Source: Planctomycetota bacterium (GTDB lineage Bacteria; Planctomycetota; Phycisphaerae; Phycisphaerales; SM1A02). From it: a stretch of DNA of 64,000 bases. How positions within the stretch are numbered: position 1 is the stretch's first letter; each line of letters begins with the position of its first letter. The translations under genes were made by a program, and so were the position numbers. Shown piece by piece: positions 1 through 64,000 of this stretch. The stretch spans positions 1-64,000 of the forward strand of contig JAAERN010000084.1 of the NCBI GenBank assembly GCA_024230295.1, given 5' to 3'. The notes below the pieces were generated by a model that saw nothing but the letters and a program-made list of their open reading frames with translations, ran no database searches and was not told where the DNA came from.

Positions 1-1204
1 CCCGATAGGCGGCCCCAGGTGGCCCCGCTTCGACCGGTTCGTTGACGAGATATCGCTGAATGTCCGCCTCCAACGCGACAACCGCCTGGTAACGACGCGG
101 TCGCGGCTTCTCCAAGCACTTCATCACAATCCAGTCCAGGTCCCCCCGCAGCCGTCGCATGAGCAACCGAGCGTCGAGCGAGCGGGACTTGGCGACTTCT
201 TCCGACAAATCTGCGGAACTGGATCGCAACTCGTCGTAACGGAGACTCGGCCGCGGTGGATCGTCCTCGCGAATGATGCGCTGGATCTCGTTCAGGCCGG
301 CACTCCGCAGTTCGGATGCCTCGAATGGCAAGCGACCTGCGAGCAACTCGTACAGAATCACACCCAGCGAATAGATGTCGCTGCGAGCATCGACGTCCAA
401 TGCCGACTGTTCAGCCTGCTCGGGACTCATGTACTCCGGCGTGCCGATGAGGCGACCTTCCATGGTGGCCACAGTCGCATCGGAAAGCCGCTGGTTGAGC
501 GCCTTGGCAATACCAAAGTCGATGACCTTAATAACCATGTCCTCACCGTCGTACGCCGCCAGAATGTTCGACGGCTTCAGGTCGCGGTGAATGATTCCCT
601 TTCCATGCGCATGCTGCACCGCGTGGCAGACTTCCAGAAAGAGATCGAGGCGACCCTTGAGATCCAGTCGATTGATGTCGCAGAAGGCCGTGATCGGAAT
701 CCCTCGGACGTACTCCATGACAAAGTAAGGCCGCCCATCATCGGTCATCCCGCCATCGAGCATCCGAGCGATCCCAGGGTGATCCATCATCGCAAGGGCC
801 TGCCGCTCGGCCTCGAATCTCCCCAAGACAGACTTGGAATCCATCCCTGGCTTGATCAGTTTGAGCGCGACCTCGCGGCGAACCGGCTCTGATTGCTCGG
901 CCCGGTAGACCACCCCAAAGCCCCCTTCCCCAAGAACCCCACGAATGCGATACCGGTCAATGAGGCTACCGATATTCGCTTGAGGATCCAAGCCGCCCAA
1001 AGACCCCTTGCTCGATCCGCTTGATGACAGCACGGTATGAACGTCCCCTGCTTTCTCGGGCGCATGAGCAAGGAGCGACTCTACTTCCGCCCGCAACACA
1101 GCATCGGAACCACAGGCGCCATCGAGGAAGGCCTGGCGATTTGCCTTGGGCAGACCTTGCACTGCAAGAAAGACAGCTTGTGATCGATCAGGGTCCACAC
1201 TCAT
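1..1204 (-). CDS. Serine/threonine protein kinase, 3' end beyond window
   Basis: Eukaryotic-type Ser/Thr kinase; about 401 N-terminal residues are visible and the gene runs off the left edge. Reading the minus strand gives an N-terminal stretch (residues 1-75) without kinase motifs, then the kinase fold: glycine loop GEGGFGVVY, the VALK lysine, HRDLKPSN catalytic loop, DFGIAK metal-binding motif and the GTPEYMSPEQ activation segment end. The ATG lies in an ATGA overlap with the ECF sigma gene stop, so the two are translationally coupled. In planctomycetes such kinases are often paired with ECF sigma factors and are thought to control them by phosphorylation; that role is inferred here. The missing C-terminus could carry a membrane segment and sensor repeats. 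Confidence 0.93.
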   Translation of the reverse strand, partial: MSVDPDRSQAVFLAVQGLPKANRQAFLDGACGSDAVLRAEVESLLAHAPEKAGDVHTVLSSSGSSKGSLGGLDPQANIGSLIDRYRIRGVLGEGGFGVVYRAEQSEPVRREVALKLIKPGMDSKSVLGRFEAERQALAMMDHPGIARMLDGGMTDDGRPYFVMEYVRGIPITAFCDINRLDLKGRLDLFLEVCHAVQHAHGKGIIHRDLKPSNILAAYDGEDMVIKVIDFGIAKALNQRLSDATVATMEGRLIGTPEYMSPEQAEQSALDVDARSDIYSLGVILYELLAGRLPFEASELRSAGLNEIQRIIREDDPPRPSLRYDELRSSSADLSEEVAKSRSLDARLLMRRLRGDLDWIVMKCLEKPRPRRYQAVVALEADIQRYLVNEPVEAGPPGAAYR

Positions 1205-1797
1205 TCAGAGCCTCCTTCGGCCAGCCTACGACGCAACCAAGCCTGAGCAAAACCCCAATCATCGATCACGGTCCGGCGAGATACCTCCAAGACCGTGGCA
1301 ACCTGCTCAATGCTCAGCCCCGCAACGTAGCGGAGCCAGGCCACTTCGGCCTTGCGAGGGGCCTCCAGTTCAAGCGCCGTCAAGGCGCCAAGGAGGCAGG
1401 CAATCTCATCAGAATCGACCGAATCGGGCGTCGAAAGTTCACCATCACAAATTGCAAGCGAAACCGGCCGGCGGCCACCGCCCCGTTTCAGTCGATCGCG
1501 GCTTCGGGCATGGTCGACCAGAAACTGTCCCATCACCCGAGCGGCGCTGCCAAAAAAGTGACGTCGATCTTTAAAGCGAGGTGGTTCGCTCTTCCCGGCC
1601 CACATCCGCAGGAATACCTCGTTGACCACCATGGTGGGCTGCAAGGTCGCGCCAGGACGCTCTCTTGCCAGCAAGCCAGTGGCCATGGACCGCAGTTCCT
1701 GATTCACCTCGGACCACAAGGCCGAAGCTGCCCCGGAATCACCCGAACCAGCCGCATCAAGCAAACGTGTGACGCGGACCTTTTCGTCGCTTTCCAT
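1201..1797 (-). CDS. ECF-family RNA polymerase sigma factor (kinase-linked)
   Basis: 198 aa, the usual ECF length. Region 2 lies around residues 25-95 (PTMVVNEVFLRMW, then RRHFFGSAARVMGQFLVDHAR) and region 4 around residues 135-195 (EVAWLRYVAGLSIEQVATVL, then SRRTVIDDW as recognition helix). The central part matches the planctomycete ECF type encoded beside Ser/Thr kinases, and the kinase start overlaps this stop by four bases. No anti-sigma gene is adjacent, so control by the kinase is the likely switch (inference). The ATG start has no nearby upstream alternative. The 140 bases before the neighbouring secretion operon probably hold that operon's end; no terminator hairpin is obvious there. 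Confidence 0.9.
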   Translation of the reverse strand: MESDEKVRVTRLLDAAGSGDSGAASALWSEVNQELRSMATGLLARERPGATLQPTMVVNEVFLRMWAGKSEPPRFKDRRHFFGSAARVMGQFLVDHARSRDRLKRGGGRRPVSLAICDGELSTPDSVDSDEIACLLGALTALELEAPRKAEVAWLRYVAGLSIEQVATVLEVSRRTVIDDWGFAQAWLRRRLAEGGSE

Positions 1798-1937
1798 AAT
1801 CGCCCCTCAACTCGGGCGGAACGCTTGCCCGGTGAAGGTTCAGTATGTCGCATCGGCGAACACTCTGCAATAAGGAGACCCGGGAAAGCCACTTGCCTCT
1901 CCCTCGTCGTCCATCGCGCCGTAGATTGGGGAGAAAC

Positions 1938-3194
1938 TCAGCCTGCGACGACGGAGGACATCTTGAAGATCGGCAGCAGCAGGGCCATCGCAACGGCGCC
2001 AACAAGGACACCCATGAAGATGATCAGCATCGGCTCGATCATGGAAGTCGCTTTCTTGATACCGGTCTCGAGTTCCTCATCGCAACGGGCGGCGATCTTC
2101 TCCATGACTTCCGGCAATCGGCCGCTCCGCTCACCAGAGGCCATCATCGACGCCACGCCTGCGGGAATCCACCGCGACTCGGCGACGGCTCCAGTCAACT
2201 CCTTGCCGTCCCGAACGCGATCTTCCATGTCCTGCCACATTCGGTCGAAGATCATATTGTCCGTCACACCGCGGCAGATTCGAATGACATCAATCAAACC
2301 GACACCGCCGGCGAGTAACGTTCCCATCGTCCGGCTGGCGCGAGCAAGGTACAGCGTGACCGTCAGTCGCCCGATGACCGGCGTTGAGAGTTTGCACCAG
2401 TCAATCGTCCTGCGACCCGATCGCGTGCGCCTCCAGATGAAGACTCCCGCCGCCAGAACTACCAGAGACGGTACCCAAATCGGCCATCCGTAGCGAAGAC
2501 CATCGCCGATCGCCATCATCACCTGAGTTGCTGGCGGAAGGCTCGATCCCTTCCGCTCGTAAATTGCCGCGAACTTCGGAAGAATCACAACGAGCATGAA
2601 CGCTGTAATGAGTACCGCGCTGCCAAGCATGAAAGCCGGATAGGTTGCTGCACCTTTGACTTGACGCCGCGTTCGCTCTTCCTTGAGGAGATACTCCCCC
2701 ACTCGGCCGAGCATCAATGCCATCGTGCCGGATGCCTCCGACGCGCGGACAAGGCTAACGACGATCGCTGGGAATATCTTTGGAAACCTCGCCATGGATC
2801 GTGATAGTGGCGTACCGCCGCACACATCAACATGAATTTCGGCAACAAGCGAGGCGAACTCTTTGCGGCGGCTCTGCGAACAACACGACTCGAGCGCCTC
2901 AGGCAGCGGCACGCCCGTATCGAGCATGACTCCCAGTTGCTGGCAGAACGTTGCAACATCGTCCCGCTTGATCCGCCTGAAGGCCTCGCCCCGGCGGACG
3001 GCCTCGGCATCGAAGTCGGGCAGCGCCGCACCTGCCGATCGAATCGCCGTGGGCATCAAACCATCGGCGCGAAGCAACGTTGCCACGACCTCTGGCGTCT
3101 CGCCAGAGAGCGTCCCGGTCACGATCTCGCCGTCCTGTGAACGCGCTCGATACGAGTAGGTCCGCTCGGCCTTGTTGGAAGTCGCTGTCAACAT
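1938..3194 (-). CDS. Type II secretion / type IV pilus inner-membrane platform protein (GspF/PilC family)
   Basis: 418 aa polytopic inner-membrane protein that anchors the assembly ATPase and pseudopilus. An N-terminal cytoplasmic part carries the typical YSYRARSQDGEIVTGTLSG motif. It is followed by two repeated GspF domains, each ending in membrane segments (near residues 165-205, around VIVSLVRASEASG and AVLITAFMLVVILPKFA, and at the C-terminus, LIIFMGVLVGAVAMALLLPIF). The start is an ATG overlapping the stop of the ATPase gene (TGATG); a GTG one codon earlier is possible. It is the last gene of the operon. Length and domain order are normal for the family. PilC and GspF cannot be separated from sequence alone. 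Confidence 0.93.
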   Translation of the reverse strand: MLTATSNKAERTYSYRARSQDGEIVTGTLSGETPEVVATLLRADGLMPTAIRSAGAALPDFDAEAVRRGEAFRRIKRDDVATFCQQLGVMLDTGVPLPEALESCCSQSRRKEFASLVAEIHVDVCGGTPLSRSMARFPKIFPAIVVSLVRASEASGTMALMLGRVGEYLLKEERTRRQVKGAATYPAFMLGSAVLITAFMLVVILPKFAAIYERKGSSLPPATQVMMAIGDGLRYGWPIWVPSLVVLAAGVFIWRRTRSGRRTIDWCKLSTPVIGRLTVTLYLARASRTMGTLLAGGVGLIDVIRICRGVTDNMIFDRMWQDMEDRVRDGKELTGAVAESRWIPAGVASMMASGERSGRLPEVMEKIAARCDEELETGIKKATSMIEPMLIIFMGVLVGAVAMALLLPIFKMSSVVAG

Positions 3195-4927
3195 CACTGG
3201 CTCGTCGCCCCCAGCACTTCTTCAGGTGTCGTCAAACCGGCTGCGACCTTGCTCCAGCCATCTTCTCGCAACGTGTGAAAGGCACTTCCGGAGAGCCGCG
3301 TCCGCAACGATTGAATGCTCTCGCCCGCTGCAACTGCTTCCAAAAACTCAACATCCGGCGCCAGCAATTCGAAGATTCCAATTCGACCGGCGTATCCCGT
3401 GCCTCGGCATCGCCCGCATCCGGCGCCCTGCCAAACAGCATTAGGATCCCCGCCGGCCGCCTTGATCGTTGCGGCCATTCGCTCGTCCGGCTCCGCCTTC
3501 GCTTTGCAGTGCGGGCAGATCTTCCGGACAAGCCGCTGCGCAAGCACCCCGCGCAACGTGGCCGCTACGAGATAGGGCTCCACACCAAGATTCACAAGAC
3601 GCGTCACGGCACTTGGCGCGTCGTTGGTATGGAGCGTCGAAAAGACAAGGTGTCCCGTCAGAGCCGCCTGCGTCACAATTCCGGCAGTTTCGTTATCACG
3701 AACTTCGCCGACCATCATGATGTCGGGGTCCTGACGCAACATTGATCGCAAAGCACCGGCAAAGGTAAAGCCGGCCTTCTTGTTGACCTGCGCTTGATTC
3801 ACACCGGGAAGCCTGGCCTCAACCGGATCTTCAATCGTCGAGATATTCTTATCTTCGGAGTTGATCTCCGAGAGAACTGAGTAGAGGGTTGTTGACTTGC
3901 CCGACCCCGTCGGTCCCGTCACAAGCACGACGCCGTTGGGGCATGCACCAATCGCTCGCCACGTCTCCAGCATTTTCGGACCGAATCCGAGTTGGTCGAG
4001 CGTCAGATTGTTGTTTCGGCTGTCGATGATTCGGATCACCACCTTCTCGCCGTGCTTACCCGGCATGGTGGATACACGAAGATCAATCGGACGCCCTTCC
4101 ATCATTACATTGAAGTCGCCATCCTGCGGCACTCGCCGTTCTGAGATATCGAGGTTCGACATGATCTTTACGCGGCTCGCGATAGCGGCATGCATGCGAT
4201 GTGGGGGCGAGAGTTTCTCGTACAGCCTGCCATCCACACGGTAGCGCACACGAAGCCGGTGATCTTCCGGTTCGATGTGGATGTCCGACGCCCCTTCCTG
4301 CACCGCGGTGAAGATGAGGTAGTTGACGAGTTTGACGACAGGTCCATGACCGGCGACCTCTTCGAGGTCGGAGAGTTCCGTCGCCTCACGCTCGATGACC
4401 GAGAAATCCTCCTCGGCGATGTCCTCATAAATATCGTCGATGACGAACACATTGGCAGCTGGCAGCCAGGATCGAATAGCCGACTCAATCTCGGTGCGCG
4501 TTGCAGCAACAACCTGCACCTCGTGGCCGGTGATCCTCGCGATGTCTTCGGACAGAATCAGATTGCTCGGTTCGACCACCGCCACGGTGAGAACTCCGCG
4601 AACAAGAAACAGAGGCAGCACGCGATGCTCCTCGATGAACTCACGGCTCAGCAACTCAATGACGGCTGGGTCGGCAGTCTTCGCGACTTGCGAGACAAAC
4701 GGCACGCCATAACTCTCGGCGAGTGTTCGCACGACTTCGTCTTCTGTCGCCAGTTCCAGCCGCTGAATAACCTCGCCGAGAAGATGCTGGTGTCCATGGT
4801 CACTCTGCCATGTCAGCGCGCGATCCAAGTCCTCCTCGCTGAGAAGGCCTCGAGCCACCAGAAGACGGCCGAGCGGCACATCGGTCATGAGTTCGTGGTC
4901 GGACGTGTTGTGAGTTTGCTCGATCAT
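3194..4927 (-). CDS. Type II secretion / type IV pilus assembly ATPase (GspE/PilB family)
   Basis: 577 aa cytoplasmic hexameric ATPase that powers pseudopilus assembly. It has an N-terminal MshEN-type domain (residues 15-150: VPLGRLLVARGLL, then ESYGVPFV) and a catalytic C-terminal half with Walker A GPTGSGKST near residue 338, an Asp box, Walker B in DIMMVGEVRD, and a His box (GHLVFSTLHTND). A zinc-binding four-cysteine motif follows (CPHCK ... CGRC), as in GspE and PilB. The ATG overlaps the STAS gene stop (ATGA) and the stop overlaps the GspF gene, so all three are coupled. No PilT retraction ATPase is present in the window, which slightly favours a secretion role or a non-retracting pilus. 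Confidence 0.95.
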   Translation of the reverse strand: MIEQTHNTSDHELMTDVPLGRLLVARGLLSEEDLDRALTWQSDHGHQHLLGEVIQRLELATEDEVVRTLAESYGVPFVSQVAKTADPAVIELLSREFIEEHRVLPLFLVRGVLTVAVVEPSNLILSEDIARITGHEVQVVAATRTEIESAIRSWLPAANVFVIDDIYEDIAEEDFSVIEREATELSDLEEVAGHGPVVKLVNYLIFTAVQEGASDIHIEPEDHRLRVRYRVDGRLYEKLSPPHRMHAAIASRVKIMSNLDISERRVPQDGDFNVMMEGRPIDLRVSTMPGKHGEKVVIRIIDSRNNNLTLDQLGFGPKMLETWRAIGACPNGVVLVTGPTGSGKSTTLYSVLSEINSEDKNISTIEDPVEARLPGVNQAQVNKKAGFTFAGALRSMLRQDPDIMMVGEVRDNETAGIVTQAALTGHLVFSTLHTNDAPSAVTRLVNLGVEPYLVAATLRGVLAQRLVRKICPHCKAKAEPDERMAATIKAAGGDPNAVWQGAGCGRCRGTGYAGRIGIFELLAPDVEFLEAVAAGESIQSLRTRLSGSAFHTLREDGWSKVAAGLTTPEEVLGATSQ

Positions 4928-5271
4928 GCGGCCTGCCCTCTTGCGAATGAACGCGCCGCTGTTTCAAGCGTGCCATGGGCTGAGAGTTGACGGTCGATTC
5001 GTGTCACATGCAGCGCAGCGGCCACTTGGCCTTCCCCACGCACAAGTCGAAGTTGCCCTGCAAGGCGATGGAGTGACTCTTGCAGCCACAGCAACGCCTC
5101 AAGGCCCGCTGAATCGATCCGGTCCAGTTCTCGAAGATCGATAATCAGCCGAGTGCCCGTTTCGAGCCGCTCTTCGCAACGCCTTCTAAGAACGTCAGTG
5201 TCCTCTGATACGAATTCGCCCGAAAGCGAGAGGACTGTTCCACTTCGATGGTGTTCCCATTGCATCTTCAT
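4924..5271 (-). CDS. STAS-domain protein (anti-sigma-factor antagonist type)
   Basis: 115 aa, a single STAS domain. Visible features are an N-terminal strand (GTVLSLSGEFVSED), the conserved RLIIDLRELDRIDSAGLEALLWL core with the Ser that is phosphorylated in SpoIIAA-type proteins, and a C-terminal helix. The start is the ATG in an ATGA overlap with the HD-GYP gene; a longer reading frame upstream only runs through that gene. Such proteins usually act in partner-switching cascades with an anti-sigma kinase and a PP2C phosphatase, but neither is encoded nearby. Its place between HD-GYP and the assembly ATPase suggests a local switch on secretion or pilus output (inference). Confidence 0.85.
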   Translation of the reverse strand: MKMQWEHHRSGTVLSLSGEFVSEDTDVLRRRCEERLETGTRLIIDLRELDRIDSAGLEALLWLQESLHRLAGQLRLVRGEGQVAAALHVTRIDRQLSAHGTLETAARSFARGQAA

Positions 5272-6902
5272 GCCGCATCCTCCAGGCCAAGGGGAATCTC
5301 GGTTCCACGGTGCGCCTCGATGAGAGACTCCCACTCACGGAAGTCCAACTTCAGGAAAAGCGGCACGAGGTCCGGATCGAACTGAGTGCCGGCTCCAGCA
5401 GCCATCTCCGCAAGTACTTCCTCACGAGCCATTGCAGCCCGGTAGGTTCGAGTCGAGCACATTGCATCGAACGTGTCCGCAAGCGCGATCAACCTCGCAG
5501 GCAACGGAATGTCCGCTCCCGCGATGCCAGACGGATAGCCGCCGCCATCCCAACGTTCGTGGTGATGCCGCACGCCATCAAGAATGTCGTTGAAGTTCGG
5601 AATGTCCTTGAGAATGTTCCAGCCAATCTCTGGATGCCTTCGAACTTCGGAGTACTCTTCATCGCTCAGCCGTCCCTGCTTGCACAACACACTCTCACGC
5701 ACACCGATCTTGCCAACATCGTGCACAAGACCGGCTATGTGCATTCGCTGAATCGTCGATGGGTCGAGCTCCATCGCCTCGCCGAGCTGGCGTGTCAGCA
5801 GCGCGACTCGGCGTGAGTGTCCGCAGGTGTATCGATCTTTGGCGTCGATCGACGCGGTGATCGCTTCCAACATTCCCAGGAACATCGTGTTCATGTCCTC
5901 GAACAGGCCGGCATTCTCTAGGTGGATGCCGATATGCGCCGAAGCCGCCGCCAACAACTTGATGTCCACGGATGAAGGTGCCCCGTCTGCCCCCTCCTTG
6001 TCCCCCACAACCAACAATCCGACGACGCGATCATCACGGCCAATCGGATGCGCGATGCCTGCAACACCAAGCGCGTCAAGTTCAGGATCATCGCCAGAAA
6101 GCGTTCCAGCCATCAAGGGGCCATCGAGGTTTCCACGACTTGAGATGGCCGAAAGGATTTCACGAAGACTTGATCGATCACGCGGCGCGTCGCCCGACAC
6201 GATCAACCGTCCTTCACCGCTTCCATCACGATCAATATAAGCTGCAACCCATCGGTACGGCAGCGTCTGCAGAAGTTCGCTGCATGCCTGCGCTGCAAAC
6301 CGGTGCGGCCTGGCTTCCACCGTCATCTTGTCGGTGATCGAGTACAGGAGATTGATCTCCTCCCACGTCTCGGCCAGTTCTCGACCAACTTGTTCCAAGG
6401 TCTGCTCGCGGCCTTCTCGAGCCTGACGATCTGACCAGAGCCGCTCAAACATGGCCGAGAGCCTCGCGACTTCGCTCTCGGATGCCACGCCCATACGGCG
6501 CATACGTTCACGGCACACTCTGGTGTCGAATTGTATTGCTTGGCACATTGATTCCAATTGTTCGCTCTCAAGAAGAGCTCGCGTTGGAATACCAAGAAGC
6601 ACGTATCCGGCACGATCACGTCGGTGGCGAACCGGAACCGGCGCGCACCACAGACCGGGCACGAGCTCACACGGTTGCGGGCGGTCCTCCTCGCGCCAAC
6701 GCTCGGCTGCTTTGGACAGCGAGCGGCGGACGATACGAGGAGACTTCACCAACTCACTGAGCCAATCTCGCTGCACCGGTGAGCGTGACTCGGTGAGATG
6801 GCCTTCAAGATCGCACGCAAACAGTACGAGACCGAGCTCTCGAAGCATCGTGGCCAGGTCCTCGCAATGCATGCGGACGGCTTGTCCCGTACCAACGCTC
6901 AT
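5268..6902 (-). CDS. HD-GYP cyclic-di-GMP phosphodiesterase-like protein with GAF-like region
   Basis: 544 aa soluble protein. The C-terminal HD-GYP domain (residues 340-520) shows HSRRVALLTRQLGE, the catalytic AGLVHDVGKIGV, HHHERWDGGGYP (the GYP signature) and LIALADTFDAMCSTRTYR. The middle (residues 190-330) resembles a GAF sensor domain. The first 140 residues resemble no domain I can name. HD-GYP domains hydrolyse c-di-GMP in known cases, and all metal ligands expected by eye are present. It starts in an ATGA overlap with the response regulator gene and ends in one with the STAS gene. The response regulator just upstream may act on it in trans; in many bacteria the two are fused. Confidence 0.9.
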   Translation of the reverse strand: MSVGTGQAVRMHCEDLATMLRELGLVLFACDLEGHLTESRSPVQRDWLSELVKSPRIVRRSLSKAAERWREEDRPQPCELVPGLWCAPVPVRHRRDRAGYVLLGIPTRALLESEQLESMCQAIQFDTRVCRERMRRMGVASESEVARLSAMFERLWSDRQAREGREQTLEQVGRELAETWEEINLLYSITDKMTVEARPHRFAAQACSELLQTLPYRWVAAYIDRDGSGEGRLIVSGDAPRDRSSLREILSAISSRGNLDGPLMAGTLSGDDPELDALGVAGIAHPIGRDDRVVGLLVVGDKEGADGAPSSVDIKLLAAASAHIGIHLENAGLFEDMNTMFLGMLEAITASIDAKDRYTCGHSRRVALLTRQLGEAMELDPSTIQRMHIAGLVHDVGKIGVRESVLCKQGRLSDEEYSEVRRHPEIGWNILKDIPNFNDILDGVRHHHERWDGGGYPSGIAGADIPLPARLIALADTFDAMCSTRTYRAAMAREEVLAEMAAGAGTQFDPDLVPLFLKLDFREWESLIEAHRGTEIPLGLEDAA

Positions 6903-7294
6903 GCGGCACGCTCCACAACGTCAGCCGTGATTCCAAGAACCCGGTGCACTTGTTCCAGAATGGTCCGCGGACTGAATGGCTTGTTCACGACTTGGCGTAC
7001 GTTGGTGAGGCCGGCAGCTTCGTCGCCAAGGGCATATCCACGAGCAGTGAGGATGATGACGGGAATGTCCGCCGTCGAGGGATCTTCGGTCAACCGCTGG
7101 CACAACTCGATTCCGTTGAGATATGGCATCTGTAGATCGGTAATCACCAAATCCGGAGCCGACGCCGCGATTTGATGCAGCGCATCCTCGCCGTCCACGG
7201 CGGTGTCGACACAGAAGCCGCTGTTGCGCAGCTTTAGCGACAGTACGTGCAGGATGTGGGACTCGTCGTCCACGACCAAAATTCGGCGCGTCAT
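6899..7294 (-). CDS. Single-domain response regulator (CheY-like)
   Basis: 131 aa receiver domain with no output domain. It shows the acidic pocket near the N-terminus (LVVDDESHI), the phospho-acceptor Asp near residue 53 in LVITDLQMP, the conserved Thr in IILTARG and the Lys in VVNKPFSP. It lies 11 bases after the histidine kinase gene and overlaps the HD-GYP gene by four bases. The arrangement reads as a phosphorelay: kinase to receiver to HD-GYP (inference). Start codon and length are normal for the family. Confidence 0.94.
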   Translation of the reverse strand: MTRRILVVDDESHILHVLSLKLRNSGFCVDTAVDGEDALHQIAASAPDLVITDLQMPYLNGIELCQRLTEDPSTADIPVIILTARGYALGDEAAGLTNVRQVVNKPFSPRTILEQVHRVLGITADVVERAA

Positions 7295-7305
7295 TGTTTG
7301 ACTCC

Positions 7306-8736
7306 TCAGGCCGCCACTCGGGCAGGCTCAAGACCCATGGGAACCGAGAACCAGAACTTCGAACCCATGCCAAGCGTGGATTCCAAACCGATCTGACCTC
7401 GGTGAACTGTTTCGATGATGTGGCGGCAGAGATTGAGACCGAGTCCGGTTCCCTTTGCCACACGCTTGTAATTCTCGACCCGGAAGAACTTCTCGAACAC
7501 ATGCTCTGCATCCCGCGGCGAGATCCCGAGTCCTGTATCCGAAACTGCAACGTGAACACTGCGTGTTAGCGTGTCGGAATCGACATTGACCGTGACACGG
7601 CCACCCTCGGGCGTGTACTTCACGGCGTTGGAGAGCAAATTGATAATGACCTGCTGCAGCATGTCCGCATCGCCCTCAACGGCCGTACCAACCGGTGCCA
7701 CTTCCGTATGAAGTGTGATGTTTTTCTCACGAGCCTGCGGCTCGAGCGTCTGTACAGCTCGGTCCACCAACTCGTGAACATCGATCCTCGCACGATCCAC
7801 TTCGATGATTCCCGCTTCGATCCGGCTTATGTTCAACATGTTGTCGACGAGCCTGGAGAGCCGCTGGGTCTCAGATTGGATAATGCCGTAGAACTCCTGG
7901 CGAGTTGCCTCATCCTCGGCTTCGCCATCAACGAGCATTTCAACATAGGCCTGCATACTCGAGAGTGGTGTCCGAAGTTCGTGACTCGCCTTCGAGACGA
8001 ATTCGCTCTTCATCTGGGAGATCTCACGTTCTCGCGTCAGGTCGTGCAGCACTGTCACAACCGCGCTTGTGCGGCCGCGGCGATCGACCGCGCATGCCGA
8101 GACAACCTCGCACGCCGATCCAGATTTGAATCGCACTTCGCCCCGCCGAGGTTCGGCTCCAGTACCTGACTCAATTGTCTCGCTGATAATTCGGCGAAGG
8201 CCAGCATTCCGAACGACCTCGGATACCGGACGACCGACGGACTGTTCCAGATCAAATCCAAGAAGCCTTGCGGCCGCCTGGTTCGCAGACACGATCTCGA
8301 GCATCGTGTTGCAGACAACGACCGCCTCGTCCATCACGTCAAGAACGGCCTCTGACTGAAGCCGAGTTGATTCCGAAACGTGTGCGCGGATTTCAAGATC
8401 TCGTTCACGATTTCGCCATGCCACTTCGGCCTGCTGATGGCGAATCCGGTATTCCGCAAGGGTCCGCAGGATCGGCCGCATCCATCGGGGGCCGACGAGG
8501 TGCCGACCACCTTCAGCGACCTCCAAATCACGGCGGAGAGATCGCATCGCTCGGGACATGGTCAGCCCGGTCAATACGCCGACCATGACAACAGCAATGG
8601 TGATTCCCGCGACGACCACCCAAGGATCGGAACCAAGCCCGAGCCAAGAGGCTGCGAACATGGCCGCCAAGCCGGCTCCCAACGTAAGGGAGCCAAGGGC
8701 GACGCCGCCCAGTATTGATCGAATCACGGTCTGCAT
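7306..8736 (-). CDS. Membrane-bound PAS-domain sensor histidine kinase
   Basis: 476 aa. Two N-terminal membrane helices (residues 7-30 and about 38-60: SILGGVALGSLTLGAGLAAM and WVVVAGITIAVVMVGVL) leave a very short outer loop, so sensing is probably within the membrane or by the cytoplasmic PAS domain (residues 130-235, AVLDVMDEAVVVCN). HisKA contains the phospho-acceptor His near residue 252 in SKASHELRTPLSS. HATPase motifs follow: INLLSNAVKYTPEGG, DTGLGISP and GTGLGLNL. The start is the ATG preceded by GAGG; a longer frame upstream has no supporting signal. It lies 32 bases after the TPR lipoprotein gene, in the secretion operon. Confidence 0.93.
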   Translation of the reverse strand: MQTVIRSILGGVALGSLTLGAGLAAMFAASWLGLGSDPWVVVAGITIAVVMVGVLTGLTMSRAMRSLRRDLEVAEGGRHLVGPRWMRPILRTLAEYRIRHQQAEVAWRNRERDLEIRAHVSESTRLQSEAVLDVMDEAVVVCNTMLEIVSANQAAARLLGFDLEQSVGRPVSEVVRNAGLRRIISETIESGTGAEPRRGEVRFKSGSACEVVSACAVDRRGRTSAVVTVLHDLTREREISQMKSEFVSKASHELRTPLSSMQAYVEMLVDGEAEDEATRQEFYGIIQSETQRLSRLVDNMLNISRIEAGIIEVDRARIDVHELVDRAVQTLEPQAREKNITLHTEVAPVGTAVEGDADMLQQVIINLLSNAVKYTPEGGRVTVNVDSDTLTRSVHVAVSDTGLGISPRDAEHVFEKFFRVENYKRVAKGTGLGLNLCRHIIETVHRGQIGLESTLGMGSKFWFSVPMGLEPARVAA

Positions 8737-8768
8737 ACCGACCTCGCGTCGGTCAGGGGAGCGGTCCG

Positions 8769-9962
8769 TCAGGGACCTTGGGTGCCGTACACCCCTGACA
8801 CGGCGGAAACATCGGCGTGATCGGGGGCCCACTTGACCGCGAGCTCCTTCGCTTCAGCACTTCCATCCGGATCATTCAGCACAGACCGAACACCGGCGAG
8901 CACCGCCCACACTTCCGGACGGTCCGGGAATCGTTTGGCGAGGGACTCCAGTTCCTTGGCAGCTGCCTGATAATCACCCTGCGATCGACTGGCAAGGGCC
9001 GAGAACAACCCCTGCTCGAACGGATACTTGCCCAGTCCATTCAACCGATCTGCGGCTTCCGCAACCGAATTCCAGTCAGCAACATCCCAACCGAGCACTC
9101 CGAGCTCCCGCCAAAGGGACGCCTCAGAGGGCGAGCGATTGCAGAGTTCCCTGATCACATCGCGTGCTTCGACACTTCGATCCATCGCCATGAGCGAACG
9201 GATTTTCAGTCGCTGGAGCATCGGAGCAGTTTCATCCGTTCGGTAGCTGGCATCCTGGATTGCCGCCAGTGTCCCCCCCCAGTCTCCTGATGCGAATCGC
9301 ATCACAACAAGATCATGCGCAATCCCATCATCATCCGGGGCCAAGAGTCTGGCCGCTTCGCAGTGCTTGGTGGCAGACTCGGCATCGCCTGAGAGCAACT
9401 CGATCTGAGCGAGCAGGTGCCGCAAACCGGCATGATGCTCAAAATGATCCATTCTTTCCTCGATCAGCGCCTGACTCTCTTCCAACCTGCCCGACGCAAT
9501 GAGCGCCTCGGCCGCTGCAAGAACGTATTGCGGTCGATTCGGATCCTTCTCGACCGCGTCTGTGAAGTGATCCGCTGCCGTCTCGTCGCTGGACCACCGC
9601 TCATGCAGTACGCCAAGGTAGTAGTTGCATTCCGAGTTTGAGTCATCGATTGTCAGCGCGTGCTCAAACATCCGCTTCGCGGCGTCCAGTCGATGCTGCT
9701 CAAGAAGGATTCGCCCCATCAGCACATACCAAGCCGCTTCGCCGGGATACCGCTCGATGGCTTCTTCCATGAGCGTGCGAGCGCGTTCCAACTGCCCGGT
9801 TTCGAACGCGGTCACTGCCTGCTCATGCACAAGCCGGGCATTCACGGCATCCATGCGCGAGTACGCCTCCTGCCGCATCTGCTTGCCTCGACTGGTAGGA
9901 CCGTTGCAGCCGATCATGCTGAGCACCAGAATTACTCCGACTGTTATCCGCACATAGCTCAT
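8769..9962 (-). CDS. TPR-repeat lipoprotein
   Basis: 397 aa. An N-terminal lipoprotein signal ends in VLSMIGC, so Cys19 would be lipidated. The rest is a string of tetratricopeptide-like helical repeats (for example EQAVTAFETGQLERARTLME, AAWYVLMGRILLEQHRLDAA and SECNYYLGVLHERW). It starts within an ATGA overlap with the secretin gene. TPR lipoproteins such as PilF/PilW act as pilotins that bring secretin subunits to the outer membrane, and the position right behind the secretin fits that role. This protein is longer than PilF, so it may also scaffold other parts of the machine. Function is inferred from context. Confidence 0.8.
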   Translation of the reverse strand: MSYVRITVGVILVLSMIGCNGPTSRGKQMRQEAYSRMDAVNARLVHEQAVTAFETGQLERARTLMEEAIERYPGEAAWYVLMGRILLEQHRLDAAKRMFEHALTIDDSNSECNYYLGVLHERWSSDETAADHFTDAVEKDPNRPQYVLAAAEALIASGRLEESQALIEERMDHFEHHAGLRHLLAQIELLSGDAESATKHCEAARLLAPDDDGIAHDLVVMRFASGDWGGTLAAIQDASYRTDETAPMLQRLKIRSLMAMDRSVEARDVIRELCNRSPSEASLWRELGVLGWDVADWNSVAEAADRLNGLGKYPFEQGLFSALASRSQGDYQAAAKELESLAKRFPDRPEVWAVLAGVRSVLNDPDGSAEAKELAVKWAPDHADVSAVSGVYGTQGP

Positions 9963-11938
9963 TCCTTCACCTCACCGAACTCGGTCGATGCAAGGCCACC
10001 TGTGAGGGTGACTGGATCGTTGGAAGGCGGCACCTGAACCTGCTTCCCTTCTGCCTCTGCCTCGCCCTCCGGAATGGCCGGAGCGGGCGCGGGGCGCTGC
10101 CCCTGATCGAACTGCTCCTCCGGGGCGACGGGGTCAAGCGTGTCCGCTGGAATCATGTCCATCTCACGCAGAAGGATTCGGCGGCCGATATCACGCTCCC
10201 AGTGGCTCGATCGTTGTCCCGAAATCTGCTCCCTGAACCTGTGCATCTCCGGCTGCCCGAGGTCCTGACGCAGCGATGCATTGGCGTAGAAGAGCGCGAG
10301 ATCGAGTTCGCCATTGCGGTACGCCTGCAACGCATCATGGTTGTAGTTGGCAGTCATCTGATCGCGACTCCACGGAAGGAGTCCGCTTCGCACGCCAACA
10401 CGAACGGTGTCGATGATCTCCAAGCTGTCTTGGCCCATCTCATAGAGTTGCTCGTCCTGAAGGATTGTCGGCGTGAGCAGGAAGATGATTTCAACACGGT
10501 CGATATCGTCATCCTGACCACGAAAGGCACTTCCAAGCAGCGGAACATCGCCAAGCAGTGGAACCTGCTTCCGCGAGATGACACTCTTCTCCTGATAAAA
10601 ACCGCCTAAGACGATGGTCTCACCATCACGCACACGAACATTCGTAACGATGTTGTTGGTCGACTTGTCATTGACGGTGACTTCTGCGCCGTCAAAACCG
10701 TTGACCTTGCGCTGCGTCACACCCGAGAGGCCCGGATTGAGTTCCATGCGGATCATGTTGTTCGGCGAGATAAATGGCCTGAACACCAGTTCGATTCCGG
10801 ACGGGAGAAATTCCTGCGCTTGGGTCGTCGATGTATCGGTAACGGTCGACGTCAGATAGCCAACATCGAGACCGACATGAATTCTTGCTCGCTGTCGATT
10901 CAGGCACATCACTTTCGGCCGCGCCAGGATTGTGGTGTCGGTCACATCGTCAAGCGCGCGTATGAAGATCGAGAATCCATCCTTGATGAGTCCAAGTTTG
11001 AATGTTCCTTCACCCCCGCCGCCATTGTTGCCCTGCCCCGCCACGACATTGTTCGTCGGTGTCAGGCCATCAATGAGGTTTCCGACAAGACCGACTGGGC
11101 TGACCGGTTCACCCGATCCAGAAGCCCCAGTACCACCAATGAAGTCTGTGAAATTCATGCTCGTAACAAAGGAGAAGTCCACACCAAAGCCGTTTCGTTC
11201 CTTGACTGCTGCCTGCAAAATGGCCGACTCGACCTGCACTTGGGTTGGCGCGACATCGAGTTCCTTTATCGTCGTCGCAATTGCGTCAAGCTGCTCCTCG
11301 TAGTCGTTGACAACAAGTTTCGCGGAGAAGGCCCACGAGTCGCTGCCTCCACTTTCTATAGATGAATCGAATCCTGTTTCCACAGATCCAAGCGACACAA
11401 CCGTGCCGCTCTCACTCAAGATCGGGGTCGCAATCTTCTCGGCCGACTCGGCTGAGATGTAGAACAACTCATAGACTCTCGTCTCACGATTCCTTCTTGA
11501 TTCGAGAACCTGCTTAACGTACTCCTTGGGATGCACGTAAATGAAGTTGCCCTCTTCGATGGAAGCGCAATCACCCACCTCGAGCACAGCAGTCAGTGCT
11601 TCGTCAAAGCTCACGTCATAGAGATTGACGCTCACGGTCGCAGTGACATCTCGCCCGGCGAGAATATTGCGATGGGACACTTCGGAGAGCATCTCGAGGA
11701 TCTGTGTCAGGTCGATATCTCGGGCGTTGAGATTGAATGTTCCATATTCGGTTGCCGCCACATCGGCATTGCCGCCAGGCGATTCAACCTCGGCTGGAAC
11801 AGGTGTCTGCTCTTGAACAGACCCACCAGCGTCTTGAATATCGGACACATCGCCACCTTGCTCGTTTCCAAGCGCGGTAGAACAGCAGATCAACACGGCC
11901 AGCATCTGGGTGCGCATCGACGGTGGATATCGGTCCAT
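9959..11938 (-). CDS. Outer-membrane secretin (GspD/PilQ family)
   Basis: 659 aa outer-membrane channel protein. A signal peptide (about residues 8-24, MRTQMLAVLICCSTALG) precedes an acidic linker and an STN/N0-like domain (FNLNARDIDLTQILEMLSEV). Next come N-domain repeats (KIATPILSESGTVVSL) and the secretin core with the signature DGETIVLGGFYQEK, then VPLLGDVPLLGSAFR and an EIIFLLTPTI end strand. After the core comes an extra tail of about 150 residues with one TPR-like helix pair (HDALQAYRNGELDLALFYAN) and a Pro/Glu-rich end. That tail is longer than in classical PilQ and could bind the coupled TPR lipoprotein (inference). Confidence 0.94.
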   Translation of the reverse strand: MDRYPPSMRTQMLAVLICCSTALGNEQGGDVSDIQDAGGSVQEQTPVPAEVESPGGNADVAATEYGTFNLNARDIDLTQILEMLSEVSHRNILAGRDVTATVSVNLYDVSFDEALTAVLEVGDCASIEEGNFIYVHPKEYVKQVLESRRNRETRVYELFYISAESAEKIATPILSESGTVVSLGSVETGFDSSIESGGSDSWAFSAKLVVNDYEEQLDAIATTIKELDVAPTQVQVESAILQAAVKERNGFGVDFSFVTSMNFTDFIGGTGASGSGEPVSPVGLVGNLIDGLTPTNNVVAGQGNNGGGGEGTFKLGLIKDGFSIFIRALDDVTDTTILARPKVMCLNRQRARIHVGLDVGYLTSTVTDTSTTQAQEFLPSGIELVFRPFISPNNMIRMELNPGLSGVTQRKVNGFDGAEVTVNDKSTNNIVTNVRVRDGETIVLGGFYQEKSVISRKQVPLLGDVPLLGSAFRGQDDDIDRVEIIFLLTPTILQDEQLYEMGQDSLEIIDTVRVGVRSGLLPWSRDQMTANYNHDALQAYRNGELDLALFYANASLRQDLGQPEMHRFREQISGQRSSHWERDIGRRILLREMDMIPADTLDPVAPEEQFDQGQRPAPAPAIPEGEAEAEGKQVQVPPSNDPVTLTGGLASTEFGEVKE

Positions 11939-11982
11939 TGTTCACTACGCCTTCGCCCTTTGACCTTATCGGTCCTTCTTGA

Positions 11983-12522
11983 TCATTCCATGCGAAGTAC
12001 GTATCGGGCACCCGAGCGGTCAAGTACGACGCTTCTTGGGTGAATCTCCAGAACAGTGAATGCCAAGCCCTCTGACCCAACCACAGTGTCTCCGCGACGG
12101 CGGGTCGACCCGTCTATGACGGCGATTGTGGGAGGCATGGAAGCCTCAAGCCGCAGGCTCTCGAGGGCCACCTTTGGATCCGGACCACTCGCAACAGTTG
12201 ATCCCACTGATCCAGGAGACGGCATAGCCGCCACCAGAGCCGGAAATATGGCGGCATCAATCGAGAAGGGGTCTCGCCCAGGCCGCCCCGGAAGAACGAG
12301 TTCGACCGGCTGCCCCGGATCGCTGGAGCCACCCAGCGCCTTGTCTAGGTCAACGAAGGCCTCTGGTTCAGCGAGCGCGGTTCTGGGAATTCGCTTGACC
12401 ACGATCAGCCGCGTCCAGAACAGAAGCGCGACCGCGGAGAGAACGCACAACACAGCGAAGCGACGCCTATCAGCCGTCAGCCGAACGCCGAAGCGACGCA
12501 GATTCAGCAGTAGTTGATTCAT
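11983..12522 (-). CDS. PilP-like (or GspC-like) inner-membrane pilus assembly protein
   Basis: 179 aa. One N-terminal membrane helix (residues 22-42, RFAVLCVLSAVALLFWTRLIVV) is followed by a Pro/Gly-rich periplasmic linker and a small C-terminal beta domain with the pattern PPTIAVIDGSTRRRGDTV and FTVLEIHPRSVVLDRSG. That domain resembles the homology-region fold of PilP and GspC, which docks on the secretin. It starts in an ATGA overlap with the PilO-like gene and precedes the secretin by 44 bases, the same order as pilMNOPQ. Overall similarity to either family is weak by eye, so the assignment rests on topology and gene order. Confidence 0.72.
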   Translation of the reverse strand: MNQLLLNLRRFGVRLTADRRRFAVLCVLSAVALLFWTRLIVVKRIPRTALAEPEAFVDLDKALGGSSDPGQPVELVLPGRPGRDPFSIDAAIFPALVAAMPSPGSVGSTVASGPDPKVALESLRLEASMPPTIAVIDGSTRRRGDTVVGSEGLAFTVLEIHPRSVVLDRSGARYVLRME

Positions 12523-13100
12523 GGGGATCGATCTCCGTGATTCGGCGGCGCGTAGACGACGTCTAGGGCCAATGCGGCACGCAGCATTCTTGGCTCAGAT
12601 GCTGCTGCTTCTTCCTTGGAATCAAGCAGCGACACTTCTAAACCGGCGACCCGTAGCAACCTTGGGAGGCGCTCTGACTGCTCCAGCACCTTCCAGATGT
12701 GATCAAAGTCCGCCTCCATCTCAATCTGAAGCGGAAGCACTTGGAATCGGTTCGCTTCGGCTTCGGGCCGATCCATGACGGTGAACGTCTGATCTCGCAC
12801 GAAGTGACCGTCGACCTCAAGAGACAGCCGCTGCATGAGACCCGCGACGTCAGCCGTCGTGGGGACTCTCAGGCACTGCGCTTCCTGTCGGTCTCGTGAG
12901 GCTGCAAGCCTCTTTGTTTCCCTTGCCAATTCCGCCTCAGCAAGATTCAGGTCGCCGACCTTCTTTTCCAATTCAGCGGCTACAGCGAGGTTCTCCTCCG
13001 CCTGCGACCAATCGGGCCAGGTCGAAAACCACGTGAGCACAACAGCCCCCGCGAGAGTCGCTGCGATCGCCAGTCGTTCATTTCGTGCCACGTTGGTCAT
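12519..13100 (-). CDS. PilO-like inner-membrane pilus assembly protein
   Basis: 193 aa. It has an N-terminal membrane segment (residues 8-30, LAIAATLAGAVVLTWFSTWP), a coiled-coil stretch (residues 33-75, AEENLAVAAELEKKVGDL) and a C-terminal ferredoxin-like domain (LPLQIEMEADFDHIWKVLEQ, then LPRLLRVAGLEVSLLD). This is the PilO/GspM plan. Both ends overlap neighbours by ATGA, between the PilN-like and PilP-like genes. PilN and PilO pair to link the cytoplasmic PilM ring to PilP and the secretin; that assignment is by topology and order. Confidence 0.78.
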   Translation of the reverse strand: MTNVARNERLAIAATLAGAVVLTWFSTWPDWSQAEENLAVAAELEKKVGDLNLAEAELARETKRLAASRDRQEAQCLRVPTTADVAGLMQRLSLEVDGHFVRDQTFTVMDRPEAEANRFQVLPLQIEMEADFDHIWKVLEQSERLPRLLRVAGLEVSLLDSKEEAAASEPRMLRAALALDVVYAPPNHGDRSP

Positions 13101-13759
13101 CGATCGTCCCCTTCCGCGCGAACAAGGGCTTCATCATCACGAACATCTTCGGGTCGCAAAACCGTGAAGGTCTTTCCCATATCAACCATGAACAGAATGC
13201 TGAAACCACGCGCGGAGCGGCCCCGAATCGTCCGAGATCGGCTGCCTTCGAGTCGCACATCTTCAAATGGCGGGAGCCCGGTCATGCGTCTGGCCAACAG
13301 CGCAACATCTTCATCGGTGGCTGCAAACCCTTCGATTGTTCCTAGAAGTCGACGGGCTCCGTCTTCATCCGATCCAAGCCGCTTGCCAGCGTCGTAGGTA
13401 ACCGTGAGTGACTCCAGTGTGCCGCCCTTGGGAAGGGCCTCTGTAATTCCAGCAATGAGTGAAGACACCGGCATCGGCAACGCGATGGCGTGATAGTCCT
13501 TCATTGCCGCCTCGATTTCGTTCGCTGCCGACCTACAGGCCTGTGCCTGTGATTCAAGTTCTAGGGAACGGCTCGCCAGAGTTTCCAACCGGACCAAACC
13601 CGAACTCGCACGGTCCGCGCGAATCGACGCCCATGTTGCGGCCCCGCCGGCCATCGCTGCAATGATCAGGCACAACACAATGGTGCGTCGAACTCGCTGG
13701 CCTGCCTCGGCGCGTGCGCGTATCTCGACAGGCATCAAATCAATTGGATGCATCGTCAT
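13097..13759 (-). CDS. PilN-like inner-membrane pilus assembly protein
   Basis: 220 aa. A short cytoplasmic N-terminus (HPIDLMPVEIRARAEAG) matches the conserved INLLP-type motif by which PilN binds PilM. It is followed by a membrane helix (residues 27-48, TIVLCLIIAAMAGGAATWA), a coiled coil and a periplasmic domain with the PilN/GspL pattern (SLIAGITEALPKGGTLESLTV, shown in part). The chosen ATG overlaps the PilM stop (ATGA). A longer frame upstream would add 45 residues that read through PilM in another frame, so it was not used. Confidence 0.8.
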   Translation of the reverse strand: MTMHPIDLMPVEIRARAEAGQRVRRTIVLCLIIAAMAGGAATWASIRADRASSGLVRLETLASRSLELESQAQACRSAANEIEAAMKDYHAIALPMPVSSLIAGITEALPKGGTLESLTVTYDAGKRLGSDEDGARRLLGTIEGFAATDEDVALLARRMTGLPPFEDVRLEGSRSRTIRGRSARGFSILFMVDMGKTFTVLRPEDVRDDEALVRAEGDDR

Positions 13760-14850
13760 GCTGCGCGCCTTCCCGCTGATCGTCGCGGCTCTATGCCCCG
13801 CATACTGAGGCCTGCTGAAGTAGCCCAGCCACCAACAGCACCGACAGCCCCAGGTAATACTCGCGCGAGCCCTTCGCTCAGGTCGGACATGCAACCTGCT
13901 TCGTCATCCAACTGCACCGGGAGTCGGCACACCGATTCAATTAAGTCTTTCAGACCAGGCTCAGAGGCGTTTCCCCCGCTCAGAACTATGTGTTCAGGTC
14001 GATCACCCCGTACCGTCACGTTGTAATGGCGAAGGCATAACATGACTTCGCGTGCCAGTTCAGCCATCACTGGCTTTGCGGCGTCGGCAACAGCACCGTT
14101 GGTCGCCGGGTCGAGGTTCGACTCATCAACCAACCGAACCTGGCGAAGTTCCGAAGCCGCGTCCTGCTCAAGATCAAGCCGTTCAGCAATTCTCGCATCA
14201 ATGTGCCGACCGCCAATTGCAACGGGCTTGCAGAAAGCAATGTCGCGACCACGAATCACCATGAGCATCGATCCGCTGGAGCCGACATCAAGTACTGCGC
14301 GTGACTTGCCAGCATCCGCATCTCGGCGGAAGCGCCTACTGAACAGTCTCGCGATGCCTGCAAACCCGGTATCCACCGCGACCGGGCGAAGTCCCGCGGC
14401 CAATACAGCATCCAGTCGCCGCGTCATGGACATCTTGTCTGCTGCAATGATCAGTATTTCCTGGCGATCCTGAGCCCTACCTGTGCGAATCCAATCGCAC
14501 CGAAGTGATTCGCGGTTGACGCCGAATCGATCTGCGGCTTCCCATGCAACCGCCTCAGCGAGTTCGGTGTCAGGCATCTCCGGAAGGCGCGCAACCTGCA
14601 TCCAGACCTCGCTTCGAGGAACGCTTACGACACATTTGCGACCAATAAATCCACCTGTGATGAAAGCTGCACGGAGGGCCTCTCCGAGACCTTCCATATG
14701 AGATCCATGAGGAACCGAGAAACTCGCGGCACCGGTCACATCAATGCGACTTCGATGTTCACGCACTTGCACCATTCGAACGTCGTTTTCGCTAAAAGCG
14801 ATGCCGACATGTCCGGTCGTGGCGCGCAAACGATGTGCAAGAAAGTTCAC
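13756..14850 (-). CDS. PilM-like actin-fold pilus assembly ATPase
   Basis: 364 aa cytoplasmic protein of the PilM/FtsA type. Phosphate-binding segments are visible: HVGIAFSENDVRMVQV near the N-terminus, ALDVGSSGS-like AVLDVGSSGSMLMVI in the middle and HIVLSGGNASEPGL near residue 300. The GTG at 14850 is preferred because AGGAG lies seven bases upstream and thirteen bases separate it from the previous stop; an ATG at 14886 would overlap that gene. It is the first gene of the coupled PilMNOP set. PilM normally binds PilN and the ATPase on the cytoplasmic face. Confidence 0.85.
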   Translation of the reverse strand: MNFLAHRLRATTGHVGIAFSENDVRMVQVREHRSRIDVTGAASFSVPHGSHMEGLGEALRAAFITGGFIGRKCVVSVPRSEVWMQVARLPEMPDTELAEAVAWEAADRFGVNRESLRCDWIRTGRAQDRQEILIIAADKMSMTRRLDAVLAAGLRPVAVDTGFAGIARLFSRRFRRDADAGKSRAVLDVGSSGSMLMVIRGRDIAFCKPVAIGGRHIDARIAERLDLEQDAASELRQVRLVDESNLDPATNGAVADAAKPVMAELAREVMLCLRHYNVTVRGDRPEHIVLSGGNASEPGLKDLIESVCRLPVQLDDEAGCMSDLSEGLARVLPGAVGAVGGWATSAGLSMRGIEPRRSAGRRAA

Positions 14851-14863
14851 TGAGTTACTCCTG

Positions 14864-15433
14864 TCACGGAACCCGAGCCACGACAATGCGGCCCGTCACT
14901 GGCGCGATGTCCAGCTTCCAATTGTCTGTTCCATCTGAAAGCGTGACCGATGCGGCGCCGGCTCCGAGGCCAGGCGCAGACACGGTTCCGCCAAGACGAT
15001 CAAAGGTAATGTCCCGTCCCCCTTCAGCGACAGTGACGTCGCTGACCGCGACCAAAGCAAATCGATCGTCGGCATCAAAGTCGACTGTGAAGTCGCCACC
15101 GCCGCGGCGTGTCCGCCATGGGTCTTCCGAATAAACGGCAGTTGCGGGATCGAAGATATCGTTGAAGGTTGCATCTGTGACATTCACAAGGCACCATCCG
15201 CGGCCATCGCTATAGAAGTGCAGTCGGCGATAGCCCTGGCTAGCAACAGCATCACACTGCGCCCATGAAATGTCCGCCACGAGTTGCCGCGCCGCTGCCT
15301 GGATCTCGGTGTCGCCGCGATCCGAGAGGTGCGGCACCAGCAATACTGCGGCGATGCCAAGCACAACCATAAGGATGACGGCTTCGATCAGGGTGTAGGC
15401 CCTGCGGACCAAGATGAACGGCCGGTGGGTCAC
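14864..15433 (-). CDS. GspH-like minor pseudopilin
   Basis: 189 aa. A prepilin leader is present: a short basic start, then YTLIEAVILMVVLGIAAVLL, whose Glu at mature position 5 is the mark of type IV pilin-like proteins. The residue before the cleavage point is Ala rather than the usual Gly, which is tolerated in some pseudopilins but less common. The mature part is a beta-rich GspH-like domain (ISWAQCDAVASQGYRRLHFY). It is coupled at its start to the 99-aa protein (ATGA). It probably caps or primes the pseudopilus. No prepilin peptidase gene is present in the window. Confidence 0.85.
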   Translation of the reverse strand: MTHRPFILVRRAYTLIEAVILMVVLGIAAVLLVPHLSDRGDTEIQAAARQLVADISWAQCDAVASQGYRRLHFYSDGRGWCLVNVTDATFNDIFDPATAVYSEDPWRTRRGGGDFTVDFDADDRFALVAVSDVTVAEGGRDITFDRLGGTVSAPGLGAGAASVTLSDGTDNWKLDIAPVTGRIVVARVP

Positions 15434-15729
15434 TTGGATGGCAGCCCCTTAACGGAGACAGACACGCCACCACCCTGCAGATCGGAGTGAAGGCTTGCAA
15501 CTTCGCTATTGAGTTGCTTGAGAAGCTTGATCATTTCCTTTCGCTGCTCGTACGCAAGCGTCGATGCCGAGCCAGCTCCTCGGGTCGGGGCCTTGCCGGC
15601 CTGCGCCATGGCAGCGGTGTCCATGAGCGGCGGATTGGCCGCAGCTCGGGTCCACAGGTCCACGGTGAGCAGACAAGCTGTCACGGTGAGCATGAGCGAG
15701 ATGTAGGTGTCACGATTCATGAGTCTCAT
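15430..15729 (-). CDS. Small single-pass membrane protein in pilus operon
   Basis: 99 aa, family not recognised. It has one membrane segment (residues 8-26, YISLMLTVTACLLTVDLW), an Ala-rich linker and a C-terminal amphipathic coiled coil (EQRKEMIKLLKQLNSEVASL). The ATG at 15729 has a good GGAGG nine bases upstream, and the stop overlaps the GspH-like gene (ATGA). The plan is that of a small inner-membrane partner of a pilus or secretion platform, but the sequence gives no firm function. Confidence 0.65.
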   Translation of the reverse strand: MRLMNRDTYISLMLTVTACLLTVDLWTRAAANPPLMDTAAMAQAGKAPTRGAGSASTLAYEQRKEMIKLLKQLNSEVASLHSDLQGGGVSVSVKGLPSK

Positions 15730-15892
15730 AAGCGGGTGCCTCCATGCTGTCCCCAAAGGCCATCGGTCCGCCCGAGGGGGGCTCTGGAGCGGAACCGGTC
15801 GACCCGTTGAAGATCCACTTCTCGGCGGCTTCATTTCGAGCACAGCCCCCACCAAAGCCCCTTTTTTCGGCGTTTCCCCTGCTGGGGTGGGT

Positions 15893-15992
15893 TTGGCGGG
15901 TATTCACTCTTTGAGGCCCACTCTTTGAGGCTGGGCCGTTGAGGCCCTTTGAGAGGTCCAGAAGCGAGATTGGCGGGTGTCCACGCTTTGAA
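15893..15992. repeat. Short direct repeats, TTTGAGG core
   Basis: The 13-mer CACTCTTTGAGGC occurs twice at a 14-base period (15905-15917 and 15919-15931). A larger imperfect repeat pairs 15893-15916 with 15969-15992, sharing TTGGCGGGT and CTTTGA. The copies lie upstream of the 99-aa gene in the expected promoter zone. They may be binding sites for a regulator, but nothing in the sequence names it. Confidence 0.5.
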
Positions 15993-16044
15993 ATGCCCTG
16001 GCTATGGAGACCCCAAATGCCCTTTGGTCGCAGCCCATGCCCCC

Positions 16045-16088
16045 TCAAAACGAGATCCGGGCATCGGCCCCCTCCGGCCGATGCCCGG
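16045..16088 (-). terminator. Hairpin terminator after major pseudopilin gene
   Basis: A perfect 13-bp stem (arms 16057-16069 and 16076-16088, CCGGGCATCGGCC type) with a six-base loop lies 55 bases after the pseudopilin stop. On the minus strand it is followed by ATCTCGTTTTG, a short U-rich run. It probably ends or attenuates transcription after the highly expressed pilin-type gene, leaving a lower level for the assembly genes downstream. Confidence 0.7.
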
Positions 16089-16142
16089 TCCCAATCAATC
16101 AAACCAAGTCGTGGCAAGCAAGCAGTGCCGCCACATGTGAAA

Positions 16143-16556
16143 TCACCAATTCTCCACCGCGGTGGTATCGGCGGCGTCAACGTCGCCGTCACCGTCGATG
16201 TCATACGAGTGACCTGCGGCGAGCGTCAGCGTCAAATCGCCTGTACCAACAGCGTACGCCTCAACAAAGTTGTTCGGCCATGTTGGAGCCGCTCGGATGT
16301 AATCGGCCCCCGTCAGATCAGTCCAGTCCACACCTGCACCATTGGCAGCCGGATAGTTCCCCTGCTGCGAGCGATACAGCTCGATCTGGCTTCGCATGGT
16401 CTGAAGCTGCGTCCGGGCGCTGCTTACGCTGGCATCGTCTGCCGCATTGGTAAACTGCGGAATAATGACCGCGGCGAGAATGCCGAGAATCACGACGACG
16501 ATGAGGATTTCGATGAGGGTGAAGCCGCGGGCGGCACGTCGAATGCGATGGGTCAT
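16143..16556 (-). CDS. Major pseudopilin (GspG/PilA type)
   Basis: 137 aa. A classic type III leader cut at RG/FTLIEILIVVVILGILAAV gives an N-methylated Phe and Glu5. The mature domain has the GspG pattern of a long helix, a variable loop and a C-terminal beta sheet. The last 25 residues contain an Asp-rich loop, DIDGDGDVDAAD, that reads as an EF-hand or dockerin calcium site; GspG proteins bind calcium, but with a different loop. It is the first gene of the operon, with AGGGAG upstream of the ATG, and is followed by a strong terminator hairpin, as expected for the most abundant subunit. Confidence 0.93.
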   Translation of the reverse strand: MTHRIRRAARGFTLIEILIVVVILGILAAVIIPQFTNAADDASVSSARTQLQTMRSQIELYRSQQGNYPAANGAGVDWTDLTGADYIRAAPTWPNNFVEAYAVGTGDLTLTLAAGHSYDIDGDGDVDAADTTAVENW

Positions 16557-16767
16557 TTACTGAATACTCCCTGCCGGAGTTGTCCAACAAACCCACGCGG
16601 TCGTCGGGAAGCACCGGGCTGATTACTTTGTGGTCCGCGATCACAATCGGCCTTGGGGTCTATCCACTTCAGCCCTCTGGCCGACTTGTTGAGAATCAAT
16701 CCAATTGAGACTCGTACTTCGCCCTCCCAGACCGCACAATCCGATCCGCCAATCGCCAACACTGGCC

Positions 16768-16776
16768 TGATAGAAT
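16768..16776 (+). promoter_or_regulatory. Possible extended -10 promoter for serine operon
   Basis: TGATAGAAT fits an extended -10 (TGn then TAGAAT). It lies about 30 bases before the ATG and 16 bases before the AGGAG ribosome site (16793-16797) of the DUF1015 gene. No clear -35 box is found at the usual distance. The 249 bases between this gene and the divergent pseudopilin gene must also hold the pseudopilin promoter, which I could not place. Confidence 0.35.
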
Positions 16777-16805
16777 CCCGGGCCTACGCATCAGGAGATT
16801 CCAAG

Positions 16806-18083
16806 ATGGTTCACATCAAGGCTTTCGAGGCACTTCGCCCACCGGCCCCCTTCGCGCCTCGCGTTGCATCTCCCCCCTATGACATTGTGTCCACCGAAGA
16901 GGCTGCAACGCTAGCCGCCGATAACCCACTGTCTTTTCTCCGAGTCATCAGGCCTGAAATCGACTTGCCAGCAGGAACCGATCCGTACTCAGAAATCGTT
17001 TATGAAACAGCCCGCGCCGGGCTGGACCGGCTTATTTCAGAAGATGCGTTGGTGCGAGATGCTGCACCCGCAATCTACCTGTACCGCCAGGCATGGAACG
17101 GGCGAACACAGACCGGCATCGTGTGCTGCTGCCACGTCTCGGACTACCGCACCGACGTCATCCGAAAACACGAGAAAACGCGGAAAGACAAGGAAGACGA
17201 TCGTACACGTCATGTGCTGACGCTCGATGCGAATACTGGTCCGATTTTCCTGACGTATCGAGGCCATGACATGGTGGCTGCGCGTGTGCTCGATGACACA
17301 TCGCATCGCCCCCTTTACCACTTTGTCAGCCCAGATGATGTCACGCATACGGTTTGGCAAGTGCCCGATCCGGACGCGTATGCACGACTGTTTGATCAGA
17401 TACCCACCGTGTACATCGCTGATGGACACCACCGCACGGCAAGTGCCGCCCGCGCCGCCGAGACGCTCGCCTCGGCCAACCCCAATCACACCGGCAACGA
17501 AGAGTACAACTGGTTTCTCTCGGTCCTCTTCCCCGCCAACGAACTGACCATCCTCCCCTACAACCGACTCGTATCGGATCTCAATGGGCTCTCCGAAGAC
17601 GATTTCCTCGACGCGCTCCGCACGCAGGGCGAACTCGTCCAAACAGATCAGCCACAGTCGGATCGACCGTGCACATTCGGAATCTATGTCGGTGGCACAT
17701 GGTGGTCGCTCGCAATTGACGAACGCACCGTCGACTGGTCGGACCATGTCGAGTCATTGGATGTGTCTCTCCTGCAAAACCGCATCCTCACACCGATTCT
17801 AGATGTCGGCGATCCTCGTACGGATCCGCGAATCGGTTTCGTCGGGGGCATTCGGGGCGCCAAGGAACTCGCGAGCCGTGTCGATTCCGGTGCTGCCGCT
17901 GCCGCCTTTGCGCTTCACGCCACCACCATCGATCAACTGCTCGCCGTCTCTGATGCCGGCGAATGCATGCCACCAAAATCCACCTGGTTTGAGCCGAAAC
18001 TTCGCAGTGGCCTCTTCGTCCACATGCTCGACTCGGCACACGCTTCCACTCCAGAAATCTGCAACCCTCAGGAATCATCATGA
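16806..18083 (+). CDS. DUF1015 family protein, first gene of serine operon
   Basis: 425 aa. Family marks are ASPPYDIVS near the N-terminus, the RKHEKTRKDKEDDR segment (about residues 119-132) and YIADGHHRTASAA with Asp206-Gly-His-His-Arg210. The DGHHR block resembles the phosphate-binding motif of ParB-like and free serine kinase proteins, which makes a phosphotransfer role in serine metabolism plausible; that is inference. DUF1015 genes are often found beside serA and serC. The start at 16806 has AGGAG eight bases upstream, and the stop overlaps serA (ATGA). No phosphoserine phosphatase gene is present nearby. Confidence 0.9.
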   Translation: MVHIKAFEALRPPAPFAPRVASPPYDIVSTEEAATLAADNPLSFLRVIRPEIDLPAGTDPYSEIVYETARAGLDRLISEDALVRDAAPAIYLYRQAWNGRTQTGIVCCCHVSDYRTDVIRKHEKTRKDKEDDRTRHVLTLDANTGPIFLTYRGHDMVAARVLDDTSHRPLYHFVSPDDVTHTVWQVPDPDAYARLFDQIPTVYIADGHHRTASAARAAETLASANPNHTGNEEYNWFLSVLFPANELTILPYNRLVSDLNGLSEDDFLDALRTQGELVQTDQPQSDRPCTFGIYVGGTWWSLAIDERTVDWSDHVESLDVSLLQNRILTPILDVGDPRTDPRIGFVGGIRGAKELASRVDSGAAAAAFALHATTIDQLLAVSDAGECMPPKSTWFEPKLRSGLFVHMLDSAHASTPEICNPQESS

Positions 18084-19339
18084 CCGCTCAGACTCTCGCC
18101 AATCCATCTGCCGATACTCACACCGACTCTGCCGCCAACCGCGTTCTGATTGCGGACTCATTTAATGAGTCCGGCATCGCCATGCTCAGAGAGGCCGGAT
18201 GTGATGTCCACATCGATCCGTCTTTGTCCGGCGACATGCTCGCCGAGGCCGTTCGGTCCCAGCAACCGCAGGCCATCATCGTCCGCAGCACAAAGGTCCC
18301 CGAGAAGGTCATTGCGGCAGGCGATCAACTCGGACTGATCGTCCGCGCTGGTGCTGGGTATGACACCATCGATGTCGCGGCAGCCTCTGCCCGAGGCATC
18401 GCAGTGGCCAATTGCCCGGGGATGAACTCGATTGCAGTTGCTGAACTCACCTGGGGCCTCATCCTCTCATGCGACCGACGGATTCCGGATCAGTCCAGTG
18501 ACTTGCGCGCAGGGATGTGGAACAAGAAAGAGTACGCAAAGGCAGCCGGCCTTCACGGGCGGACACTTGGCATTATTGGCCTAGGCAGGATCGGCTGTGA
18601 GGTGGCGACGCGTGGTAACGCCTTCGGCATGAAAGTGGTCGCGTGGAGCCTGAGCCTCACCGAAGCCGATGCCAACGATCTCGGCGTTGGATACTGCGAG
18701 GACCTTCTCAACCTTGTCCGAATGTCGGATGTACTCTCAATTCACGTTCCCGCAACCCAAGAAACCAAACACCTTGTCAATGCGGATTTCTGCGACGCAA
18801 TGAAACCCGGTGCAATTCTTGTCAACACAACACGCGGAAGCGTCGTGGACGAATCTGCACTCGCGGCAGCCGTCGAACAGAAGGGCATTCGAGTCGGCGT
18901 GGACGTCTATGCCAACGAACCCGGATCAGGCGACAACACCTTCACCGGCGAGATTCCAAAGTATCCCGGCGTCTATGGAACCCATCACATCGGCGCCTCA
19001 ACGACACAGGCACAAGAAGCGATCGCGGGCGAGGCCGTCCGTGTACTTCGGCACTGGATGGACACAGGCGAGGTCTTGAACTGTGTCAACATGGCGACCG
19101 CCACGGCTGCTTCGACGATACTGAAGGTTCGTCATTTGAATCACCCAGGCGTTCTTGCACATGTCTTTGAAGTGCTTGGCCGCAGCGCACAGAACGTCGA
19201 GGAAATGGAGAACGTCATCTACGAGGGTGGCGAAGCAGCCGTTGCGATGATTCAGGTCGACGGCGCCATCTCGCCCGAGGATCTGCAGTTCATCACCCAA
19301 CACGAACATGTGCTGGGAACCTCAACCGCGTCTATTTGA
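18080..19339 (+). CDS. serA: D-3-phosphoglycerate dehydrogenase
   Basis: 419 aa cytoplasmic enzyme that oxidises 3-phosphoglycerate with NAD, the first step of serine synthesis. Visible parts are the N-terminal substrate lobe, Rossmann motif GIIGLGRIG (about residue 163), the catalytic Arg in NTTRGSVVDE, Glu in YANEP and the His in THHIGAST. A C-terminal ACT-like domain (ILKVRHLNHPGVLAHVFEVL) probably binds serine for feedback. The length matches ACT-containing enzymes without the extra middle domain. It is coupled to the DUF1015 gene and lies 33 bases before serC. Related 2-hydroxyacid dehydrogenases exist, but the operon settles the call. Confidence 0.93.
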   Translation: MTAQTLANPSADTHTDSAANRVLIADSFNESGIAMLREAGCDVHIDPSLSGDMLAEAVRSQQPQAIIVRSTKVPEKVIAAGDQLGLIVRAGAGYDTIDVAAASARGIAVANCPGMNSIAVAELTWGLILSCDRRIPDQSSDLRAGMWNKKEYAKAAGLHGRTLGIIGLGRIGCEVATRGNAFGMKVVAWSLSLTEADANDLGVGYCEDLLNLVRMSDVLSIHVPATQETKHLVNADFCDAMKPGAILVNTTRGSVVDESALAAAVEQKGIRVGVDVYANEPGSGDNTFTGEIPKYPGVYGTHHIGASTTQAQEAIAGEAVRVLRHWMDTGEVLNCVNMATATAASTILKVRHLNHPGVLAHVFEVLGRSAQNVEEMENVIYEGGEAAVAMIQVDGAISPEDLQFITQHEHVLGTSTASI

Positions 19340-19372
19340 TCTTGCTGACCAACCTCACACGGGAGCATTCCC

Positions 19373-20482
19373 ATGACCGCACCAACTGTTTCCTCGACCC
19401 GCCATACGCTTAACTTCTCCGCCGGACCAGCGGTGCTTCCAGAGTGTGTCTTGGAACAGGCCGCTCGCGACCTGATTGACCTCGACGACACCGGCATCGG
19501 CGTACTTGAGCACAGCCATCGCGGACCAAGTATCGATCGCATCTTCGAGGAAGCCGAGGCGGACTGCCGCAAGGTCGGACGGATCCCGGATGAATTTGAA
19601 GTCCTCTTTCTTCAGGGTGGGGCGTCCAGTCAGTTCGGCATGATCCCCATGAACTTCCTCAGAGAAGGATGCGTCGCGGATTATGTCGACACCGGTTCAT
19701 GGACGGCCAAGGCCATCAAGGACGCTAGGACGATCGGCACAGCGAATGTGGCATGGTCGGGAGATGATTCCCAGTATCGGCGCATTCCTGATGAGGCAGA
19801 TCTCTCGTGGAGTAAGAATGCCGCGTACGGCTACTTCTGCACCAACAACACAATCTATGGCACGCAGTGGAGTGACACTCCAGACTGTCCCGCGCCACTC
19901 ATCGCAGATATGAGTAGCGACATCTTTAGCCGACCTATCGACTGGTCTCGCCTCGCCATGGCCTATGCCGGTGCGCAAAAGAACATCGGACCGGCTGGCG
20001 TCACGCTCGTCATCATTCGCAAGGACCTTCTCGAGCAAGGCCGCACAGATCTTCCAGCAATGTTTCGCTATGACATCCACGCCAAGAAGGGCTCTCGCTA
20101 CAACACGCCGCCAGTGTTTGCGGTGTACTGCGCCGGGCTCGTCTTCAAGTGGATTCTCGATCTCGGTGGACTCGACGCTGTTGAATCCATGAACAGGCAC
20201 AAGGCGAGCTTGATCTATGACGCGATCGATGGCTCCGGCGGCTTCTACACAGGACATGCTGATGCCGATTCCCGCAGTCTGATGAACATCCCCTTCACAA
20301 CTCCTAACAAGGAACTCGATGCCGCGTTTATTGCGCAGGCCTCTGAGCACGGCATGTTCACCTTGAAGGGACACCGAAGTGTTGGTGGAATTCGCGCCTC
20401 GATCTACAACGCATTCCCTGCGGAAGGCTGCAGCCGCCTTGCGGAGTTCATGGGCACGTTCGCTGCAAGCAATCGCTCGTAG
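19373..20482 (+). CDS. serC: Phosphoserine aminotransferase
   Basis: 369 aa PLP enzyme that converts 3-phosphohydroxypyruvate and glutamate to O-phosphoserine. Visible parts are the N-terminal NFSAGPAVLPE, the substrate loop LEHSHRGPS, FLQGGASSQF, the PLP Asp region ADMSSDI and the Schiff-base Lys in YAGAQKNIGPAG. It ends with GHRSVGGIRASIYNAF, typical of SerC. A GGGAG ribosome site precedes the ATG. It is the last gene of the operon, only six bases from the convergent kinase gene, and no terminator hairpin was seen between them. Confidence 0.96.
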   Translation: MTAPTVSSTRHTLNFSAGPAVLPECVLEQAARDLIDLDDTGIGVLEHSHRGPSIDRIFEEAEADCRKVGRIPDEFEVLFLQGGASSQFGMIPMNFLREGCVADYVDTGSWTAKAIKDARTIGTANVAWSGDDSQYRRIPDEADLSWSKNAAYGYFCTNNTIYGTQWSDTPDCPAPLIADMSSDIFSRPIDWSRLAMAYAGAQKNIGPAGVTLVIIRKDLLEQGRTDLPAMFRYDIHAKKGSRYNTPPVFAVYCAGLVFKWILDLGGLDAVESMNRHKASLIYDAIDGSGGFYTGHADADSRSLMNIPFTTPNKELDAAFIAQASEHGMFTLKGHRSVGGIRASIYNAFPAEGCSRLAEFMGTFAASNRS

Positions 20483-20488
20483 CGAACC

Positions 20489-21349
20489 TCAGGCAAGCGT
20501 TGAGACGACGTCCATCAACCGAGGCGCGTACGAAGCTCCAAACATGTATACGTGATTGAGCAAGTGCATGGCCTGGCCGACCGCAATTCGCTCATTTTCC
20601 TGCTCCCGATCGTCCTGGCAGTCCTTCCACGCATCGACACACGCCGTCGGTACCCCTCCAAAGAGGAGCGTCATGGCAGGGTCCATCCAGGCATCGCCAA
20701 TGAAACACGCTGGATCAAGGAATGCCACCTGTCCACCAGTCATGACGTGAATGTTTCCCGACCACAAGTCGCCGTGAAGGATCGAGGGCCGAGGGTGGCG
20801 AGGAATCCTTGATCCAAGGCGGTCGATCACAGCTTCCACCGTTGCTACTGCAGCGGCATCCATCAGGCCCGCATCAGCAACCGACCGAAGTAGCGGCCTC
20901 AGCCTCCGCTCCGCGATCCACTCCGCCCAGTCATCCGACCAACCAGCGGGAAAGCAGGTCGTGCCAAGCCATACTTCGTGCTCACTCCCATACCGAACTC
21001 CCGCCGCCGCCTCGTGAAGCGCCGCCAGAGACTGGCCAGCATCACGCCAATGTGGGTTGTCCCCAGGGGGGAGATACTCCAACACCAGCACCGAAGTGTC
21101 GTCGTGTGCCGACAACCCCAGTACGCATGGAACCCTGAGAACCATGGGCTCTGCCAACAACGCAAGCCCGCGTTGCTCGGCTTCCAGCATTCGGTGCCCT
21201 GCCTCCCCGTTCGCCACCTTGCATACGACCCGTGTGCCATCGTTCAGGTCGACGAGTTGCACATCGTGAATGCTGCCTCCTGCAAGTGGCGCAACCGACA
21301 CAATATCGCAGAGCTCCAACGAACGGATCGCCTTTTGTATGACGCTCAC
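20489..21349 (-). CDS. Fructosamine/ribulosamine 3-kinase family protein
   Basis: 286 aa kinase-fold protein. It shows GGSIHDVQLVDLNDGTRVVCKV near the N-terminus (in part the nucleotide loop and Lys), the brace LVLEYLPPG, the catalytic SILHGDLWSGN and the metal-binding FLDPACFIGDAWMD. That combination is typical of the fructosamine-3-kinase family. Members phosphorylate sugar adducts on proteins so that they fall off. It begins in an ATGA overlap with the low-molecular-weight phosphatase gene; a pair of this kind is discussed under findings. A general aminoglycoside-phosphotransferase relative is the main alternative. Confidence 0.87.
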   Translation of the reverse strand: MSVIQKAIRSLELCDIVSVAPLAGGSIHDVQLVDLNDGTRVVCKVANGEAGHRMLEAEQRGLALLAEPMVLRVPCVLGLSAHDDTSVLVLEYLPPGDNPHWRDAGQSLAALHEAAAGVRYGSEHEVWLGTTCFPAGWSDDWAEWIAERRLRPLLRSVADAGLMDAAAVATVEAVIDRLGSRIPRHPRPSILHGDLWSGNIHVMTGGQVAFLDPACFIGDAWMDPAMTLLFGGVPTACVDAWKDCQDDREQENERIAVGQAMHLLNHVYMFGASYAPRLMDVVSTLA

Positions 21350-21834
21350 CGCTTGAGATCGTGTCTAGCGCAGAGAGATTCAAGCAAACCACGGCAGGCC
21401 GTATCAAGCAAGTCGAACACCAAGTTGAATCCCTCGCCACCGCCATAGTATGGATCTGGAACTTCATGATGCTTGTCCGAGTGGTGGTACTCGAGCATTC
21501 GCTCAACCACCGCCGTACCCTCGCCGAGTTCACGCACACCGCTCAAGTTGTCAGAGTCCATACAGAGAACGTAGTCAAAGTCATGGAGGTCTCGCCGCCG
21601 TATCTGTCGCGCCAAGCCATCCATGGTGATACCCCTCGCCTCCGCCGTCGCACACATTCGGCTATCTGGCGAATCGCCTGCATGCCAACCGCCCGTTCCC
21701 GCCGAGTCGATTTCGAACTGATCAAGCATCCCGGATTCATTCGCGTGGTGCCTGAAGATCGCCTCGGCCATTGGGCTTCTGCAGATATTCCCCATACACA
21801 CAAACAGAACTTTGATCTGCCTATCACGACTCAT
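21346..21834 (-). CDS. Low-molecular-weight protein tyrosine phosphatase family
   Basis: 162 aa. The P-loop VCMGNICRSPMAEA near the N-terminus holds the catalytic Cys and Arg, and the general-acid Asp lies in VPDPYYGG near residue 130. Length and layout are normal. The start at 21834 gives a short lead (SRDRQIKVLF); a longer frame upstream adds 40 residues unlike the family. It ends in an ATGA overlap with the fructosamine-kinase-like gene. Two roles fit: dephosphorylating tyrosine proteins of the exopolysaccharide system, or acting as a ribulosamine-5-phosphatase with the kinase. Local coupling favours the second. Confidence 0.9.
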   Translation of the reverse strand: MSRDRQIKVLFVCMGNICRSPMAEAIFRHHANESGMLDQFEIDSAGTGGWHAGDSPDSRMCATAEARGITMDGLARQIRRRDLHDFDYVLCMDSDNLSGVRELGEGTAVVERMLEYHHSDKHHEVPDPYYGGGEGFNLVFDLLDTACRGLLESLCARHDLKR

Positions 21835-21880
21835 GCCCACGGCCCCGAGTGCCAGGTGCCAGTCCGTTTCGCCGCCCGCG

Positions 21881-23281
21881 TCACTCCCGCTCCCTTCGCA
21901 GTGCACGCCGTCCCATGACAACGCCCGCCAGGGCAAACCCACCGAACAACACAATGAAGATGACGTAGGTCACCATCACCCGAGCCTCGCCCGCAATCGA
22001 CACTGCAACGATCAGCACACCGATGACCGCGAACGCAGTCTCGATCGCCCACATTCCAAGTACCGCCTGCTTCACAGTCCCAAGGCCTCGCAGCAGAATG
22101 TGATGCAAGTGATTGGCGTCAGCTTCTGAGGCGCTCTTCCCCTGCACCTTCCTCCTGAAGATTGCGAGAATCGTGTCTGCAATCGGAAGACCAAAGACAA
22201 TCAGCCCGGCAAGCACAAAGTGCGTATGGCCAAGTTCCCCGAGCGTCAGAATGATTACAACGCAGAAGTAACCGATCAGGAGACTGCCAGCATCCCCCAG
22301 AAAGATGGTCGCAGGGTTGAAGTTGTAGGCAAGGAATCCAAGCATGGCCCCCATGAGCGCCATGCACAGCGTGATCCGAGCACCTGCAAGCGTGACCCCT
22401 TGTTCCACTGGAGCGCCCATCGCCTCAGAGAGGGTATTCAAATCGGCATTGGTGAGATGCAGCGCCATGAGCAGCGAGATGACGAGCAAGCCACCTCCCA
22501 TGATGGCCGCCGTTCCACTGAGAAGACCGTCGAGGCCGTCGATGAGATTGGCGGAGTTGCAACCGCCGAGAACGAGCGCCGCCACGATGGCTACGCCGAT
22601 CCAGTACGTCACATCCATTGTCATGATCTGGATCGGTACATCCAAGATGCCCGCCACAATGTCAATACCTACCAGCACAAGAATCCCACCGATGATTGCA
22701 GCCACCGCCAGCCCGCGAGCCTGCCGCACAAATCCAATCAACTCACCAGCACCGAACCACCAAACCAAGGCGGCCACAGCCACGACGGCCAGAACAAGAG
22801 ACAGCCGTATGTCCATCGTGAGGTCGCCCGAGCCGAAGAAATACGCCATGAATGCGTCGGCGGTCTGCGTTCCGATGGCGGACATCGATAGGGCCGCGGC
22901 AGCAACCAGTTGCCCCATGATCTTGAATCGCGGATCCCATCCCCATACATCATCACCGGCCCCCGTCACCATGATTACGACCATGCCGATGACGATGACT
23001 CCGGGCAGTTCCATGAACGCGAGCGGAACATCAAGGATATAGCTAACGCCAATACCGGCCAGCAAGCCAATGCAAACGGCAACGCCCCCGAGGTACGCAA
23101 TCGGGCGAGTATGGAGTTTTCTCGTTTCGTCGGGATGATCGATGATCCCAGCATGGATCGCCATCATCCGAACAACCGGCGTGCACACGAGCGTTACCAG
23201 CCAACTTGCAATCAATACTGGCAAGAACAACGCCAAAAGTGACCACAGGCTGTAGTCGCCGATTGCGGCCGAAGCGATCAT
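21881..23281 (-). CDS. Undecaprenyl-phosphate sugar-1-phosphate transferase (WecA/TagO/MraY superfamily)
   Basis: 466 aa polytopic membrane enzyme that starts glycan synthesis by loading a sugar phosphate on undecaprenyl phosphate. Conserved cytoplasmic motifs are all present: DETRKLHTRPIAYLGG, GAGDDVWG, NSANLIDGLDGL, FNPATIFLGDAGS and the HLHHILL His cluster. It is longer than usual WecA because of an extra membrane stretch between GDD and NLIDGLDG and a longer C-terminus. The start at 23281 overlaps the epimerase stop (ATGA). The sugar is not determinable from sequence. Confidence 0.93.
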   Translation of the reverse strand: MIASAAIGDYSLWSLLALFLPVLIASWLVTLVCTPVVRMMAIHAGIIDHPDETRKLHTRPIAYLGGVAVCIGLLAGIGVSYILDVPLAFMELPGVIVIGMVVIMVTGAGDDVWGWDPRFKIMGQLVAAAALSMSAIGTQTADAFMAYFFGSGDLTMDIRLSLVLAVVAVAALVWWFGAGELIGFVRQARGLAVAAIIGGILVLVGIDIVAGILDVPIQIMTMDVTYWIGVAIVAALVLGGCNSANLIDGLDGLLSGTAAIMGGGLLVISLLMALHLTNADLNTLSEAMGAPVEQGVTLAGARITLCMALMGAMLGFLAYNFNPATIFLGDAGSLLIGYFCVVIILTLGELGHTHFVLAGLIVFGLPIADTILAIFRRKVQGKSASEADANHLHHILLRGLGTVKQAVLGMWAIETAFAVIGVLIVAVSIAGEARVMVTYVIFIVLFGGFALAGVVMGRRALRRERE

Positions 23282-24273
23282 GCCCGGGACCTCGACTGAA
23301 TCTCCTCGGCAGTATCCAGAATCGTCTGGTCCAGCCCAATGACCGGAACAAAGTCGGTCCAAGTGCGAAGCCGTCCAAGATCGGGCACCCTGCGACGCAA
23401 GTCCTCGATCTCGCGGCCGTAGTCATCGGCGATATCAATTAACTCAATTGCCGAACTACTGTTCAGCACTGCAACAACTCGTTCGGCCAGCGCCTTGATA
23501 GAAATCGGCTCATCGTGCCCCACGTTCACGACTTGTCCTGACGCTTCTTTCGAATCCAGCAGTTCGGGAAGCAGTGGCGCCACATCTCGGACGTCCACGA
23601 AACACCTCTCCTGCAAACCGTCACCGTGAACCCGCAGAGGCTCGCCACGAAGGGCCGCGGCGATAAACCTCGGCAACACCATGCCCCAGCGGCCCCGTTG
23701 GCGAGGGCCGACCGTATTGAAAAATCTCGCAACGACAACTTCGAGATTCTCATCACGGTGCCACGCTAGGCCAAGATGTTCATCGATGGCCTTCGAGTAC
23801 GCGTACGACCATCGTGGTTCGCCTGTCGAGCCGTATGTCACATCGTCGCCTTCCGCGAAAGGCACGCGGTCAGACTTTCCATAAACCTCGGATGTCGATG
23901 CCAGCAGTATTCGGCACTTGTGGGCATGGGCCGTCCTCAGCGCGACCGACGTCTCGTGCACGTTGGTCTCGATGCATTGGATTGGCGACTCAACCACCAG
24001 TTTGACGCCAACGGCAGCGGCAAGATGAAAGATGCAATCGAGTTTCAGGTCGCTCAGGCCGTCCGCAAGTTGAGCGGCAACTGTGCCCTCACGAAATTCG
24101 AGTCTGCGATCCGGAAGACCCGCCAGATTCTCGATGCGCCCAGTCGACAGATCATCGACAACGATGACACTATCGCCACGATCAAGCAACACCCGCACGA
24201 GGTGGCTACCAATAAATCCCGCTCCTCCGGTGACCAAGACACGCATCGGTGCGGCCATCGAACCACGCTCCAT
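23278..24273 (-). CDS. NAD-dependent sugar-nucleotide epimerase/dehydratase
   Basis: 331 aa extended short-chain dehydrogenase. It shows the NAD motif TGGAGFIGSH, the DDLSTGRIENL loop, a Ser-Thr active-site segment LLASTSEVYG and the catalytic YAYSK. The closest pattern by eye is UDP-glucose 4-epimerase or UDP-glucuronate decarboxylase (ARFFNTVGPRQ and PLRVHGDGLQERCFVDV). It makes an activated sugar for the exopolysaccharide. The start is uncertain: in-frame ATGs at 24273, 24258 and 24246 all precede the NAD motif. It lies 14 bases after the Wzz/BY-kinase-like gene. Confidence 0.9.
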   Translation of the reverse strand: MERGSMAAPMRVLVTGGAGFIGSHLVRVLLDRGDSVIVVDDLSTGRIENLAGLPDRRLEFREGTVAAQLADGLSDLKLDCIFHLAAAVGVKLVVESPIQCIETNVHETSVALRTAHAHKCRILLASTSEVYGKSDRVPFAEGDDVTYGSTGEPRWSYAYSKAIDEHLGLAWHRDENLEVVVARFFNTVGPRQRGRWGMVLPRFIAAALRGEPLRVHGDGLQERCFVDVRDVAPLLPELLDSKEASGQVVNVGHDEPISIKALAERVVAVLNSSSAIELIDIADDYGREIEDLRRRVPDLGRLRTWTDFVPVIGLDQTILDTAEEIQSRSRA

Positions 24274-24287
24274 TCACCCCGTCGAAC

Positions 24288-26480
24288 TCAGGTTTCGTCC
24301 TGATCGTCCTCGGCCTGACCGTATGTCGCCATCATCTCGTAGTTTCGTTGGAAGTATCCACCGACCGACTGACGCGGACGGTTCAATATAGCGCCGAGGA
24401 AGTTCGCTGACGCCTCGGAAAACTCTCTTGCTATTCTCGCAACAAGTCCACGCTGCTCAATTCCAGCGCGAATCACGAGTGAGGTTGCGTCGCACCGGCC
24501 GGCAACATGAATCGCATCTGTCGCAGCAACCGCTGGCGGCACATCGATGAACAGGTAGTCAAAGCGGTTCCGAAGTGCCGCCATCACTGTGCCGAATCGC
24601 TCATCGCCCAGTCGTTCTGCGAGGCGGCTTGCCTCGCTTCCCGCTGGGATCACATAGACGCCAGAGGCCGACTGATGGACGCAGGAGTCGAGCGATCCAG
24701 TATCCGACAACGCGTCCCCGAGGCCTGGCAGATCATTGCCCAATCCAAACGTCTTCGCCAACCGAGGTCGCCTGAAGTTGCCGTCGAGCACGCACACTGA
24801 ATGTCCGGCAGCCATGAACGCGCACGCAAGATTGCCCACGACCGTCGTAGTGCCTGCTCCCGGCATACCGCCGGCAACCATCAGGCTGGAATGCCCCTGC
24901 CTCGCCATAGCCCGCTGCAGTGATGCCGCAACCTGCCGGTAGGACTCTGCTGTAACGCTGTCGGGCTTCTCCCGGAGAATCAATTCGGCGTCTTCGGGTT
25001 CTGTCGGATCGTCGTCAATGTCTGCAATGGCTCCGAGAACATCAACCCCTGGAATCACGGCCAAGTCCGCCAAAGACCTCACGCGTTGCTCCATGATTTC
25101 TCGCAGGAAAATCCATCCCAGAAAGAGGCCGAAGCAAACGATGACGCCGGCTGGCAGCACGTATTCAATTCGAGGGAAACTTGGGTCACGAGGCAAGTCG
25201 GCTGGGCCAACTTGGCGAACGCGGCTTGCATCAGAGCGGAGCTTCATCAATCGAATTGCATTGAGTAGCTGCTGCGCGTCATCACGCTGCTTCTCGTAGT
25301 TCTCCTGCTGCGTCTTCATCGCCTGATAGCGGGACGTATCAGCAGCCAGATCACGGAGCAATGAGTCCTTCGCCTCAAGCTCCATATCAATACGCTCCAT
25401 GACTTGCGTCAGACGCTCCCGTTCACTGCCGAGCGTCTTGAGGCGAGCATTGAGATTTCGATTGAGGATTTCATCCTCTTTCACGCGGACCTGCTCAGAA
25501 GTACTGCGTACCATTCGTTCAATCTGCTGAACCTGCGACGTGTCCTCGTTGTACTGCTCCCGAAGCGAGCGCTCCTCGGCCTTGAGAATCTCCAGACGAT
25601 TGAGCTGTTGCACGATCGTCGGATCCTGCTCCGCCTCCACAATGTCTTCGTGCGACGGCTCGACCGTTCCCTCGAGTTTCATCGCCGTCTGTCGATACTG
25701 CGTTTCCGCGGAGGTTATCTGTTCCTGCAATATGGCGAGATTCTTGGACAGCGTCTCAACTTCAATGGCCGCCTGCGAGTACCTCGGATCATCGAGGGTC
25801 GTAATTCCCTTGGCAACAATAAACGAATGAATATCGTCACTGATGTCCTGCAGACTCATCTGCACAAACCTCAGTTGATCATCGAATAGTTTTTCATTCG
25901 AGCTGAACTGTTGATCATCGAGCTGCTTGATCTTCTGGGTATATGATGACGCAATCGCATTCAACACCTTTGGGACATCCAGAGCGACGTGCCACGACCA
26001 GCGAATTGCAAAGAGATTCGTGCCACGAAGTACCGGAGTCTTCAAGTAGTCTTCGAGATCATCAACTGCCTGAGCCACAAGCGGCTGCTGCGTCTGCTCA
26101 TCGAAGAACCACGTCTTCATCCAGTTCGTATCGCGAACTTGCGGATTCTCAACCGCCCTTACCAGCACATCCCGCTGCATCAGAAGTTGGACCTGCGTAC
26201 GACCAATCCGTTCGACTTCGTCATCGTCAAGCGCTTCGGCCGTACCGATCTCCGTCGATTCCGCCAAGCCCGGCCGAACCTCAAAGAGGATCTCGGATGT
26301 GTATAGCGGATAGAGCCTGCCGAAAAGCAAGAATGCCACGGCTCCGATGGCAGCACCAACAATGATCGATGCCAGCAGACCGACGATGTGCTGCCGAAGC
26401 ACTCGCATCGGATCAATCGTCGGGCGACGAAGGGTTGGCGCAGACTGCCTTCCGCGGCTGGGGTGGTGTGACGTACTCAT
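24288..26480 (-). CDS. Polysaccharide co-polymerase with BY-kinase-like ATPase domain lacking Walker A lysine
   Basis: 730 aa Wzz/Wzc-type protein. A membrane helix (about residues 30-52) is followed by a long periplasmic part with coiled coils (residues 180-430), a second membrane helix (about 450-470, VLPAGVIVCFGLFLGWIFL) and a cytoplasmic MinD/BY-kinase fold. That fold has GGMPGAGTTT at about residues 537-546, where BY-kinases have a GKS/GKT lysine; the Walker A' region reads VLDGNFRRPRL and Walker B FIDVPP. A Tyr-containing tail ends the protein (GGYFQRNYEMMATYG). Without the lysine, kinase activity is doubtful, so it may act mainly as chain-length regulator. The ATG at 26480 is preferred to a TTG at 26519. 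Confidence 0.88.
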   Translation of the reverse strand: MSTSHHPSRGRQSAPTLRRPTIDPMRVLRQHIVGLLASIIVGAAIGAVAFLLFGRLYPLYTSEILFEVRPGLAESTEIGTAEALDDDEVERIGRTQVQLLMQRDVLVRAVENPQVRDTNWMKTWFFDEQTQQPLVAQAVDDLEDYLKTPVLRGTNLFAIRWSWHVALDVPKVLNAIASSYTQKIKQLDDQQFSSNEKLFDDQLRFVQMSLQDISDDIHSFIVAKGITTLDDPRYSQAAIEVETLSKNLAILQEQITSAETQYRQTAMKLEGTVEPSHEDIVEAEQDPTIVQQLNRLEILKAEERSLREQYNEDTSQVQQIERMVRSTSEQVRVKEDEILNRNLNARLKTLGSERERLTQVMERIDMELEAKDSLLRDLAADTSRYQAMKTQQENYEKQRDDAQQLLNAIRLMKLRSDASRVRQVGPADLPRDPSFPRIEYVLPAGVIVCFGLFLGWIFLREIMEQRVRSLADLAVIPGVDVLGAIADIDDDPTEPEDAELILREKPDSVTAESYRQVAASLQRAMARQGHSSLMVAGGMPGAGTTTVVGNLACAFMAAGHSVCVLDGNFRRPRLAKTFGLGNDLPGLGDALSDTGSLDSCVHQSASGVYVIPAGSEASRLAERLGDERFGTVMAALRNRFDYLFIDVPPAVAATDAIHVAGRCDATSLVIRAGIEQRGLVARIAREFSEASANFLGAILNRPRQSVGGYFQRNYEMMATYGQAEDDQDET

Positions 26481-26515
26481 TCGGTGTCTCTCATCGGCAA
26501 TAACTGTCCCATGCC

Positions 26516-29500
26516 TCAACCCTCCCCGTCAAGGTCGGCCCTGACAACACGTATCTTCGCCTTGACCGAATCCTCAGTGGCCAAGTGCTCAGCCTGCTGA
26601 AGATGCTCCCGAGCAGCACCTCGATCACCACTAGACTGAAGGATTTGCGCCATATGCAGGTGTGCGAGAGCCGTCGGCTGCCGCCTCAATGATTGTCCCA
26701 CTAGATCACGGCCCTTTGACTGGTCCCCCGCCTGCCAAGCCACCCAACCAGTCGAATCAAGGGACAGGGCACCCCTGGGGTCCAGCGACAACGCCTGATT
26801 TGCATAGGCCACGGCGTCCTGAGGACGCCCCAAGTCCTCTGCGAGAATGGAGGCGATTTTCTGGAGAAGTTCAGTATTGTTGGGATCGATCGCCAAACGA
26901 GCAAGACAACTTGAGAGAGCCGCCTCATTCTTTCCCAAGGCATGTTGAATCGTAGTCATCGTATCGAGAATCACACCCTCCCGCGGTGCGATGTCCACGG
27001 CGCGGAGGGCATACGGTTCCGCCGATGCTGGATCATTCCCGGCCGTCGCAAGCAAGAATGCATAGTTGTTCAAGGCAATCGCATCGTTCGGGTTCATTTC
27101 CACGAGTTTGCGGAATGTGGCCTCGGCGTCCGAATTTAAGCCCGCCTGCAATTGCAGACTTCCAAGTACTCGGATATCCGCTTCGATATGATCAGTATCA
27201 CTCTCGGCCACCACCGCTTGCTGCAGCTCGATGGCAGCAGAGAGATGCTCGCCTCCTCGCAATTGGTAATAGCGAGCCAAGCCGCGCCGATCCCACAGCG
27301 TCGGTTCACCACCGGTCACGCTGTCTACCATGGCAGTCGCGATTCCAATGTCGTCGTCAGGGAACAATACATAGAGATCTTGGTACCAGTTCCGCAAGAA
27401 AGTCGCAGGCATCAAACGCCCGTTGATAGCTTGGGTGTACTGCCGGTACGCCTCTCGCAGTGTTTCACGCGAACGAGACTCCAGGCCAACCCCATGCTCA
27501 GCACGAGCCAGCAGGCCAGTTGCTCGAGGATCCTCCCGAAGTCGATCCGGATGCTCCTTGGCAGCCTCCAAGAACGCCTCATAATCCCATGGGGCGGTTG
27601 TAACGGTTGCATCAACAAGCGCAGTCAGCCGCCGTCGCGTCGGCTCCAACTTCCAAGCTTCGATGTATCCGCGGCTCGCTGCCGCAAGATCCAGACCAGA
27701 CTGCCTGTGATGATCACCAAGCAACCCGTGCCAATATGGATCGCGAGGCTCCATCGCAATCGCCTGTTCCAGTGTGTCAATGGATCGCGTCGGGGTCCCA
27801 GCAGTGACATAGGCACTTGCCAGCCGACCGCGAACCTTTCGTGAGTCAGGGTGACGCCGCAAGAACTGTTCGAGGTCGAGCACAGCGCGTCGCGGATCGC
27901 CCAGAGCCTCGTTCACTTCGGCTCGCTGAATGGCCAATTGCTCAGACCCGTCTCCGATGTCGGCCGCAGCATCCAGATACCGCATTGCTTCCTCGAGTTT
28001 GGTGCGATCAAGCGTCCGGCGGTACTCAAGTACCAGACTCTCCACAAGATCCACATACGGTGCGACTCTTGTGGCATCAAGACTCGAAGCTCGCTCCAAT
28101 GCGGCGCGAAATGCGTCCCTCGACTCGAGCGCCTTCTTTGTGTCACCGGCAGCTTCCGCCACCGACCCACGGCTGCTATGAAGGCCAGCTTCCAGCAATG
28201 CCAACTGATATTCGTTGGAATGCTCTTTGAGAAGTGTCTGAATCGCATCCTCGGCCTCATCAAGACGATGAAGCTGAAGCAGGCAATCTACTTCACGCAT
28301 TCGAAATGCAATCTTGCCGGTCACTTGCCCAACATTCGCCAGATACGGCAATGCTTCTTCACAGAGACCCCCTCGGTGGAGGAGATCCGCAAGTACGCCA
28401 TCAACCTCCAGTCTCTCCAGGCTCTGCAGATCCCGGTATCCCTCCAGCAGATTTCTGGCTTCCCAGAACCGGTCCGAGTTCAGCAGGAATCGTCCCGCCT
28501 GAATAGCCTGCGAGATGATGTCATCCGAGTCCTGCTGCGTATCCAAATACCGCCTCAACACCTCCATCATTTCATCGCGGTCGCCGATCTCACGAAGAAT
28601 GGTGGCGTGTTGGATCGCTTCCTGCATATTCGAGTCGGGCTCGCTCGCAAGCCGCTCGGCGATCTTGCTGATTTGTACGAGCCATGATTCCTTCAGGTCT
28701 TTCAGGACTCGCGATTGCTGCTTCGCGGACATGCCGAGCCACCGCCGACCCGATATACGAGGCTGACCGTCGCTGCCTAGGTCGTATGAATACTCTGCTG
28801 GCAGCGCCGCCAACATGCCCGCGTACCAGAGTGCCGCATTTCGATCGGTCGGATTACGATTCCAGTCTAAGAGCCGCTCTCGTAGCGCCACCACAGGCGA
28901 GCCGTGGGCCGCCTCTAACTGCAGCCATGATTCTCGCAGCGCTCCGTCAGCTGGCAATCGTTTGGAAGCATCAGCGAGAATTGCAACGGCTCGGCCGGGA
29001 TCACCGCCGTCTTGAAGATTCAAACTGGCCAATCTGGTAATCCCCCGAACATCAGATGGATTCCGTTGCAGCAACTCTTCGTATGCAAGCCGGGCTTCTT
29101 CAAACTCACCCAACACTACCATCGATTGGGCAAGTGTTTCCCAAGTCATATTCCGCCATGGCGACACATCCGTCGCTCGACGAGCAGCGGCTGCTGCGCG
29201 TGTCAGAAGCTCCTTGCGATCGGCGCTCTCCGGCGGAGCCGCTACCCCCTGCCTCAGCAAGAGCCTAGCCTCTGCGAGGTTTCCACCAGCCGAATCAAAG
29301 TCGCCATCACGTGCTGCTGGCAACAAGGCTTCTGCAGCCGCGAAGTCGCCCTCTCGAAGATGACGCTCAAAGTGAAAGGCAAAGGCCTCGCTGCTTGTGT
29401 GAGTCGAATCCAGTGTGATTTTCTCAAACGGAGCTGCGGCCTCATGCGCCCGCTTGGCTATCTCCAACAACTCAGCTGAGCGTTCGGGATCTGATTCCGC

Positions 29501-31609
29501 CAGCGATTCACCTTGGGACTGATTGCGATCCGCAACCATCTCCAGATTGACATACATCGCAATATCGCGGGCATCACCTTCTGGATATTGATCCTTGATA
29601 CCGATCATGACCAACTCCACCAGATCGGCACTGGCTAACCCCAGAGCCATCTGACGCAATCGGTCGTTGTTTGGCTGCAGCGCAACAGCGTCATTAAGGA
29701 ATGACGCGGCAGATTCCGTGTTCCCAAGCCTCGACTCGACCTGAGAGATCGCTACCAAGAGCCGGATATCCTCGGGGTGCTGCTTGAGAATCCCCTTCAG
29801 AAGGTCGCCTGCCTCCACAATCTGCCCATCAGCATCGAGTTGATCCGCCTTGGCAATTGCCTGCAAGACTTCGTCGTCGATAGAGGCGGCACCAACTACC
29901 CGGTCCGCTGGCGAAAGCGCTGATAGACGCAGCGTCTCTTCCAGCCGCGCAATATCAGGGTTCTGTGATCGCACCCGATCCGGAATCGTCGCCAGAACAT
30001 CCAAAGCAGATTTTGGGTCGCGCATTCTCGCGTGAAGTTGAGCGAGTAGCAGTCGATTTCGAATACTACGGGAATCTTCCCTGATCGCCTGTTCAAGCCG
30101 CTGCACCGCAAGCCCCGCTTGGCCGATCTGCTCAAGCGAGTGGGCACTTTGCAGCAGTGGTTCTCCCGCAAGAGTGCCCCCGAGACTCAATGATCGCTCA
30201 AAGGCCTTGACCGCTGTGGCATGTCGACCCTCGGCGTGCGCGATCCTGCCATTCAACATAAGTACGACCGGATGGTCGGATGCCCCACCAATCAGTTCCT
30301 GCACCTTGTCTCTGTACTCGTACGCCCGCGCCGAAATCTCTGCTGAGCCACCCGCCTTCCGACGTCGTTCGTTGATCTCAAACTGCGTCACTGCCGCAAC
30401 AAGGCGATCGCTCTGTTGACGCTGCGACGCGATTGAAACCGGCAATGTCGGAGTCGCCAGCACTTCTGACAATAGCTCTTCTGCCTTGCCATATTCCTCC
30501 AACTCCATCAACTCGGAGGCCATGAGTACTTTGACATTGAGATCGTTTGGGTTTCTCGCCAACCACCACTTGAATATTTCGCTAGCACGACTATGCCCCG
30601 ACTCCAAATCGATGAGTGCCAAATACCGAGCCAACTCCAATATCTGATGCCGCTGCGCATCTTCGCGGGACGCTATCCGATCCTCAGTCACATCCAACTG
30701 GCGATTCAGTTCATCGAGTTTGGAAGTCAGGCTGTCCGAATCCATCGAGCCTCTCAATTCGGACACGAGCTCATGCACATAGAGATGCCGAACAACGGCC
30801 AGTAACGTTTCGATTCCGTCGGGATTCTGCGCGATAGCCTCGTCGTAGGTCTCCTGCGCCATCGCGAGGTTTTGCAATTCCTGCTGAACCCGACCCTCAA
30901 GACCCAGTCGCCTCGCTACCGCCATCCGACCAAACGCCAACCTCGCCAATCCATCATCGCTGTCAGGCTCCAACTCCACGAACTCGGTCAATTCAGCCTC
31001 GCCGGGGAATCTCACGTGCCCGGTACTGTCGACATCACCCAGGAAATTGGATTGTCCCAGCCGCATTTGCGCAAGCCCCAGTAGCAAAGTGGCTCGGTTG
31101 TACACGGGGGTTCCGCTCGAAAATCGCTTCCGCTGCTCCTCTGCCTGTGACTTCAGCAGAGACCAATAGCCATCCCTGTCCGTGCTCATTGCCGCAAGCC
31201 AACACTCCTCCAGTGACCGGAGCGAGATTTCCTCGTTGGCTTCAGTGAACTGCGAATGCTGCGCCAACGCGACAACGTAGTCTCGGTAGAGCGAGGCTGC
31301 TCGCTCTGGTGTCTCCGGGATCATGTCTTCGTAGATAACGCGTCGAAGATTGTGCGCCATCTGATTGCCCGTCTCACGGTTGAGAACCTTGCCGATCGCC
31401 CTGAGCGCCTTCTCGTGCTTGTCCTCCTCAAGAAAAGCCCGGCCAGCAGCAAGATTCCGACCAACACTGCCCTTGACCTTGAGATACAGGAGCCCGGCAC
31501 CAACTCCGCCGACCATCACGATGATCAACCCGACGATAGCAAGCAGTCGAGTATTGAGCTTCTTCTTGCCCCTACGGCTGCCGCGTTTCTTTTTTGACTT
31601 GGTCGCCAT
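26516..31609 (-). CDS. Very large TPR-repeat protein, membrane anchored, in exopolysaccharide/exosortase operon
   Basis: 1697 aa. A very basic N-terminus (residues 1-22, rich in Lys and Arg) is followed by a single membrane helix (about 23-47, LLAIVGLIIVMVGGVGAGLLYL). Almost all the rest is helical repeats of TPR type through to the end (for example GRAFLEEDKHEKALRAIGKV, YGKAEELLSEVLATPTLP and NDAIALNNYAFLLATAGND). It lies one base after the exosortase-EpsI gene. Exosortase loci often carry a large TPR protein (the PrsT type) as scaffold or export partner; this one is longer than usual. Most of the chain is probably outside the inner membrane. Confidence 0.85.
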   Translation of the reverse strand: MATKSKKKRGSRRGKKKLNTRLLAIVGLIIVMVGGVGAGLLYLKVKGSVGRNLAAGRAFLEEDKHEKALRAIGKVLNRETGNQMAHNLRRVIYEDMIPETPERAASLYRDYVVALAQHSQFTEANEEISLRSLEECWLAAMSTDRDGYWSLLKSQAEEQRKRFSSGTPVYNRATLLLGLAQMRLGQSNFLGDVDSTGHVRFPGEAELTEFVELEPDSDDGLARLAFGRMAVARRLGLEGRVQQELQNLAMAQETYDEAIAQNPDGIETLLAVVRHLYVHELVSELRGSMDSDSLTSKLDELNRQLDVTEDRIASREDAQRHQILELARYLALIDLESGHSRASEIFKWWLARNPNDLNVKVLMASELMELEEYGKAEELLSEVLATPTLPVSIASQRQQSDRLVAAVTQFEINERRRKAGGSAEISARAYEYRDKVQELIGGASDHPVVLMLNGRIAHAEGRHATAVKAFERSLSLGGTLAGEPLLQSAHSLEQIGQAGLAVQRLEQAIREDSRSIRNRLLLAQLHARMRDPKSALDVLATIPDRVRSQNPDIARLEETLRLSALSPADRVVGAASIDDEVLQAIAKADQLDADGQIVEAGDLLKGILKQHPEDIRLLVAISQVESRLGNTESAASFLNDAVALQPNNDRLRQMALGLASADLVELVMIGIKDQYPEGDARDIAMYVNLEMVADRNQSQGESLAESDPERSAELLEIAKRAHEAAAPFEKITLDSTHTSSEAFAFHFERHLREGDFAAAEALLPAARDGDFDSAGGNLAEARLLLRQGVAAPPESADRKELLTRAAAAARRATDVSPWRNMTWETLAQSMVVLGEFEEARLAYEELLQRNPSDVRGITRLASLNLQDGGDPGRAVAILADASKRLPADGALRESWLQLEAAHGSPVVALRERLLDWNRNPTDRNAALWYAGMLAALPAEYSYDLGSDGQPRISGRRWLGMSAKQQSRVLKDLKESWLVQISKIAERLASEPDSNMQEAIQHATILREIGDRDEMMEVLRRYLDTQQDSDDIISQAIQAGRFLLNSDRFWEARNLLEGYRDLQSLERLEVDGVLADLLHRGGLCEEALPYLANVGQVTGKIAFRMREVDCLLQLHRLDEAEDAIQTLLKEHSNEYQLALLEAGLHSSRGSVAEAAGDTKKALESRDAFRAALERASSLDATRVAPYVDLVESLVLEYRRTLDRTKLEEAMRYLDAAADIGDGSEQLAIQRAEVNEALGDPRRAVLDLEQFLRRHPDSRKVRGRLASAYVTAGTPTRSIDTLEQAIAMEPRDPYWHGLLGDHHRQSGLDLAAASRGYIEAWKLEPTRRRLTALVDATVTTAPWDYEAFLEAAKEHPDRLREDPRATGLLARAEHGVGLESRSRETLREAYRQYTQAINGRLMPATFLRNWYQDLYVLFPDDDIGIATAMVDSVTGGEPTLWDRRGLARYYQLRGGEHLSAAIELQQAVVAESDTDHIEADIRVLGSLQLQAGLNSDAEATFRKLVEMNPNDAIALNNYAFLLATAGNDPASAEPYALRAVDIAPREGVILDTMTTIQHALGKNEAALSSCLARLAIDPNNTELLQKIASILAEDLGRPQDAVAYANQALSLDPRGALSLDSTGWVAWQAGDQSKGRDLVGQSLRRQPTALAHLHMAQILQSSGDRGAAREHLQQAEHLATEDSVKAKIRVVRADLDGEG

Positions 31610-31610
31610 G

Positions 31611-33392
31611 TCAATCGGTCTCCGAACTGCTGGTCACTTCGCTCCAATCAGGAAGTGACCGCATGACTTCAGGAAGTGTCTGTGAGAGAAAGGGGCAGAT
31701 CTCCGAGAAGAATGCATCTCGGTCAAATCCAGCGTCGCCATTTGCGACAACCTGCACCTTGCAGTAATACGCATGCCGGTCGCCCCCGGTAAACGCCGCC
31801 ATCTTCACCCCGGCTGGCGTCGCTTTCCATCGCCCATTGGCGACAAAGAAGTACCCCGCATGAACTCGGCGATCTGGGTGGCGAGGATCAACAAACTCCA
31901 TGTGGCGGACCAGTCGATCGCCAACCGGCATCCGCACCGTGACCTCATCGCCGCTTGCCGCATCAACACGATTGGCCAGCGGATAGGGCGTCCCATCAAG
32001 TTGGTTCACCGGATCATCCACCCACGTACCACCGAATCCGGGTAGTGGCACATTCTCGGGCTCAGCCGACCGTTGCACCATGCCAGCAGCTGTCATACAG
32101 CGATCTGGCACATGGGGAACCGCGTCGATCTGATCCGTGTAGTACGCAACGTGAAACTGAAGAGGCCGCTTGCTGCGACCGAACTGGTCGACATACACCC
32201 GGGAGATGTAACTATTCGTTCCCAACTGCTCCACGTGCGAGGCGTCATACTGCACATCGTGAACGGACTGAAAAGTCCCGAGCGACGACGGGATCAGGGA
32301 GAGCGATCTTCGAAGCGGAACGGGGTGCGTCTGGAGGTGGACCTGCAGCGCCTCTGCCCCATAGCTGAAGCCAACCTTCGATACGGCCAATAGCGCTATA
32401 CACGCCACGAACACGCCAATGATCCGACGATCGAATCGAAGACTCATGTCTTCTGAGGCGGTCACCGGCTCGTCCTCCTCGTCATCATCCAGAACAAGCA
32501 GTTTGAGTATCCACATGATGCCGAGATAGATGAAAAAGGCCGGGATCAGCCACAACAAGCCAACCATGGAGTGGAAATCGCCGGAGGCAAAGTTGCTGTC
32601 TAGCGTCGAGAGAATCCCCAACGTCACAACGCGGAGAATGTTTACGAAGACTGCCGTCGGGATCGCCATGAGCACTAACACGATTCGCTGCCAAAACGTG
32701 TCAAGGCCGCGATAGGCCATTGCAACACCCAACGCAAGAAAGGCCACCAACATTCGCATACCCGAGCAGGCCTCGGCGATGTTGAGAGGAACGATTCGCC
32801 CCTCGTGATAGATATCGATCACATGGCCATTCCGGGAAACGTCGTATCCCAGGATGGACAGGCCGATTTCAGCGCCGACGGTCGCAATGCCTTGAAGCTG
32901 AAAGGTGATGATCTCGAGAAACCGATCCGATACCGTCTGGCTGAACACAACCAGATAAAGCACCGGGAACCACATCCACCTCATTGCCCGCCAACCGCAA
33001 AACGCCAGTACCAGTCCGAAGATCGTGATCCCGACACCCATGCCCATTAAGTTGTGATGACGGAATAGGACCGGACCAATCGATGCAACGCTGAACCAGC
33101 CAACGCCCAATAAGACAAGTAGAAGTCCCGTGAAACTCGGTTTGAGAGGTGACGCCAGAATACGTTCGCGATTGAGCCACACGAACCATCCCGCAATAAA
33201 CGGGATCACCAACGTGTGGCCCCAGTCAGCCTGAAACTCGATTGCGAACCGTACCTGCCGCAAGAGGAATGACCAGAACATCCACGTAAAGATGATTAGC
33301 ACGGTGGCAACCGCCAGAGCAAGCGCAGATACCGACGGGCAAAAGGCCCGCCCCGTGTTGCTCGATATGGCTGTGGGGTTGCTCATGTTCAT
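31611..33392 (-). CDS. Exosortase fused to EpsI-type domain
   Basis: 593 aa. The N-terminal half (to about residue 310) is an eight-helix exosortase. The catalytic triad is visible: Cys209 in IAEACSGMRML, Arg254 in VNILRVVTLG and His274 in GDFHSMVGL. After an acidic linker (LDDDEEDEPV) and one more membrane helix comes a periplasmic EpsI-like domain (DUF3485 type; VYVDQFGRSKRPLQFHVAYY, then HVPDRCMTAAGM). Fused exosortase-EpsI proteins are known in planctomycetes. The enzyme should cut a C-terminal sorting signal from secreted proteins; no clear PEP-CTERM target is in this window. No good ribosome site precedes the ATG; another ATG lies two codons downstream. Confidence 0.93.
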   Translation of the reverse strand: MNMSNPTAISSNTGRAFCPSVSALALAVATVLIIFTWMFWSFLLRQVRFAIEFQADWGHTLVIPFIAGWFVWLNRERILASPLKPSFTGLLLVLLGVGWFSVASIGPVLFRHHNLMGMGVGITIFGLVLAFCGWRAMRWMWFPVLYLVVFSQTVSDRFLEIITFQLQGIATVGAEIGLSILGYDVSRNGHVIDIYHEGRIVPLNIAEACSGMRMLVAFLALGVAMAYRGLDTFWQRIVLVLMAIPTAVFVNILRVVTLGILSTLDSNFASGDFHSMVGLLWLIPAFFIYLGIMWILKLLVLDDDEEDEPVTASEDMSLRFDRRIIGVFVACIALLAVSKVGFSYGAEALQVHLQTHPVPLRRSLSLIPSSLGTFQSVHDVQYDASHVEQLGTNSYISRVYVDQFGRSKRPLQFHVAYYTDQIDAVPHVPDRCMTAAGMVQRSAEPENVPLPGFGGTWVDDPVNQLDGTPYPLANRVDAASGDEVTVRMPVGDRLVRHMEFVDPRHPDRRVHAGYFFVANGRWKATPAGVKMAAFTGGDRHAYYCKVQVVANGDAGFDRDAFFSEICPFLSQTLPEVMRSLPDWSEVTSSSETD

Positions 33393-33433
33393 AGTGGCGG
33401 TATCAGGCCAAATACCTATAGATCGCCATGGGC

Positions 33434-34960
33434 TCAGCGGATATTCGTTGGAGGTGGGCCAAAGACGTCGTTGCCGAAGTTTCGATCAAGCAGGAATCCG
33501 AATCCGTAGTTCATCCGCAGGCCGTTTCGAAGGACCGCCAATGGATAGGCGAACCAGTTGGTTCCGACCAGAACATGATCATTGGGCTTGATAACGACGT
33601 CCGGCTCAGTTCGCCGGCGAATTGCCCCCAAATCGAGTCGAATAGTCGCCTCACGGCCCTCATCAACCTGACGAACCAAGTCGACGCGGTCCGGAATTGC
33701 GAGTGCCCCGAGACCACCCGCCATGGCAATGAGGCGGCTGAGTGTCAGCGGGTCAGCCGCAGGCAGCGGATAGGCGTTTGGAGCCATAACCTCACCGCTG
33801 ACGTAGACATAGCCGACTGGCGGACCATCAACGTACAACTGGTCGCCCGGTCGAATGACCAGATTGAGACTGGTGTCTCCATGAGAGAGCCTTTGATACG
33901 GAATCTCGATGACCCGCTCAACCATGAGATTCGAGGCACTGGCTGCCTTGGATGTCTCGCTCTGCACTGGCTCGTCGGAACTCCTGCGAGCACGAACCCA
34001 CTGCTTCTTGTCCGGAAGATATACAAATGGCTCCTGACTTTCGGACGCTGTGCTGTCGCCAGCATCAACTTGGGGAAGCGTGATGGGCGATGGAGAGACA
34101 TCCTCAACATCGATCGGCGGATCACCAGATGCAGCCCATGCACCTGGACTCGGCGGAGTGGTCTTGCTTGTGCCGTCGTCCTTCAATTGGTTGATCAGCG
34201 ATTCGATGTCCACGGGAGGCGGCGTCTTTGATGACGACGATGACTTCGATCGACCAGCCTCTGCATCGGGATGCCAAGAGGCCTGAAACTCTCGGGCGAC
34301 TGCCACTTGCCGGACGACATAAATCCGCCGCGTTGAAAGTGGCACTCCATCGGACATCGTCAACGCGTCAAGGAGCCGAAGTGTCGGATCCTGAAGCGTG
34401 TATCTGCCTGGACGATTGACGTGACCATGGATGATGTACGTCAACGCGCCACCCTCAACAAGGTTGATCGTCACCGTAGGGTTCTTCATGATCTTTTTGG
34501 CAACACTGCGAACAACACTCTGCTGCAACTCGGGCACCGTCAAGCCCGCAGCCATCACCTCGCCAATGTTTGGAACATGGATCGCACCCGACTGATCTAC
34601 GCGAAGCGTGACCGGGAAGAACTTCCCGGGTGTGTAGAGCTCGTAAATCTGCACTTCAAGAACATCGCCTGGATGCAGTCGATACGCCAAATCGCTCGGG
34701 ATGAGATCCTCGGCGGTCACTTGCGATGTCTGCCCCCAAAGATCCGCGCTGGGTTCAATTGCAGCGATGCGGTCAAGAACCGGCATCGTCACCGGAGCCG
34801 ATCCGAAGTAGCCGGTCTTCGACGGATCGAAAAAGCTATTGACCTCGCAGCCACCAGCAGCAAACACAACGGCAGCCAGCGCCGCAAGCAGCCACCTTGC
34901 AGATCGATTCCTGCAGGCCGTCAACTCATCCACACTGTTGCTCACGCTATGGCTCTCCAC
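33434..34960 (-). CDS. Polysaccharide export outer-membrane lipoprotein (Wza-like)
   Basis: 508 aa. A lipoprotein signal (residues 20-38, WLLAALAAVVFAAGGC) is followed by a Poly_export domain (AYRLHPGDVLEVQIYELY, then VPNIGEVMAAGLTVPELQ), SLBB-like segments (IIHGHVNRPGRYTLQD and VYVSGEVMAPNAYPLPA) and a C-terminal end. Between the SLBB parts lies a disordered Ser/Pro-rich insert of about 100 residues (around 235-330), which is unusual for Wza. It should form the outer-membrane exit pore for the polysaccharide made by this operon. It is the first gene of the operon, divergent from lipA across 237 bases. Confidence 0.9.
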   Translation of the reverse strand: MESHSVSNSVDELTACRNRSARWLLAALAAVVFAAGGCEVNSFFDPSKTGYFGSAPVTMPVLDRIAAIEPSADLWGQTSQVTAEDLIPSDLAYRLHPGDVLEVQIYELYTPGKFFPVTLRVDQSGAIHVPNIGEVMAAGLTVPELQQSVVRSVAKKIMKNPTVTINLVEGGALTYIIHGHVNRPGRYTLQDPTLRLLDALTMSDGVPLSTRRIYVVRQVAVAREFQASWHPDAEAGRSKSSSSSKTPPPVDIESLINQLKDDGTSKTTPPSPGAWAASGDPPIDVEDVSPSPITLPQVDAGDSTASESQEPFVYLPDKKQWVRARRSSDEPVQSETSKAASASNLMVERVIEIPYQRLSHGDTSLNLVIRPGDQLYVDGPPVGYVYVSGEVMAPNAYPLPAADPLTLSRLIAMAGGLGALAIPDRVDLVRQVDEGREATIRLDLGAIRRRTEPDVVIKPNDHVLVGTNWFAYPLAVLRNGLRMNYGFGFLLDRNFGNDVFGPPPTNIR

Positions 34961-35197
34961 AGGGCCCCCACAGGGGTTTCAGAACGAGGAACTGTACCCG
35001 ACAAAGTGGATGCCGGGCCTCCAATCATCGACTTCCCATGATGCTGTTGTTCAACATCAATCGCGGATTGGGGCGTGTTTGAGGGGATTGAGACGCAAAT
35101 CTTGCCACTGTTGAGATTGCCAGAGCCAACACCAGTCTCGTCCTTGGCATCGGAGTTTCCTTCTGACCCGATCTGGCTCTGAGATATCATCCCAAGG

Positions 35198-36193
35198 ATG
35201 TCCAAGCCCACAAACGCCACAGATCGGCATCCTCGGCCACTCGGCGGAGATACCGCCCGCGTGCGGACCAGTGAAGTGGTGCTGAGCCTCAGTGATCGGG
35301 TCCTGGGCAATGGCCAAGCCACCGAGTTGGTCATGCCACGCAAACCCTCCTGGATTCGCGCCAAGGCCCCCGGCGGAGAGTCGTATGTGTCTCTCAAGAA
35401 ACGACTTGGGGAGCTTGGGCTTCATACGGTCTGCCAAGAGGCCTCCTGCCCAAATATTGGAGAGTGTTGGGCTCGGGGGATTGCCACGATCATGATCCTG
35501 GGTGACACGTGCACACGGGCATGTGGATTTTGCAATGTCAAGACCGGCCGCCCACCAATCACCGATCTCGATGAGCCGCGGAGAGTCGCCGCGATGCTGG
35601 CAGGAGCAGGGCTCCGCCACGTTGTCGTGACCTCGGTTGATCGAGATGACTTGCCCGATGGCGGAGCGGCTATCTGGGCTGACACGATTGTGAGAACGCG
35701 GGATGCCTGCCCCACCATGTCTATCGAGGCGCTTGTTGGCGACTTTCAGGGAAACCGTGACGATATACAGGTTGTCATTGACTCGGCCCCGAACATTTTG
35801 GCTCACAATGTCGAAACCGTTCAGCGGATGCACCCCGCCGTACGCCCGCAGGCCGACTACGACCGCTCTATTGAAGTACTGGCCCACATCAAGCAGGCCG
35901 GGCTCACATCCAAGACGAGTTTGATGGTCGGCATCGGTGAACGGGATGATGAAGTCCTCGCAACGATGGAAGACATCAGGCGAATAGCAGACACTGACAT
36001 CATTACGCTTGGTCAGTATCTACAGCCGACCAGAAACCACTTGCCGGTAGACCGATGGGTGACCCCCGAGACATTTCAGGCCTGGAAGTCGGCTGGACTC
36101 GAAATGGGATACCGAGTGGTCGAGTCGGGGCCACTGGTCCGAAGCTCGTATCACGCCGATTCACAAGCTCTTGAAGCTTCTGTCGGCCTCTGA
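35198..36193 (+). CDS. lipA: Lipoyl synthase
   Basis: 331 aa radical SAM enzyme that inserts two sulfurs into octanoyl groups of lipoyl domains. Both iron-sulfur sites are visible: the auxiliary cluster in CQEASCPNIGEC and the radical SAM cluster in CTRACGFC. The C-terminal RSSYHA holds the Ser ligand. Further family marks are GDTCTRACGFCNV and the TRNHLPV loop. The start at 35198 gives a normal length, although the ribosome site is weak. It stands alone, divergent from the exopolysaccharide operon; no lipB is seen nearby. Confidence 0.97.
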   Translation: MSKPTNATDRHPRPLGGDTARVRTSEVVLSLSDRVLGNGQATELVMPRKPSWIRAKAPGGESYVSLKKRLGELGLHTVCQEASCPNIGECWARGIATIMILGDTCTRACGFCNVKTGRPPITDLDEPRRVAAMLAGAGLRHVVVTSVDRDDLPDGGAAIWADTIVRTRDACPTMSIEALVGDFQGNRDDIQVVIDSAPNILAHNVETVQRMHPAVRPQADYDRSIEVLAHIKQAGLTSKTSLMVGIGERDDEVLATMEDIRRIADTDIITLGQYLQPTRNHLPVDRWVTPETFQAWKSAGLEMGYRVVESGPLVRSSYHADSQALEASVGL

Positions 36194-36283
36194 GAGCGAC
36201 CGAATCAGACCATAACCGCAGCCGTTCCCGTGAGAATATTGCCGCCCATGCCGCCTCGCGGCATCTGGTGAGGCACCGAGTAA

Positions 36284-36400
36284 ACAACTGGACGGCCCCA
36301 CGAGTGGGGCCGTCCAGTCGGAGAGAGAGGAGAGGCAATTGAGGGGGACGCTGTTTCCGCATCCGAATTGGACAACGCAGCAGACCCCAATGCCTTTCAC
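36284..36400 (-). ncRNA. Putative small RNA, copy A of a tandem pair
   Basis: Read on the minus strand, the element runs: GCGTTGTCC block, stem 1 (GGATGC ... GCGTCC, plus-strand 36346-36364, loop of seven), a CU-rich single-stranded stretch CTCTCCTCTCTCTCC, and a 13-bp terminator hairpin (arms 36287-36299 and 36306-36318) followed by TTGTTT. Stem 1 contains a U-G pair that closes only on the minus strand. The loops differ from copy B while the stems match. It lies between lipA and the CLC gene. No promoter could be named; a U-rich upstream stretch and GAAAGG are shared by both copies. Confidence 0.55.
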
Positions 36401-36466
36401 CGCAGAACGAAATAAGCCCTCCTGACCTCGAATCCAGCGTTTTTGGGCACCCCTCAAGCCATTGAA

Positions 36467-36582
36467 ACAACTGGACGGCCCCATTTGGGGGCCGTCCAGT
36501 CGGAGAGAGAGGAGAGAGTGTGTTGGGGACGCGTTCGTCGCATCCAACGAGGACAACGCCCACCACCACCCACCCTTTCAAC
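36467..36582 (-). ncRNA. Putative small RNA, copy B of a tandem pair
   Basis: Same architecture as copy A, with the hairpins 183 bases apart. Stem 1 covers plus-strand 36527-36545 (GGATGCG ... CGCGTCC, loop of five), followed on the minus strand by the same CU-rich tract, and a terminator hairpin with arms 36470-36482 and 36488-36500 and loop of five, then TTGTTT. Loop and linker sequences are almost unrelated to copy A, but stems and CU-rich tract are the same. The CU-rich tract is complementary to Shine-Dalgarno sequences. Reading frames across it are not protein-like. Confidence 0.55.
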
Positions 36583-36629
36583 TCCCGAGCAAAAAACCGT
36601 CGATTGGGTAGAGTCCTCCCCTAGAGCCC

Positions 36630-38243
36630 ATGGCACGCACCACTGACAACTCACACTGTCCGACCGGAACCGCACCCGCTAAAACGTGGAGAGACCGCTT
36701 CTTCTCAAGAAAAGCCCTCCTCACGCAGCTCGTTCTGCTGCTCGCTGCCGCCCTGACCGGGGCGGTAGCACTGTATTTCAGGCAGGCCGACATTTTCGGC
36801 TCCGATCTGTTCCTCAGGCTCAACAAAATGGAGGAGTGCTGGGGTATTTCGCTGCCAGGGGGCACCGGGATCTGGCTTGCGGCGGCGTGGATCACCATCA
36901 GCATGGTCCTCATCTTGTGGCTCAGGGACCGCTACTTTCCCGGCACTGAAGGCACTGGCATTCCACAGGCAATCGCATGCCTCAAGGTGAAGGACAGCGA
37001 CTTTCGGCGGTACATGCTCTCGATACGCATCGCTCTGGGCAAGATTCTCCTTCTCACCATCGGACTGTTTGGAGGAATGACCATTGGTCGTGAGGGACCT
37101 TCGGTCCATGTTGGGGCATGCCTGATGTACCTCGCAACCAAGGTCCGCCAGTTCCCGGAACACCTTGTGCAACGAGGGCTCATTCTTGCTGGTGGTGGCG
37201 CCGGTATCGCCGCGGCTTTCAACGCTCCAATCGCGGGGATAATCTTCGCCTTCGAAGAGATCGGTCGATCATTCGAAAAGGACAATGCCAGCACGATCGT
37301 CCGTACGGTTCTGATCGCCTCCGCGGTCGTCATCGCAAGCCTTGGCTGGAACTATCTCTTCTACGGGCAGGTCTCGCACTCATTCGGATTCGATGCCATG
37401 CACTGGCTGGCAGTCGTCATCATTGGGGTCATCGGTGGGTTTCTTGGGGGCCTATTCGCCCGACTCGTGGTGTGGGGCACCCCCAAAGTGACTCAGGGGC
37501 TTACTCGCCACAAGTGGCTGACCGCAGCCGGGCTGGGGCTCGCGCTTGCAATCACCGGACTCCTGTCCGACGGCCAGAGTTATGGAAGTGGTTACCCACA
37601 GGCCCGTGCGATTCTCATGTACCGCGATACCGACTACTACGCGACACTCAAAATCGCCCAGCAGGCATCTATGGACGAGATCCATGAGGCCTATGCCAAG
37701 CTGGCCCATGCCCAGACGCTACTTGGAAATACAGGCGAAACGCTCGAATCAGCGTTGGAGTTGGAGCAGGCCTATCGAACACTTGCGAATCCGCGGGAGC
37801 GAGTGTTCTACGACGATTGGGTTGTTCCGGGACCCTCTCCCTGGTGGTATGCACCGGCCAAAGCGACGGGGTCGTTCTTCAGTTTGATCAGCGGAATCCC
37901 GGGCGGCTTGTTCGACCCAAGCCTCTCTGTTGGAGCCGGACTTGGGGACATCTTCGCCGATCTCTTCCACGATGTCTTCAATGACATGAGGCCGCAGTTT
38001 GTGATCATGCTCTTCATGGTGGCATACTTTGCGGGTGTCGTGCAGAGCCCAATCACCGTGTTCGTCATCATGATCGAAATGACAGATGCGAGGTTTGTGA
38101 CGATCCCGCTCATGCTCGCGGCGATCATCGCCTATGAATGCTCGTCGCTCATATGCACGACCTCGATTTATGAGGCGCTTGCCGAATTGTTCTTGGGCAA
38201 CGTCGAGCGGCGGTGTGGCGAAAAACCAAAACTCGCTGACTGA
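36630..38243 (+). CDS. CLC chloride channel/transporter with inserted degenerate J-domain
   Basis: 537 aa membrane protein. All three CLC anion-site motifs are present: GTGIPQA (residues about 109-115), GREGPSVHVG with the gating Glu (153-162) and GIPGGLFDPSLSVGAGLG (about 422-439). Between helix K/L and helix M lies a soluble stretch (residues 333-396) that reads as a J-domain: DTDYYATLKIAQQASMDEI, AYAKLAH and AYRTLANPRERVFYDD. The HPD tripeptide needed to activate DnaK is absent (HAQT in that place). No frameshift or gap marks the joint, so the fusion looks genuine. It stands downstream of the tandem RNA elements and upstream of a sigma factor gene. Confidence 0.9.
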   Translation: MARTTDNSHCPTGTAPAKTWRDRFFSRKALLTQLVLLLAAALTGAVALYFRQADIFGSDLFLRLNKMEECWGISLPGGTGIWLAAAWITISMVLILWLRDRYFPGTEGTGIPQAIACLKVKDSDFRRYMLSIRIALGKILLLTIGLFGGMTIGREGPSVHVGACLMYLATKVRQFPEHLVQRGLILAGGGAGIAAAFNAPIAGIIFAFEEIGRSFEKDNASTIVRTVLIASAVVIASLGWNYLFYGQVSHSFGFDAMHWLAVVIIGVIGGFLGGLFARLVVWGTPKVTQGLTRHKWLTAAGLGLALAITGLLSDGQSYGSGYPQARAILMYRDTDYYATLKIAQQASMDEIHEAYAKLAHAQTLLGNTGETLESALELEQAYRTLANPRERVFYDDWVVPGPSPWWYAPAKATGSFFSLISGIPGGLFDPSLSVGAGLGDIFADLFHDVFNDMRPQFVIMLFMVAYFAGVVQSPITVFVIMIEMTDARFVTIPLMLAAIIAYECSSLICTTSIYEALAELFLGNVERRCGEKPKLAD

Positions 38244-38307
38244 CAAGGCCTAAAGGCCCTGCATCCATTCAACAGAACTCCATTTTTACGGGTCGTGTGG
38301 CCCAATT

Positions 38308-38343
38308 GTTCGCCGCCAAGAACCTCTTTTTTTTTTGGCGAAC
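38308..38343. terminator. Inverted repeat around a ten-T tract
   Basis: GTTCGCC (38308-38314) and GGCGAAC (38337-38343) flank a spacer that includes ten consecutive T (38327-38336). It lies 65 bases after the CLC stop and about 65 bases before the sigma factor start. The T-run fits a terminator for the CLC gene, but the hairpin before it is weak, so a regulatory site for the sigma gene is also possible. Confidence 0.4.
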
Positions 38344-38406
38344 CATTGGCATGTCTTTGGGCGTAGGTGGATCGCTGGCCCTCTCTGCCAGCCCCCAAAG
38401 ATACCC

Positions 38407-39240
38407 ATGAGCAAGACAATCACATCTGATCTCGACACCTACTTCCGCGACATCGCTCGCGTCGACTTGTTGGAACCCGCCGAAGAACGCGACCTCGCGT
38501 GGCGCGTCATCAACGATTCCTGCGGCGACGCGAAGTCACAGATGATTCAGGCGAACCTGCGACTCGTCGTCAGCATCGCAAAGCGGTATGCCTCTCGCGG
38601 CGTTCCGCTCGCTGACCTCATCAACGAGGGCAACGTCGGCCTCATTCGAGCCGTTGAACGATTTGATCCTGCACTGGGTCACCGATTCTCCACCTATGCA
38701 ACATGGTGGATTCGCAAGACCGTCAAACAACTCGTGGAAGAGGCGGGCCATCCAATGCACGTACCCACATACATGCGACACAGGATGGCGCGTTGGGGGG
38801 AAACACTTGTCGAATTGCAGGACAAACTCGGTCGCGCACCGACACCTGCTGAAATGGCCAAAGCCATGAGCGTCCCACGGTGCAAGTTAGATCTCATCCA
38901 TCGAACCATGGCGGCGACTCGAAGCGTGTCGTCCGGCCACAGCACACCGAGCGAAGGCCCTACAGCGGTAGACCTCCACCCCGAAGACCCTAAGGCACAC
39001 GCAGAGCATCGAGCGGAAAAACTGGATGACTACGAGAAGGTCCGCAACCTCCTCCTCAAGATGGACAGCCTTGACGCCAAGATTGTGTGCCTGAGATTCG
39101 GATTGGATGGTGGCTCGCCACGAACACTGAAAGAAACCGGACGAAGCGTCGGATTGACTCGGGAACGAGTGCGGCAAATCGAGCAGCGAGCCCTTGCGCA
39201 AATCCGAACCGCTTTCGAAGATCGCAGGCTTGCCGGGTAG
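38407..39240 (+). CDS. Sigma-70 family RNA polymerase sigma factor (alternative/stress type)
   Basis: 277 aa. It carries regions 1.2 ([20 protein letters not shown]), 2 ([12 protein letters not shown], then [19 protein letters not shown] and [15 protein letters not shown]), 3 ([14 protein letters not shown]) and 4 ([19 protein letters not shown]). The acidic region 1.1 of the housekeeping factor is missing, so it is a group 2/3 alternative sigma. The ATG at 38407 matches family starts; the upstream ribosome site is weak. The neighbours are HdeD and three Hsp20 genes, which suggests a heat or general stress factor; that role is inferred from context. Confidence 0.92.
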
Positions 39241-39272
39241 TACTGGATCAACTCGGCGCACAAATCCATAAT

Positions 39273-39287
39273 GCCCGCGAAGCGGGC
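39273..39287. terminator. Bidirectional hairpin terminator
   Basis: GCCCGC GAA GCGGGC lies between the convergent sigma factor and HdeD-like genes. It is followed on the plus strand by CTTGT and on the minus strand by ATTATGGATTTG. The stem is short but GC-only, and the position fits a shared terminator. Confidence 0.55.
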
Positions 39288-39304
39288 CTTGTGGCAGTCT
39301 GCGG

Positions 39305-39892
39305 CTAGACCACTGACGTATCCGGTGGATCCGCCGACGGTGCTACGGCCGCACTCCAAAGTGACATCAACATCATGCCGAAGAAGATGAGTTGGATACC
39401 GAAGAGCAATCCGGGTGCCCACAAAGCATCTGATGGATACCAGAGAATCAACAGCCCAGCCACGATGATTCCAGCGATACCACTGATCACTTGAAGCCCA
39501 GGCGCAATTACCGATCGAGCCGGGAAACCGCTCACATCTGCAAGGCCGCGAATCAGAGATCCGGCCGCGAGTAACAACGTGATCGCCTCCAGACCCTCAA
39601 GGGGCCAGGCCAGCAGCAGAACTCCGATCGCACCAATGAGAACGGCAAACGCAGCCGTTGATCCGGTGTGCTCTGCGCCTCCCACAAAGCAACGGATAAA
39701 ACCGAGTATCGACAGCAGAACCGCAACGATACCAAGCAAGAACTCCAAGCCTACGGTTGCTAGGACGGGGAATATGATCGCCCCAAATCCTCCAACAAGG
39801 CACACGATGCCTTCAAAAAACAATACTCCGCGCCCTTGGCGAAGCATGTCTCGGATTTGGGATGGCGTCATCTCAGCAGTCGGTTGGCTCAT
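39305..39892 (-). CDS. HdeD/DUF308 family membrane protein
   Basis: 195 aa with about six membrane helices in repeated pairs (GVLFFEGIVCLVGGFGAIIFP, LEFLLGIVAVLLSILGFIR and AVLIGAIGVLLLAWPLEG, each given in part). This is the HdeD layout. HdeD proteins are linked to acid and other stress in enterobacteria, mechanism unclear. The ATG at 39892 has AGGAG eight bases upstream; a longer frame adds 48 residues unlike the family. It lies downstream of two Hsp20 genes, separated by a terminator-like hairpin. Confidence 0.85.
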   Translation of the reverse strand: MSQPTAEMTPSQIRDMLRQGRGVLFFEGIVCLVGGFGAIIFPVLATVGLEFLLGIVAVLLSILGFIRCFVGGAEHTGSTAAFAVLIGAIGVLLLAWPLEGLEAITLLLAAGSLIRGLADVSGFPARSVIAPGLQVISGIAGIIVAGLLILWYPSDALWAPGLLFGIQLIFFGMMLMSLWSAAVAPSADPPDTSVV

Positions 39893-39960
39893 GTCGGGGG
39901 CTCCTTCGACGGCAATGCTATCCCACCGCACCGCTATACGCAGGAGCATCCAAACAGCAA

Positions 39961-39989
39961 CGCGGGACCCAACGCTGTGGGGTCCCGCG
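39961..39989 (-). terminator. Hairpin terminator after first Hsp20 gene
   Basis: A ten-bp stem (CGCGGGACCC with GGGTCCCGCG) lies 60 bases downstream of the Hsp20 stop. On the minus strand it is preceded by CCTTCTCC and followed by TTGCTGTTTGG. It may also reduce read-through into the HdeD-like gene. Confidence 0.6.
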
Positions 39990-40048
39990 AAGCGGAGAAG
40001 GGCATGGAGAACTGTGACCCTCATAGCGAGGGCCATCCCGACGGCACA

Positions 40049-40474
40049 TCAATGGGTGCGGATATCGATCTTCCGCGGAACTACCGCCTCGGCCTTCGGA
40101 AGATTCACTTCCAGAACACCATTGCTGTAGGTGGCCGTGATGGCCTCCGCATTGACACCGTCCCCAATTCTGAAGGATCGATGGTAGTCGCCGACGCCGT
40201 ACTCTTGATGTCGCAGGGTACCCATGGCGGCATAGCGGTCTCGGACTTTGGCATCGATCGTCAGCATGTTGCTTTCGACCGAGATTGCGATGTTGTCCGA
40301 GCGCGTGCCCGGCATGTCAGCGATCACACAGAAGGCTGATTCAGTTTCATACACATCAACAGGTGCTCGGTAGTTCTGGGGTCGCTTGACTGTTTCGGTG
40401 CCACAGGACTCTTTCGGAGTCGTATTGCAGCATGTCATCTCATTGTTCGTGCCAGTAGTCGTGAAGTTGTTCAT
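40049..40474 (-). CDS. Small heat shock protein (Hsp20/alpha-crystallin family)
   Basis: 141 aa. The alpha-crystallin domain covers about residues 35-130: RAPVDVYETESAFCVIADMPG, then SNMLTIDAK and the A-x-x-x-x-GVL signature ITATYSNGVLEVNLPK. It ends in a short tail without a clear I-x-I motif. The N-terminus is Thr/Asn/Cys-rich. AGGAAA precedes the ATG. It lies 46 bases after the second Hsp20 gene, so both probably form one transcript. The protein holds unfolding proteins in the cytoplasm without using ATP. Confidence 0.92.
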   Translation of the reverse strand: MNNFTTTGTNNEMTCCNTTPKESCGTETVKRPQNYRAPVDVYETESAFCVIADMPGTRSDNIAISVESNMLTIDAKVRDRYAAMGTLRHQEYGVGDYHRSFRIGDGVNAEAITATYSNGVLEVNLPKAEAVVPRKIDIRTH

Positions 40475-40520
40475 CGTGATTTCCTTTCAATCGTTCATTG
40501 AAGGTGGGAACTAGATTGCT

Positions 40521-40982
40521 TCAGGCTTCTCGGACCGCGATCCGGCGTGTGCGAGCCGGTTGGACCTTGGGAAGCGTGATGGTGAGGACGCCGCCGTCAA
40601 GGCGTGCATCGATGTTGTTCGGCTCGATCGCGACGGGAAGTCGCATGGTTCTATCGAACCTGACAGCGGATCGCTCGCGGCGAAGCGATGTCGCATCGTC
40701 TGGAGTGTCCAATGTGCGAGTACCCGAAATGCTCAGAGTGTGGTCCGATGCGTTGACGTTGAGGTGCTCGGGCGCCACATTCGGCAACTCTGCTTCGAAG
40801 TACAGATTGTCGTCGTCTTCGAGTAGGTTTGCGGCCGGGTGCGGCCCCATTGAATCGAGAAGCCGTGTCGGCCAGGATGACGCGAGACCGGGAATCGTCA
40901 CGCGATCAAACAGACGATCGAATTCGTGCCGAAGTGAGTCCATCGCGGTGGTGGCCGGTGTCAGTATCGTGCGAGTGTTCAT
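40521..40982 (-). CDS. Small heat shock protein (Hsp20/alpha-crystallin family)
   Basis: 153 aa. An N-terminal arm contains SLRHEFDRLFDRVTIPGL, the usual class A start. The alpha-crystallin domain (residues 48-145) shows LYFEAELPNVAPEHLNV, LSISGTRT, RFDRTMRLPVAIEPNNIDAR and DGGVLTITLPKV. GGAGG lies seven bases before the ATG and can be paired away in a leader hairpin (see the separate entry). First gene of a two-gene unit with the 141-aa Hsp20. Confidence 0.94.
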   Translation of the reverse strand: MNTRTILTPATTAMDSLRHEFDRLFDRVTIPGLASSWPTRLLDSMGPHPAANLLEDDDNLYFEAELPNVAPEHLNVNASDHTLSISGTRTLDTPDDATSLRRERSAVRFDRTMRLPVAIEPNNIDARLDGGVLTITLPKVQPARTRRIAVREA

Positions 40983-40983
40983 G

Positions 40984-41055
40984 GCAATTCCTCCACATGG
41001 AGTTGGGAGCATTCTGCTCCGAGGGATTCTTGTCTTCGCCAGCTCCGTGCTGGCG
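40984..41055 (-). promoter_or_regulatory. Three-hairpin leader, possible RNA thermometer
   Basis: The mRNA leader can form three consecutive hairpins (plus-strand arms 41037-41055, 41006-41020 and 40991-41002). The last, CTCCA TG TGGAG on the minus strand, captures most of the GGAGG ribosome site of the 153-aa Hsp20. The weak final stem and stronger upstream ones resemble ROSE-type thermometers, which control many Hsp20 genes. Pairing was worked out by eye, not by folding software. Confidence 0.4.
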
Positions 41056-41197
41056 TACTCCTCAACCAGTGGCAACTGGCATGCCAATCCGAGAACTGTC
41101 TTGGCAACGCCTAAAACCGACTGGCTAAGAACGGCATCTGCCATTCCTAAATGTCGCTGCCAACGTGACAACAACCCTTCTTGGACGACACAAAGAC

Positions 41198-41223
41198 GCC
41201 GGGGCGGCGTGTGCCGCCCCGGC
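41198..41223 (-). terminator. Hairpin terminator after 327-aa Hsp20 gene
   Basis: A perfect 11-bp stem (GCCGGGGCGGC) with loop of four lies 33 bases downstream of the stop. On the minus strand it is preceded by a CU-rich stretch (CCTTCCTCTCTCCTG) and followed by GTCTTTGTG. The CU-rich stretch before a strong hairpin resembles the tandem RNA elements at 36.3-36.6 kb. Confidence 0.65.
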
Positions 41224-41256
41224 ATCAGGAGAGAGGAAGGTGCTGTTCGTAGTCGA

Positions 41257-42240
41257 TCAGCAGGCGAGGCTGACCTCCCGGTTGAGCGTCTGCTCGACGG
41301 TGCCGACCTTCTTGGGCAGAACAATACTGAGAACGCCATTGACGATTCGAGCGGAGATATCAGTCATTTCGACGTCGCTACCGAGAACGAATTCGCGGCG
41401 AAGCGTTCGGGAGGATCGCTTTTCACGGACGATCGTTGACATACCGTTCTTCGATGAGGTCGATCGGCCGATGACAGCTTCGAGCACCAAGCGGCCATTC
41501 GTGGCGGTGATGTCGACATTCTCGATCGACACGCCAGGGAGGTCCGCTTCGATGATGTAAGCGCTGCCACCCTCAACGACATCCACGGGAATCGTGGCGT
41601 AGTCGCCGTAGGAATTCACGTCAGCTGCCAACTCGGTATCCAGCATGGAATCACCGTGCAGTTGGAGATTGCACGAGAGGGTCGCAATCTGACGAGCGGC
41701 CAGTACCGGGTTCATCTCTGCCGTCGCAGCAATGGCCAATGCTTGGCTCAGATTGACCTGAGCGAGCATGACGAGTTGACGAGCGAGAGCGAGGTCGATT
41801 GTTGCGACTCTGACGAGTTTGGCTGCGGTCCACGGGCATCCGCCGGCAACCTTGGAGAGGTTCGCGATGAACAACGGGTCGATGCTCGAGAGGCGAGTTG
41901 CCAGTTGGGCTGCCGCCGGATCGATCGCCGCGATTCGGTTCACGATGGCGTACGCCCCAATCGAGCCAAACATGCCAGCCGTGGAGAACGGTGTGTTCTG
42001 AATGTGTGGCATAGCCGAGAACGAGTTAACGGGCATCATCCCACCATTGATCGGGGAGGCATCGAAGCCGATACCAAGGCCCGTTGCCAGGGGTGACACG
42101 CCCATGCCTGTGGCGGCTATGCAATTGGCCATATCCAAGCCAGCGGCATCGAAGCGAGTTGAGGTGAAGCCGTTGTTGTTCCGGCTGGTGAAGGTGCTTT
42201 CGCAACCACGATTGTCTTTGACCTGTACTTTGATAGCCAT
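41257..42240 (-). CDS. Large Hsp20-domain protein with Ala/Ile-rich repeat N-terminus
   Basis: 327 aa, about twice the usual Hsp20 length. The alpha-crystallin domain lies at the C-terminus (about residues 215-320: DYATIPVDVVEGGSAYIIEA and DISARIVNGVLSIVLPKK). The first 90 residues are Gly/Met/Asn-rich. Residues 95-195 contain repeated units of about 18 residues with an IDPxxAxxL-type core (VNRIAAIDPAAAQLATRL, LSSIDPLFIANLSKV and VATIDLALARQLVML). I do not recognise this part. AAGGAG precedes the ATG. A strong terminator follows. The N-terminal part may drive oligomer assembly or bind a special client (inference). Confidence 0.88.
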   Translation of the reverse strand: MAIKVQVKDNRGCESTFTSRNNNGFTSTRFDAAGLDMANCIAATGMGVSPLATGLGIGFDASPINGGMMPVNSFSAMPHIQNTPFSTAGMFGSIGAYAIVNRIAAIDPAAAQLATRLSSIDPLFIANLSKVAGGCPWTAAKLVRVATIDLALARQLVMLAQVNLSQALAIAATAEMNPVLAARQIATLSCNLQLHGDSMLDTELAADVNSYGDYATIPVDVVEGGSAYIIEADLPGVSIENVDITATNGRLVLEAVIGRSTSSKNGMSTIVREKRSSRTLRREFVLGSDVEMTDISARIVNGVLSIVLPKKVGTVEQTLNREVSLAC

Positions 42241-42266
42241 TTTCGAGCTCCTTGAGGTTGAAGGCC

Positions 42267-42560
42267 TCAGAAAGCCGATACGCTCCCGCAACGCTGCGGG
42301 AAGACATCGGCATCCTGTGAAATAGAGCAAGCAGAATCACGATCGGCTCGCGGACAGTTGTCCTCGCCGATGGTGAACACACGGCCTCGCAGCCGAGCAG
42401 ATGTACTGCACAAGTCAGCAGCCGGGAGATCAGCCGTCATCTCAATCCACGTGGTAGGAACCAACGGCATCACCATGCTGGCGAGCTGTGTGGTGGCTTG
42501 TGCCTCCACCGTGTGGTTCCTTGTTGCCGTCTTCGCGTCGGTGTGCGTGTGGCGGATCAT
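42267..42560 (-). CDS. Possible small protein upstream of Hsp20 gene
   Basis: 97 codons, family not recognised. The ATG has GGGAG seven bases upstream and the stop lies 26 bases before the Hsp20 start, so an operon is possible. The sequence is mostly polar and Thr/Ala-rich (VEAQATTQLASMVMPLVPTT) with five Cys in the second half. No signal peptide or membrane helix. It could be a real leader-encoded protein or a chance reading frame in a long 5' region. Confidence 0.3.
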   Translation of the reverse strand: MIRHTHTDAKTATRNHTVEAQATTQLASMVMPLVPTTWIEMTADLPAADLCSTSARLRGRVFTIGEDNCPRADRDSACSISQDADVFPQRCGSVSAF

Positions 42561-42891
42561 GACTGAACTCCCGGGCCCGCTGGCCCTGTGCCCCGCTCCA
42601 TGCGAGGTCGATGGATTCAACACAATCCGCGTGCCGGTCCATGCCAAGATCGCAGCCACTTCTGTTTTTCAGTGGAATCGGTGTTTGAATGCAGTAAACG
42701 ACGTCTCGATGAATGCATGAAGAAACCGCCCCCTGATCTCGGGTGGGCATACACGCTCAATCCAGACCGCCTCATCTCGGTATTCCATTGAAGCAATCTC
42801 TTGGTGATTCCACTTCCGGGAGACCGGAATTCAAGCCCTATCCAAGCCTAAACATAGGTTCTGCCACGCTGGCATCCGATTGCATGAATCG
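42561..42891. other. 331-bp region without a recognised gene
   Basis: Reading frames on both strands are short and not protein-like. The stretch should hold the promoter of the 327-aa Hsp20 unit and the end of ApbE. No CIRCE element and no clear sigma-32-type promoter was found by eye. Confidence 0.5.
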
Positions 42892-43821
42892 TCAGGGGCA
42901 AGTAATCACGATGGGAACATCGGCGCCACCTTCAGCCGATGCCAACAACTGCCGCAACTTCGCGGCTCCAAGCACACAACCCGCCGAAGCCAAAGCGTCT
43001 GCTTCTGCCGCCGACTGGGCGATGACGGTGACATTGGAGTGGCGACCGACCCATTGCCCTGTTCGTGGATCGAGAATGTGTGAGGCGAATGACCCCTCTG
43101 TAGCAATGTGCTGGTAACCGGGGCCCGATGTCGCCGCGCCGCACTCCGCCAACATGCGAACCTTTGCCAGCCGGCCCTCGCCTACGCGAATCCGCCAACC
43201 ACGTTGCCCCGGTGGCGGCGCACCAAGAGCCATATCGCCACCCAACTCGACAATCGCCCGGCTGATTCCTGCTTCAGAGATTTGCGAGAGTGCCAGATCA
43301 GCAGCAAGCCCTTTCCCGATTCCACCAAAATCCAACCATGGCACGGGCTTCTCAAACCGAACCTCAAGGCCGCTCAATGTCATCCGATCGACACCGGTCC
43401 CATGAGTCCCCACCACACTGGAGAAATCATTCGGTGGAACGCCCGACGCTCGAGCCTCGCGCCACCTCGCGGTCATGCGGCCACACAGTGGGTCAAATGC
43501 TCCCTCCGTTCGCCGATGAAGATCGAGAGAGATCTGCAAAGCATTCTCAAGCATCGGGGATATGGCGATCCAACTCCCAGGCCCCGCCTCTCGCATCGTC
43601 ACCACCTCGCTGTCGAGACGCCAATCACTGAGGCACTGCTCCAACTCGGCCATCCGCAAGAACCCGACTGAAGCCGCTGCTGCTGCCTGAGACTCCTCAC
43701 TCGCATACATCACAATTCGGGCCTCTGAACCCATACGCAGTGCTCGGTATTCAAACCGTTGCAGATTTGAACTACAGCTCGTCAGGATCATCAGGAACGG
43801 CAGTAATATGGATCGTGACAT
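42892..43821 (-). CDS. apbE: FAD:protein FMN transferase (ApbE family), lipoprotein
   Basis: 309 aa. A lipoprotein signal ends in LMILTSC. The ApbE domain shows RMGSEARIVMYA, the FAD-binding GAFDPLCG, LDFGGIGKGLAAD and IVELGGDMALG, then SFASHILDPRTG. ApbE attaches FMN through Thr to exported flavoproteins such as Nqr and Rnf subunits. No target gene is in the window. The start is uncertain: ATGs at 43821 and 43842 are both possible. It is divergent from the SUMF1-domain gene with only about 20 bases between the chosen starts. Confidence 0.9.
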   Translation of the reverse strand: MSRSILLPFLMILTSCSSNLQRFEYRALRMGSEARIVMYASEESQAAAAASVGFLRMAELEQCLSDWRLDSEVVTMREAGPGSWIAISPMLENALQISLDLHRRTEGAFDPLCGRMTARWREARASGVPPNDFSSVVGTHGTGVDRMTLSGLEVRFEKPVPWLDFGGIGKGLAADLALSQISEAGISRAIVELGGDMALGAPPPGQRGWRIRVGEGRLAKVRMLAECGAATSGPGYQHIATEGSFASHILDPRTGQWVGRHSNVTVIAQSAAEADALASAGCVLGAAKLRQLLASAEGGADVPIVITCP

Positions 43822-43843
43822 GCAAACGCTTGTGTACATCATG

Positions 43844-44626
43844 GCTACGGTCTTGGGCAGCCCCCCTTCGGAGAAAATTGTCCAAACCCGTTTTAGCCAA
43901 CCTGTCGCTGGAACGTCGCTGTCAATCGACATGATTTTGATTCAAGTGCAGAGTGGCGAGCACCTGTGGGTTTCCCAAGATGAGATCTCCTGGGACCTGT
44001 ACGACGCTTTGGTGTACCAATTGGACGTCCCCAAGGATGGTGGCGACACCGCCGAGGCCGTTACGCGGCCGACCAAACCGTACTTGATGGCAGATCGAGG
44101 ATGGGGGCATGCAGGATTCCCGGCACTGAGCGTTTCCCATCGCGGCGCGATCGCATTCACCGAGTGGATGAGCGCCAAGACTGGAAAGCTGTGGCGACTT
44201 CCCACTGTCACCGAATGGCAACAACTGTGCGAGACCTCGGGCATCACCGCCGAAAATGCTACGGAATACTCATGGCAAGGCGGCAATGCTGGCAATAGAA
44301 CGCACGCCATAGGCACCCGGGCCACCGACGCGAATGGCCTGCGGGACATATGCGGCAATGTTGCAGAGTGGTGCTCGGAAGGACCCGAGAATTGGGTCCT
44401 GATGGGCGCGTGCTACAAGGACCATGCCGGGGATCCGTGCACTGTTCGCAAGACACCCAGTCGCGAGTGGAACGACACGGACCCGCAGATCCCAAAGAGC
44501 ATCTGGTGGCTCTCGGATGCACCATTTGCTGGATTCCGGGTGGTGTGTAAAAGCACCGACCCAGAGAACCCAGCCCTAGAGAAGAAGATCGAGGAGAAGC
44601 GTGATGACGACCGACCTTCCGAGTGA
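43844..44626 (+). CDS. SUMF1 (formylglycine-generating enzyme-like) domain protein
   Basis: 260 aa with the chosen start. Family marks are WVSQDEISWDLYDALVY near the N-terminus, PALSVSHRGAIAFTEWMSAKTGK, LWRLPTVTEWQQLCE, ATDANGLRDICGNVAEWCSE and FAGFRVVCKS at the end. The typical two-Cys catalytic pair of true sulfatase activators cannot be confirmed, so another role of the fold (binding or oxidase) is likely. The start is uncertain (43808, 43844 or 43931); 43808 would overlap ApbE. It overlaps the next oxidoreductase gene by 23 bases and so belongs to the sugar operon. Confidence 0.78.
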   Translation, partial: ATVLGSPPSEKIVQTRFSQPVAGTSLSIDMILIQVQSGEHLWVSQDEISWDLYDALVYQLDVPKDGGDTAEAVTRPTKPYLMADRGWGHAGFPALSVSHRGAIAFTEWMSAKTGKLWRLPTVTEWQQLCETSGITAENATEYSWQGGNAGNRTHAIGTRATDANGLRDICGNVAEWCSEGPENWVLMGACYKDHAGDPCTVRKTPSREWNDTDPQIPKSIWWLSDAPFAGFRVVCKSTDPENPALEKKIEEKRDDDRPSE

Positions 44627-45938
44627 TATCTGGACACGCCGCACATTCGTGCGAGGTGCTGGTCTGACCGTCGGTGCGTTGGCCACAGGCTGTACGACAG
44701 CACCTCGAGGAGCAACATCTGTGGCTGTCCCGGCCGATCAACCCATTCGAGTCGGGCTCATTGGCTGCGGCGGCCGCGGCACGGGAGCTGCGACTCAGGC
44801 GCTCCGCGCCGACCCCGGCGTCGTGCTCTACGCAATGGGTGACGCGTTTCCAGATCGTCTCACCTCCAGCCAAGGACACATGGAAGGACAGTTCGCCGGT
44901 CGCGTTGATGTCCCAGAGTCGCGTCGGCATATCGGCTTCGATGCGTTTCAGAAGGTGCTCAACGAAGACGTCGATATGGTGATTCTGACGACGCCGCCAC
45001 ACTTCCGCCCCGAGCACTTCAAGGCTGCCGTCGCTGCCGGCAAGCACATCTTCATGGAGAAACCCATGGCGGTGGACGGGACCGGTGTTCGATCGATTTT
45101 AGACGACGCCAAGATTGCGAAACAGAAGAGCCTCAATGTCATGGGCGGTTTCTGTTGGCGGTACAACCTGCCAAACCGGGCGTGTTATGAGCGAATTCAC
45201 AATGGGGCGATCGGCGATGTGACGTGCGTACATTCGACCTATCTCACTGCCCCGCTTGGAACCAAACCTCGCCAAGAGGAATGGAGTGATATGGAGTGGC
45301 AACTACGCAACTGGCAACACTTCAACTGGCTCAGCGGTGACCACATCGCTGAACAAGCCTGCCACGCCATCGACAAGATCAACTGGGCTAAGAGCGATGT
45401 TCCCCCAGCCAAGGCGATCGCCTTGGGCGGAAGGCAGATGCGAGAGACGCCGGAGTCCGGAAACATCTACGACCACTTCTCAGTCATGTACGTCTACGAC
45501 GACGGTTCAAGATGTTTCCATGACTGCCGCCAGATGCCGGGCTGCTGGAATGACAACACCGAATACCTGGTCGGAACCAACGGCACGTGCTACGTCAACT
45601 CATGGGGGCCTGAACAGCGCATTGAAGGGCGATATCCCTGGACGTACGAAGGGCCCAACCCAAACATGTATCAGGTTGAGCACGACGAACTCTTCGAGGC
45701 GATTCGTGGCAAGAGGGCTCGCATTGATGACGTCGATCAAATGATGACAAGCACACTTATGTCGATCATGGGGCGCATGAGTGCCTACTCTGGCCGTCCA
45801 GTCGAGTGGAACGAAGCCTTGGAAAGCGAAGAAAGACTCGGTCCGGTTCAGTACGCCCTTGGAGATCTCCCGACGATGCCCGTTTCCGTTCCAGGAGCAG
45901 TCGCATCATGGAACGAACTTCGAACAGCAGAGGCTTGA
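44604..45938 (+). CDS. Tat-exported Gfo/Idh/MocA family oxidoreductase
   Basis: 444 aa. A twin-arginine signal (TRRTFVRGAGLTVGALATGC) also offers a lipobox Cys. The NAD(P) domain begins RVGLIGCGGRGTGAA. The catalytic Lys lies in EKPMAVD near residue 154, and the second domain contains WSDMEWQLRNWQHFNWLSGD and CHAIDKINWA. The ATG at 44604 has AGGAG seven bases upstream. Such enzymes oxidise sugars or polyols such as inositol; Tat export implies a bound cofactor and work in the periplasm. A close paralogue follows directly. The substrate is not readable from sequence. Confidence 0.93.
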   Translation: MTTDLPSDIWTRRTFVRGAGLTVGALATGCTTAPRGATSVAVPADQPIRVGLIGCGGRGTGAATQALRADPGVVLYAMGDAFPDRLTSSQGHMEGQFAGRVDVPESRRHIGFDAFQKVLNEDVDMVILTTPPHFRPEHFKAAVAAGKHIFMEKPMAVDGTGVRSILDDAKIAKQKSLNVMGGFCWRYNLPNRACYERIHNGAIGDVTCVHSTYLTAPLGTKPRQEEWSDMEWQLRNWQHFNWLSGDHIAEQACHAIDKINWAKSDVPPAKAIALGGRQMRETPESGNIYDHFSVMYVYDDGSRCFHDCRQMPGCWNDNTEYLVGTNGTCYVNSWGPEQRIEGRYPWTYEGPNPNMYQVEHDELFEAIRGKRARIDDVDQMMTSTLMSIMGRMSAYSGRPVEWNEALESEERLGPVQYALGDLPTMPVSVPGAVASWNELRTAEA

Positions 45939-45939
45939 T

Positions 45940-47217
45940 GTGAACAGGCGAGCATTCATCGGAGCTTCCATCGCCGGAACGGCTGCGACCACGATGTTCC
46001 ACCGAGCAGTGTGGGCCGCTGGCGCTGACCGCCTGAATGTGGGCCTGATCGGATGCGGAGGTCGCGGAACTGGCGCGCTCTTCAATGCAGTTGATGCTTC
46101 GCCGGAAGTACAGGTCGCTGCACTGGCCGATCTGTTTCCGGATCGGCTCACGCGATGTCGTGGATACCTGAACGAAATTGGTGATCGAGTCAACGTTTCC
46201 GACGAGGATTGCTACATCGGCTGGGACGCGTATCGCGAACTTCTTGCTCGGCCTGACATCGATCTGGTGATTCTCGCTACGCCTCCACACTTCAGACCGA
46301 TGATGGCCGCCGAAGCGGTTCGGCAGAACAAACACGTGTTCATGGAAAAACCGGTGGCCGTTGACCCAACAGGTGTGCGGCTCGTCATGGCGGCCGGAGA
46401 TATCGCAGACCAGAAGAAACTCTCGATTGTGGCCGGAACACAGCGCCGACACGAGGCCTGCTATCTGGAGGCCATGAACCGAATTCGTGACGGCGAAATC
46501 GGCGAGATAGTTGCAGCTCGTTGCTACTGGAATCAAGGCGGGCTCTGGAATCATGCGCGCCGCGATGAGTGGTCTGACATGGAGTGGCAACTTCGCAACT
46601 GGCTGTATTTCACTTGGCTCAGTGGTGATCACATCACCGAGCAGCACGTTCATAACCTCGACGCCATCAACTGGGCACTCGGCGCTCATCCCGTCAAGTG
46701 CACTGGAATGGGCGGCCGACAAAGCCGCACTGCGCCCGAATACGGTCACTGTTTTGACCACTTTGCGGTGGACTACGAATATCCCGGAGACATCCACACC
46801 ATAAGCATGTGCCGCCAAACCGATGGTGCGGCAGGGCGAGTTGGAGAAGTCGTGCAAGGCACCCGCGGGCGAGCAGCCCTGAACAGCGGGCAAGCACGCT
46901 TCGAAAGTGGGGCAACCTGGGAGTTCGCTGCAGAGAACCCAAACCCATATGTACAGGAACACCGCGATCTTCATGCGAGCATTCGAGGCGAATCTCCACG
47001 ACTCAATGAGGCCAGACGCATTGCCGAATCGACGCTCACCGCCATCATGGGACGCATGAGCGCATACAGCGGCAAGGTGATCTCTTGGGATGAAGCGCTT
47101 CACTCCGACCTTGACCTCGCTCCACCGGCCTACGCATTCGGGGATCTTGACGTCCCCGCCGTACCGATTCCCGGGAGCACAGCACCACATGACACACTTT
47201 GGACTCCGGAGGCCTAA
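45940..47217 (+). CDS. Tat-exported Gfo/Idh/MocA family oxidoreductase, paralogue
   Basis: 425 aa. It starts with GTG one base after the previous stop, with GAGG upstream, giving the Tat signal NRRAFIGASIAGTAATTMF. The cofactor motif is NVGLIGCGGRGTGAL, the catalytic Lys lies in EKPVAVD, and the signature WSDMEWQLRNWLYFTWLSGD is nearly shared with the first oxidoreductase, so the pair arose by duplication. Longer upstream frames run through the previous gene and were not used. Confidence 0.92.
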   Translation: MNRRAFIGASIAGTAATTMFHRAVWAAGADRLNVGLIGCGGRGTGALFNAVDASPEVQVAALADLFPDRLTRCRGYLNEIGDRVNVSDEDCYIGWDAYRELLARPDIDLVILATPPHFRPMMAAEAVRQNKHVFMEKPVAVDPTGVRLVMAAGDIADQKKLSIVAGTQRRHEACYLEAMNRIRDGEIGEIVAARCYWNQGGLWNHARRDEWSDMEWQLRNWLYFTWLSGDHITEQHVHNLDAINWALGAHPVKCTGMGGRQSRTAPEYGHCFDHFAVDYEYPGDIHTISMCRQTDGAAGRVGEVVQGTRGRAALNSGQARFESGATWEFAAENPNPYVQEHRDLHASIRGESPRLNEARRIAESTLTAIMGRMSAYSGKVISWDEALHSDLDLAPPAYAFGDLDVPAVPIPGSTAPHDTLWTPEA

Positions 47218-47220
47218 CGA

Positions 47221-48183
47221 ATGAACCGACGTACCTTTGTTGCTGCGGGAGTAGCTGGCGTTGCCGGCACTGCGATTGGCATGCACGACCAGCCATTCCC
47301 GTATGAGCTGCCCCCCGAGTACCCACCCGGCCACGAGCCGTGGCCCAAGGGGACCAGGCCTCGAAGCAACACCTTCACACTCGACTACGCCCCTCATTTC
47401 GGGATGTTTCGAAATCATGCGGGGGACGATCACATCGACCAGATCGACTTCATGGCCGAAGCGGGATTCCGGTCGATCGAAGACAATGGCATGCGAGGAC
47501 GTGAAGAGTCTGAACAACTCCGAATCGCGCGTGCACTTGAACGAAACGATATGCGCATGGGTGTGTTCGTCATGAACATGGACGGTGCGTGGCGCCCCAG
47601 TTTGACTACCGGAACGCCTGATGAGCGAGAACGCTTTGTACAGAATGCGCGAGATTCGGTCGAAGTCGCCAAGCGTGTCAACGCCACATGGATCACAGTT
47701 GTGCCGGGCATGGTTGCCGACGGCATCCCCGAGGCCGTTCAGACGGCCAACGTCGTCGAATCGCTTAAGCAAGCTGCGGGCATACTGGAAGATCACGACA
47801 TCGTCATGGTGTGCGAGCCACTCAACTGGCGTGACCACCACGGCCTGTTCCTTCGATACACACCGCAGGCAATCAAGATCATGGACGCCGTCGACTCACC
47901 GTCATGCAAGATTCTGCAGGATCTCTACCACCAGCAGGCCACGGAAGGCAATCTCATCGAACACATGGATGCGGCCTGGCATCACATCCCGTACTTTCAG
48001 GTGGGCGACAATCCCGGCCGTAGGGAGCCGGGTACCGGCGAGATTAACTATGCCAATGTCTTCAAACACATGCACGAACGTGGATGCGACGCCATCATCG
48101 GTATGGAACACGGCAAGAGCATCAGCGGCAAAGACGGCGAAGTCGCTCTGATTGAAGCCTATCGGGCGGTTGATCCTGAGTGA
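47221..48183 (+). CDS. Tat-exported hydroxypyruvate-isomerase-like TIM-barrel protein
   Basis: 320 aa. A Tat signal (MNRRTFVAAGVAGVAGTAI) is followed by a xylose-isomerase-like TIM barrel. Visible marks are the metal-binding Glu in VMVCEPLNWRDH, DLYHQQATEGNLIEH, HIPYFQVGDNPGRREPGTGE and GMEHGKS. The VGDNPGRREPGTGEINY stretch is typical of the Hyi family. It lies three bases after the second oxidoreductase, so all three form one unit, probably a periplasmic sugar-acid or polyol conversion path. True substrate unknown. Confidence 0.9.
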   Translation: MNRRTFVAAGVAGVAGTAIGMHDQPFPYELPPEYPPGHEPWPKGTRPRSNTFTLDYAPHFGMFRNHAGDDHIDQIDFMAEAGFRSIEDNGMRGREESEQLRIARALERNDMRMGVFVMNMDGAWRPSLTTGTPDERERFVQNARDSVEVAKRVNATWITVVPGMVADGIPEAVQTANVVESLKQAAGILEDHDIVMVCEPLNWRDHHGLFLRYTPQAIKIMDAVDSPSCKILQDLYHQQATEGNLIEHMDAAWHHIPYFQVGDNPGRREPGTGEINYANVFKHMHERGCDAIIGMEHGKSISGKDGEVALIEAYRAVDPE

Positions 48184-48198
48184 GGCGCGGCGTTGCTA

Positions 48199-49497
48199 CT
48201 ACGTCTTCGCTTTTGAGATCGCTCGCCCTGATGGATAGAAGACGAGCAGCAAGGCGAGGCAAACGAGGGCGGCGTACATCGGAATTGAAAAGAGGGCTGA
48301 CCAATTCACAATGTCATTGATTGTAGCCCAGTCGCCGATTTGACCGGCAACGTAACTGCCGACAACTATGCCGATGCCAACGAAGACGAGATTGAAGAGG
48401 TTCTGCGATGACGCCTTGACGTCGCCGGTGCACTCTTCATCTACCACCATAAACGCGACGAATATGAAGCAACCGAAGCACAGGCCATGCAACGCAATTC
48501 CTGCAATCAAGATTCCAATCTCTCCCATGCCCGTCAAGCCGTTGATCCACTCAACTTGAGAGAAGAGGAACATTCGAAGCGTGTAGGCTGCAAGACCGAT
48601 GGCTAGCAGTGTCTTGCGTGACCACTTGCCGGCCACAAATGGTATGAGGAACAACACCAACACTTCTGCCATTTGCCCGATGGTCATGAGCCCACCACCG
48701 CCCACACCAAACACGTTGTTTATTGCCTTGACCGCACCCTCGGCCTGAGCTTGGTATTCGCCAAGGAATCCGGACGTGTACACAAAGTAGAACTGATGAA
48801 TCATGCTCACTGGCACTGCAAGAAGAAAGAGCGTCAGCAAGGGGTTTCGACGAATTTCGCCAAGTGCCTCGGTCGTTGCTGAGGCTTGCTCGCCCTTCTG
48901 CGGAGGCGTCTTGGGCAACGTAAAGCAGTACACACCCATGATGGCGCCAAGAATAGCGCTCAACTTAAATGCATCCATCATGCCGAACGCCACCTCCTCA
49001 GTCGAATAGGAGTGCAGCAACCACTGCCCAATGCCAATGCCGACGACAATCCAGCCAAGAGTTCCCCACAGCCGGACCTTGCCAAAGTCACGATCTCGGT
49101 CAGGCATATGGTGAAAGGCCAGTGAGTTGGTGAGCGCAAGTGTTGGCGCGTACACGACGGAATACACAATCGCCATCGCAAAGAACACCCAGTACGATTC
49201 AATCCATGCCAGTTGCCACACAATGATGGCGCCCACAATATGGCTCAGGCCGAGATACTTTTCGGTATTAAACCAGCGGTCAGCAATCTGGCCAGCAATG
49301 AATGGTCCGAAGATGGCACCAACGCCACCGGCCATGAACATCCAGCCAATATCCCCAGATGAGAACTTCCGGTAGTCGTGCAAGAAAGGCCACAGCAGTG
49401 GCAGCCACGCCCCCCAGATCGCGTACTGCAGAAACATCATGAAAGAAAGGCGGCTGCCCAGATTCAGTCCCATGCGCGGTGCGGTGGTTGCATTCAT
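48199..49497 (-). CDS. MFS permease, nucleoside/sugar symporter type
   Basis: 432 aa with about twelve membrane helices. It begins [19 protein letters not shown], the start seen in NupG-like permeases, and has MFS loop motifs [12 protein letters not shown] and [15 protein letters not shown]. The ATG at 49497 is chosen; an upstream frame crosses the divergent aldolase promoter. It is convergent with the isomerase gene, with 15 bases between. It probably imports the product of the sugar oxidoreductase module (inference from context). Confidence 0.9.
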
Positions 49498-49549
49498 GGA
49501 TGAGAGGTATACCAGATATGCGGGGTACCCCGCAGTACCATTGGCAACC

Positions 49550-50578
49550 ATGGCAATTCCCATTGATCTTCGCAGCGACACAGTCACCCAACCAACCGAC
49601 GCAATGAAACTGGCGATGGTGCAAGCCCCCCTGGGCGATGACGTCTTGGGCGACGACCCCACTGTCAACAGGCTTCAAGAACAGTGCGCCGAACTCTTCG
49701 GCAAGGATGCGGCCTGCTTCGTCCCAAGCGGCTCGATGGCGAACCAAATCGCCATTCGAGCTCAGACGTCTCCTGGAGACGAAATCATGTGCCATGAGCA
49801 CGGGCACGTGTATCTCTATGAAGCTGGCGCGTGGGCGGCCATCTCCGGGTGCTCTTTGGCGATGCTCCGCGGCGAGCGTGGCCAGTTTGAGAGCCACGAC
49901 GTGTCCAAGGCGGTCCGCATGGACGATCCACACTTTCCAAGATCTCGCCTGTTGGTCGTCGAAAATACACAGAACCGTGGCGGAGGTGCCATCTGGCCAA
50001 TCGATCGCATCCACGCTGTCACTGATGAGGCAAGGAAACACGACCTGAAATGCCATCTTGACGGCGCACGCATTTGGAACGCCTCAGCAGCAACTCACAT
50101 TTCAGTCGCTGACTACGCCCAGCCATTCGATACTGTTTCAGCGTGCTTTTCGAAAGGCCTCGGATGCCCTGTCGGATCGATTGTCTGTGGTGATCAGGAC
50201 ACCATCGCTCAGGCACACCGAATTCGAAAAATGTTGGGCGGAACAATGCGGCAGAGCGGGATGCTCGCAGCGGCAGCAATCCACGCCATAGATCACCACC
50301 GCGACCGACTCTGTGACGATCACACACATGCCAAGATGCTTGCTGAAACCCTCGAGAGGTGTCGCAATGCCGAGATCGACGCAGAGAGTGTTGAAACAAA
50401 CATCGTGTATTTCGATGTCCAAGACGATGCTGCACAGATTGCCGCTGCACTTGACTGTGCTGGGCTGCGATGCCTCGATGCCGGGCCCCGGACGCTTCGC
50501 TTGGTCACCAGCCTTGCCGTCGATCGAGCCGACATCGAACAGGCCTGCACTATCCTGACCCAACTGCTCGATGCCTAG
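49550..50578 (+). CDS. Low-specificity L-threonine aldolase
   Basis: 342 aa PLP enzyme that splits threonine into glycine and acetaldehyde. Visible marks are [15 protein letters not shown] at the start, [39 protein letters not shown], the PLP Asp in [10 protein letters not shown] and the Lys in [14 protein letters not shown]. The length is normal. The ATG at 49550 lies directly before the family start motif. It is divergent from the permease, with 52 bases between. Confidence 0.94.
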
Positions 50579-50623
50579 GATTATTTACTCACAGAGACGA
50601 TCTATTGGACGAAGGGAGCACGC

Positions 50624-51142
50624 ATGTCCATCAACTACCTGACTCTTCCCACCGGCCCAGAGCCGCCTCGCATTCTCAATGCCGTAATCGAAATCCCACC
50701 AGGAAGCGCAAACAAGTACGAGTACGACAAAGAACTCAACGTCTTTAGACTCGACCGGACTCTCTTCAGCCCGGTTCACTATCCGGGCGCATATGGATTC
50801 GTTCCACGCACACTGGCCGAAGATGGTGACCCTCTCGATATTCTGGTTCTGCTCGACGGCCACTGCTTCACCGGCGCACTCATTGAAGTTCGCCCACTCG
50901 GCGTTCTTGAAATGAAGGACGACAAAGGACTGGACCACAAGATTCTTGCGGTACCAACAACTGATCCTCGCAAATCAGAACTACTGGGTCTGCAGAATGT
51001 TCCACGACATACGCTTCGTGAAATCGACTACTTCTTCCACATCTACAAGGATCTGGAAGGAAAGTTCGCAGACACCTATGGATGGCATGATCGTGTCGAT
51101 GCGTACAAGATCATCGAAGATGCCATCCAGCGCTATGGTTGA
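50624..51142 (+). CDS. ppa: Inorganic pyrophosphatase (family I)
   Basis: 172 aa cytoplasmic hydrolase of pyrophosphate. It shows the metal-binding signature DGDPLDILVL, plus IEIPPGSANKYEYD, the YPGAYGFVPRT loop and DYFFHIYKDLE. AGGGAG lies seven bases before the ATG. The stop overlaps the end of the convergent large secreted-protein gene by ten bases. Confidence 0.96.
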   Translation: MSINYLTLPTGPEPPRILNAVIEIPPGSANKYEYDKELNVFRLDRTLFSPVHYPGAYGFVPRTLAEDGDPLDILVLLDGHCFTGALIEVRPLGVLEMKDDKGLDHKILAVPTTDPRKSELLGLQNVPRHTLREIDYFFHIYKDLEGKFADTYGWHDRVDAYKIIEDAIQRYG

Positions 51143-54100
51143 CCTGGACATCCAACCCGCATGCCTTCGATCACTTCCATGAGATCAAACAGATCAACGC
51201 GGAAGTCGCCCTTGCCTGGGCCAAAGTCACACCGTGCCGATTGGCTCAATGGCTTGACATCACCCCAAGCCATCAACACTGCGAGCAAGTCACGCACATC
51301 AACGAGGCCATCGCCAGTGACCTCCGTCGGGCACGCGTCCGGCATGCCCTGTAGGAAGTTGCCGCAAATATCAAGCACGCCATCCCCGTCGTAGTCATAG
51401 TCGCACTCAAGTGCGATCTGAATACCGTCATGCACGCCGTTTCCGTCACAGTCATTCCATGGCTGAACCAACTGGCAAGACGATCCTGCCATGGATAGAT
51501 CCGTCTCTGCAAAACCGTACGGAATATAGTTTCCGTCCGAGAGACCCACGGTGCACTCTGGTGGCGTGATATTGAGCCATGCCATCTCAACCACACCAGA
51601 TTCGTACAACGCTATCTGGAAACTGGCATTGCCAATGCCGGGAATGAAGAAGGGGACGTCGTCCCACGTCACAACAAAGACGCCAGAAGCAGGCGAGTTC
51701 ACCCACACAACCCCACCATCAGCCGGAATGAGATCCACAAACAGTCCGCTGATACGCGGCTGTGAGAAATGCTCAGGCAATGAGAAGTTGTATCCGTAAT
51801 CAGCAGTCCCAAATGTGAGGCTGCCATTGCTGTTCACAAACAGGTCAGACCACACCGACCCTGCATAGGCAAAGTCAAAGCCGATGGCGACAAGTGCATT
51901 GTCGTCATCCTCGAGTTGAAGCACTGTGGGGTTCACAGCTTCATACAGGAAGCCACTGGTTGGCTCAGAACACACTTGCCATTGAGGCGGTGTAGAAGAG
52001 TTCGTCGGAGTGAAGGTGACTCGCTGGTACGGCAGATCGAAGTCCCCAAGGAAATACTCGCTCGCCCAGAAGGGATCCCCCGCCGGCGTAGCCTCACAGA
52101 CGTCCAGCACGCCATTCTGATTGCAATCTTCGGCTTCTACCACCGGCCTCGCCACGCAATCAAACGCATTCGAGAGATCTGTGAGCGCAAACGGCTGCGG
52201 AATCCCGCCACCGAATGAAGGGCCAGCAATACCTGTTGTTGCCGTCAAAGACGGCCAAGACATCTCAATCGCACCATCTGGATGAATCACCAACTGAAGA
52301 GTGTTCAAAGTCCCAGCCACCTCCCACTCAGGAACGTCTATCCACGAAACCACAAATGAGTTCGCAGGGCCGATGCCATAGAGAACACTTCCTCCGGCGG
52401 TGGGATCGAGATCATCAAACAGAACACTGAGCCGGGGCAAACTGAAATGCTCCGCCAAGTTCTCCTCATACACAGTGTCGCCTTCCCCGAATGTCACATA
52501 GCCATTGCTGCCAATCCACAGATTGGTATACGTCGTGCCTCCAAATTCGAAGTCAAAAGGTATTGCGACGCTTTGTGACTCATCATCAGCCAGAAAGAGT
52601 TGCGTGTGATTCATCGGATCAATCCACACGTCATACGCTGTTTGTGTACAGAGACTCCAATTCGAAGAACCATTCTCTATCGGGACGAGTCGTATTCCCA
52701 AGCCTTGCAGATCTATACCGCCAAAGAACCATTCAACCATCCAGTCAGAGCCTTCGGCGCTCCCATCCGGAAGTTGGCATTCATCTAGCACTCCGTTTCC
52801 ATCGCAGTCAGCAGCTGGATCACTCGCCAATTGGCACACATCAAGAACACCGTCGCCGTCGCAATCGTTCCCGCTCGGATCAGCCGCGATATCACAACTA
52901 TCTAACTGGCCATTCTCATCGCAATCCAGAAACCAGTCATAACGTAACTGGCACGCATCCATCTCTCCATCTGCGTCACAGTCATGCTGTCCCGGCTCCA
53001 ATAGCAGTTCCATGGCATCAAACCGACCGTTTTCGTTGCAATCGCCATCCCCATCAACATCTGGCACATCAATGAGTATGACACCGCCATGGCCATCCTC
53101 TCGGAGAGGATCGCCAACGATGAGCGTGGTCGTTTCAAATCCCCAGTCAGGTACCACAGACAGACTCAGATCGACACTTGCTCCAAGCCCACCATCTGCG
53201 AAACGAGGCAGGTCGAGCCGGAAGAAGTCATCTCCTTCTTCATCCTCTTCATCTTCGCCCGAGTACGCAAAAAGTGCGCCGCTCTGCATCCCATCATCAG
53301 GCGATACCCAGGAAGGCGATCCAAATATGACCGCTCCAAGAGAGTCCCCATCGTCTTCCCCATCGTGATCAGAATCCACATCGTCGAGATACCCCGCCAC
53401 GCTCGATCCGGCGCGATGCCACGGACCACCACTTATTGATACGACCTTGCCAGTCTCACTGAGGTATGCCGTGCCATCAACATCCAAGGAAAACAACCAC
53501 ACCGCACCGGCTAGAGCGCCGAGTTCACCATCACCCGGTGCACCGACAGCCATACCTTGGGGGCTCTGATCTATGCGTGAGTGCCCGATACAGACAGCAG
53601 CTCCGAACTCATCTCCAGCATGCCCTTCTGGATTCTCAATCTGCTGAATCAGAGGCCACTCGCCATCGCTATCTGCAAAGAGATACACAGCACCACCGCT
53701 ACTCCGCTTTGGCTCACCTACCACAATGAGTCCTGATTCAATCGCAACCGAAGAGCCAAACCGGGCAGCCGCCTCAACATGCGGTCCCGCGGTCAGTGTT
53801 GCTCGCTCAAGAAACACACCATCTTCACGTTCGAAGACCCATGCGGCTCCAGCATGATCGTCAATACTCTGGATATCAGCCCCCCACCCGCCGACAACGA
53901 TGACATCACCGTCGATCGCCACATCCCAACCAAAGTAGTCGCCTTCCATCTGGCCAACAGGCGCAAGCAGAGCATCCGACGTCACCACGCCACCCGGGCT
54001 TTCTGGAATCGTGAATACCCATGCAACTCCAGCGTTCACGCCGGCGCGGTCATCACTCCAGGATCCCACCACAACAGTTGCACCGTCTATATCAACGGCA

Positions 54101-54438
54101 CTTCCAAAGCGACTTCCTGCAATCGGAACAGAAGGAGCAAGGCGGCACAGAAATTCCCAAGACCAAGGCAATCCCTCGAGCGTTGCCTCACCAGCAATCC
54201 GCTGATAGACATCAACGGCACCGCCGACGGGCCCGCTTGTATCGACATCAAACGGGCGACCGACAACAGCGAGGTTTCCAGAAATGGCTACCGCAGCGCC
54301 ATGGCCCCCACCTGGGGTTGAACTGGGAAGCTCCACAACCTGCACAACATCTGAAAGGCCACCCGAGTCCGGAGACCCCTGCTCCGCCGCCACGAGGAGC
54401 CCAAGCCCCACCATTGATATCGCGATTGTCATTGTCAT
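51133..54438 (-). CDS. Large secreted FG-GAP and calcium-repeat protein with dockerin-like C-terminus
   Basis: 1101 aa. A signal peptide (about residues 1-19, TMTIAISMVGLGLLVAA) precedes beta-propeller FG-GAP-type repeats to about residue 430 (GSRFGSAVDIDGATVVVGS, GAAWVFEREDG and DEFGAAVCIG). Next comes an Asp/Cys-rich block of thrombospondin-3-like calcium repeats (DCDENGQLDSC, DCDGDGVLDVCQ and DCDGNGVLDECQ). Two similar beta domains of about 170 residues follow (VWIDPMNHTQLFLADDE and LYEAVNPTVLQLEDDDN). The end is dockerin-like: VTGDGLVDVRDLLAVLMAWG, then FRVDLFDLMEVI. Likely surface or matrix protein. The start at 54438 excludes 43 upstream residues unlike a signal peptide. Confidence 0.88.
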   Translation of the reverse strand: MTMTIAISMVGLGLLVAAEQGSPDSGGLSDVVQVVELPSSTPGGGHGAAVAISGNLAVVGRPFDVDTSGPVGGAVDVYQRIAGEATLEGLPWSWEFLCRLAPSVPIAGSRFGSAVDIDGATVVVGSWSDDRAGVNAGVAWVFTIPESPGGVVTSDALLAPVGQMEGDYFGWDVAIDGDVIVVGGWGADIQSIDDHAGAAWVFEREDGVFLERATLTAGPHVEAAARFGSSVAIESGLIVVGEPKRSSGGAVYLFADSDGEWPLIQQIENPEGHAGDEFGAAVCIGHSRIDQSPQGMAVGAPGDGELGALAGAVWLFSLDVDGTAYLSETGKVVSISGGPWHRAGSSVAGYLDDVDSDHDGEDDGDSLGAVIFGSPSWVSPDDGMQSGALFAYSGEDEEDEEGDDFFRLDLPRFADGGLGASVDLSLSVVPDWGFETTTLIVGDPLREDGHGGVILIDVPDVDGDGDCNENGRFDAMELLLEPGQHDCDADGEMDACQLRYDWFLDCDENGQLDSCDIAADPSGNDCDGDGVLDVCQLASDPAADCDGNGVLDECQLPDGSAEGSDWMVEWFFGGIDLQGLGIRLVPIENGSSNWSLCTQTAYDVWIDPMNHTQLFLADDESQSVAIPFDFEFGGTTYTNLWIGSNGYVTFGEGDTVYEENLAEHFSLPRLSVLFDDLDPTAGGSVLYGIGPANSFVVSWIDVPEWEVAGTLNTLQLVIHPDGAIEMSWPSLTATTGIAGPSFGGGIPQPFALTDLSNAFDCVARPVVEAEDCNQNGVLDVCEATPAGDPFWASEYFLGDFDLPYQRVTFTPTNSSTPPQWQVCSEPTSGFLYEAVNPTVLQLEDDDNALVAIGFDFAYAGSVWSDLFVNSNGSLTFGTADYGYNFSLPEHFSQPRISGLFVDLIPADGGVVWVNSPASGVFVVTWDDVPFFIPGIGNASFQIALYESGVVEMAWLNITPPECTVGLSDGNYIPYGFAETDLSMAGSSCQLVQPWNDCDGNGVHDGIQIALECDYDYDGDGVLDICGNFLQGMPDACPTEVTGDGLVDVRDLLAVLMAWGDVKPLSQSARCDFGPGKGDFRVDLFDLMEVIEGMRVGCPGQP

Positions 54439-54548
54439 GAGCGAGTTATTCCCTGTTATACACCGAGTATGTGGGCGAACGTCTGCATGTGCAACCGACC
54501 CCCGAAATCTGTTGAAAAAGTGGTCCTTCGGTTGCCTTCTAACGGCTT

Positions 54549-54980
54549 TTACTGCTCGCTGCCCCATGACCAGCCCCGAGACTGCTTTTTCTGCCCCTGC
54601 CGCCCTTTCGCCTCACGGCGGCGGACCTTGCTCGCCCGCGTGGGGCGGGTCGCTCGGCGGACCCTATTCGGTACCAGCCCCCCCTGAATCAACCCCACCA
54701 ACCGCTCACAGGCCTCGGCGATATTGTCCCGCTGGCTTCGGTGCCGACCGCACACGACGCGGATCGTTCCGTCACGCCCAAGTCGATGGGCCAGTCTGGC
54801 TCGAAGAAGCCGCCGCCTTGGCTCTCCCAATGCCTCGCAAGCCTCGATATCCAGCAGGATCGTCACGCGGGTCTGAATTCGATTGACACGCTGGCCACCA
54901 GGGCCGCTTGCGGTCGACGTCGTCATCCGGAGATCCTTGCCAGGGATCGTCAGCCGCTTGTTGATAACCAGATCGTCCAT
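54549..54980 (-). CDS. arfB: Alternative ribosome-rescue factor / peptidyl-tRNA hydrolase ArfB
   Basis: 143 aa. A GGQ domain (SGPGGQRVNR near residue 26) is followed by RLLRARLAHRLGRDGTIRV and a basic C-terminal tail (residues 105-140, rich in Arg and Lys) that enters the empty mRNA channel of stalled ribosomes. This domain plus tail is the mark of ArfB/YaeJ against full release factors. It is divergent from the RNA methyltransferase gene. Confidence 0.93.
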   Translation of the reverse strand: MDDLVINKRLTIPGKDLRMTTSTASGPGGQRVNRIQTRVTILLDIEACEALGEPRRRLLRARLAHRLGRDGTIRVVCGRHRSQRDNIAEACERLVGLIQGGLVPNRVRRATRPTRASKVRRREAKGRQGQKKQSRGWSWGSEQ

Positions 54981-55107
54981 CCGTATCCCCGTCGCTCGCT
55001 ACCTGCGATACTCCCTGCTGCTACCCAACGCCGTCCCACCACATCATCGACCCGACGGCCCCCCTGCCATCAAAGGGGCGCCGTCAACGAGTACAGAGTC
55101 AGCCCAC

Positions 55108-56289
55108 ATGGATCCCGCTCAGGCATCAACGCTGCGATTGACGTGCGCTCACGGACAACACGAGATGCTTGCCGCCGAGGTGGGCCAGCTTGATCGGACG
55201 GTTCTTGCGAGTGATCGTACCGGCGTGGAACTTCGCGGCGATTTACTCGAAGCCATGCGGCTCAATCTGCTCTCCAGAGTCGCCATGCGGGTGCTCTACC
55301 TACTCGATTCCTTTCCGTGCAATCATCCAGATCAACTCGAGCGCGGTGCAGGGAAGATTCCATGGGAAACGATCATTCCATGCAGCGGATACCTGAGCGT
55401 TACGTCGACGATCAAGAATCCAAGCATCGACAACACGATGTTCGCCAACCTCAGGCTCAAGGACGCCATCGTGGACCGAATTCGCAAGGTTCACGGACGC
55501 CGCCCGGACTCGGGGCCGCTCCGCAATGGGGTTGTTGTTCATCTGCACTGGCATGGGGACACGGCGCAGATCTGGATCGACACCTCTGGAGATAAACTCT
55601 CGGATCGCGGATATCGCAAGATGCCGCATCAAGCGCCCCTCCGCGAAACACTTGCTGCAGCCATTCTGATGCGAGCCGGCTATTGCGGCGAGGCCCCGCT
55701 GGTCATCCCCATGTGCGGAAGCGGGACGCTGGCAATCGAGGCGGCTCTAATAGCCACAAGTAGACCACCGGGGCTGCTTCGCAATCGATTTGGATTTCAA
55801 CATCTTCTCGGCTATGACCGTGCCGACTACGAGTCGATCAGAAGAGAACTCACTCCGCGCCGCGCTCGCCGCGCCAGTGCACCAAACCCGGTCATCATTG
55901 CCAACGACATCGATCCGGCTGCGATCGAGGCCACGCAAAAGAACGCCGAGACAGCAGGCGTCGCCCACCTCATCAAAACCAGCGTCTGTGACTTTGCCGA
56001 TACCCCGCTCCCGGACGACCCGGGGATCGTGATCCTGCACCCTGAATATGGTTTGAGGCTGGGAGAAGAGGCGGACCTTCGCGAGACCTACTCCCGAATG
56101 GGCGATTTCTTCAAGCAGCGATGCGGTGGATGGTCTGGCTGGATATTCACCGGAAATCTTGAACTCGCCAAGGTGGTCGGGCTACGGACATCGTGCCGAG
56201 TGCCCTTCAAGCACGCCAGCATCGATGCCAGGCTGCTTGGTTATGAACTCTGGAAGGGATCCCGAGAACAGACGGCTTCAGACACATGA
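55108..56289 (+). CDS. THUMP-type rRNA/tRNA methyltransferase-like protein with altered catalytic motif
   Basis: 393 aa. An N-terminal THUMP-containing part (LRLTCAHGQHEMLAAEV, then QIWIDTSGDKLSDRGYRK) precedes a Rossmann methyltransferase domain with SAM motif VIPMCGSGTLAIEAAL and acidic NDIDPAAIEATQKNAE. This is the RlmL/TrmN layout. The catalytic (N/D)PPY motif is replaced by HPEYGLRLG at residues 311-314, so activity is uncertain. The ATG at 55108 starts right at the family N-terminus. The stop overlaps the SGNH hydrolase gene (ATGA). Confidence 0.88.
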   Translation: MDPAQASTLRLTCAHGQHEMLAAEVGQLDRTVLASDRTGVELRGDLLEAMRLNLLSRVAMRVLYLLDSFPCNHPDQLERGAGKIPWETIIPCSGYLSVTSTIKNPSIDNTMFANLRLKDAIVDRIRKVHGRRPDSGPLRNGVVVHLHWHGDTAQIWIDTSGDKLSDRGYRKMPHQAPLRETLAAAILMRAGYCGEAPLVIPMCGSGTLAIEAALIATSRPPGLLRNRFGFQHLLGYDRADYESIRRELTPRRARRASAPNPVIIANDIDPAAIEATQKNAETAGVAHLIKTSVCDFADTPLPDDPGIVILHPEYGLRLGEEADLRETYSRMGDFFKQRCGGWSGWIFTGNLELAKVVGLRTSCRVPFKHASIDARLLGYELWKGSREQTASDT

Positions 56290-57122
56290 GTCTCATTACA
56301 CCACTGTTTCTGAGTGCAGCCGCAACGCTTGCCAGCGAGCCCTTGGACGTAGCCATTATCGGTGCGAGCGCATCCGCTGGCTGGGGAGTCGTCGTCGACG
56401 CGGCGCCGAGCGAGATGCCAACGCCCATTCGCCATCGCCATCTCGATCTTGCATCCGCTATCGAAGCCTCCCTCGGCGCGGAACACGCGGATATCTCACG
56501 ACATGTGGATGCCATGTTCTTCAGCCGGCCGCTGGTAACCGGCGCCGCAGAAGTCACTGCCGCTATCGCGGAAAAACCAGATGCCGTTGTCGGCATCGAC
56601 TTTCTCTTCTGGTATTCGTACGGAGACATTCCACAACTCCGCAGCGGGCAAGACGAAATTGGAGTTCGAATCGCCATGCTTGAGCAGGGACTCAAGCAAC
56701 TTGATCGCCTGAACGTACCCCTGCTGATCGGAAATCTGCCGGACGTCGCTGATGCCGCTGATGTCAAGCCGATTGCGCTCCTGAGTGCTTCGCAAGTTCC
56801 TTCCGAATCGGCCCTGAAAGCCCTCAACAACAGGATCGCAACGTGGGCCGCGCAGCATGACAAGGTCACACTCATTCCACTGGCGGCCACGATGGAAGCG
56901 TTGCAGCACGGCAACGAACTACGCGTGGGCACCACAGTGTGGCCGGAAGATGACACATACCTCCAATACGATCAACTTCACCCCTCGGTCAGTGGATTAC
57001 TGTTTCTTGCAGCAGTGATCGCCACAGAACTGGACGATGGCATCGAAGGAGTAACTGCCGAGGTTGATCCCGTACAACTCCGACGCCTGGTTGAATTTAC
57101 TCCGGACGAACCAACACCATGA
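56286..57122 (+). CDS. Secreted SGNH/GDSL-type hydrolase-like protein
   Basis: 278 aa. A short hydrophobic start (LITPLFLSAAATLAS) reads as a signal peptide. Block I is AIIGASASAGWG with the likely nucleophile Ser, block III GNLPD and block V DQLHPS with Asp and His. Block II (GIDFLFW) is poorly conserved, so the Gly/Asn oxyanion residues are not certain. It is coupled at both ends by ATGA overlaps. Substrate unknown; esterase or acetylhydrolase activity is the family norm. Confidence 0.72.
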   Translation: MSLITPLFLSAAATLASEPLDVAIIGASASAGWGVVVDAAPSEMPTPIRHRHLDLASAIEASLGAEHADISRHVDAMFFSRPLVTGAAEVTAAIAEKPDAVVGIDFLFWYSYGDIPQLRSGQDEIGVRIAMLEQGLKQLDRLNVPLLIGNLPDVADAADVKPIALLSASQVPSESALKALNNRIATWAAQHDKVTLIPLAATMEALQHGNELRVGTTVWPEDDTYLQYDQLHPSVSGLLFLAAVIATELDDGIEGVTAEVDPVQLRRLVEFTPDEPTP

Positions 57123-57868
57123 CGGACCCCGACACCAAGCGGGCTGACATCCGCGACCTCGGTCCCGCCGGCGTCTTGGCAGCCCTGTGGCTCATCTGCC
57201 CAGCACTGCTGGGGTTCCTTCTCTTGGCAAAGCTGAGCATGGCGTCCGAGTGGCTCGAATCGCTCGGCACAAGTGCCCCCATTGTGTTCGCAATCGTGTT
57301 CGCCGTCACAAGCGGGCTCGGTCTACTTCCAACCTATGCGCAGGCGGTCGTCGGCGGGTGGGTCTTTGGGTTGAGTGTCGGATTGACCGCTGCACTCGGC
57401 GGTTTCGTGGGTGGTGCGCTCATTGGATGGCTCACAGCAAGACTTGTCTCGAAACATCGCGTTGAACGAGCTATCGAGCGGCACCCGCACGCGAGCATCA
57501 TCAGACGAGCCCTTCTTGGCGGAGGATTCTGGCGGACGTCTGCCCTCGTGACCCTCATTCGAATCCCACCAAATTCGCCATTTGCGCTGACGAATCTCGT
57601 TCTTGCTGCATGCGGCGTCCGACTCGGTATTCACCTCCTCGGCACCGCCGTTGGGATGACGCCTCGAACCGCGATTATCGTCGGGCTCGCAGCTGCTGGC
57701 GCCGCGTCGGGGGCTGAAGATCTCCAAGCCTTCGTCACAGAAGGGCCCGGCCCCTGGATTCTGGTTGGCGGCATTGTGACTCTGCTCATCGCGCTCTCCA
57801 TCATCGCATCAATCGCGAAGAAAGCGGTGGCAAAGTTTGCGTCAGATCAGCAACCGCCCCCTGCGTGA
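57119..57868 (+). CDS. TVP38/TMEM64 (VTT-domain) membrane protein
   Basis: 249 aa with five to six membrane helices. The VTT core is visible: GLLPTYAQAVVGGWVFGLSV, GGFVGGALIGWLTARLV and the RIPPNSPFALTNLVLAA loop. VTT proteins include DedA relatives and lipid scramblases. It is coupled to the SGNH gene (ATGA), so both may act on membrane or envelope lipids (inference). The C-terminus is basic. Confidence 0.88.
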   Translation: MTDPDTKRADIRDLGPAGVLAALWLICPALLGFLLLAKLSMASEWLESLGTSAPIVFAIVFAVTSGLGLLPTYAQAVVGGWVFGLSVGLTAALGGFVGGALIGWLTARLVSKHRVERAIERHPHASIIRRALLGGGFWRTSALVTLIRIPPNSPFALTNLVLAACGVRLGIHLLGTAVGMTPRTAIIVGLAAAGAASGAEDLQAFVTEGPGPWILVGGIVTLLIALSIIASIAKKAVAKFASDQQPPPA

Positions 57869-57928
57869 TCGCATCCAAAGATGCGCCGCGGGCCAACAAT
57901 GCTCGTTCGACCGCACAGTTTCACTGCA

Positions 57929-59248
57929 CTACTCCCACTCTTGAAGTACCTGCAAGAGATCAAACACATCGACGTCGCCTGTCCCATCCACATCAGAAAG
58001 ACATACGCATGTCTCACAGGGACCGAAGTCGCTGATCACGAGAATCAAATCACTTCGATCCACAGCCCCGCTTCCATCGATGTCCGTTGAAACTGAAATC
58101 GAAAGATCACAGCTTCCACCCTCAATGATCGACAGAAACGCCTCGATGTCGTCCTGCACTCTCGTGTGAAACTCCATCGAGATGTTGCTGTAGTAGTTCG
58201 GCGCGCAGGTGTGACAATAGGACATGATCGTTCCGCCCCACGCCGAAGTGCAGTCACCATTGCCACATCCGTCGATTGGCGGTGACATCTCATGCGTATG
58301 CCGCGCTCCGAGATTGTGTCCCACTTCGTGCGATACGACGAGCAGGTCCCAGATATTCCACGAGTGCGATGGCGGAGGATTCGCGAAGGTCCCGTCAATG
58401 CCTGATGCATAGGAGTATCCATAAAACTGACATATGGAACTTCGCCATGCCAGACCGGAGCTTGCTGGCTCGCTGGAGCCTGAAAGCAGATGAGCCAAGT
58501 GGCGGTCAGGGTGCGGATCATTGGCGTTCCATTCCGCCTGAAACTGATCCAGAAGGTCGGCATCTTGCTCGGATGGATCGTAGGGGTCTGATGCATCAGC
58601 CCACGTTCTCGTGTAGGCAATTTGTAGGGTGATATCGAGGTCTGCCGAGTAGATCACCGAGACCGCTGCAGCCAACTCAATGATGTAGGCCGTGGCAGCA
58701 TCAGGGTCACCGCCAAACGCATCGTTCGTAAATTCCCAATCCGAGTCGAACGCAATTCGTACTTGGCGACAGCCCGATCGCGGCGTGCCATGGTTTCGAG
58801 CCGCTCGCTTGTCAGGCAAATTGAACGGCTGCGGTGGCTCCAATGAAGCCAGTCCTCCGCACGGCCGCCGATCCTCAATGCCAGCAGCAGCGTCGCCTTC
58901 AAGAAGCATGTCGCCGTCAATCGTCACCCGGCGAAATTCGCCGTGCCGCCGAGTCCAACCGTGGACATGGTCTGAACCACCGCTCAAGAACAGGAGGCCA
59001 TCATCCAGTTCGGCTTGCCAAAAACGCTGGTCACCGACCTGAGCAGACCGTCGACCACTGGCTCCCACAACCTCGAGCCGGCAATCGGGACTCAGTGGAA
59101 GCACCTGCTCTAGGGTGATCTTCCGCTCCATCGCCCCATCGCGGAGGCTCGCCTCCACTCGGGGCTCACCGCCAGCCAAAGCGTCAAGAAGCGGGATTGC
59201 ACCCTCCGTGCATACCACCACAGCCAGAACCGTAGTACTCAACATCAT
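57929..59248 (-). CDS. Secreted metzincin metalloprotease with dockerin-like C-terminus
   Basis: 439 aa. The signal peptide is MLSTTVLAVVVCTEG. A propeptide-like part runs to about residue 150. The catalytic domain has HEVGHNLGARH at about residues 307-317 and a Met-turn TIMSYC near residue 337, together the mark of reprolysin-type M12 enzymes. The C-terminus carries two Asp-rich calcium loops (DIDGSGAVDRSDLILV and DVDGTGDVDVFDLLQV), as in other secreted proteins here. The ATG at 59248 is preferred to an upstream TTG. It should degrade extracellular protein. Confidence 0.9.
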   Translation of the reverse strand: MMLSTTVLAVVVCTEGAIPLLDALAGGEPRVEASLRDGAMERKITLEQVLPLSPDCRLEVVGASGRRSAQVGDQRFWQAELDDGLLFLSGGSDHVHGWTRRHGEFRRVTIDGDMLLEGDAAAGIEDRRPCGGLASLEPPQPFNLPDKRAARNHGTPRSGCRQVRIAFDSDWEFTNDAFGGDPDAATAYIIELAAAVSVIYSADLDITLQIAYTRTWADASDPYDPSEQDADLLDQFQAEWNANDPHPDRHLAHLLSGSSEPASSGLAWRSSICQFYGYSYASGIDGTFANPPPSHSWNIWDLLVVSHEVGHNLGARHTHEMSPPIDGCGNGDCTSAWGGTIMSYCHTCAPNYYSNISMEFHTRVQDDIEAFLSIIEGGSCDLSISVSTDIDGSGAVDRSDLILVISDFGPCETCVCLSDVDGTGDVDVFDLLQVLQEWE

Positions 59249-59348
59249 TGGTTCAACAATACGGCTGAACGGAGCCTCTCGCAATCAACACTCGCGAGAC
59301 CTAATCGTCTCGGTTGCCATCACCGCCGCTCCTCGGTCCACCGCTGCC

Positions 59349-61133
59349 CTATCGGCCACGACCACCACCGGGGCCGCCACGAGCACCTCCGAAACCGCCT
59401 TCTTCCCGCACCTGCTGGAAGAAACTGCGGATTTTCTCACGCTCCGCGTCATCAATCTCACCGTCGCCGTTCTCGTCGAAGCGTTGCATAAAGTCTGCCC
59501 GCCTTGCATCGGAGTCACCACCGCCTGGGCCACCACCGCCCCAACCACCGCGGCGACCACGATCCCGACGGTTCGCGCCCGGAAGTTCGGCGAACACTTC
59601 TTCGCCGAGAAGATCCTTGAGCCGTTCGAGGTAGGCGTTCTCCAGTTCTCCACGCTCGTCGAAGGCCAATCGAATGGGATCCTGCTCCTCCTCCGAGCCG
59701 TTCACTTCGCCAGACTCCCGTTCCTGCATTCGGCGAACAAAGCGCATCTCGCGGGGTTCCTCGTGAAGCCTGACAATGTTCAGAATGTCTTCATTCATCT
59801 CGTCCATCGCCAACGTGCACTCTTCGAGCAGGGCCGCAACGGCGGCGAGTGTCTCCTCGTCCAAGTCTTCCAACTTCAGAGCCGCTTCGATAACACGCTG
59901 TGCCCGGCTGGATCGGTAGATCCGGTCATACCCGGCCGCCAAAGCGCGACGACGGAAGTCTGAACCAACTTCGCCCTCGAGCTGGACTGAGATTGAATCG
60001 ATCGTCAGATCGGTTACATCACGGACCGCTTCATGCCTGACCTGACGTTGCTTGAGCAACCTGATCAGCATGTCGAAGTCCGAAGCCTGCATCGCCTCAA
60101 GAGAGGCGATCATCGCAGTTTTGTCATACTCGGCGCGGTGGCGAATCGCGTCGTCAAGGTCCAACTCCCACGACTGCATCACCTCGCGAATACTCACAGC
60201 CTGATCCTCATCAACTTGAGGCAGCGTTGCATCAACAACCGGCCACAAGTCAGTGCGCTCACCCTGCAATCGACCCTGCGGGAGTTCTCGAAGCCGGCGA
60301 AGTCGTCGGTCCACTTCAGGCCAGTCGGCGAGTTGCTCTTCGGTCAACACACTCTGCATCGCAGCAGAGACTTCACTGCCCATGCTCACACGCGCCCGAG
60401 AAAATCGCCTGAGAATGTCCATCTGAGCATCCATCAGATTCTGCATTTCGTCCGACTGCAATTGGGACCGACGAATCTCTCGGAACTCATTTCGAATTTC
60501 GCCCATTCGTTCGCGGAACTCGCTGCGAATGGAATTGTTGCGAGCGGACCGCGCTTGGCCGTTCGCTTCGGGCTGCCCATCGGTTTCACCAGCCGACTCG
60601 GCCTGTTTCCGCTCGGCACGGGCTGCCTCTCGAGCCTCTCGCATTTCCGCGCGCATGGTGTCCATGCGACCCCGCAACTCGTCAACACGCTCTGCTTCGA
60701 GGTCGGCAACGCCCGAGGCTTCACCAAGATCAGTCATGGCCGCGCGTGTCTCTTCGGCAGCCATTTGGAACGTCTCGTCGTAGTCCTCCAGAAGCATTTC
60801 GATAATGTCTCGCTGCTCGTCGTCCAGCGTGATGATCTCCCCGATAACCATCGCGTCCCGCGTCAGGTACTCCGGTTGGAACAGTGTTTGGCTCACTCGG
60901 CCCATTGGCCCCCCGAGGATCCCTTGTGCTGGATTACCCCAACGGCCACCTCGGCCGCCACGGTCACCACGATCGTTCCGGCCCCCAAAGCCTCTACCAC
61001 CTCGGTCGCGGTCGCCCTGGGCAGCTTCACCGCCATCGGGGGGAGGAGGTGGCCCGGGCTGCGCAAATGCACCGCTGTCAACCGCCACCATCGCCGCCAA
61101 GATCGCCACTGATATTACGTTTGTTCGCCACAT
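59349..61133 (-). CDS. Secreted Arg/Gly-rich protein with coiled coils and EF-hand
   Basis: 594 aa. A signal peptide (residues 1-25, ISVAILAAMVAVDSGAFA) is followed by a Gly/Arg/Asp-rich segment (RGGRGFGGRNDRGDRGGRG). Long charged helices fill residues 100-500 (RVDELRGRMDTMRAEMREAR). Near the end comes one EF-hand (DENGDGEIDDAER) and a Gly-rich tail. I do not recognise the family. GGAGGAG lies before the ATG. It is divergent from an ECF sigma operon that ends with another EF-hand protein, so it may be the regulon target or co-sensor (inference). Confidence 0.85.
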   Translation of the reverse strand: MWRTNVISVAILAAMVAVDSGAFAQPGPPPPPDGGEAAQGDRDRGGRGFGGRNDRGDRGGRGGRWGNPAQGILGGPMGRVSQTLFQPEYLTRDAMVIGEIITLDDEQRDIIEMLLEDYDETFQMAAEETRAAMTDLGEASGVADLEAERVDELRGRMDTMRAEMREAREAARAERKQAESAGETDGQPEANGQARSARNNSIRSEFRERMGEIRNEFREIRRSQLQSDEMQNLMDAQMDILRRFSRARVSMGSEVSAAMQSVLTEEQLADWPEVDRRLRRLRELPQGRLQGERTDLWPVVDATLPQVDEDQAVSIREVMQSWELDLDDAIRHRAEYDKTAMIASLEAMQASDFDMLIRLLKQRQVRHEAVRDVTDLTIDSISVQLEGEVGSDFRRRALAAGYDRIYRSSRAQRVIEAALKLEDLDEETLAAVAALLEECTLAMDEMNEDILNIVRLHEEPREMRFVRRMQERESGEVNGSEEEQDPIRLAFDERGELENAYLERLKDLLGEEVFAELPGANRRDRGRRGGWGGGGPGGGDSDARRADFMQRFDENGDGEIDDAEREKIRSFFQQVREEGGFGGARGGPGGGRGR

Positions 61134-61227
61134 ATCTGCTGCTCCTCCCAATGGGAAAGGGCGAAGGGAGAATCCCCGCCTGCCTTCCGATACGAATCCA
61201 ATGCCACCAACATCCCCCGATCCGGGG

Positions 61228-61272
61228 AGGATATGGTGCATGGGCACGTATGGTGCATGGGCACACCATATC
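61228..61272. promoter_or_regulatory. Direct and inverted repeats before ECF sigma gene
   Basis: The 16-mer TATGGTGCATGGGCAC occurs twice at a 17-base period (61232-61247 and 61249-61264). An inverted pair GATATGGT (61230-61237) and ACCATATC (61265-61272) encloses both. It lies between the divergent EF-hand protein and sigma genes, upstream of the chosen sigma start at 61320. It may be an operator for autoregulation. Confidence 0.5.
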
Positions 61273-61319
61273 AACCGGTGGCTGGGATCCAACGAACTGC
61301 GACATATGAGGACCCTTTG

Positions 61320-61901
61320 GTGGATCTTGACTTCGACGCCTGTATCCGGGGGGACGCCGCTGCATGGCAGGCCTTCTGCGATCAGACGATCCGGCTGGTG
61401 GCCGCATCCATCCGCCGGGTCTGCCCCACGGGGCGCACGCCGGCGGGCGAGGAGATCGATGATCTGGTCCAGGCCGTGTACATCAAGATTCTCCGCAACG
61501 ACCGCCGGCTCCTTCGCAACTACGATCCGAATCGATCGAGCGTGTCGACATGGATCACCCTAATCGCCCGAAGCGTCGCCATTGACGCCCTTCGCCGAAA
61601 GACGCTTGATCTCCGACCGATCGATGAGGCCCACGGGGCCGTTCAAGGCGAATCGTATGGGGCCTCCATTGGGCCGGTCATTCCGATCCATCTGCTGACA
61701 GCGCGGCAACGGCTCATCCTCACAATGCTCTTCGAGGATGGCATGGAGATCGCCGAAGTCGCCACCGCACTTGATGTGAACCCACAGACCATCCGAAGCA
61801 GCAAACACAAGGCCATGGAGCGGCTAAGAAGTCACTTCAAGGAGTATGGAGTCGGGGATGCCCCTCCCTCAGACTCCGTAGAACCAAGGGATCGCACATG
61901 A
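61320..61901 (+). CDS. ECF-family RNA polymerase sigma factor
   Basis: 193 aa. Region 2 shows EIDDLVQAVYIKILRND and SSVSTWITLIARSVAIDALR; region 4 shows LTARQRLILTMLFEDGMEIA and NPQTIRSSKHKAMERLRSHF. The GTG at 61320 is preferred because AGGA lies seven bases upstream and earlier ATGs fall inside the repeat region. Its stop overlaps the putative anti-sigma gene (ATGA). It probably controls the divergent EF-hand gene and its own operon (inference). Confidence 0.92.
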   Translation: MDLDFDACIRGDAAAWQAFCDQTIRLVAASIRRVCPTGRTPAGEEIDDLVQAVYIKILRNDRRLLRNYDPNRSSVSTWITLIARSVAIDALRRKTLDLRPIDEAHGAVQGESYGASIGPVIPIHLLTARQRLILTMLFEDGMEIAEVATALDVNPQTIRSSKHKAMERLRSHFKEYGVGDAPPSDSVEPRDRT

Positions 61902-62380
61902 ACGACCAAGAACCCATTTTGACTGATCTGGAGCGTCAACTCCGCGAGGAGGGCTGGCGATGGTCCGATTCTCCACAGATGCCCTCTGAGGCCGATCTCG
62001 CAGCTTGGGTATCGCAGCCAAGCGAGTCCGATGCCGTCGAATCACTGCTGGCAGCCGATGCCACATGGCGGCGGGCACTCGTCGATATGAGGCTGAATGA
62101 ATTGGCATCAGAGACGAACGTCCCGGCCGACCTGCTGGAGCAAATCACCCTGCTGATGCCGGAGCCGCCAGCCGTTCTGGCCCGGATCGGTGGATGGGCT
62201 CTTGCCGCCGCGGCCTGCATTTTGCTGGCGATTGCCGGGTGGCAACTCGGCACCGACATCGCGTCTGAGCGATCGATGGACAACCCGCTCGCGATTGCCA
62301 CATTTGGACTCAGCGATGACATTGATGACGGCAACTCATTCCTCGTTCTCTCCACCGACAGTGCGGAGGCCACACGATGA
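61898..62380 (+). CDS. Putative anti-sigma membrane protein
   Basis: 160 aa. The N-terminal 95 residues are polar and helical; one membrane helix follows (about residues 98-117, WALAAAACILLAIAGWQLG), then a short outer tail. No zinc-binding anti-sigma signature (HxxxCxxC) is visible. Position directly after the ECF sigma, coupling at both ends and topology suggest an anti-sigma factor, but sequence alone does not prove it. Confidence 0.7.
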   Translation: MNDQEPILTDLERQLREEGWRWSDSPQMPSEADLAAWVSQPSESDAVESLLAADATWRRALVDMRLNELASETNVPADLLEQITLLMPEPPAVLARIGGWALAAAACILLAIAGWQLGTDIASERSMDNPLAIATFGLSDDIDDGNSFLVLSTDSAEATR

Positions 62381-63165
62381 AGTTTCGCCTCCTGATCGTC
62401 TTGCTCACGCTATCCCTCATCTTCAATGTGTTCTTTCTTATTGGCGTCCTTCGGCATCCGTCGAGAAGAAACGCCATGGCGGAACTGACCCGCGTCGCCA
62501 ATCAACTTCAACTGGACGACCGACAAGCCCAGCGATTTGGCGAACTCAGAGAGAACTTCAGCGAAGAAGTTGGCATCCTCTCCGAAGAGTTGCATCAGGT
62601 TCGCCAAACGATTCGCGAGACGCTGGCGTCCGACACAGTCGACAACGAGATGCTCGACGAACTCATGGCGACTGAGTCCTCGCTGATCGCCAAACGCCGG
62701 CAGCTCGCAACTGGACACTTCGGACGATTCGTTGATCTGCTGACTCAAGAGCAGCGACATGAACTTGGAAGCCAACTCCATGGTGACCAAAAGAGGCATC
62801 GTGATCCTCCGCATATCATCGATCACTTTGACGCCGATGGGGATGGAAAGCTCAATGAGTCCGAGCGCCAGGAAGCACACCAGCACATAGAAGACCGGCG
62901 GACCCACCGGGCGAATCGACGCGAAGAACTCCGCAAGAAGTTTGACGTCAACGCCAACGGGCGCCTGGAACCCGAGGAACGCGAGGCCATGAGAGCCTGG
63001 CTTCTTGAACAGGGCTTCTCACGACCGGAGCCTCCGGAAGGTGGTAGGCGTCGCCATGGACAACGCGGGGACGGTCCGCGTGGCGGTGGACATGGACCGC
63101 GAGGTGGCCCACCGCCAGCCGGATCGCCCAAACCCCCGCCCGCACCTGGATCCCCTCCGCTCTAG
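62377..63165 (+). CDS. Spy/CpxP-like periplasmic protein with EF-hands
   Basis: 262 aa. An N-terminal membrane anchor or signal (FRLLIVLLTLSLIFNVFFLIG) is followed by a Spy/CpxP-type helical domain (LTRVANQLQLDDRQAQRFGE, then LLTQEQRHELGS). Two EF-hand-type loops follow: DADGDGKLNESE and DVNANGRLEPEE. The C-terminus is Gly/Pro/Arg-rich. Coupled to the membrane protein gene (ATGA). Such proteins sense envelope stress or metals; here probably the signal side of the ECF system (inference). Confidence 0.85.
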   Translation: MKFRLLIVLLTLSLIFNVFFLIGVLRHPSRRNAMAELTRVANQLQLDDRQAQRFGELRENFSEEVGILSEELHQVRQTIRETLASDTVDNEMLDELMATESSLIAKRRQLATGHFGRFVDLLTQEQRHELGSQLHGDQKRHRDPPHIIDHFDADGDGKLNESERQEAHQHIEDRRTHRANRREELRKKFDVNANGRLEPEEREAMRAWLLEQGFSRPEPPEGGRRRHGQRGDGPRGGGHGPRGGPPPAGSPKPPPAPGSPPL

Positions 63166-63173
63166 CAGGGTCA

Positions 63174-63199
63174 GTCAGAAGTCCTTGCGGACTTCTGAC
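63174..63199. terminator. Hairpin terminator after ECF operon
   Basis: A perfect 11-bp stem (GTCAGAAGTCC with GGACTTCTGAC) and loop TTGC lies nine bases after the Spy-like gene stop. No U-run follows, so termination may be partial. Confidence 0.6.
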
Positions 63200-63275
63200 C
63201 CACACCACCAGCAACGACGATTTCCCTGCGATCCCGACTACCATCGCCGCATTCACCGGCAGATGAGGGCACGAC

Positions 63276-63662
63276 ATGATCGGATGGATCTTCTTGGCAT
63301 TGGCGATCGGCTTTGAGGTCGCTGCAGCGACATGCATGAAACTTTCGGAGGGTCTGACAAGAGTCTGGCCGTCGGTCCTCATGGCCGTTTTCTACATCCT
63401 CTGCTTTCTGGCCATGATCAAGTCTCTGGAGTACCTACAAATTGGCGTGGTCTACGCCATCTGGGCCGGAATCGGAACGGCCGCAATCGCGGTCATCGGA
63501 GTCATGATGTTCGATGACACGATGCCGTGGATCAAGATCCTCGGCATTGGCCTGATCATCTGCGGAGTCGCACTTGTGAATCTGGGCGGAACCCATACGC
63601 CGGAAGATCTCGCGCAAATGAATCTCGTTCCTGATGGTGATGACGCTCGCGCGGACACGTGA
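63276..63662 (+). CDS. Small multidrug resistance (SMR) family efflux protein
   Basis: 128 aa with four membrane helices. The conserved Glu lies in GFEVAAATCMKLSEG near residue 14, and the family marks GVVYAIWAGIGTA and LIICGVALVNLGG follow. The C-terminal tail after helix four is longer than in EmrE (about 20 residues). SMR proteins act as dimers and export quaternary amines or guanidinium with proton exchange; the substrate here is unknown. Likely start is the ATG at 63276. Confidence 0.94.
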   Translation: MIGWIFLALAIGFEVAAATCMKLSEGLTRVWPSVLMAVFYILCFLAMIKSLEYLQIGVVYAIWAGIGTAAIAVIGVMMFDDTMPWIKILGIGLIICGVALVNLGGTHTPEDLAQMNLVPDGDDARADT

Positions 63663-63684
63663 TCCAAGGCGAAACACAGTCACC

Positions 63685-64000
63685 CTATTGGCCGCTGCGA
63701 GCGCCCCGATACCTGGACCGCTCGTACAATCGCACGGCCTGAGGCATGATCTTCTGAAAGTCATTTATTCTCGTCTGCGGAACAGGGTGCGTCGAAAGGA
63801 ACTCCAAACGGCCGCCACCCTCGCGTTCCATGCGCTGCCACAACGAAATCGCCTCGCGTGGGTTGTACCCGGCATTGGCGGCGATCATCAGACCCAACTC
63901 ATCTGCCTCGGATTCGTGAAGCCTGCTGTATGGCAGCATAATCCCAAGGGTCGCGCCAGCGCCAAGCGCGCCGATAACCATCGCACGCGTTTCATCGTCC
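63685..64000 (-). CDS. M48-family metalloprotease, N-terminal part outside window
   Basis: About 105 C-terminal residues are visible; the gene runs off the right edge. The third zinc ligand region SRLHESEADELGLMIAANAG and YNPREAISLWQRM, then LSTHPVPQTRI, are typical of HtpX/BepA-like M48 peptidases. The first HExxH motif lies beyond the edge. It is convergent with the SMR gene, with 22 bases between. BepA-type proteins check outer-membrane assembly. Confidence 0.88.
   Translation of the reverse strand, partial: DDETRAMVIGALGAGATLGIMLPYSRLHESEADELGLMIAANAGYNPREAISLWQRMEREGGGRLEFLSTHPVPQTRINDFQKIMPQAVRLYERSRYRGARSGQ

Follow-up and report, generated by a model that had tools for sequence, protein, structure and literature searches.

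Small RNAs (sRNAs) may represent the repressor arm of an alternative sigma factor, as in the case of RybB and MicA, the Hfq-dependent sRNAs of the ECF factor sigma-E, whose seed lies at the 5' end. In Alphaproteobacteria, AbcR1 and AbcR2 (alpha-r15) are tandem homologous sRNAs located in one intergenic region and carrying CU-rich, unpaired anti-Shine-Dalgarno (anti-SD) motifs (PMC7143759, PMC3712013); in the alpha-r14/NfeR1/cuckoo RNAs, the anti-SD motif is ultraconserved and the stem sequences change (PMC10746234); CcsR1-4 are transcribed from promoters of the stress sigma factors RpoHI/RpoHII (PMC10253847); and the multicopy, stress-induced LhrC1-5 RNAs of Listeria use CU-rich sites that pair at SD sequences, binding their targets without Hfq (PMC4132741). 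Regulatory sRNAs of Planctomycetota are almost undescribed: a literature search found no study of them in this phylum, and the sRNA-by-phylum table of a review reports 8 for the whole PVC group (PMC9029176).

The locus described here lies in a stretch of 64,000 nucleotides (the window) from a member of Phycisphaerales (assembly GCA_024230295.1, contig JAAERN010000084.1). Judging from the DNA, its two related copies very probably make small RNAs of about 80 bases in this uncultured marine bacterium. With moderate confidence, we assign them to a Phycisphaerales family of anti-SD sRNAs driven by a stress sigma factor, in a genus without detectable Hfq; structure, strand, promoter conservation, clc/sigma synteny and the absent Hfq match were obtained by sequence analysis.

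Organization of the Two Putative sRNA Genes

The two copies were delimited by blastn at positions 36282-36377 (copy A) and 36465-36558 (copy B), both on the minus strand and with a mutual identity of 80%. The predicted RNAs span 36282..36364 (copy A, 83 nt) and 36465..36545 (copy B, 81 nt), and are thus shorter than the 90-130 nt transcripts expected in the preliminary description of this locus, which had otherwise read the pair correctly as two minus-strand copies sharing one plan (stem, CU tract, and terminator). Indeed, in copy B the order from the inferred start is a 5' stem-loop, a short linker, CTCTCTCCTCTCTCTCC, a 15-bp hairpin, and TTT. The 5' stem, described beforehand as 6-7 bp long with unrelated loops, is 6 bp in copy A (GGATGC-GGAAACA-GCGTCC, 36346..36364, minus strand) and 7 bp in copy B (GGATGCG-ACGAA-CGCGTCC, 36527..36545, minus strand), and its U-G pair does close on the minus strand only, being A.C on the other one. 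The 15-base CU stretch corresponds to CTCTCCTCTCTCTCC (copy A, 36320..36334, minus strand), whose 15 nt are identical in the two copies and which reaches 17 nt in copy B (36502..36518, minus strand). The 13-bp terminator stem ACTGGACGGCCCC/GGGGCCGTCCAGT is extended to 15 bp by G.U and C-G pairs and then followed by TTT (copy A, 36282..36320; copy B, 36465..36502; both minus strand), the loops differing between the copies and TTGTTT following the hairpin in both, as previously noticed.

When compared with shuffled sequences, the minus strand yields fold z-scores of -5.5 and -6.1 versus -3.9 and -3.6 for the plus strand, and the predicted probability of remaining unpaired is 0.79-0.96 for the CU tract. 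We rejected the idea that such a tract is a general feature preceding terminators: in 468 kb of this genome, a sample including the stretch that was fetched on account of the second-family locus described below, it lies immediately 5' of just 4 of the 38 terminator-like hairpins (copies A and B, the second-family locus, and one at an Hsp20 gene) and occurs at about 0.1% of random positions.

Conservation and Compensatory Changes

Homologous DNA was found in all the 8 other genomes of the genus (9/9 with this one), always beside clc and, wherever the contig extends enough, with lipA on the far side of the sRNA. Two copies are present in G000 and G001 and a single one in the remaining genomes. 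A covariance model of the kind proposed in the preliminary description was trained on 7 copies and recovered at full length, with 64-101 bits, the four that had been held out (those of G003, G004, and G008, and copy A of G001); it matches copy B with 106.6 bits, copy A with 100.1 bits, and the copy A orthologue of G001 with 85.1 bits. Across 11 copies, in an alignment that was fitted to the structure, although the hairpins are visible in every unaligned sequence, 98.3% of the cells pair and 8 of the 22 pairs are altered on both sides (shuffle mean 1.4; none of 500 shuffles reaches that value). This is not the pattern of a sequence kept with its pairing lost, which had been indicated as the outcome speaking against an RNA. 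The changes on both sides include UG, UA, and AU at one position of stem 1, CG->UA and GC->AU within the same stem, and, in the terminator (5 of its 15 pairs), GC/CG and CG/GC flips; sliding the partner by 1-3 columns lowers pairing to 29-49%. Loops and linkers vary, and hardly any variation is seen in the CU tract and in CGACTG.

This comparison also bears on the idea that the minus-strand frames encode a repeat peptide. Open frames of 131 and 192 aa do span the region; against this, the copies and their relatives differ by indels of 1-2 nt, the stems carry compensatory changes, and a conserved terminator falls within the frame, so that we regard a coding function as having a negligible probability. 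In Rfam 15, no family matches the window at its gathering score, and the homologous loci give chance-level matches at most (best E 0.076, far below the cut-off).

Predicted Promoter, Strand, and Ends

A putative promoter, absent from the preliminary description as was the sigma gene discussed below, precedes each copy: a -35 motif TTGAAAG (36575..36581) and a -10 motif GTTGTC (36552..36557), 17 nt past it, for copy B, and a -35 motif GTGAAAG (36394..36400) and a -10 motif GTTGTC (36371..36376) for copy A, all on the minus strand. Indeed, every copy of the genus is preceded by (T/C)GAAAG, 17 bases (18 in G008) that are not conserved, and GTTGTC, and TGAAAG/CGAAAG is also kept in other genera. 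In the genus copies, 5-7 variable bases separate GTTGTC from the 5' stem, and it is this gap that places the start of the sRNA.

The exact GAAAG-N17-GTTGTC sequence occurs in this genome at copies A and B only. The promoter plus CU pattern matches 13 of 181 genomes of the family (genera g1, g19, and g61), with none in a reversed control; in a public genome set, 11 of its 19 matches fall in Phycisphaerales, Phycisphaerae, or Planctomycetota MAGs, the others being near the number estimated for chance. The motif, the 17-nt spacer, and the downstream stem recur in g1, g61, g19, and g8; the g50 loci have no clear GAAAG/GTTGTC promoter, despite the presence of both the RNA and the sigma gene. The T tail is weak (TTGTTT) in the genus copies, and a run of T5-T8 follows the hairpin in g61, g5, g8, and g50. 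Since the promoter is conserved and the hairpins of relatives are T-tailed, the strand and the boundaries of the predicted sRNA genes can be considered well supported; together with the conserved synteny, this is in agreement with the minus-strand reading originally proposed.

A wider regulon for GAAAG-N17-GTTGTC was considered and rejected, the further matches in the genus being about as frequent as those of the reversed control. A degenerate promoter scan of the window gave results near chance, and no conserved promoter match was found upstream of the sigma and Hsp20 genes. No matching promoter was detected in G317, G215, and G054, which lie outside the family and within the same order; in two of them, from another family of that order (loci L210 of G317 and L211 of G215), a CU tract is followed by a T-tailed hairpin.

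One might argue that the hairpins are simply terminators or insulators between lipA and clc, with the CU tract serving as a Rho-loading element and the locus having no function in trans. Both copies are convergent to lipA, and the tract is a CU-rich, G-poor stretch such as those typical of rut sites. However, the RNA has its own conserved promoter, its 5' stem covaries, intrinsic T tails are found in relatives, few terminator-like hairpins are preceded by a CU tract (see above), and in G175 (genus g61), the RNA remains with clc, lipA being located elsewhere. For these reasons, we consider this explanation very improbable.

The Gene Neighborhood and a Linked Sigma Factor

The neighbours of the two copies are lipA, clc, a sigma-70 factor gene, three Hsp20 (heat-shock) genes, and a DUF308/HdeD-like gene; the specialised sigma factor is the likely switch of the predicted sRNA family. 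The steadiest synteny partner is the divergent ClC chloride channel gene (36630..38243, plus strand; Pfam PF00654). In its product, a DnaJ J-domain is inserted at residues ~335-395, and homologues from other genera align on either side of the insert and not across it. The gene at 38335..39240 (plus strand) codes for a group-2 sigma-70 factor (Pfam regions 1.2, 2, 3, and 4), the candidate cognate sigma. It lies beside clc wherever the RNA sits opposite clc (g1, g61, g50, g5, and g8), and this pairing persists also where lipA is found at another place; neither is present at the clc loci examined in g3, g60, g14, and in G087 and G090 of g19. The sample is small and its members are related, and the co-occurrence should therefore be taken as descriptive.

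Region 4.2 of the linked factor is canonical (TRERVRQIE) and fits a TTGAAA-like -35, whereas region 2.4 reads IRKTxK versus IRQAIT in the RpoD of this genome. In E. coli, residues Q437 and T440 of sigma70 read the -12 base; the corresponding positions are K in every orthologue of the linked sigma readable there, Q/T in the RpoD of this genome, and Q/K in its other group-2 sigma, and the -10 of the sRNAs begins with G or A, not T. The combination of a canonical region 4.2 and an altered region 2.4 would thus fit the unusual promoter, and we infer that the linked group-2 sigma probably reads GAAAG-N17-GTTGTC.

It is also conceivable that the sRNAs are as proposed and that an unlinked ECF-type factor drives them, the neighbouring group-2 sigma being a bystander in a stress island. 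ECF promoters such as the SigW-type one (TGAAAC-N16-CGTA) are likewise similar to GAAAG-N17-GTTGTC, and g19 has a clear promoter and an RNA near lipA and clc, with no sigma gene within the fetched flanks. This possibility is weakened by the fact that five genera have both the RNA and the sigma at clc and the loci of four others have neither, and by the combination, in the linked factor, of changed -12-contacting residues and canonical -35-contacting ones; hence, we deem it rather unlikely, though it deserves attention, and we retain the linked sigma as the probable reader.

A Possible Anti-Shine-Dalgarno Function

The predicted unpaired tract of copy B (P 0.94), near-invariant in the 11 copies, is complementary to SD sequences, and the locus combines it with a predicted promoter of its own, an intrinsic terminator, and a structure under selection. 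The SD words used at -14 to -10 in the start regions here are AGGAG, AAGGAG, and AGGAGA, and the UCUCCU of the tract complements AGGAGA, an enriched SD word. In a permutation test based on crude first-ATG starts and covering 17% of the genome, the preference for start regions over coding sequence was 1.49 kcal/mol for the tract versus 1.17 for CU permutations, only 4 of 300 of which discriminate as well; as for the absolute pairing energy at start regions, 240 of the 300 are at least as strong as the tract. The earlier proposal of anti-SD sRNAs stands as regards minus-strand sRNAs, and the anti-SD action is compatible with the data and mildly supported by the order of the tract. The likeliest mechanism would be translational repression via SD occlusion, a reading that we favour with moderate confidence.

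The main rival is that the sRNA is real and independent, and that the partner of its CU tract is not an SD sequence but a protein (a pyrimidine-tract-binding protein or Rho) or a further RNA (a GA-rich sponge or decoy). In favour of this view, the CU repeat is near-perfect and kept as a block, the absolute pairing of the tract at start regions is no better than that of permutations, and a search for extended complementary sites (11-mers) revealed no conserved target, most matches being antisense to sRNAs or to other CU tracts. On the other hand, the order of its bases outperforms 296 of 300 permutations in telling start regions from coding sequence, and CTCCTCC, which is closer still to an anti-SD sequence, forms the end of the tract in g61, g5, g8, and g50. 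Such a role thus seems unlikely, and SD occlusion remains our preferred reading. A search of the 9 genus genomes for Hfq gave no match, the control working as expected.

Other CU Tracts

A second family with CU tracts was found in this genome (contig C32 of G000, 11028-11128, minus strand; L062), in three further genomes of the genus, and in g61 and g50 (L063, L065, L066, L071, L076, and L078). Its plan comprises one or more 5' stems, one to three CU tracts, a CCACCACCGG..GGTGG terminator, and a T run; its promoter, (G)CAAACAC plus CGTAGT, is unlike GAAAG/GTTGTC. A dUTPase-like frame lies near these loci in three genera, and tandem or near copies occur in G099 and G175. A strict pattern search retrieved it in 3 genomes only, whereas the covariance-model loci show the family clearly. 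We read it as the same kind of RNA, presumably under another regulator.

A CU tract plus hairpin had also been reported next to an Hsp20 gene. The tract, CCTTCCTCTCTCC, does exist at ~41.23 kb; since orthologues retain the terminator and not the tract, its membership in the family was dismissed. Two further observations concern the Hsp20 genes. The 5' UTR of the first one (~42240-42330, minus strand) contains a CCGATGTCTTCCCGC..GCGGGGGCGTATCGG-type hairpin kept in most genomes of the genus, possibly an RNA thermometer or a stability element. Between the first and the second gene (~41105, minus strand), there is a sigma-54-like promoter, TTGGCACGCC-N-TTGC (here TTGGCATGCCAGTTGC), kept in several genomes of the genus and with repeated TTGGCAG motifs upstream. 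Lastly, at L125 (G001:C18), L143 (G006:C138), L064 (G004:C24), and L067 (G003:C209), a CU tract and a terminator lie 3' of protein genes, whose products, by eye, have GroEL-like and TypA-like C-termini; these may possibly represent 3'-UTR-derived relatives.

A Proposed Model and Comparison with Known Systems

In the model that we propose, each copy would be a self-standing minus-strand sRNA gene, and the adjacent group-2 stress sigma would probably read its dedicated TGAAAG-N17-GTTGTC promoter. Transcription would start at the 5' stem and end at the strong hairpin, giving an RNA of ~80 nt in which the CU tract would stay exposed and unpaired, with a hairpin on either side. This tract may then pair, without Hfq, with the AGGAG/AGGAGA-type SDs of several mRNAs, blocking ribosome binding; the 5' stem would protect one end of the RNA and the long terminator the other. 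The steps that we infer are the expression of the RNA, its control by the sigma, the pairing with targets, and the repression of their translation. A bolder version, which we advance tentatively, is that a group-2 sigma whose reading of the -10 is re-coded drives an Hfq-free anti-SD sRNA of its own as a stress repressor arm, and that the second family, with the same architecture and a different promoter, reflects a CU-tract module plugged into several sigma regulons.

If the model is correct, a conserved anti-SD family tied to a sigma factor by synteny and promoter would offer a concrete, testable stress-sigma repressor arm beyond the model phyla; with Hfq undetectable in the genus, it would also be a well-delimited setting in which to study how CU-tract sRNAs locate their targets without that protein.

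Which of the known systems does this locus resemble? Like AbcR1/AbcR2, it consists of tandem homologous copies with a CU-rich tract predicted to be unpaired. However, AbcR RNAs are 114-120 nt long, have three stem-loops and two anti-SD motifs, bind Hfq, and are LysR-regulated, whereas the copies described here are ~80 nt long, with two hairpins, one tract, and a sigma-type promoter, in a genus with no Hfq match. A conserved CU tract with stems varying in sequence is shared with the alpha-r14/NfeR1/cuckoo RNAs; alpha-r14, though, has three hairpins with CCUCCUCCC in their unpaired parts, and here a single CUCUCUCCUCUCUCUCC lies in the linker between two hairpins, with no CCUCCUCCC. The CcsR/CIN1 RNAs, with their RpoH promoter, are co-transcribed with and processed from a DUF1127 mRNA; here there is one gene per RNA, each copy with its own promoter, and no DUF1127 partner was noted among the neighbours. 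The presence of more than one copy, the CU-rich putative SD-pairing site, the proposed link to stress, and the proposed target binding without Hfq recall LhrC1-5, which belong to Firmicutes, are LisRK-regulated, and have three UCCC sites, one of them in the terminator loop; no sequence relation to them was found. Lastly, RybB and MicA have their seed at the 5' end, where the sRNAs described here have a hairpin. By analogy, these RNAs would work like AbcR, alpha-r14/NfeR1, and LhrC, and they depart from the structural definitions of AbcR and alpha-r14 that were tested; we would class them as a new family within a known kind, the sigma linkage and the undetectable Hfq being its unusual parts.
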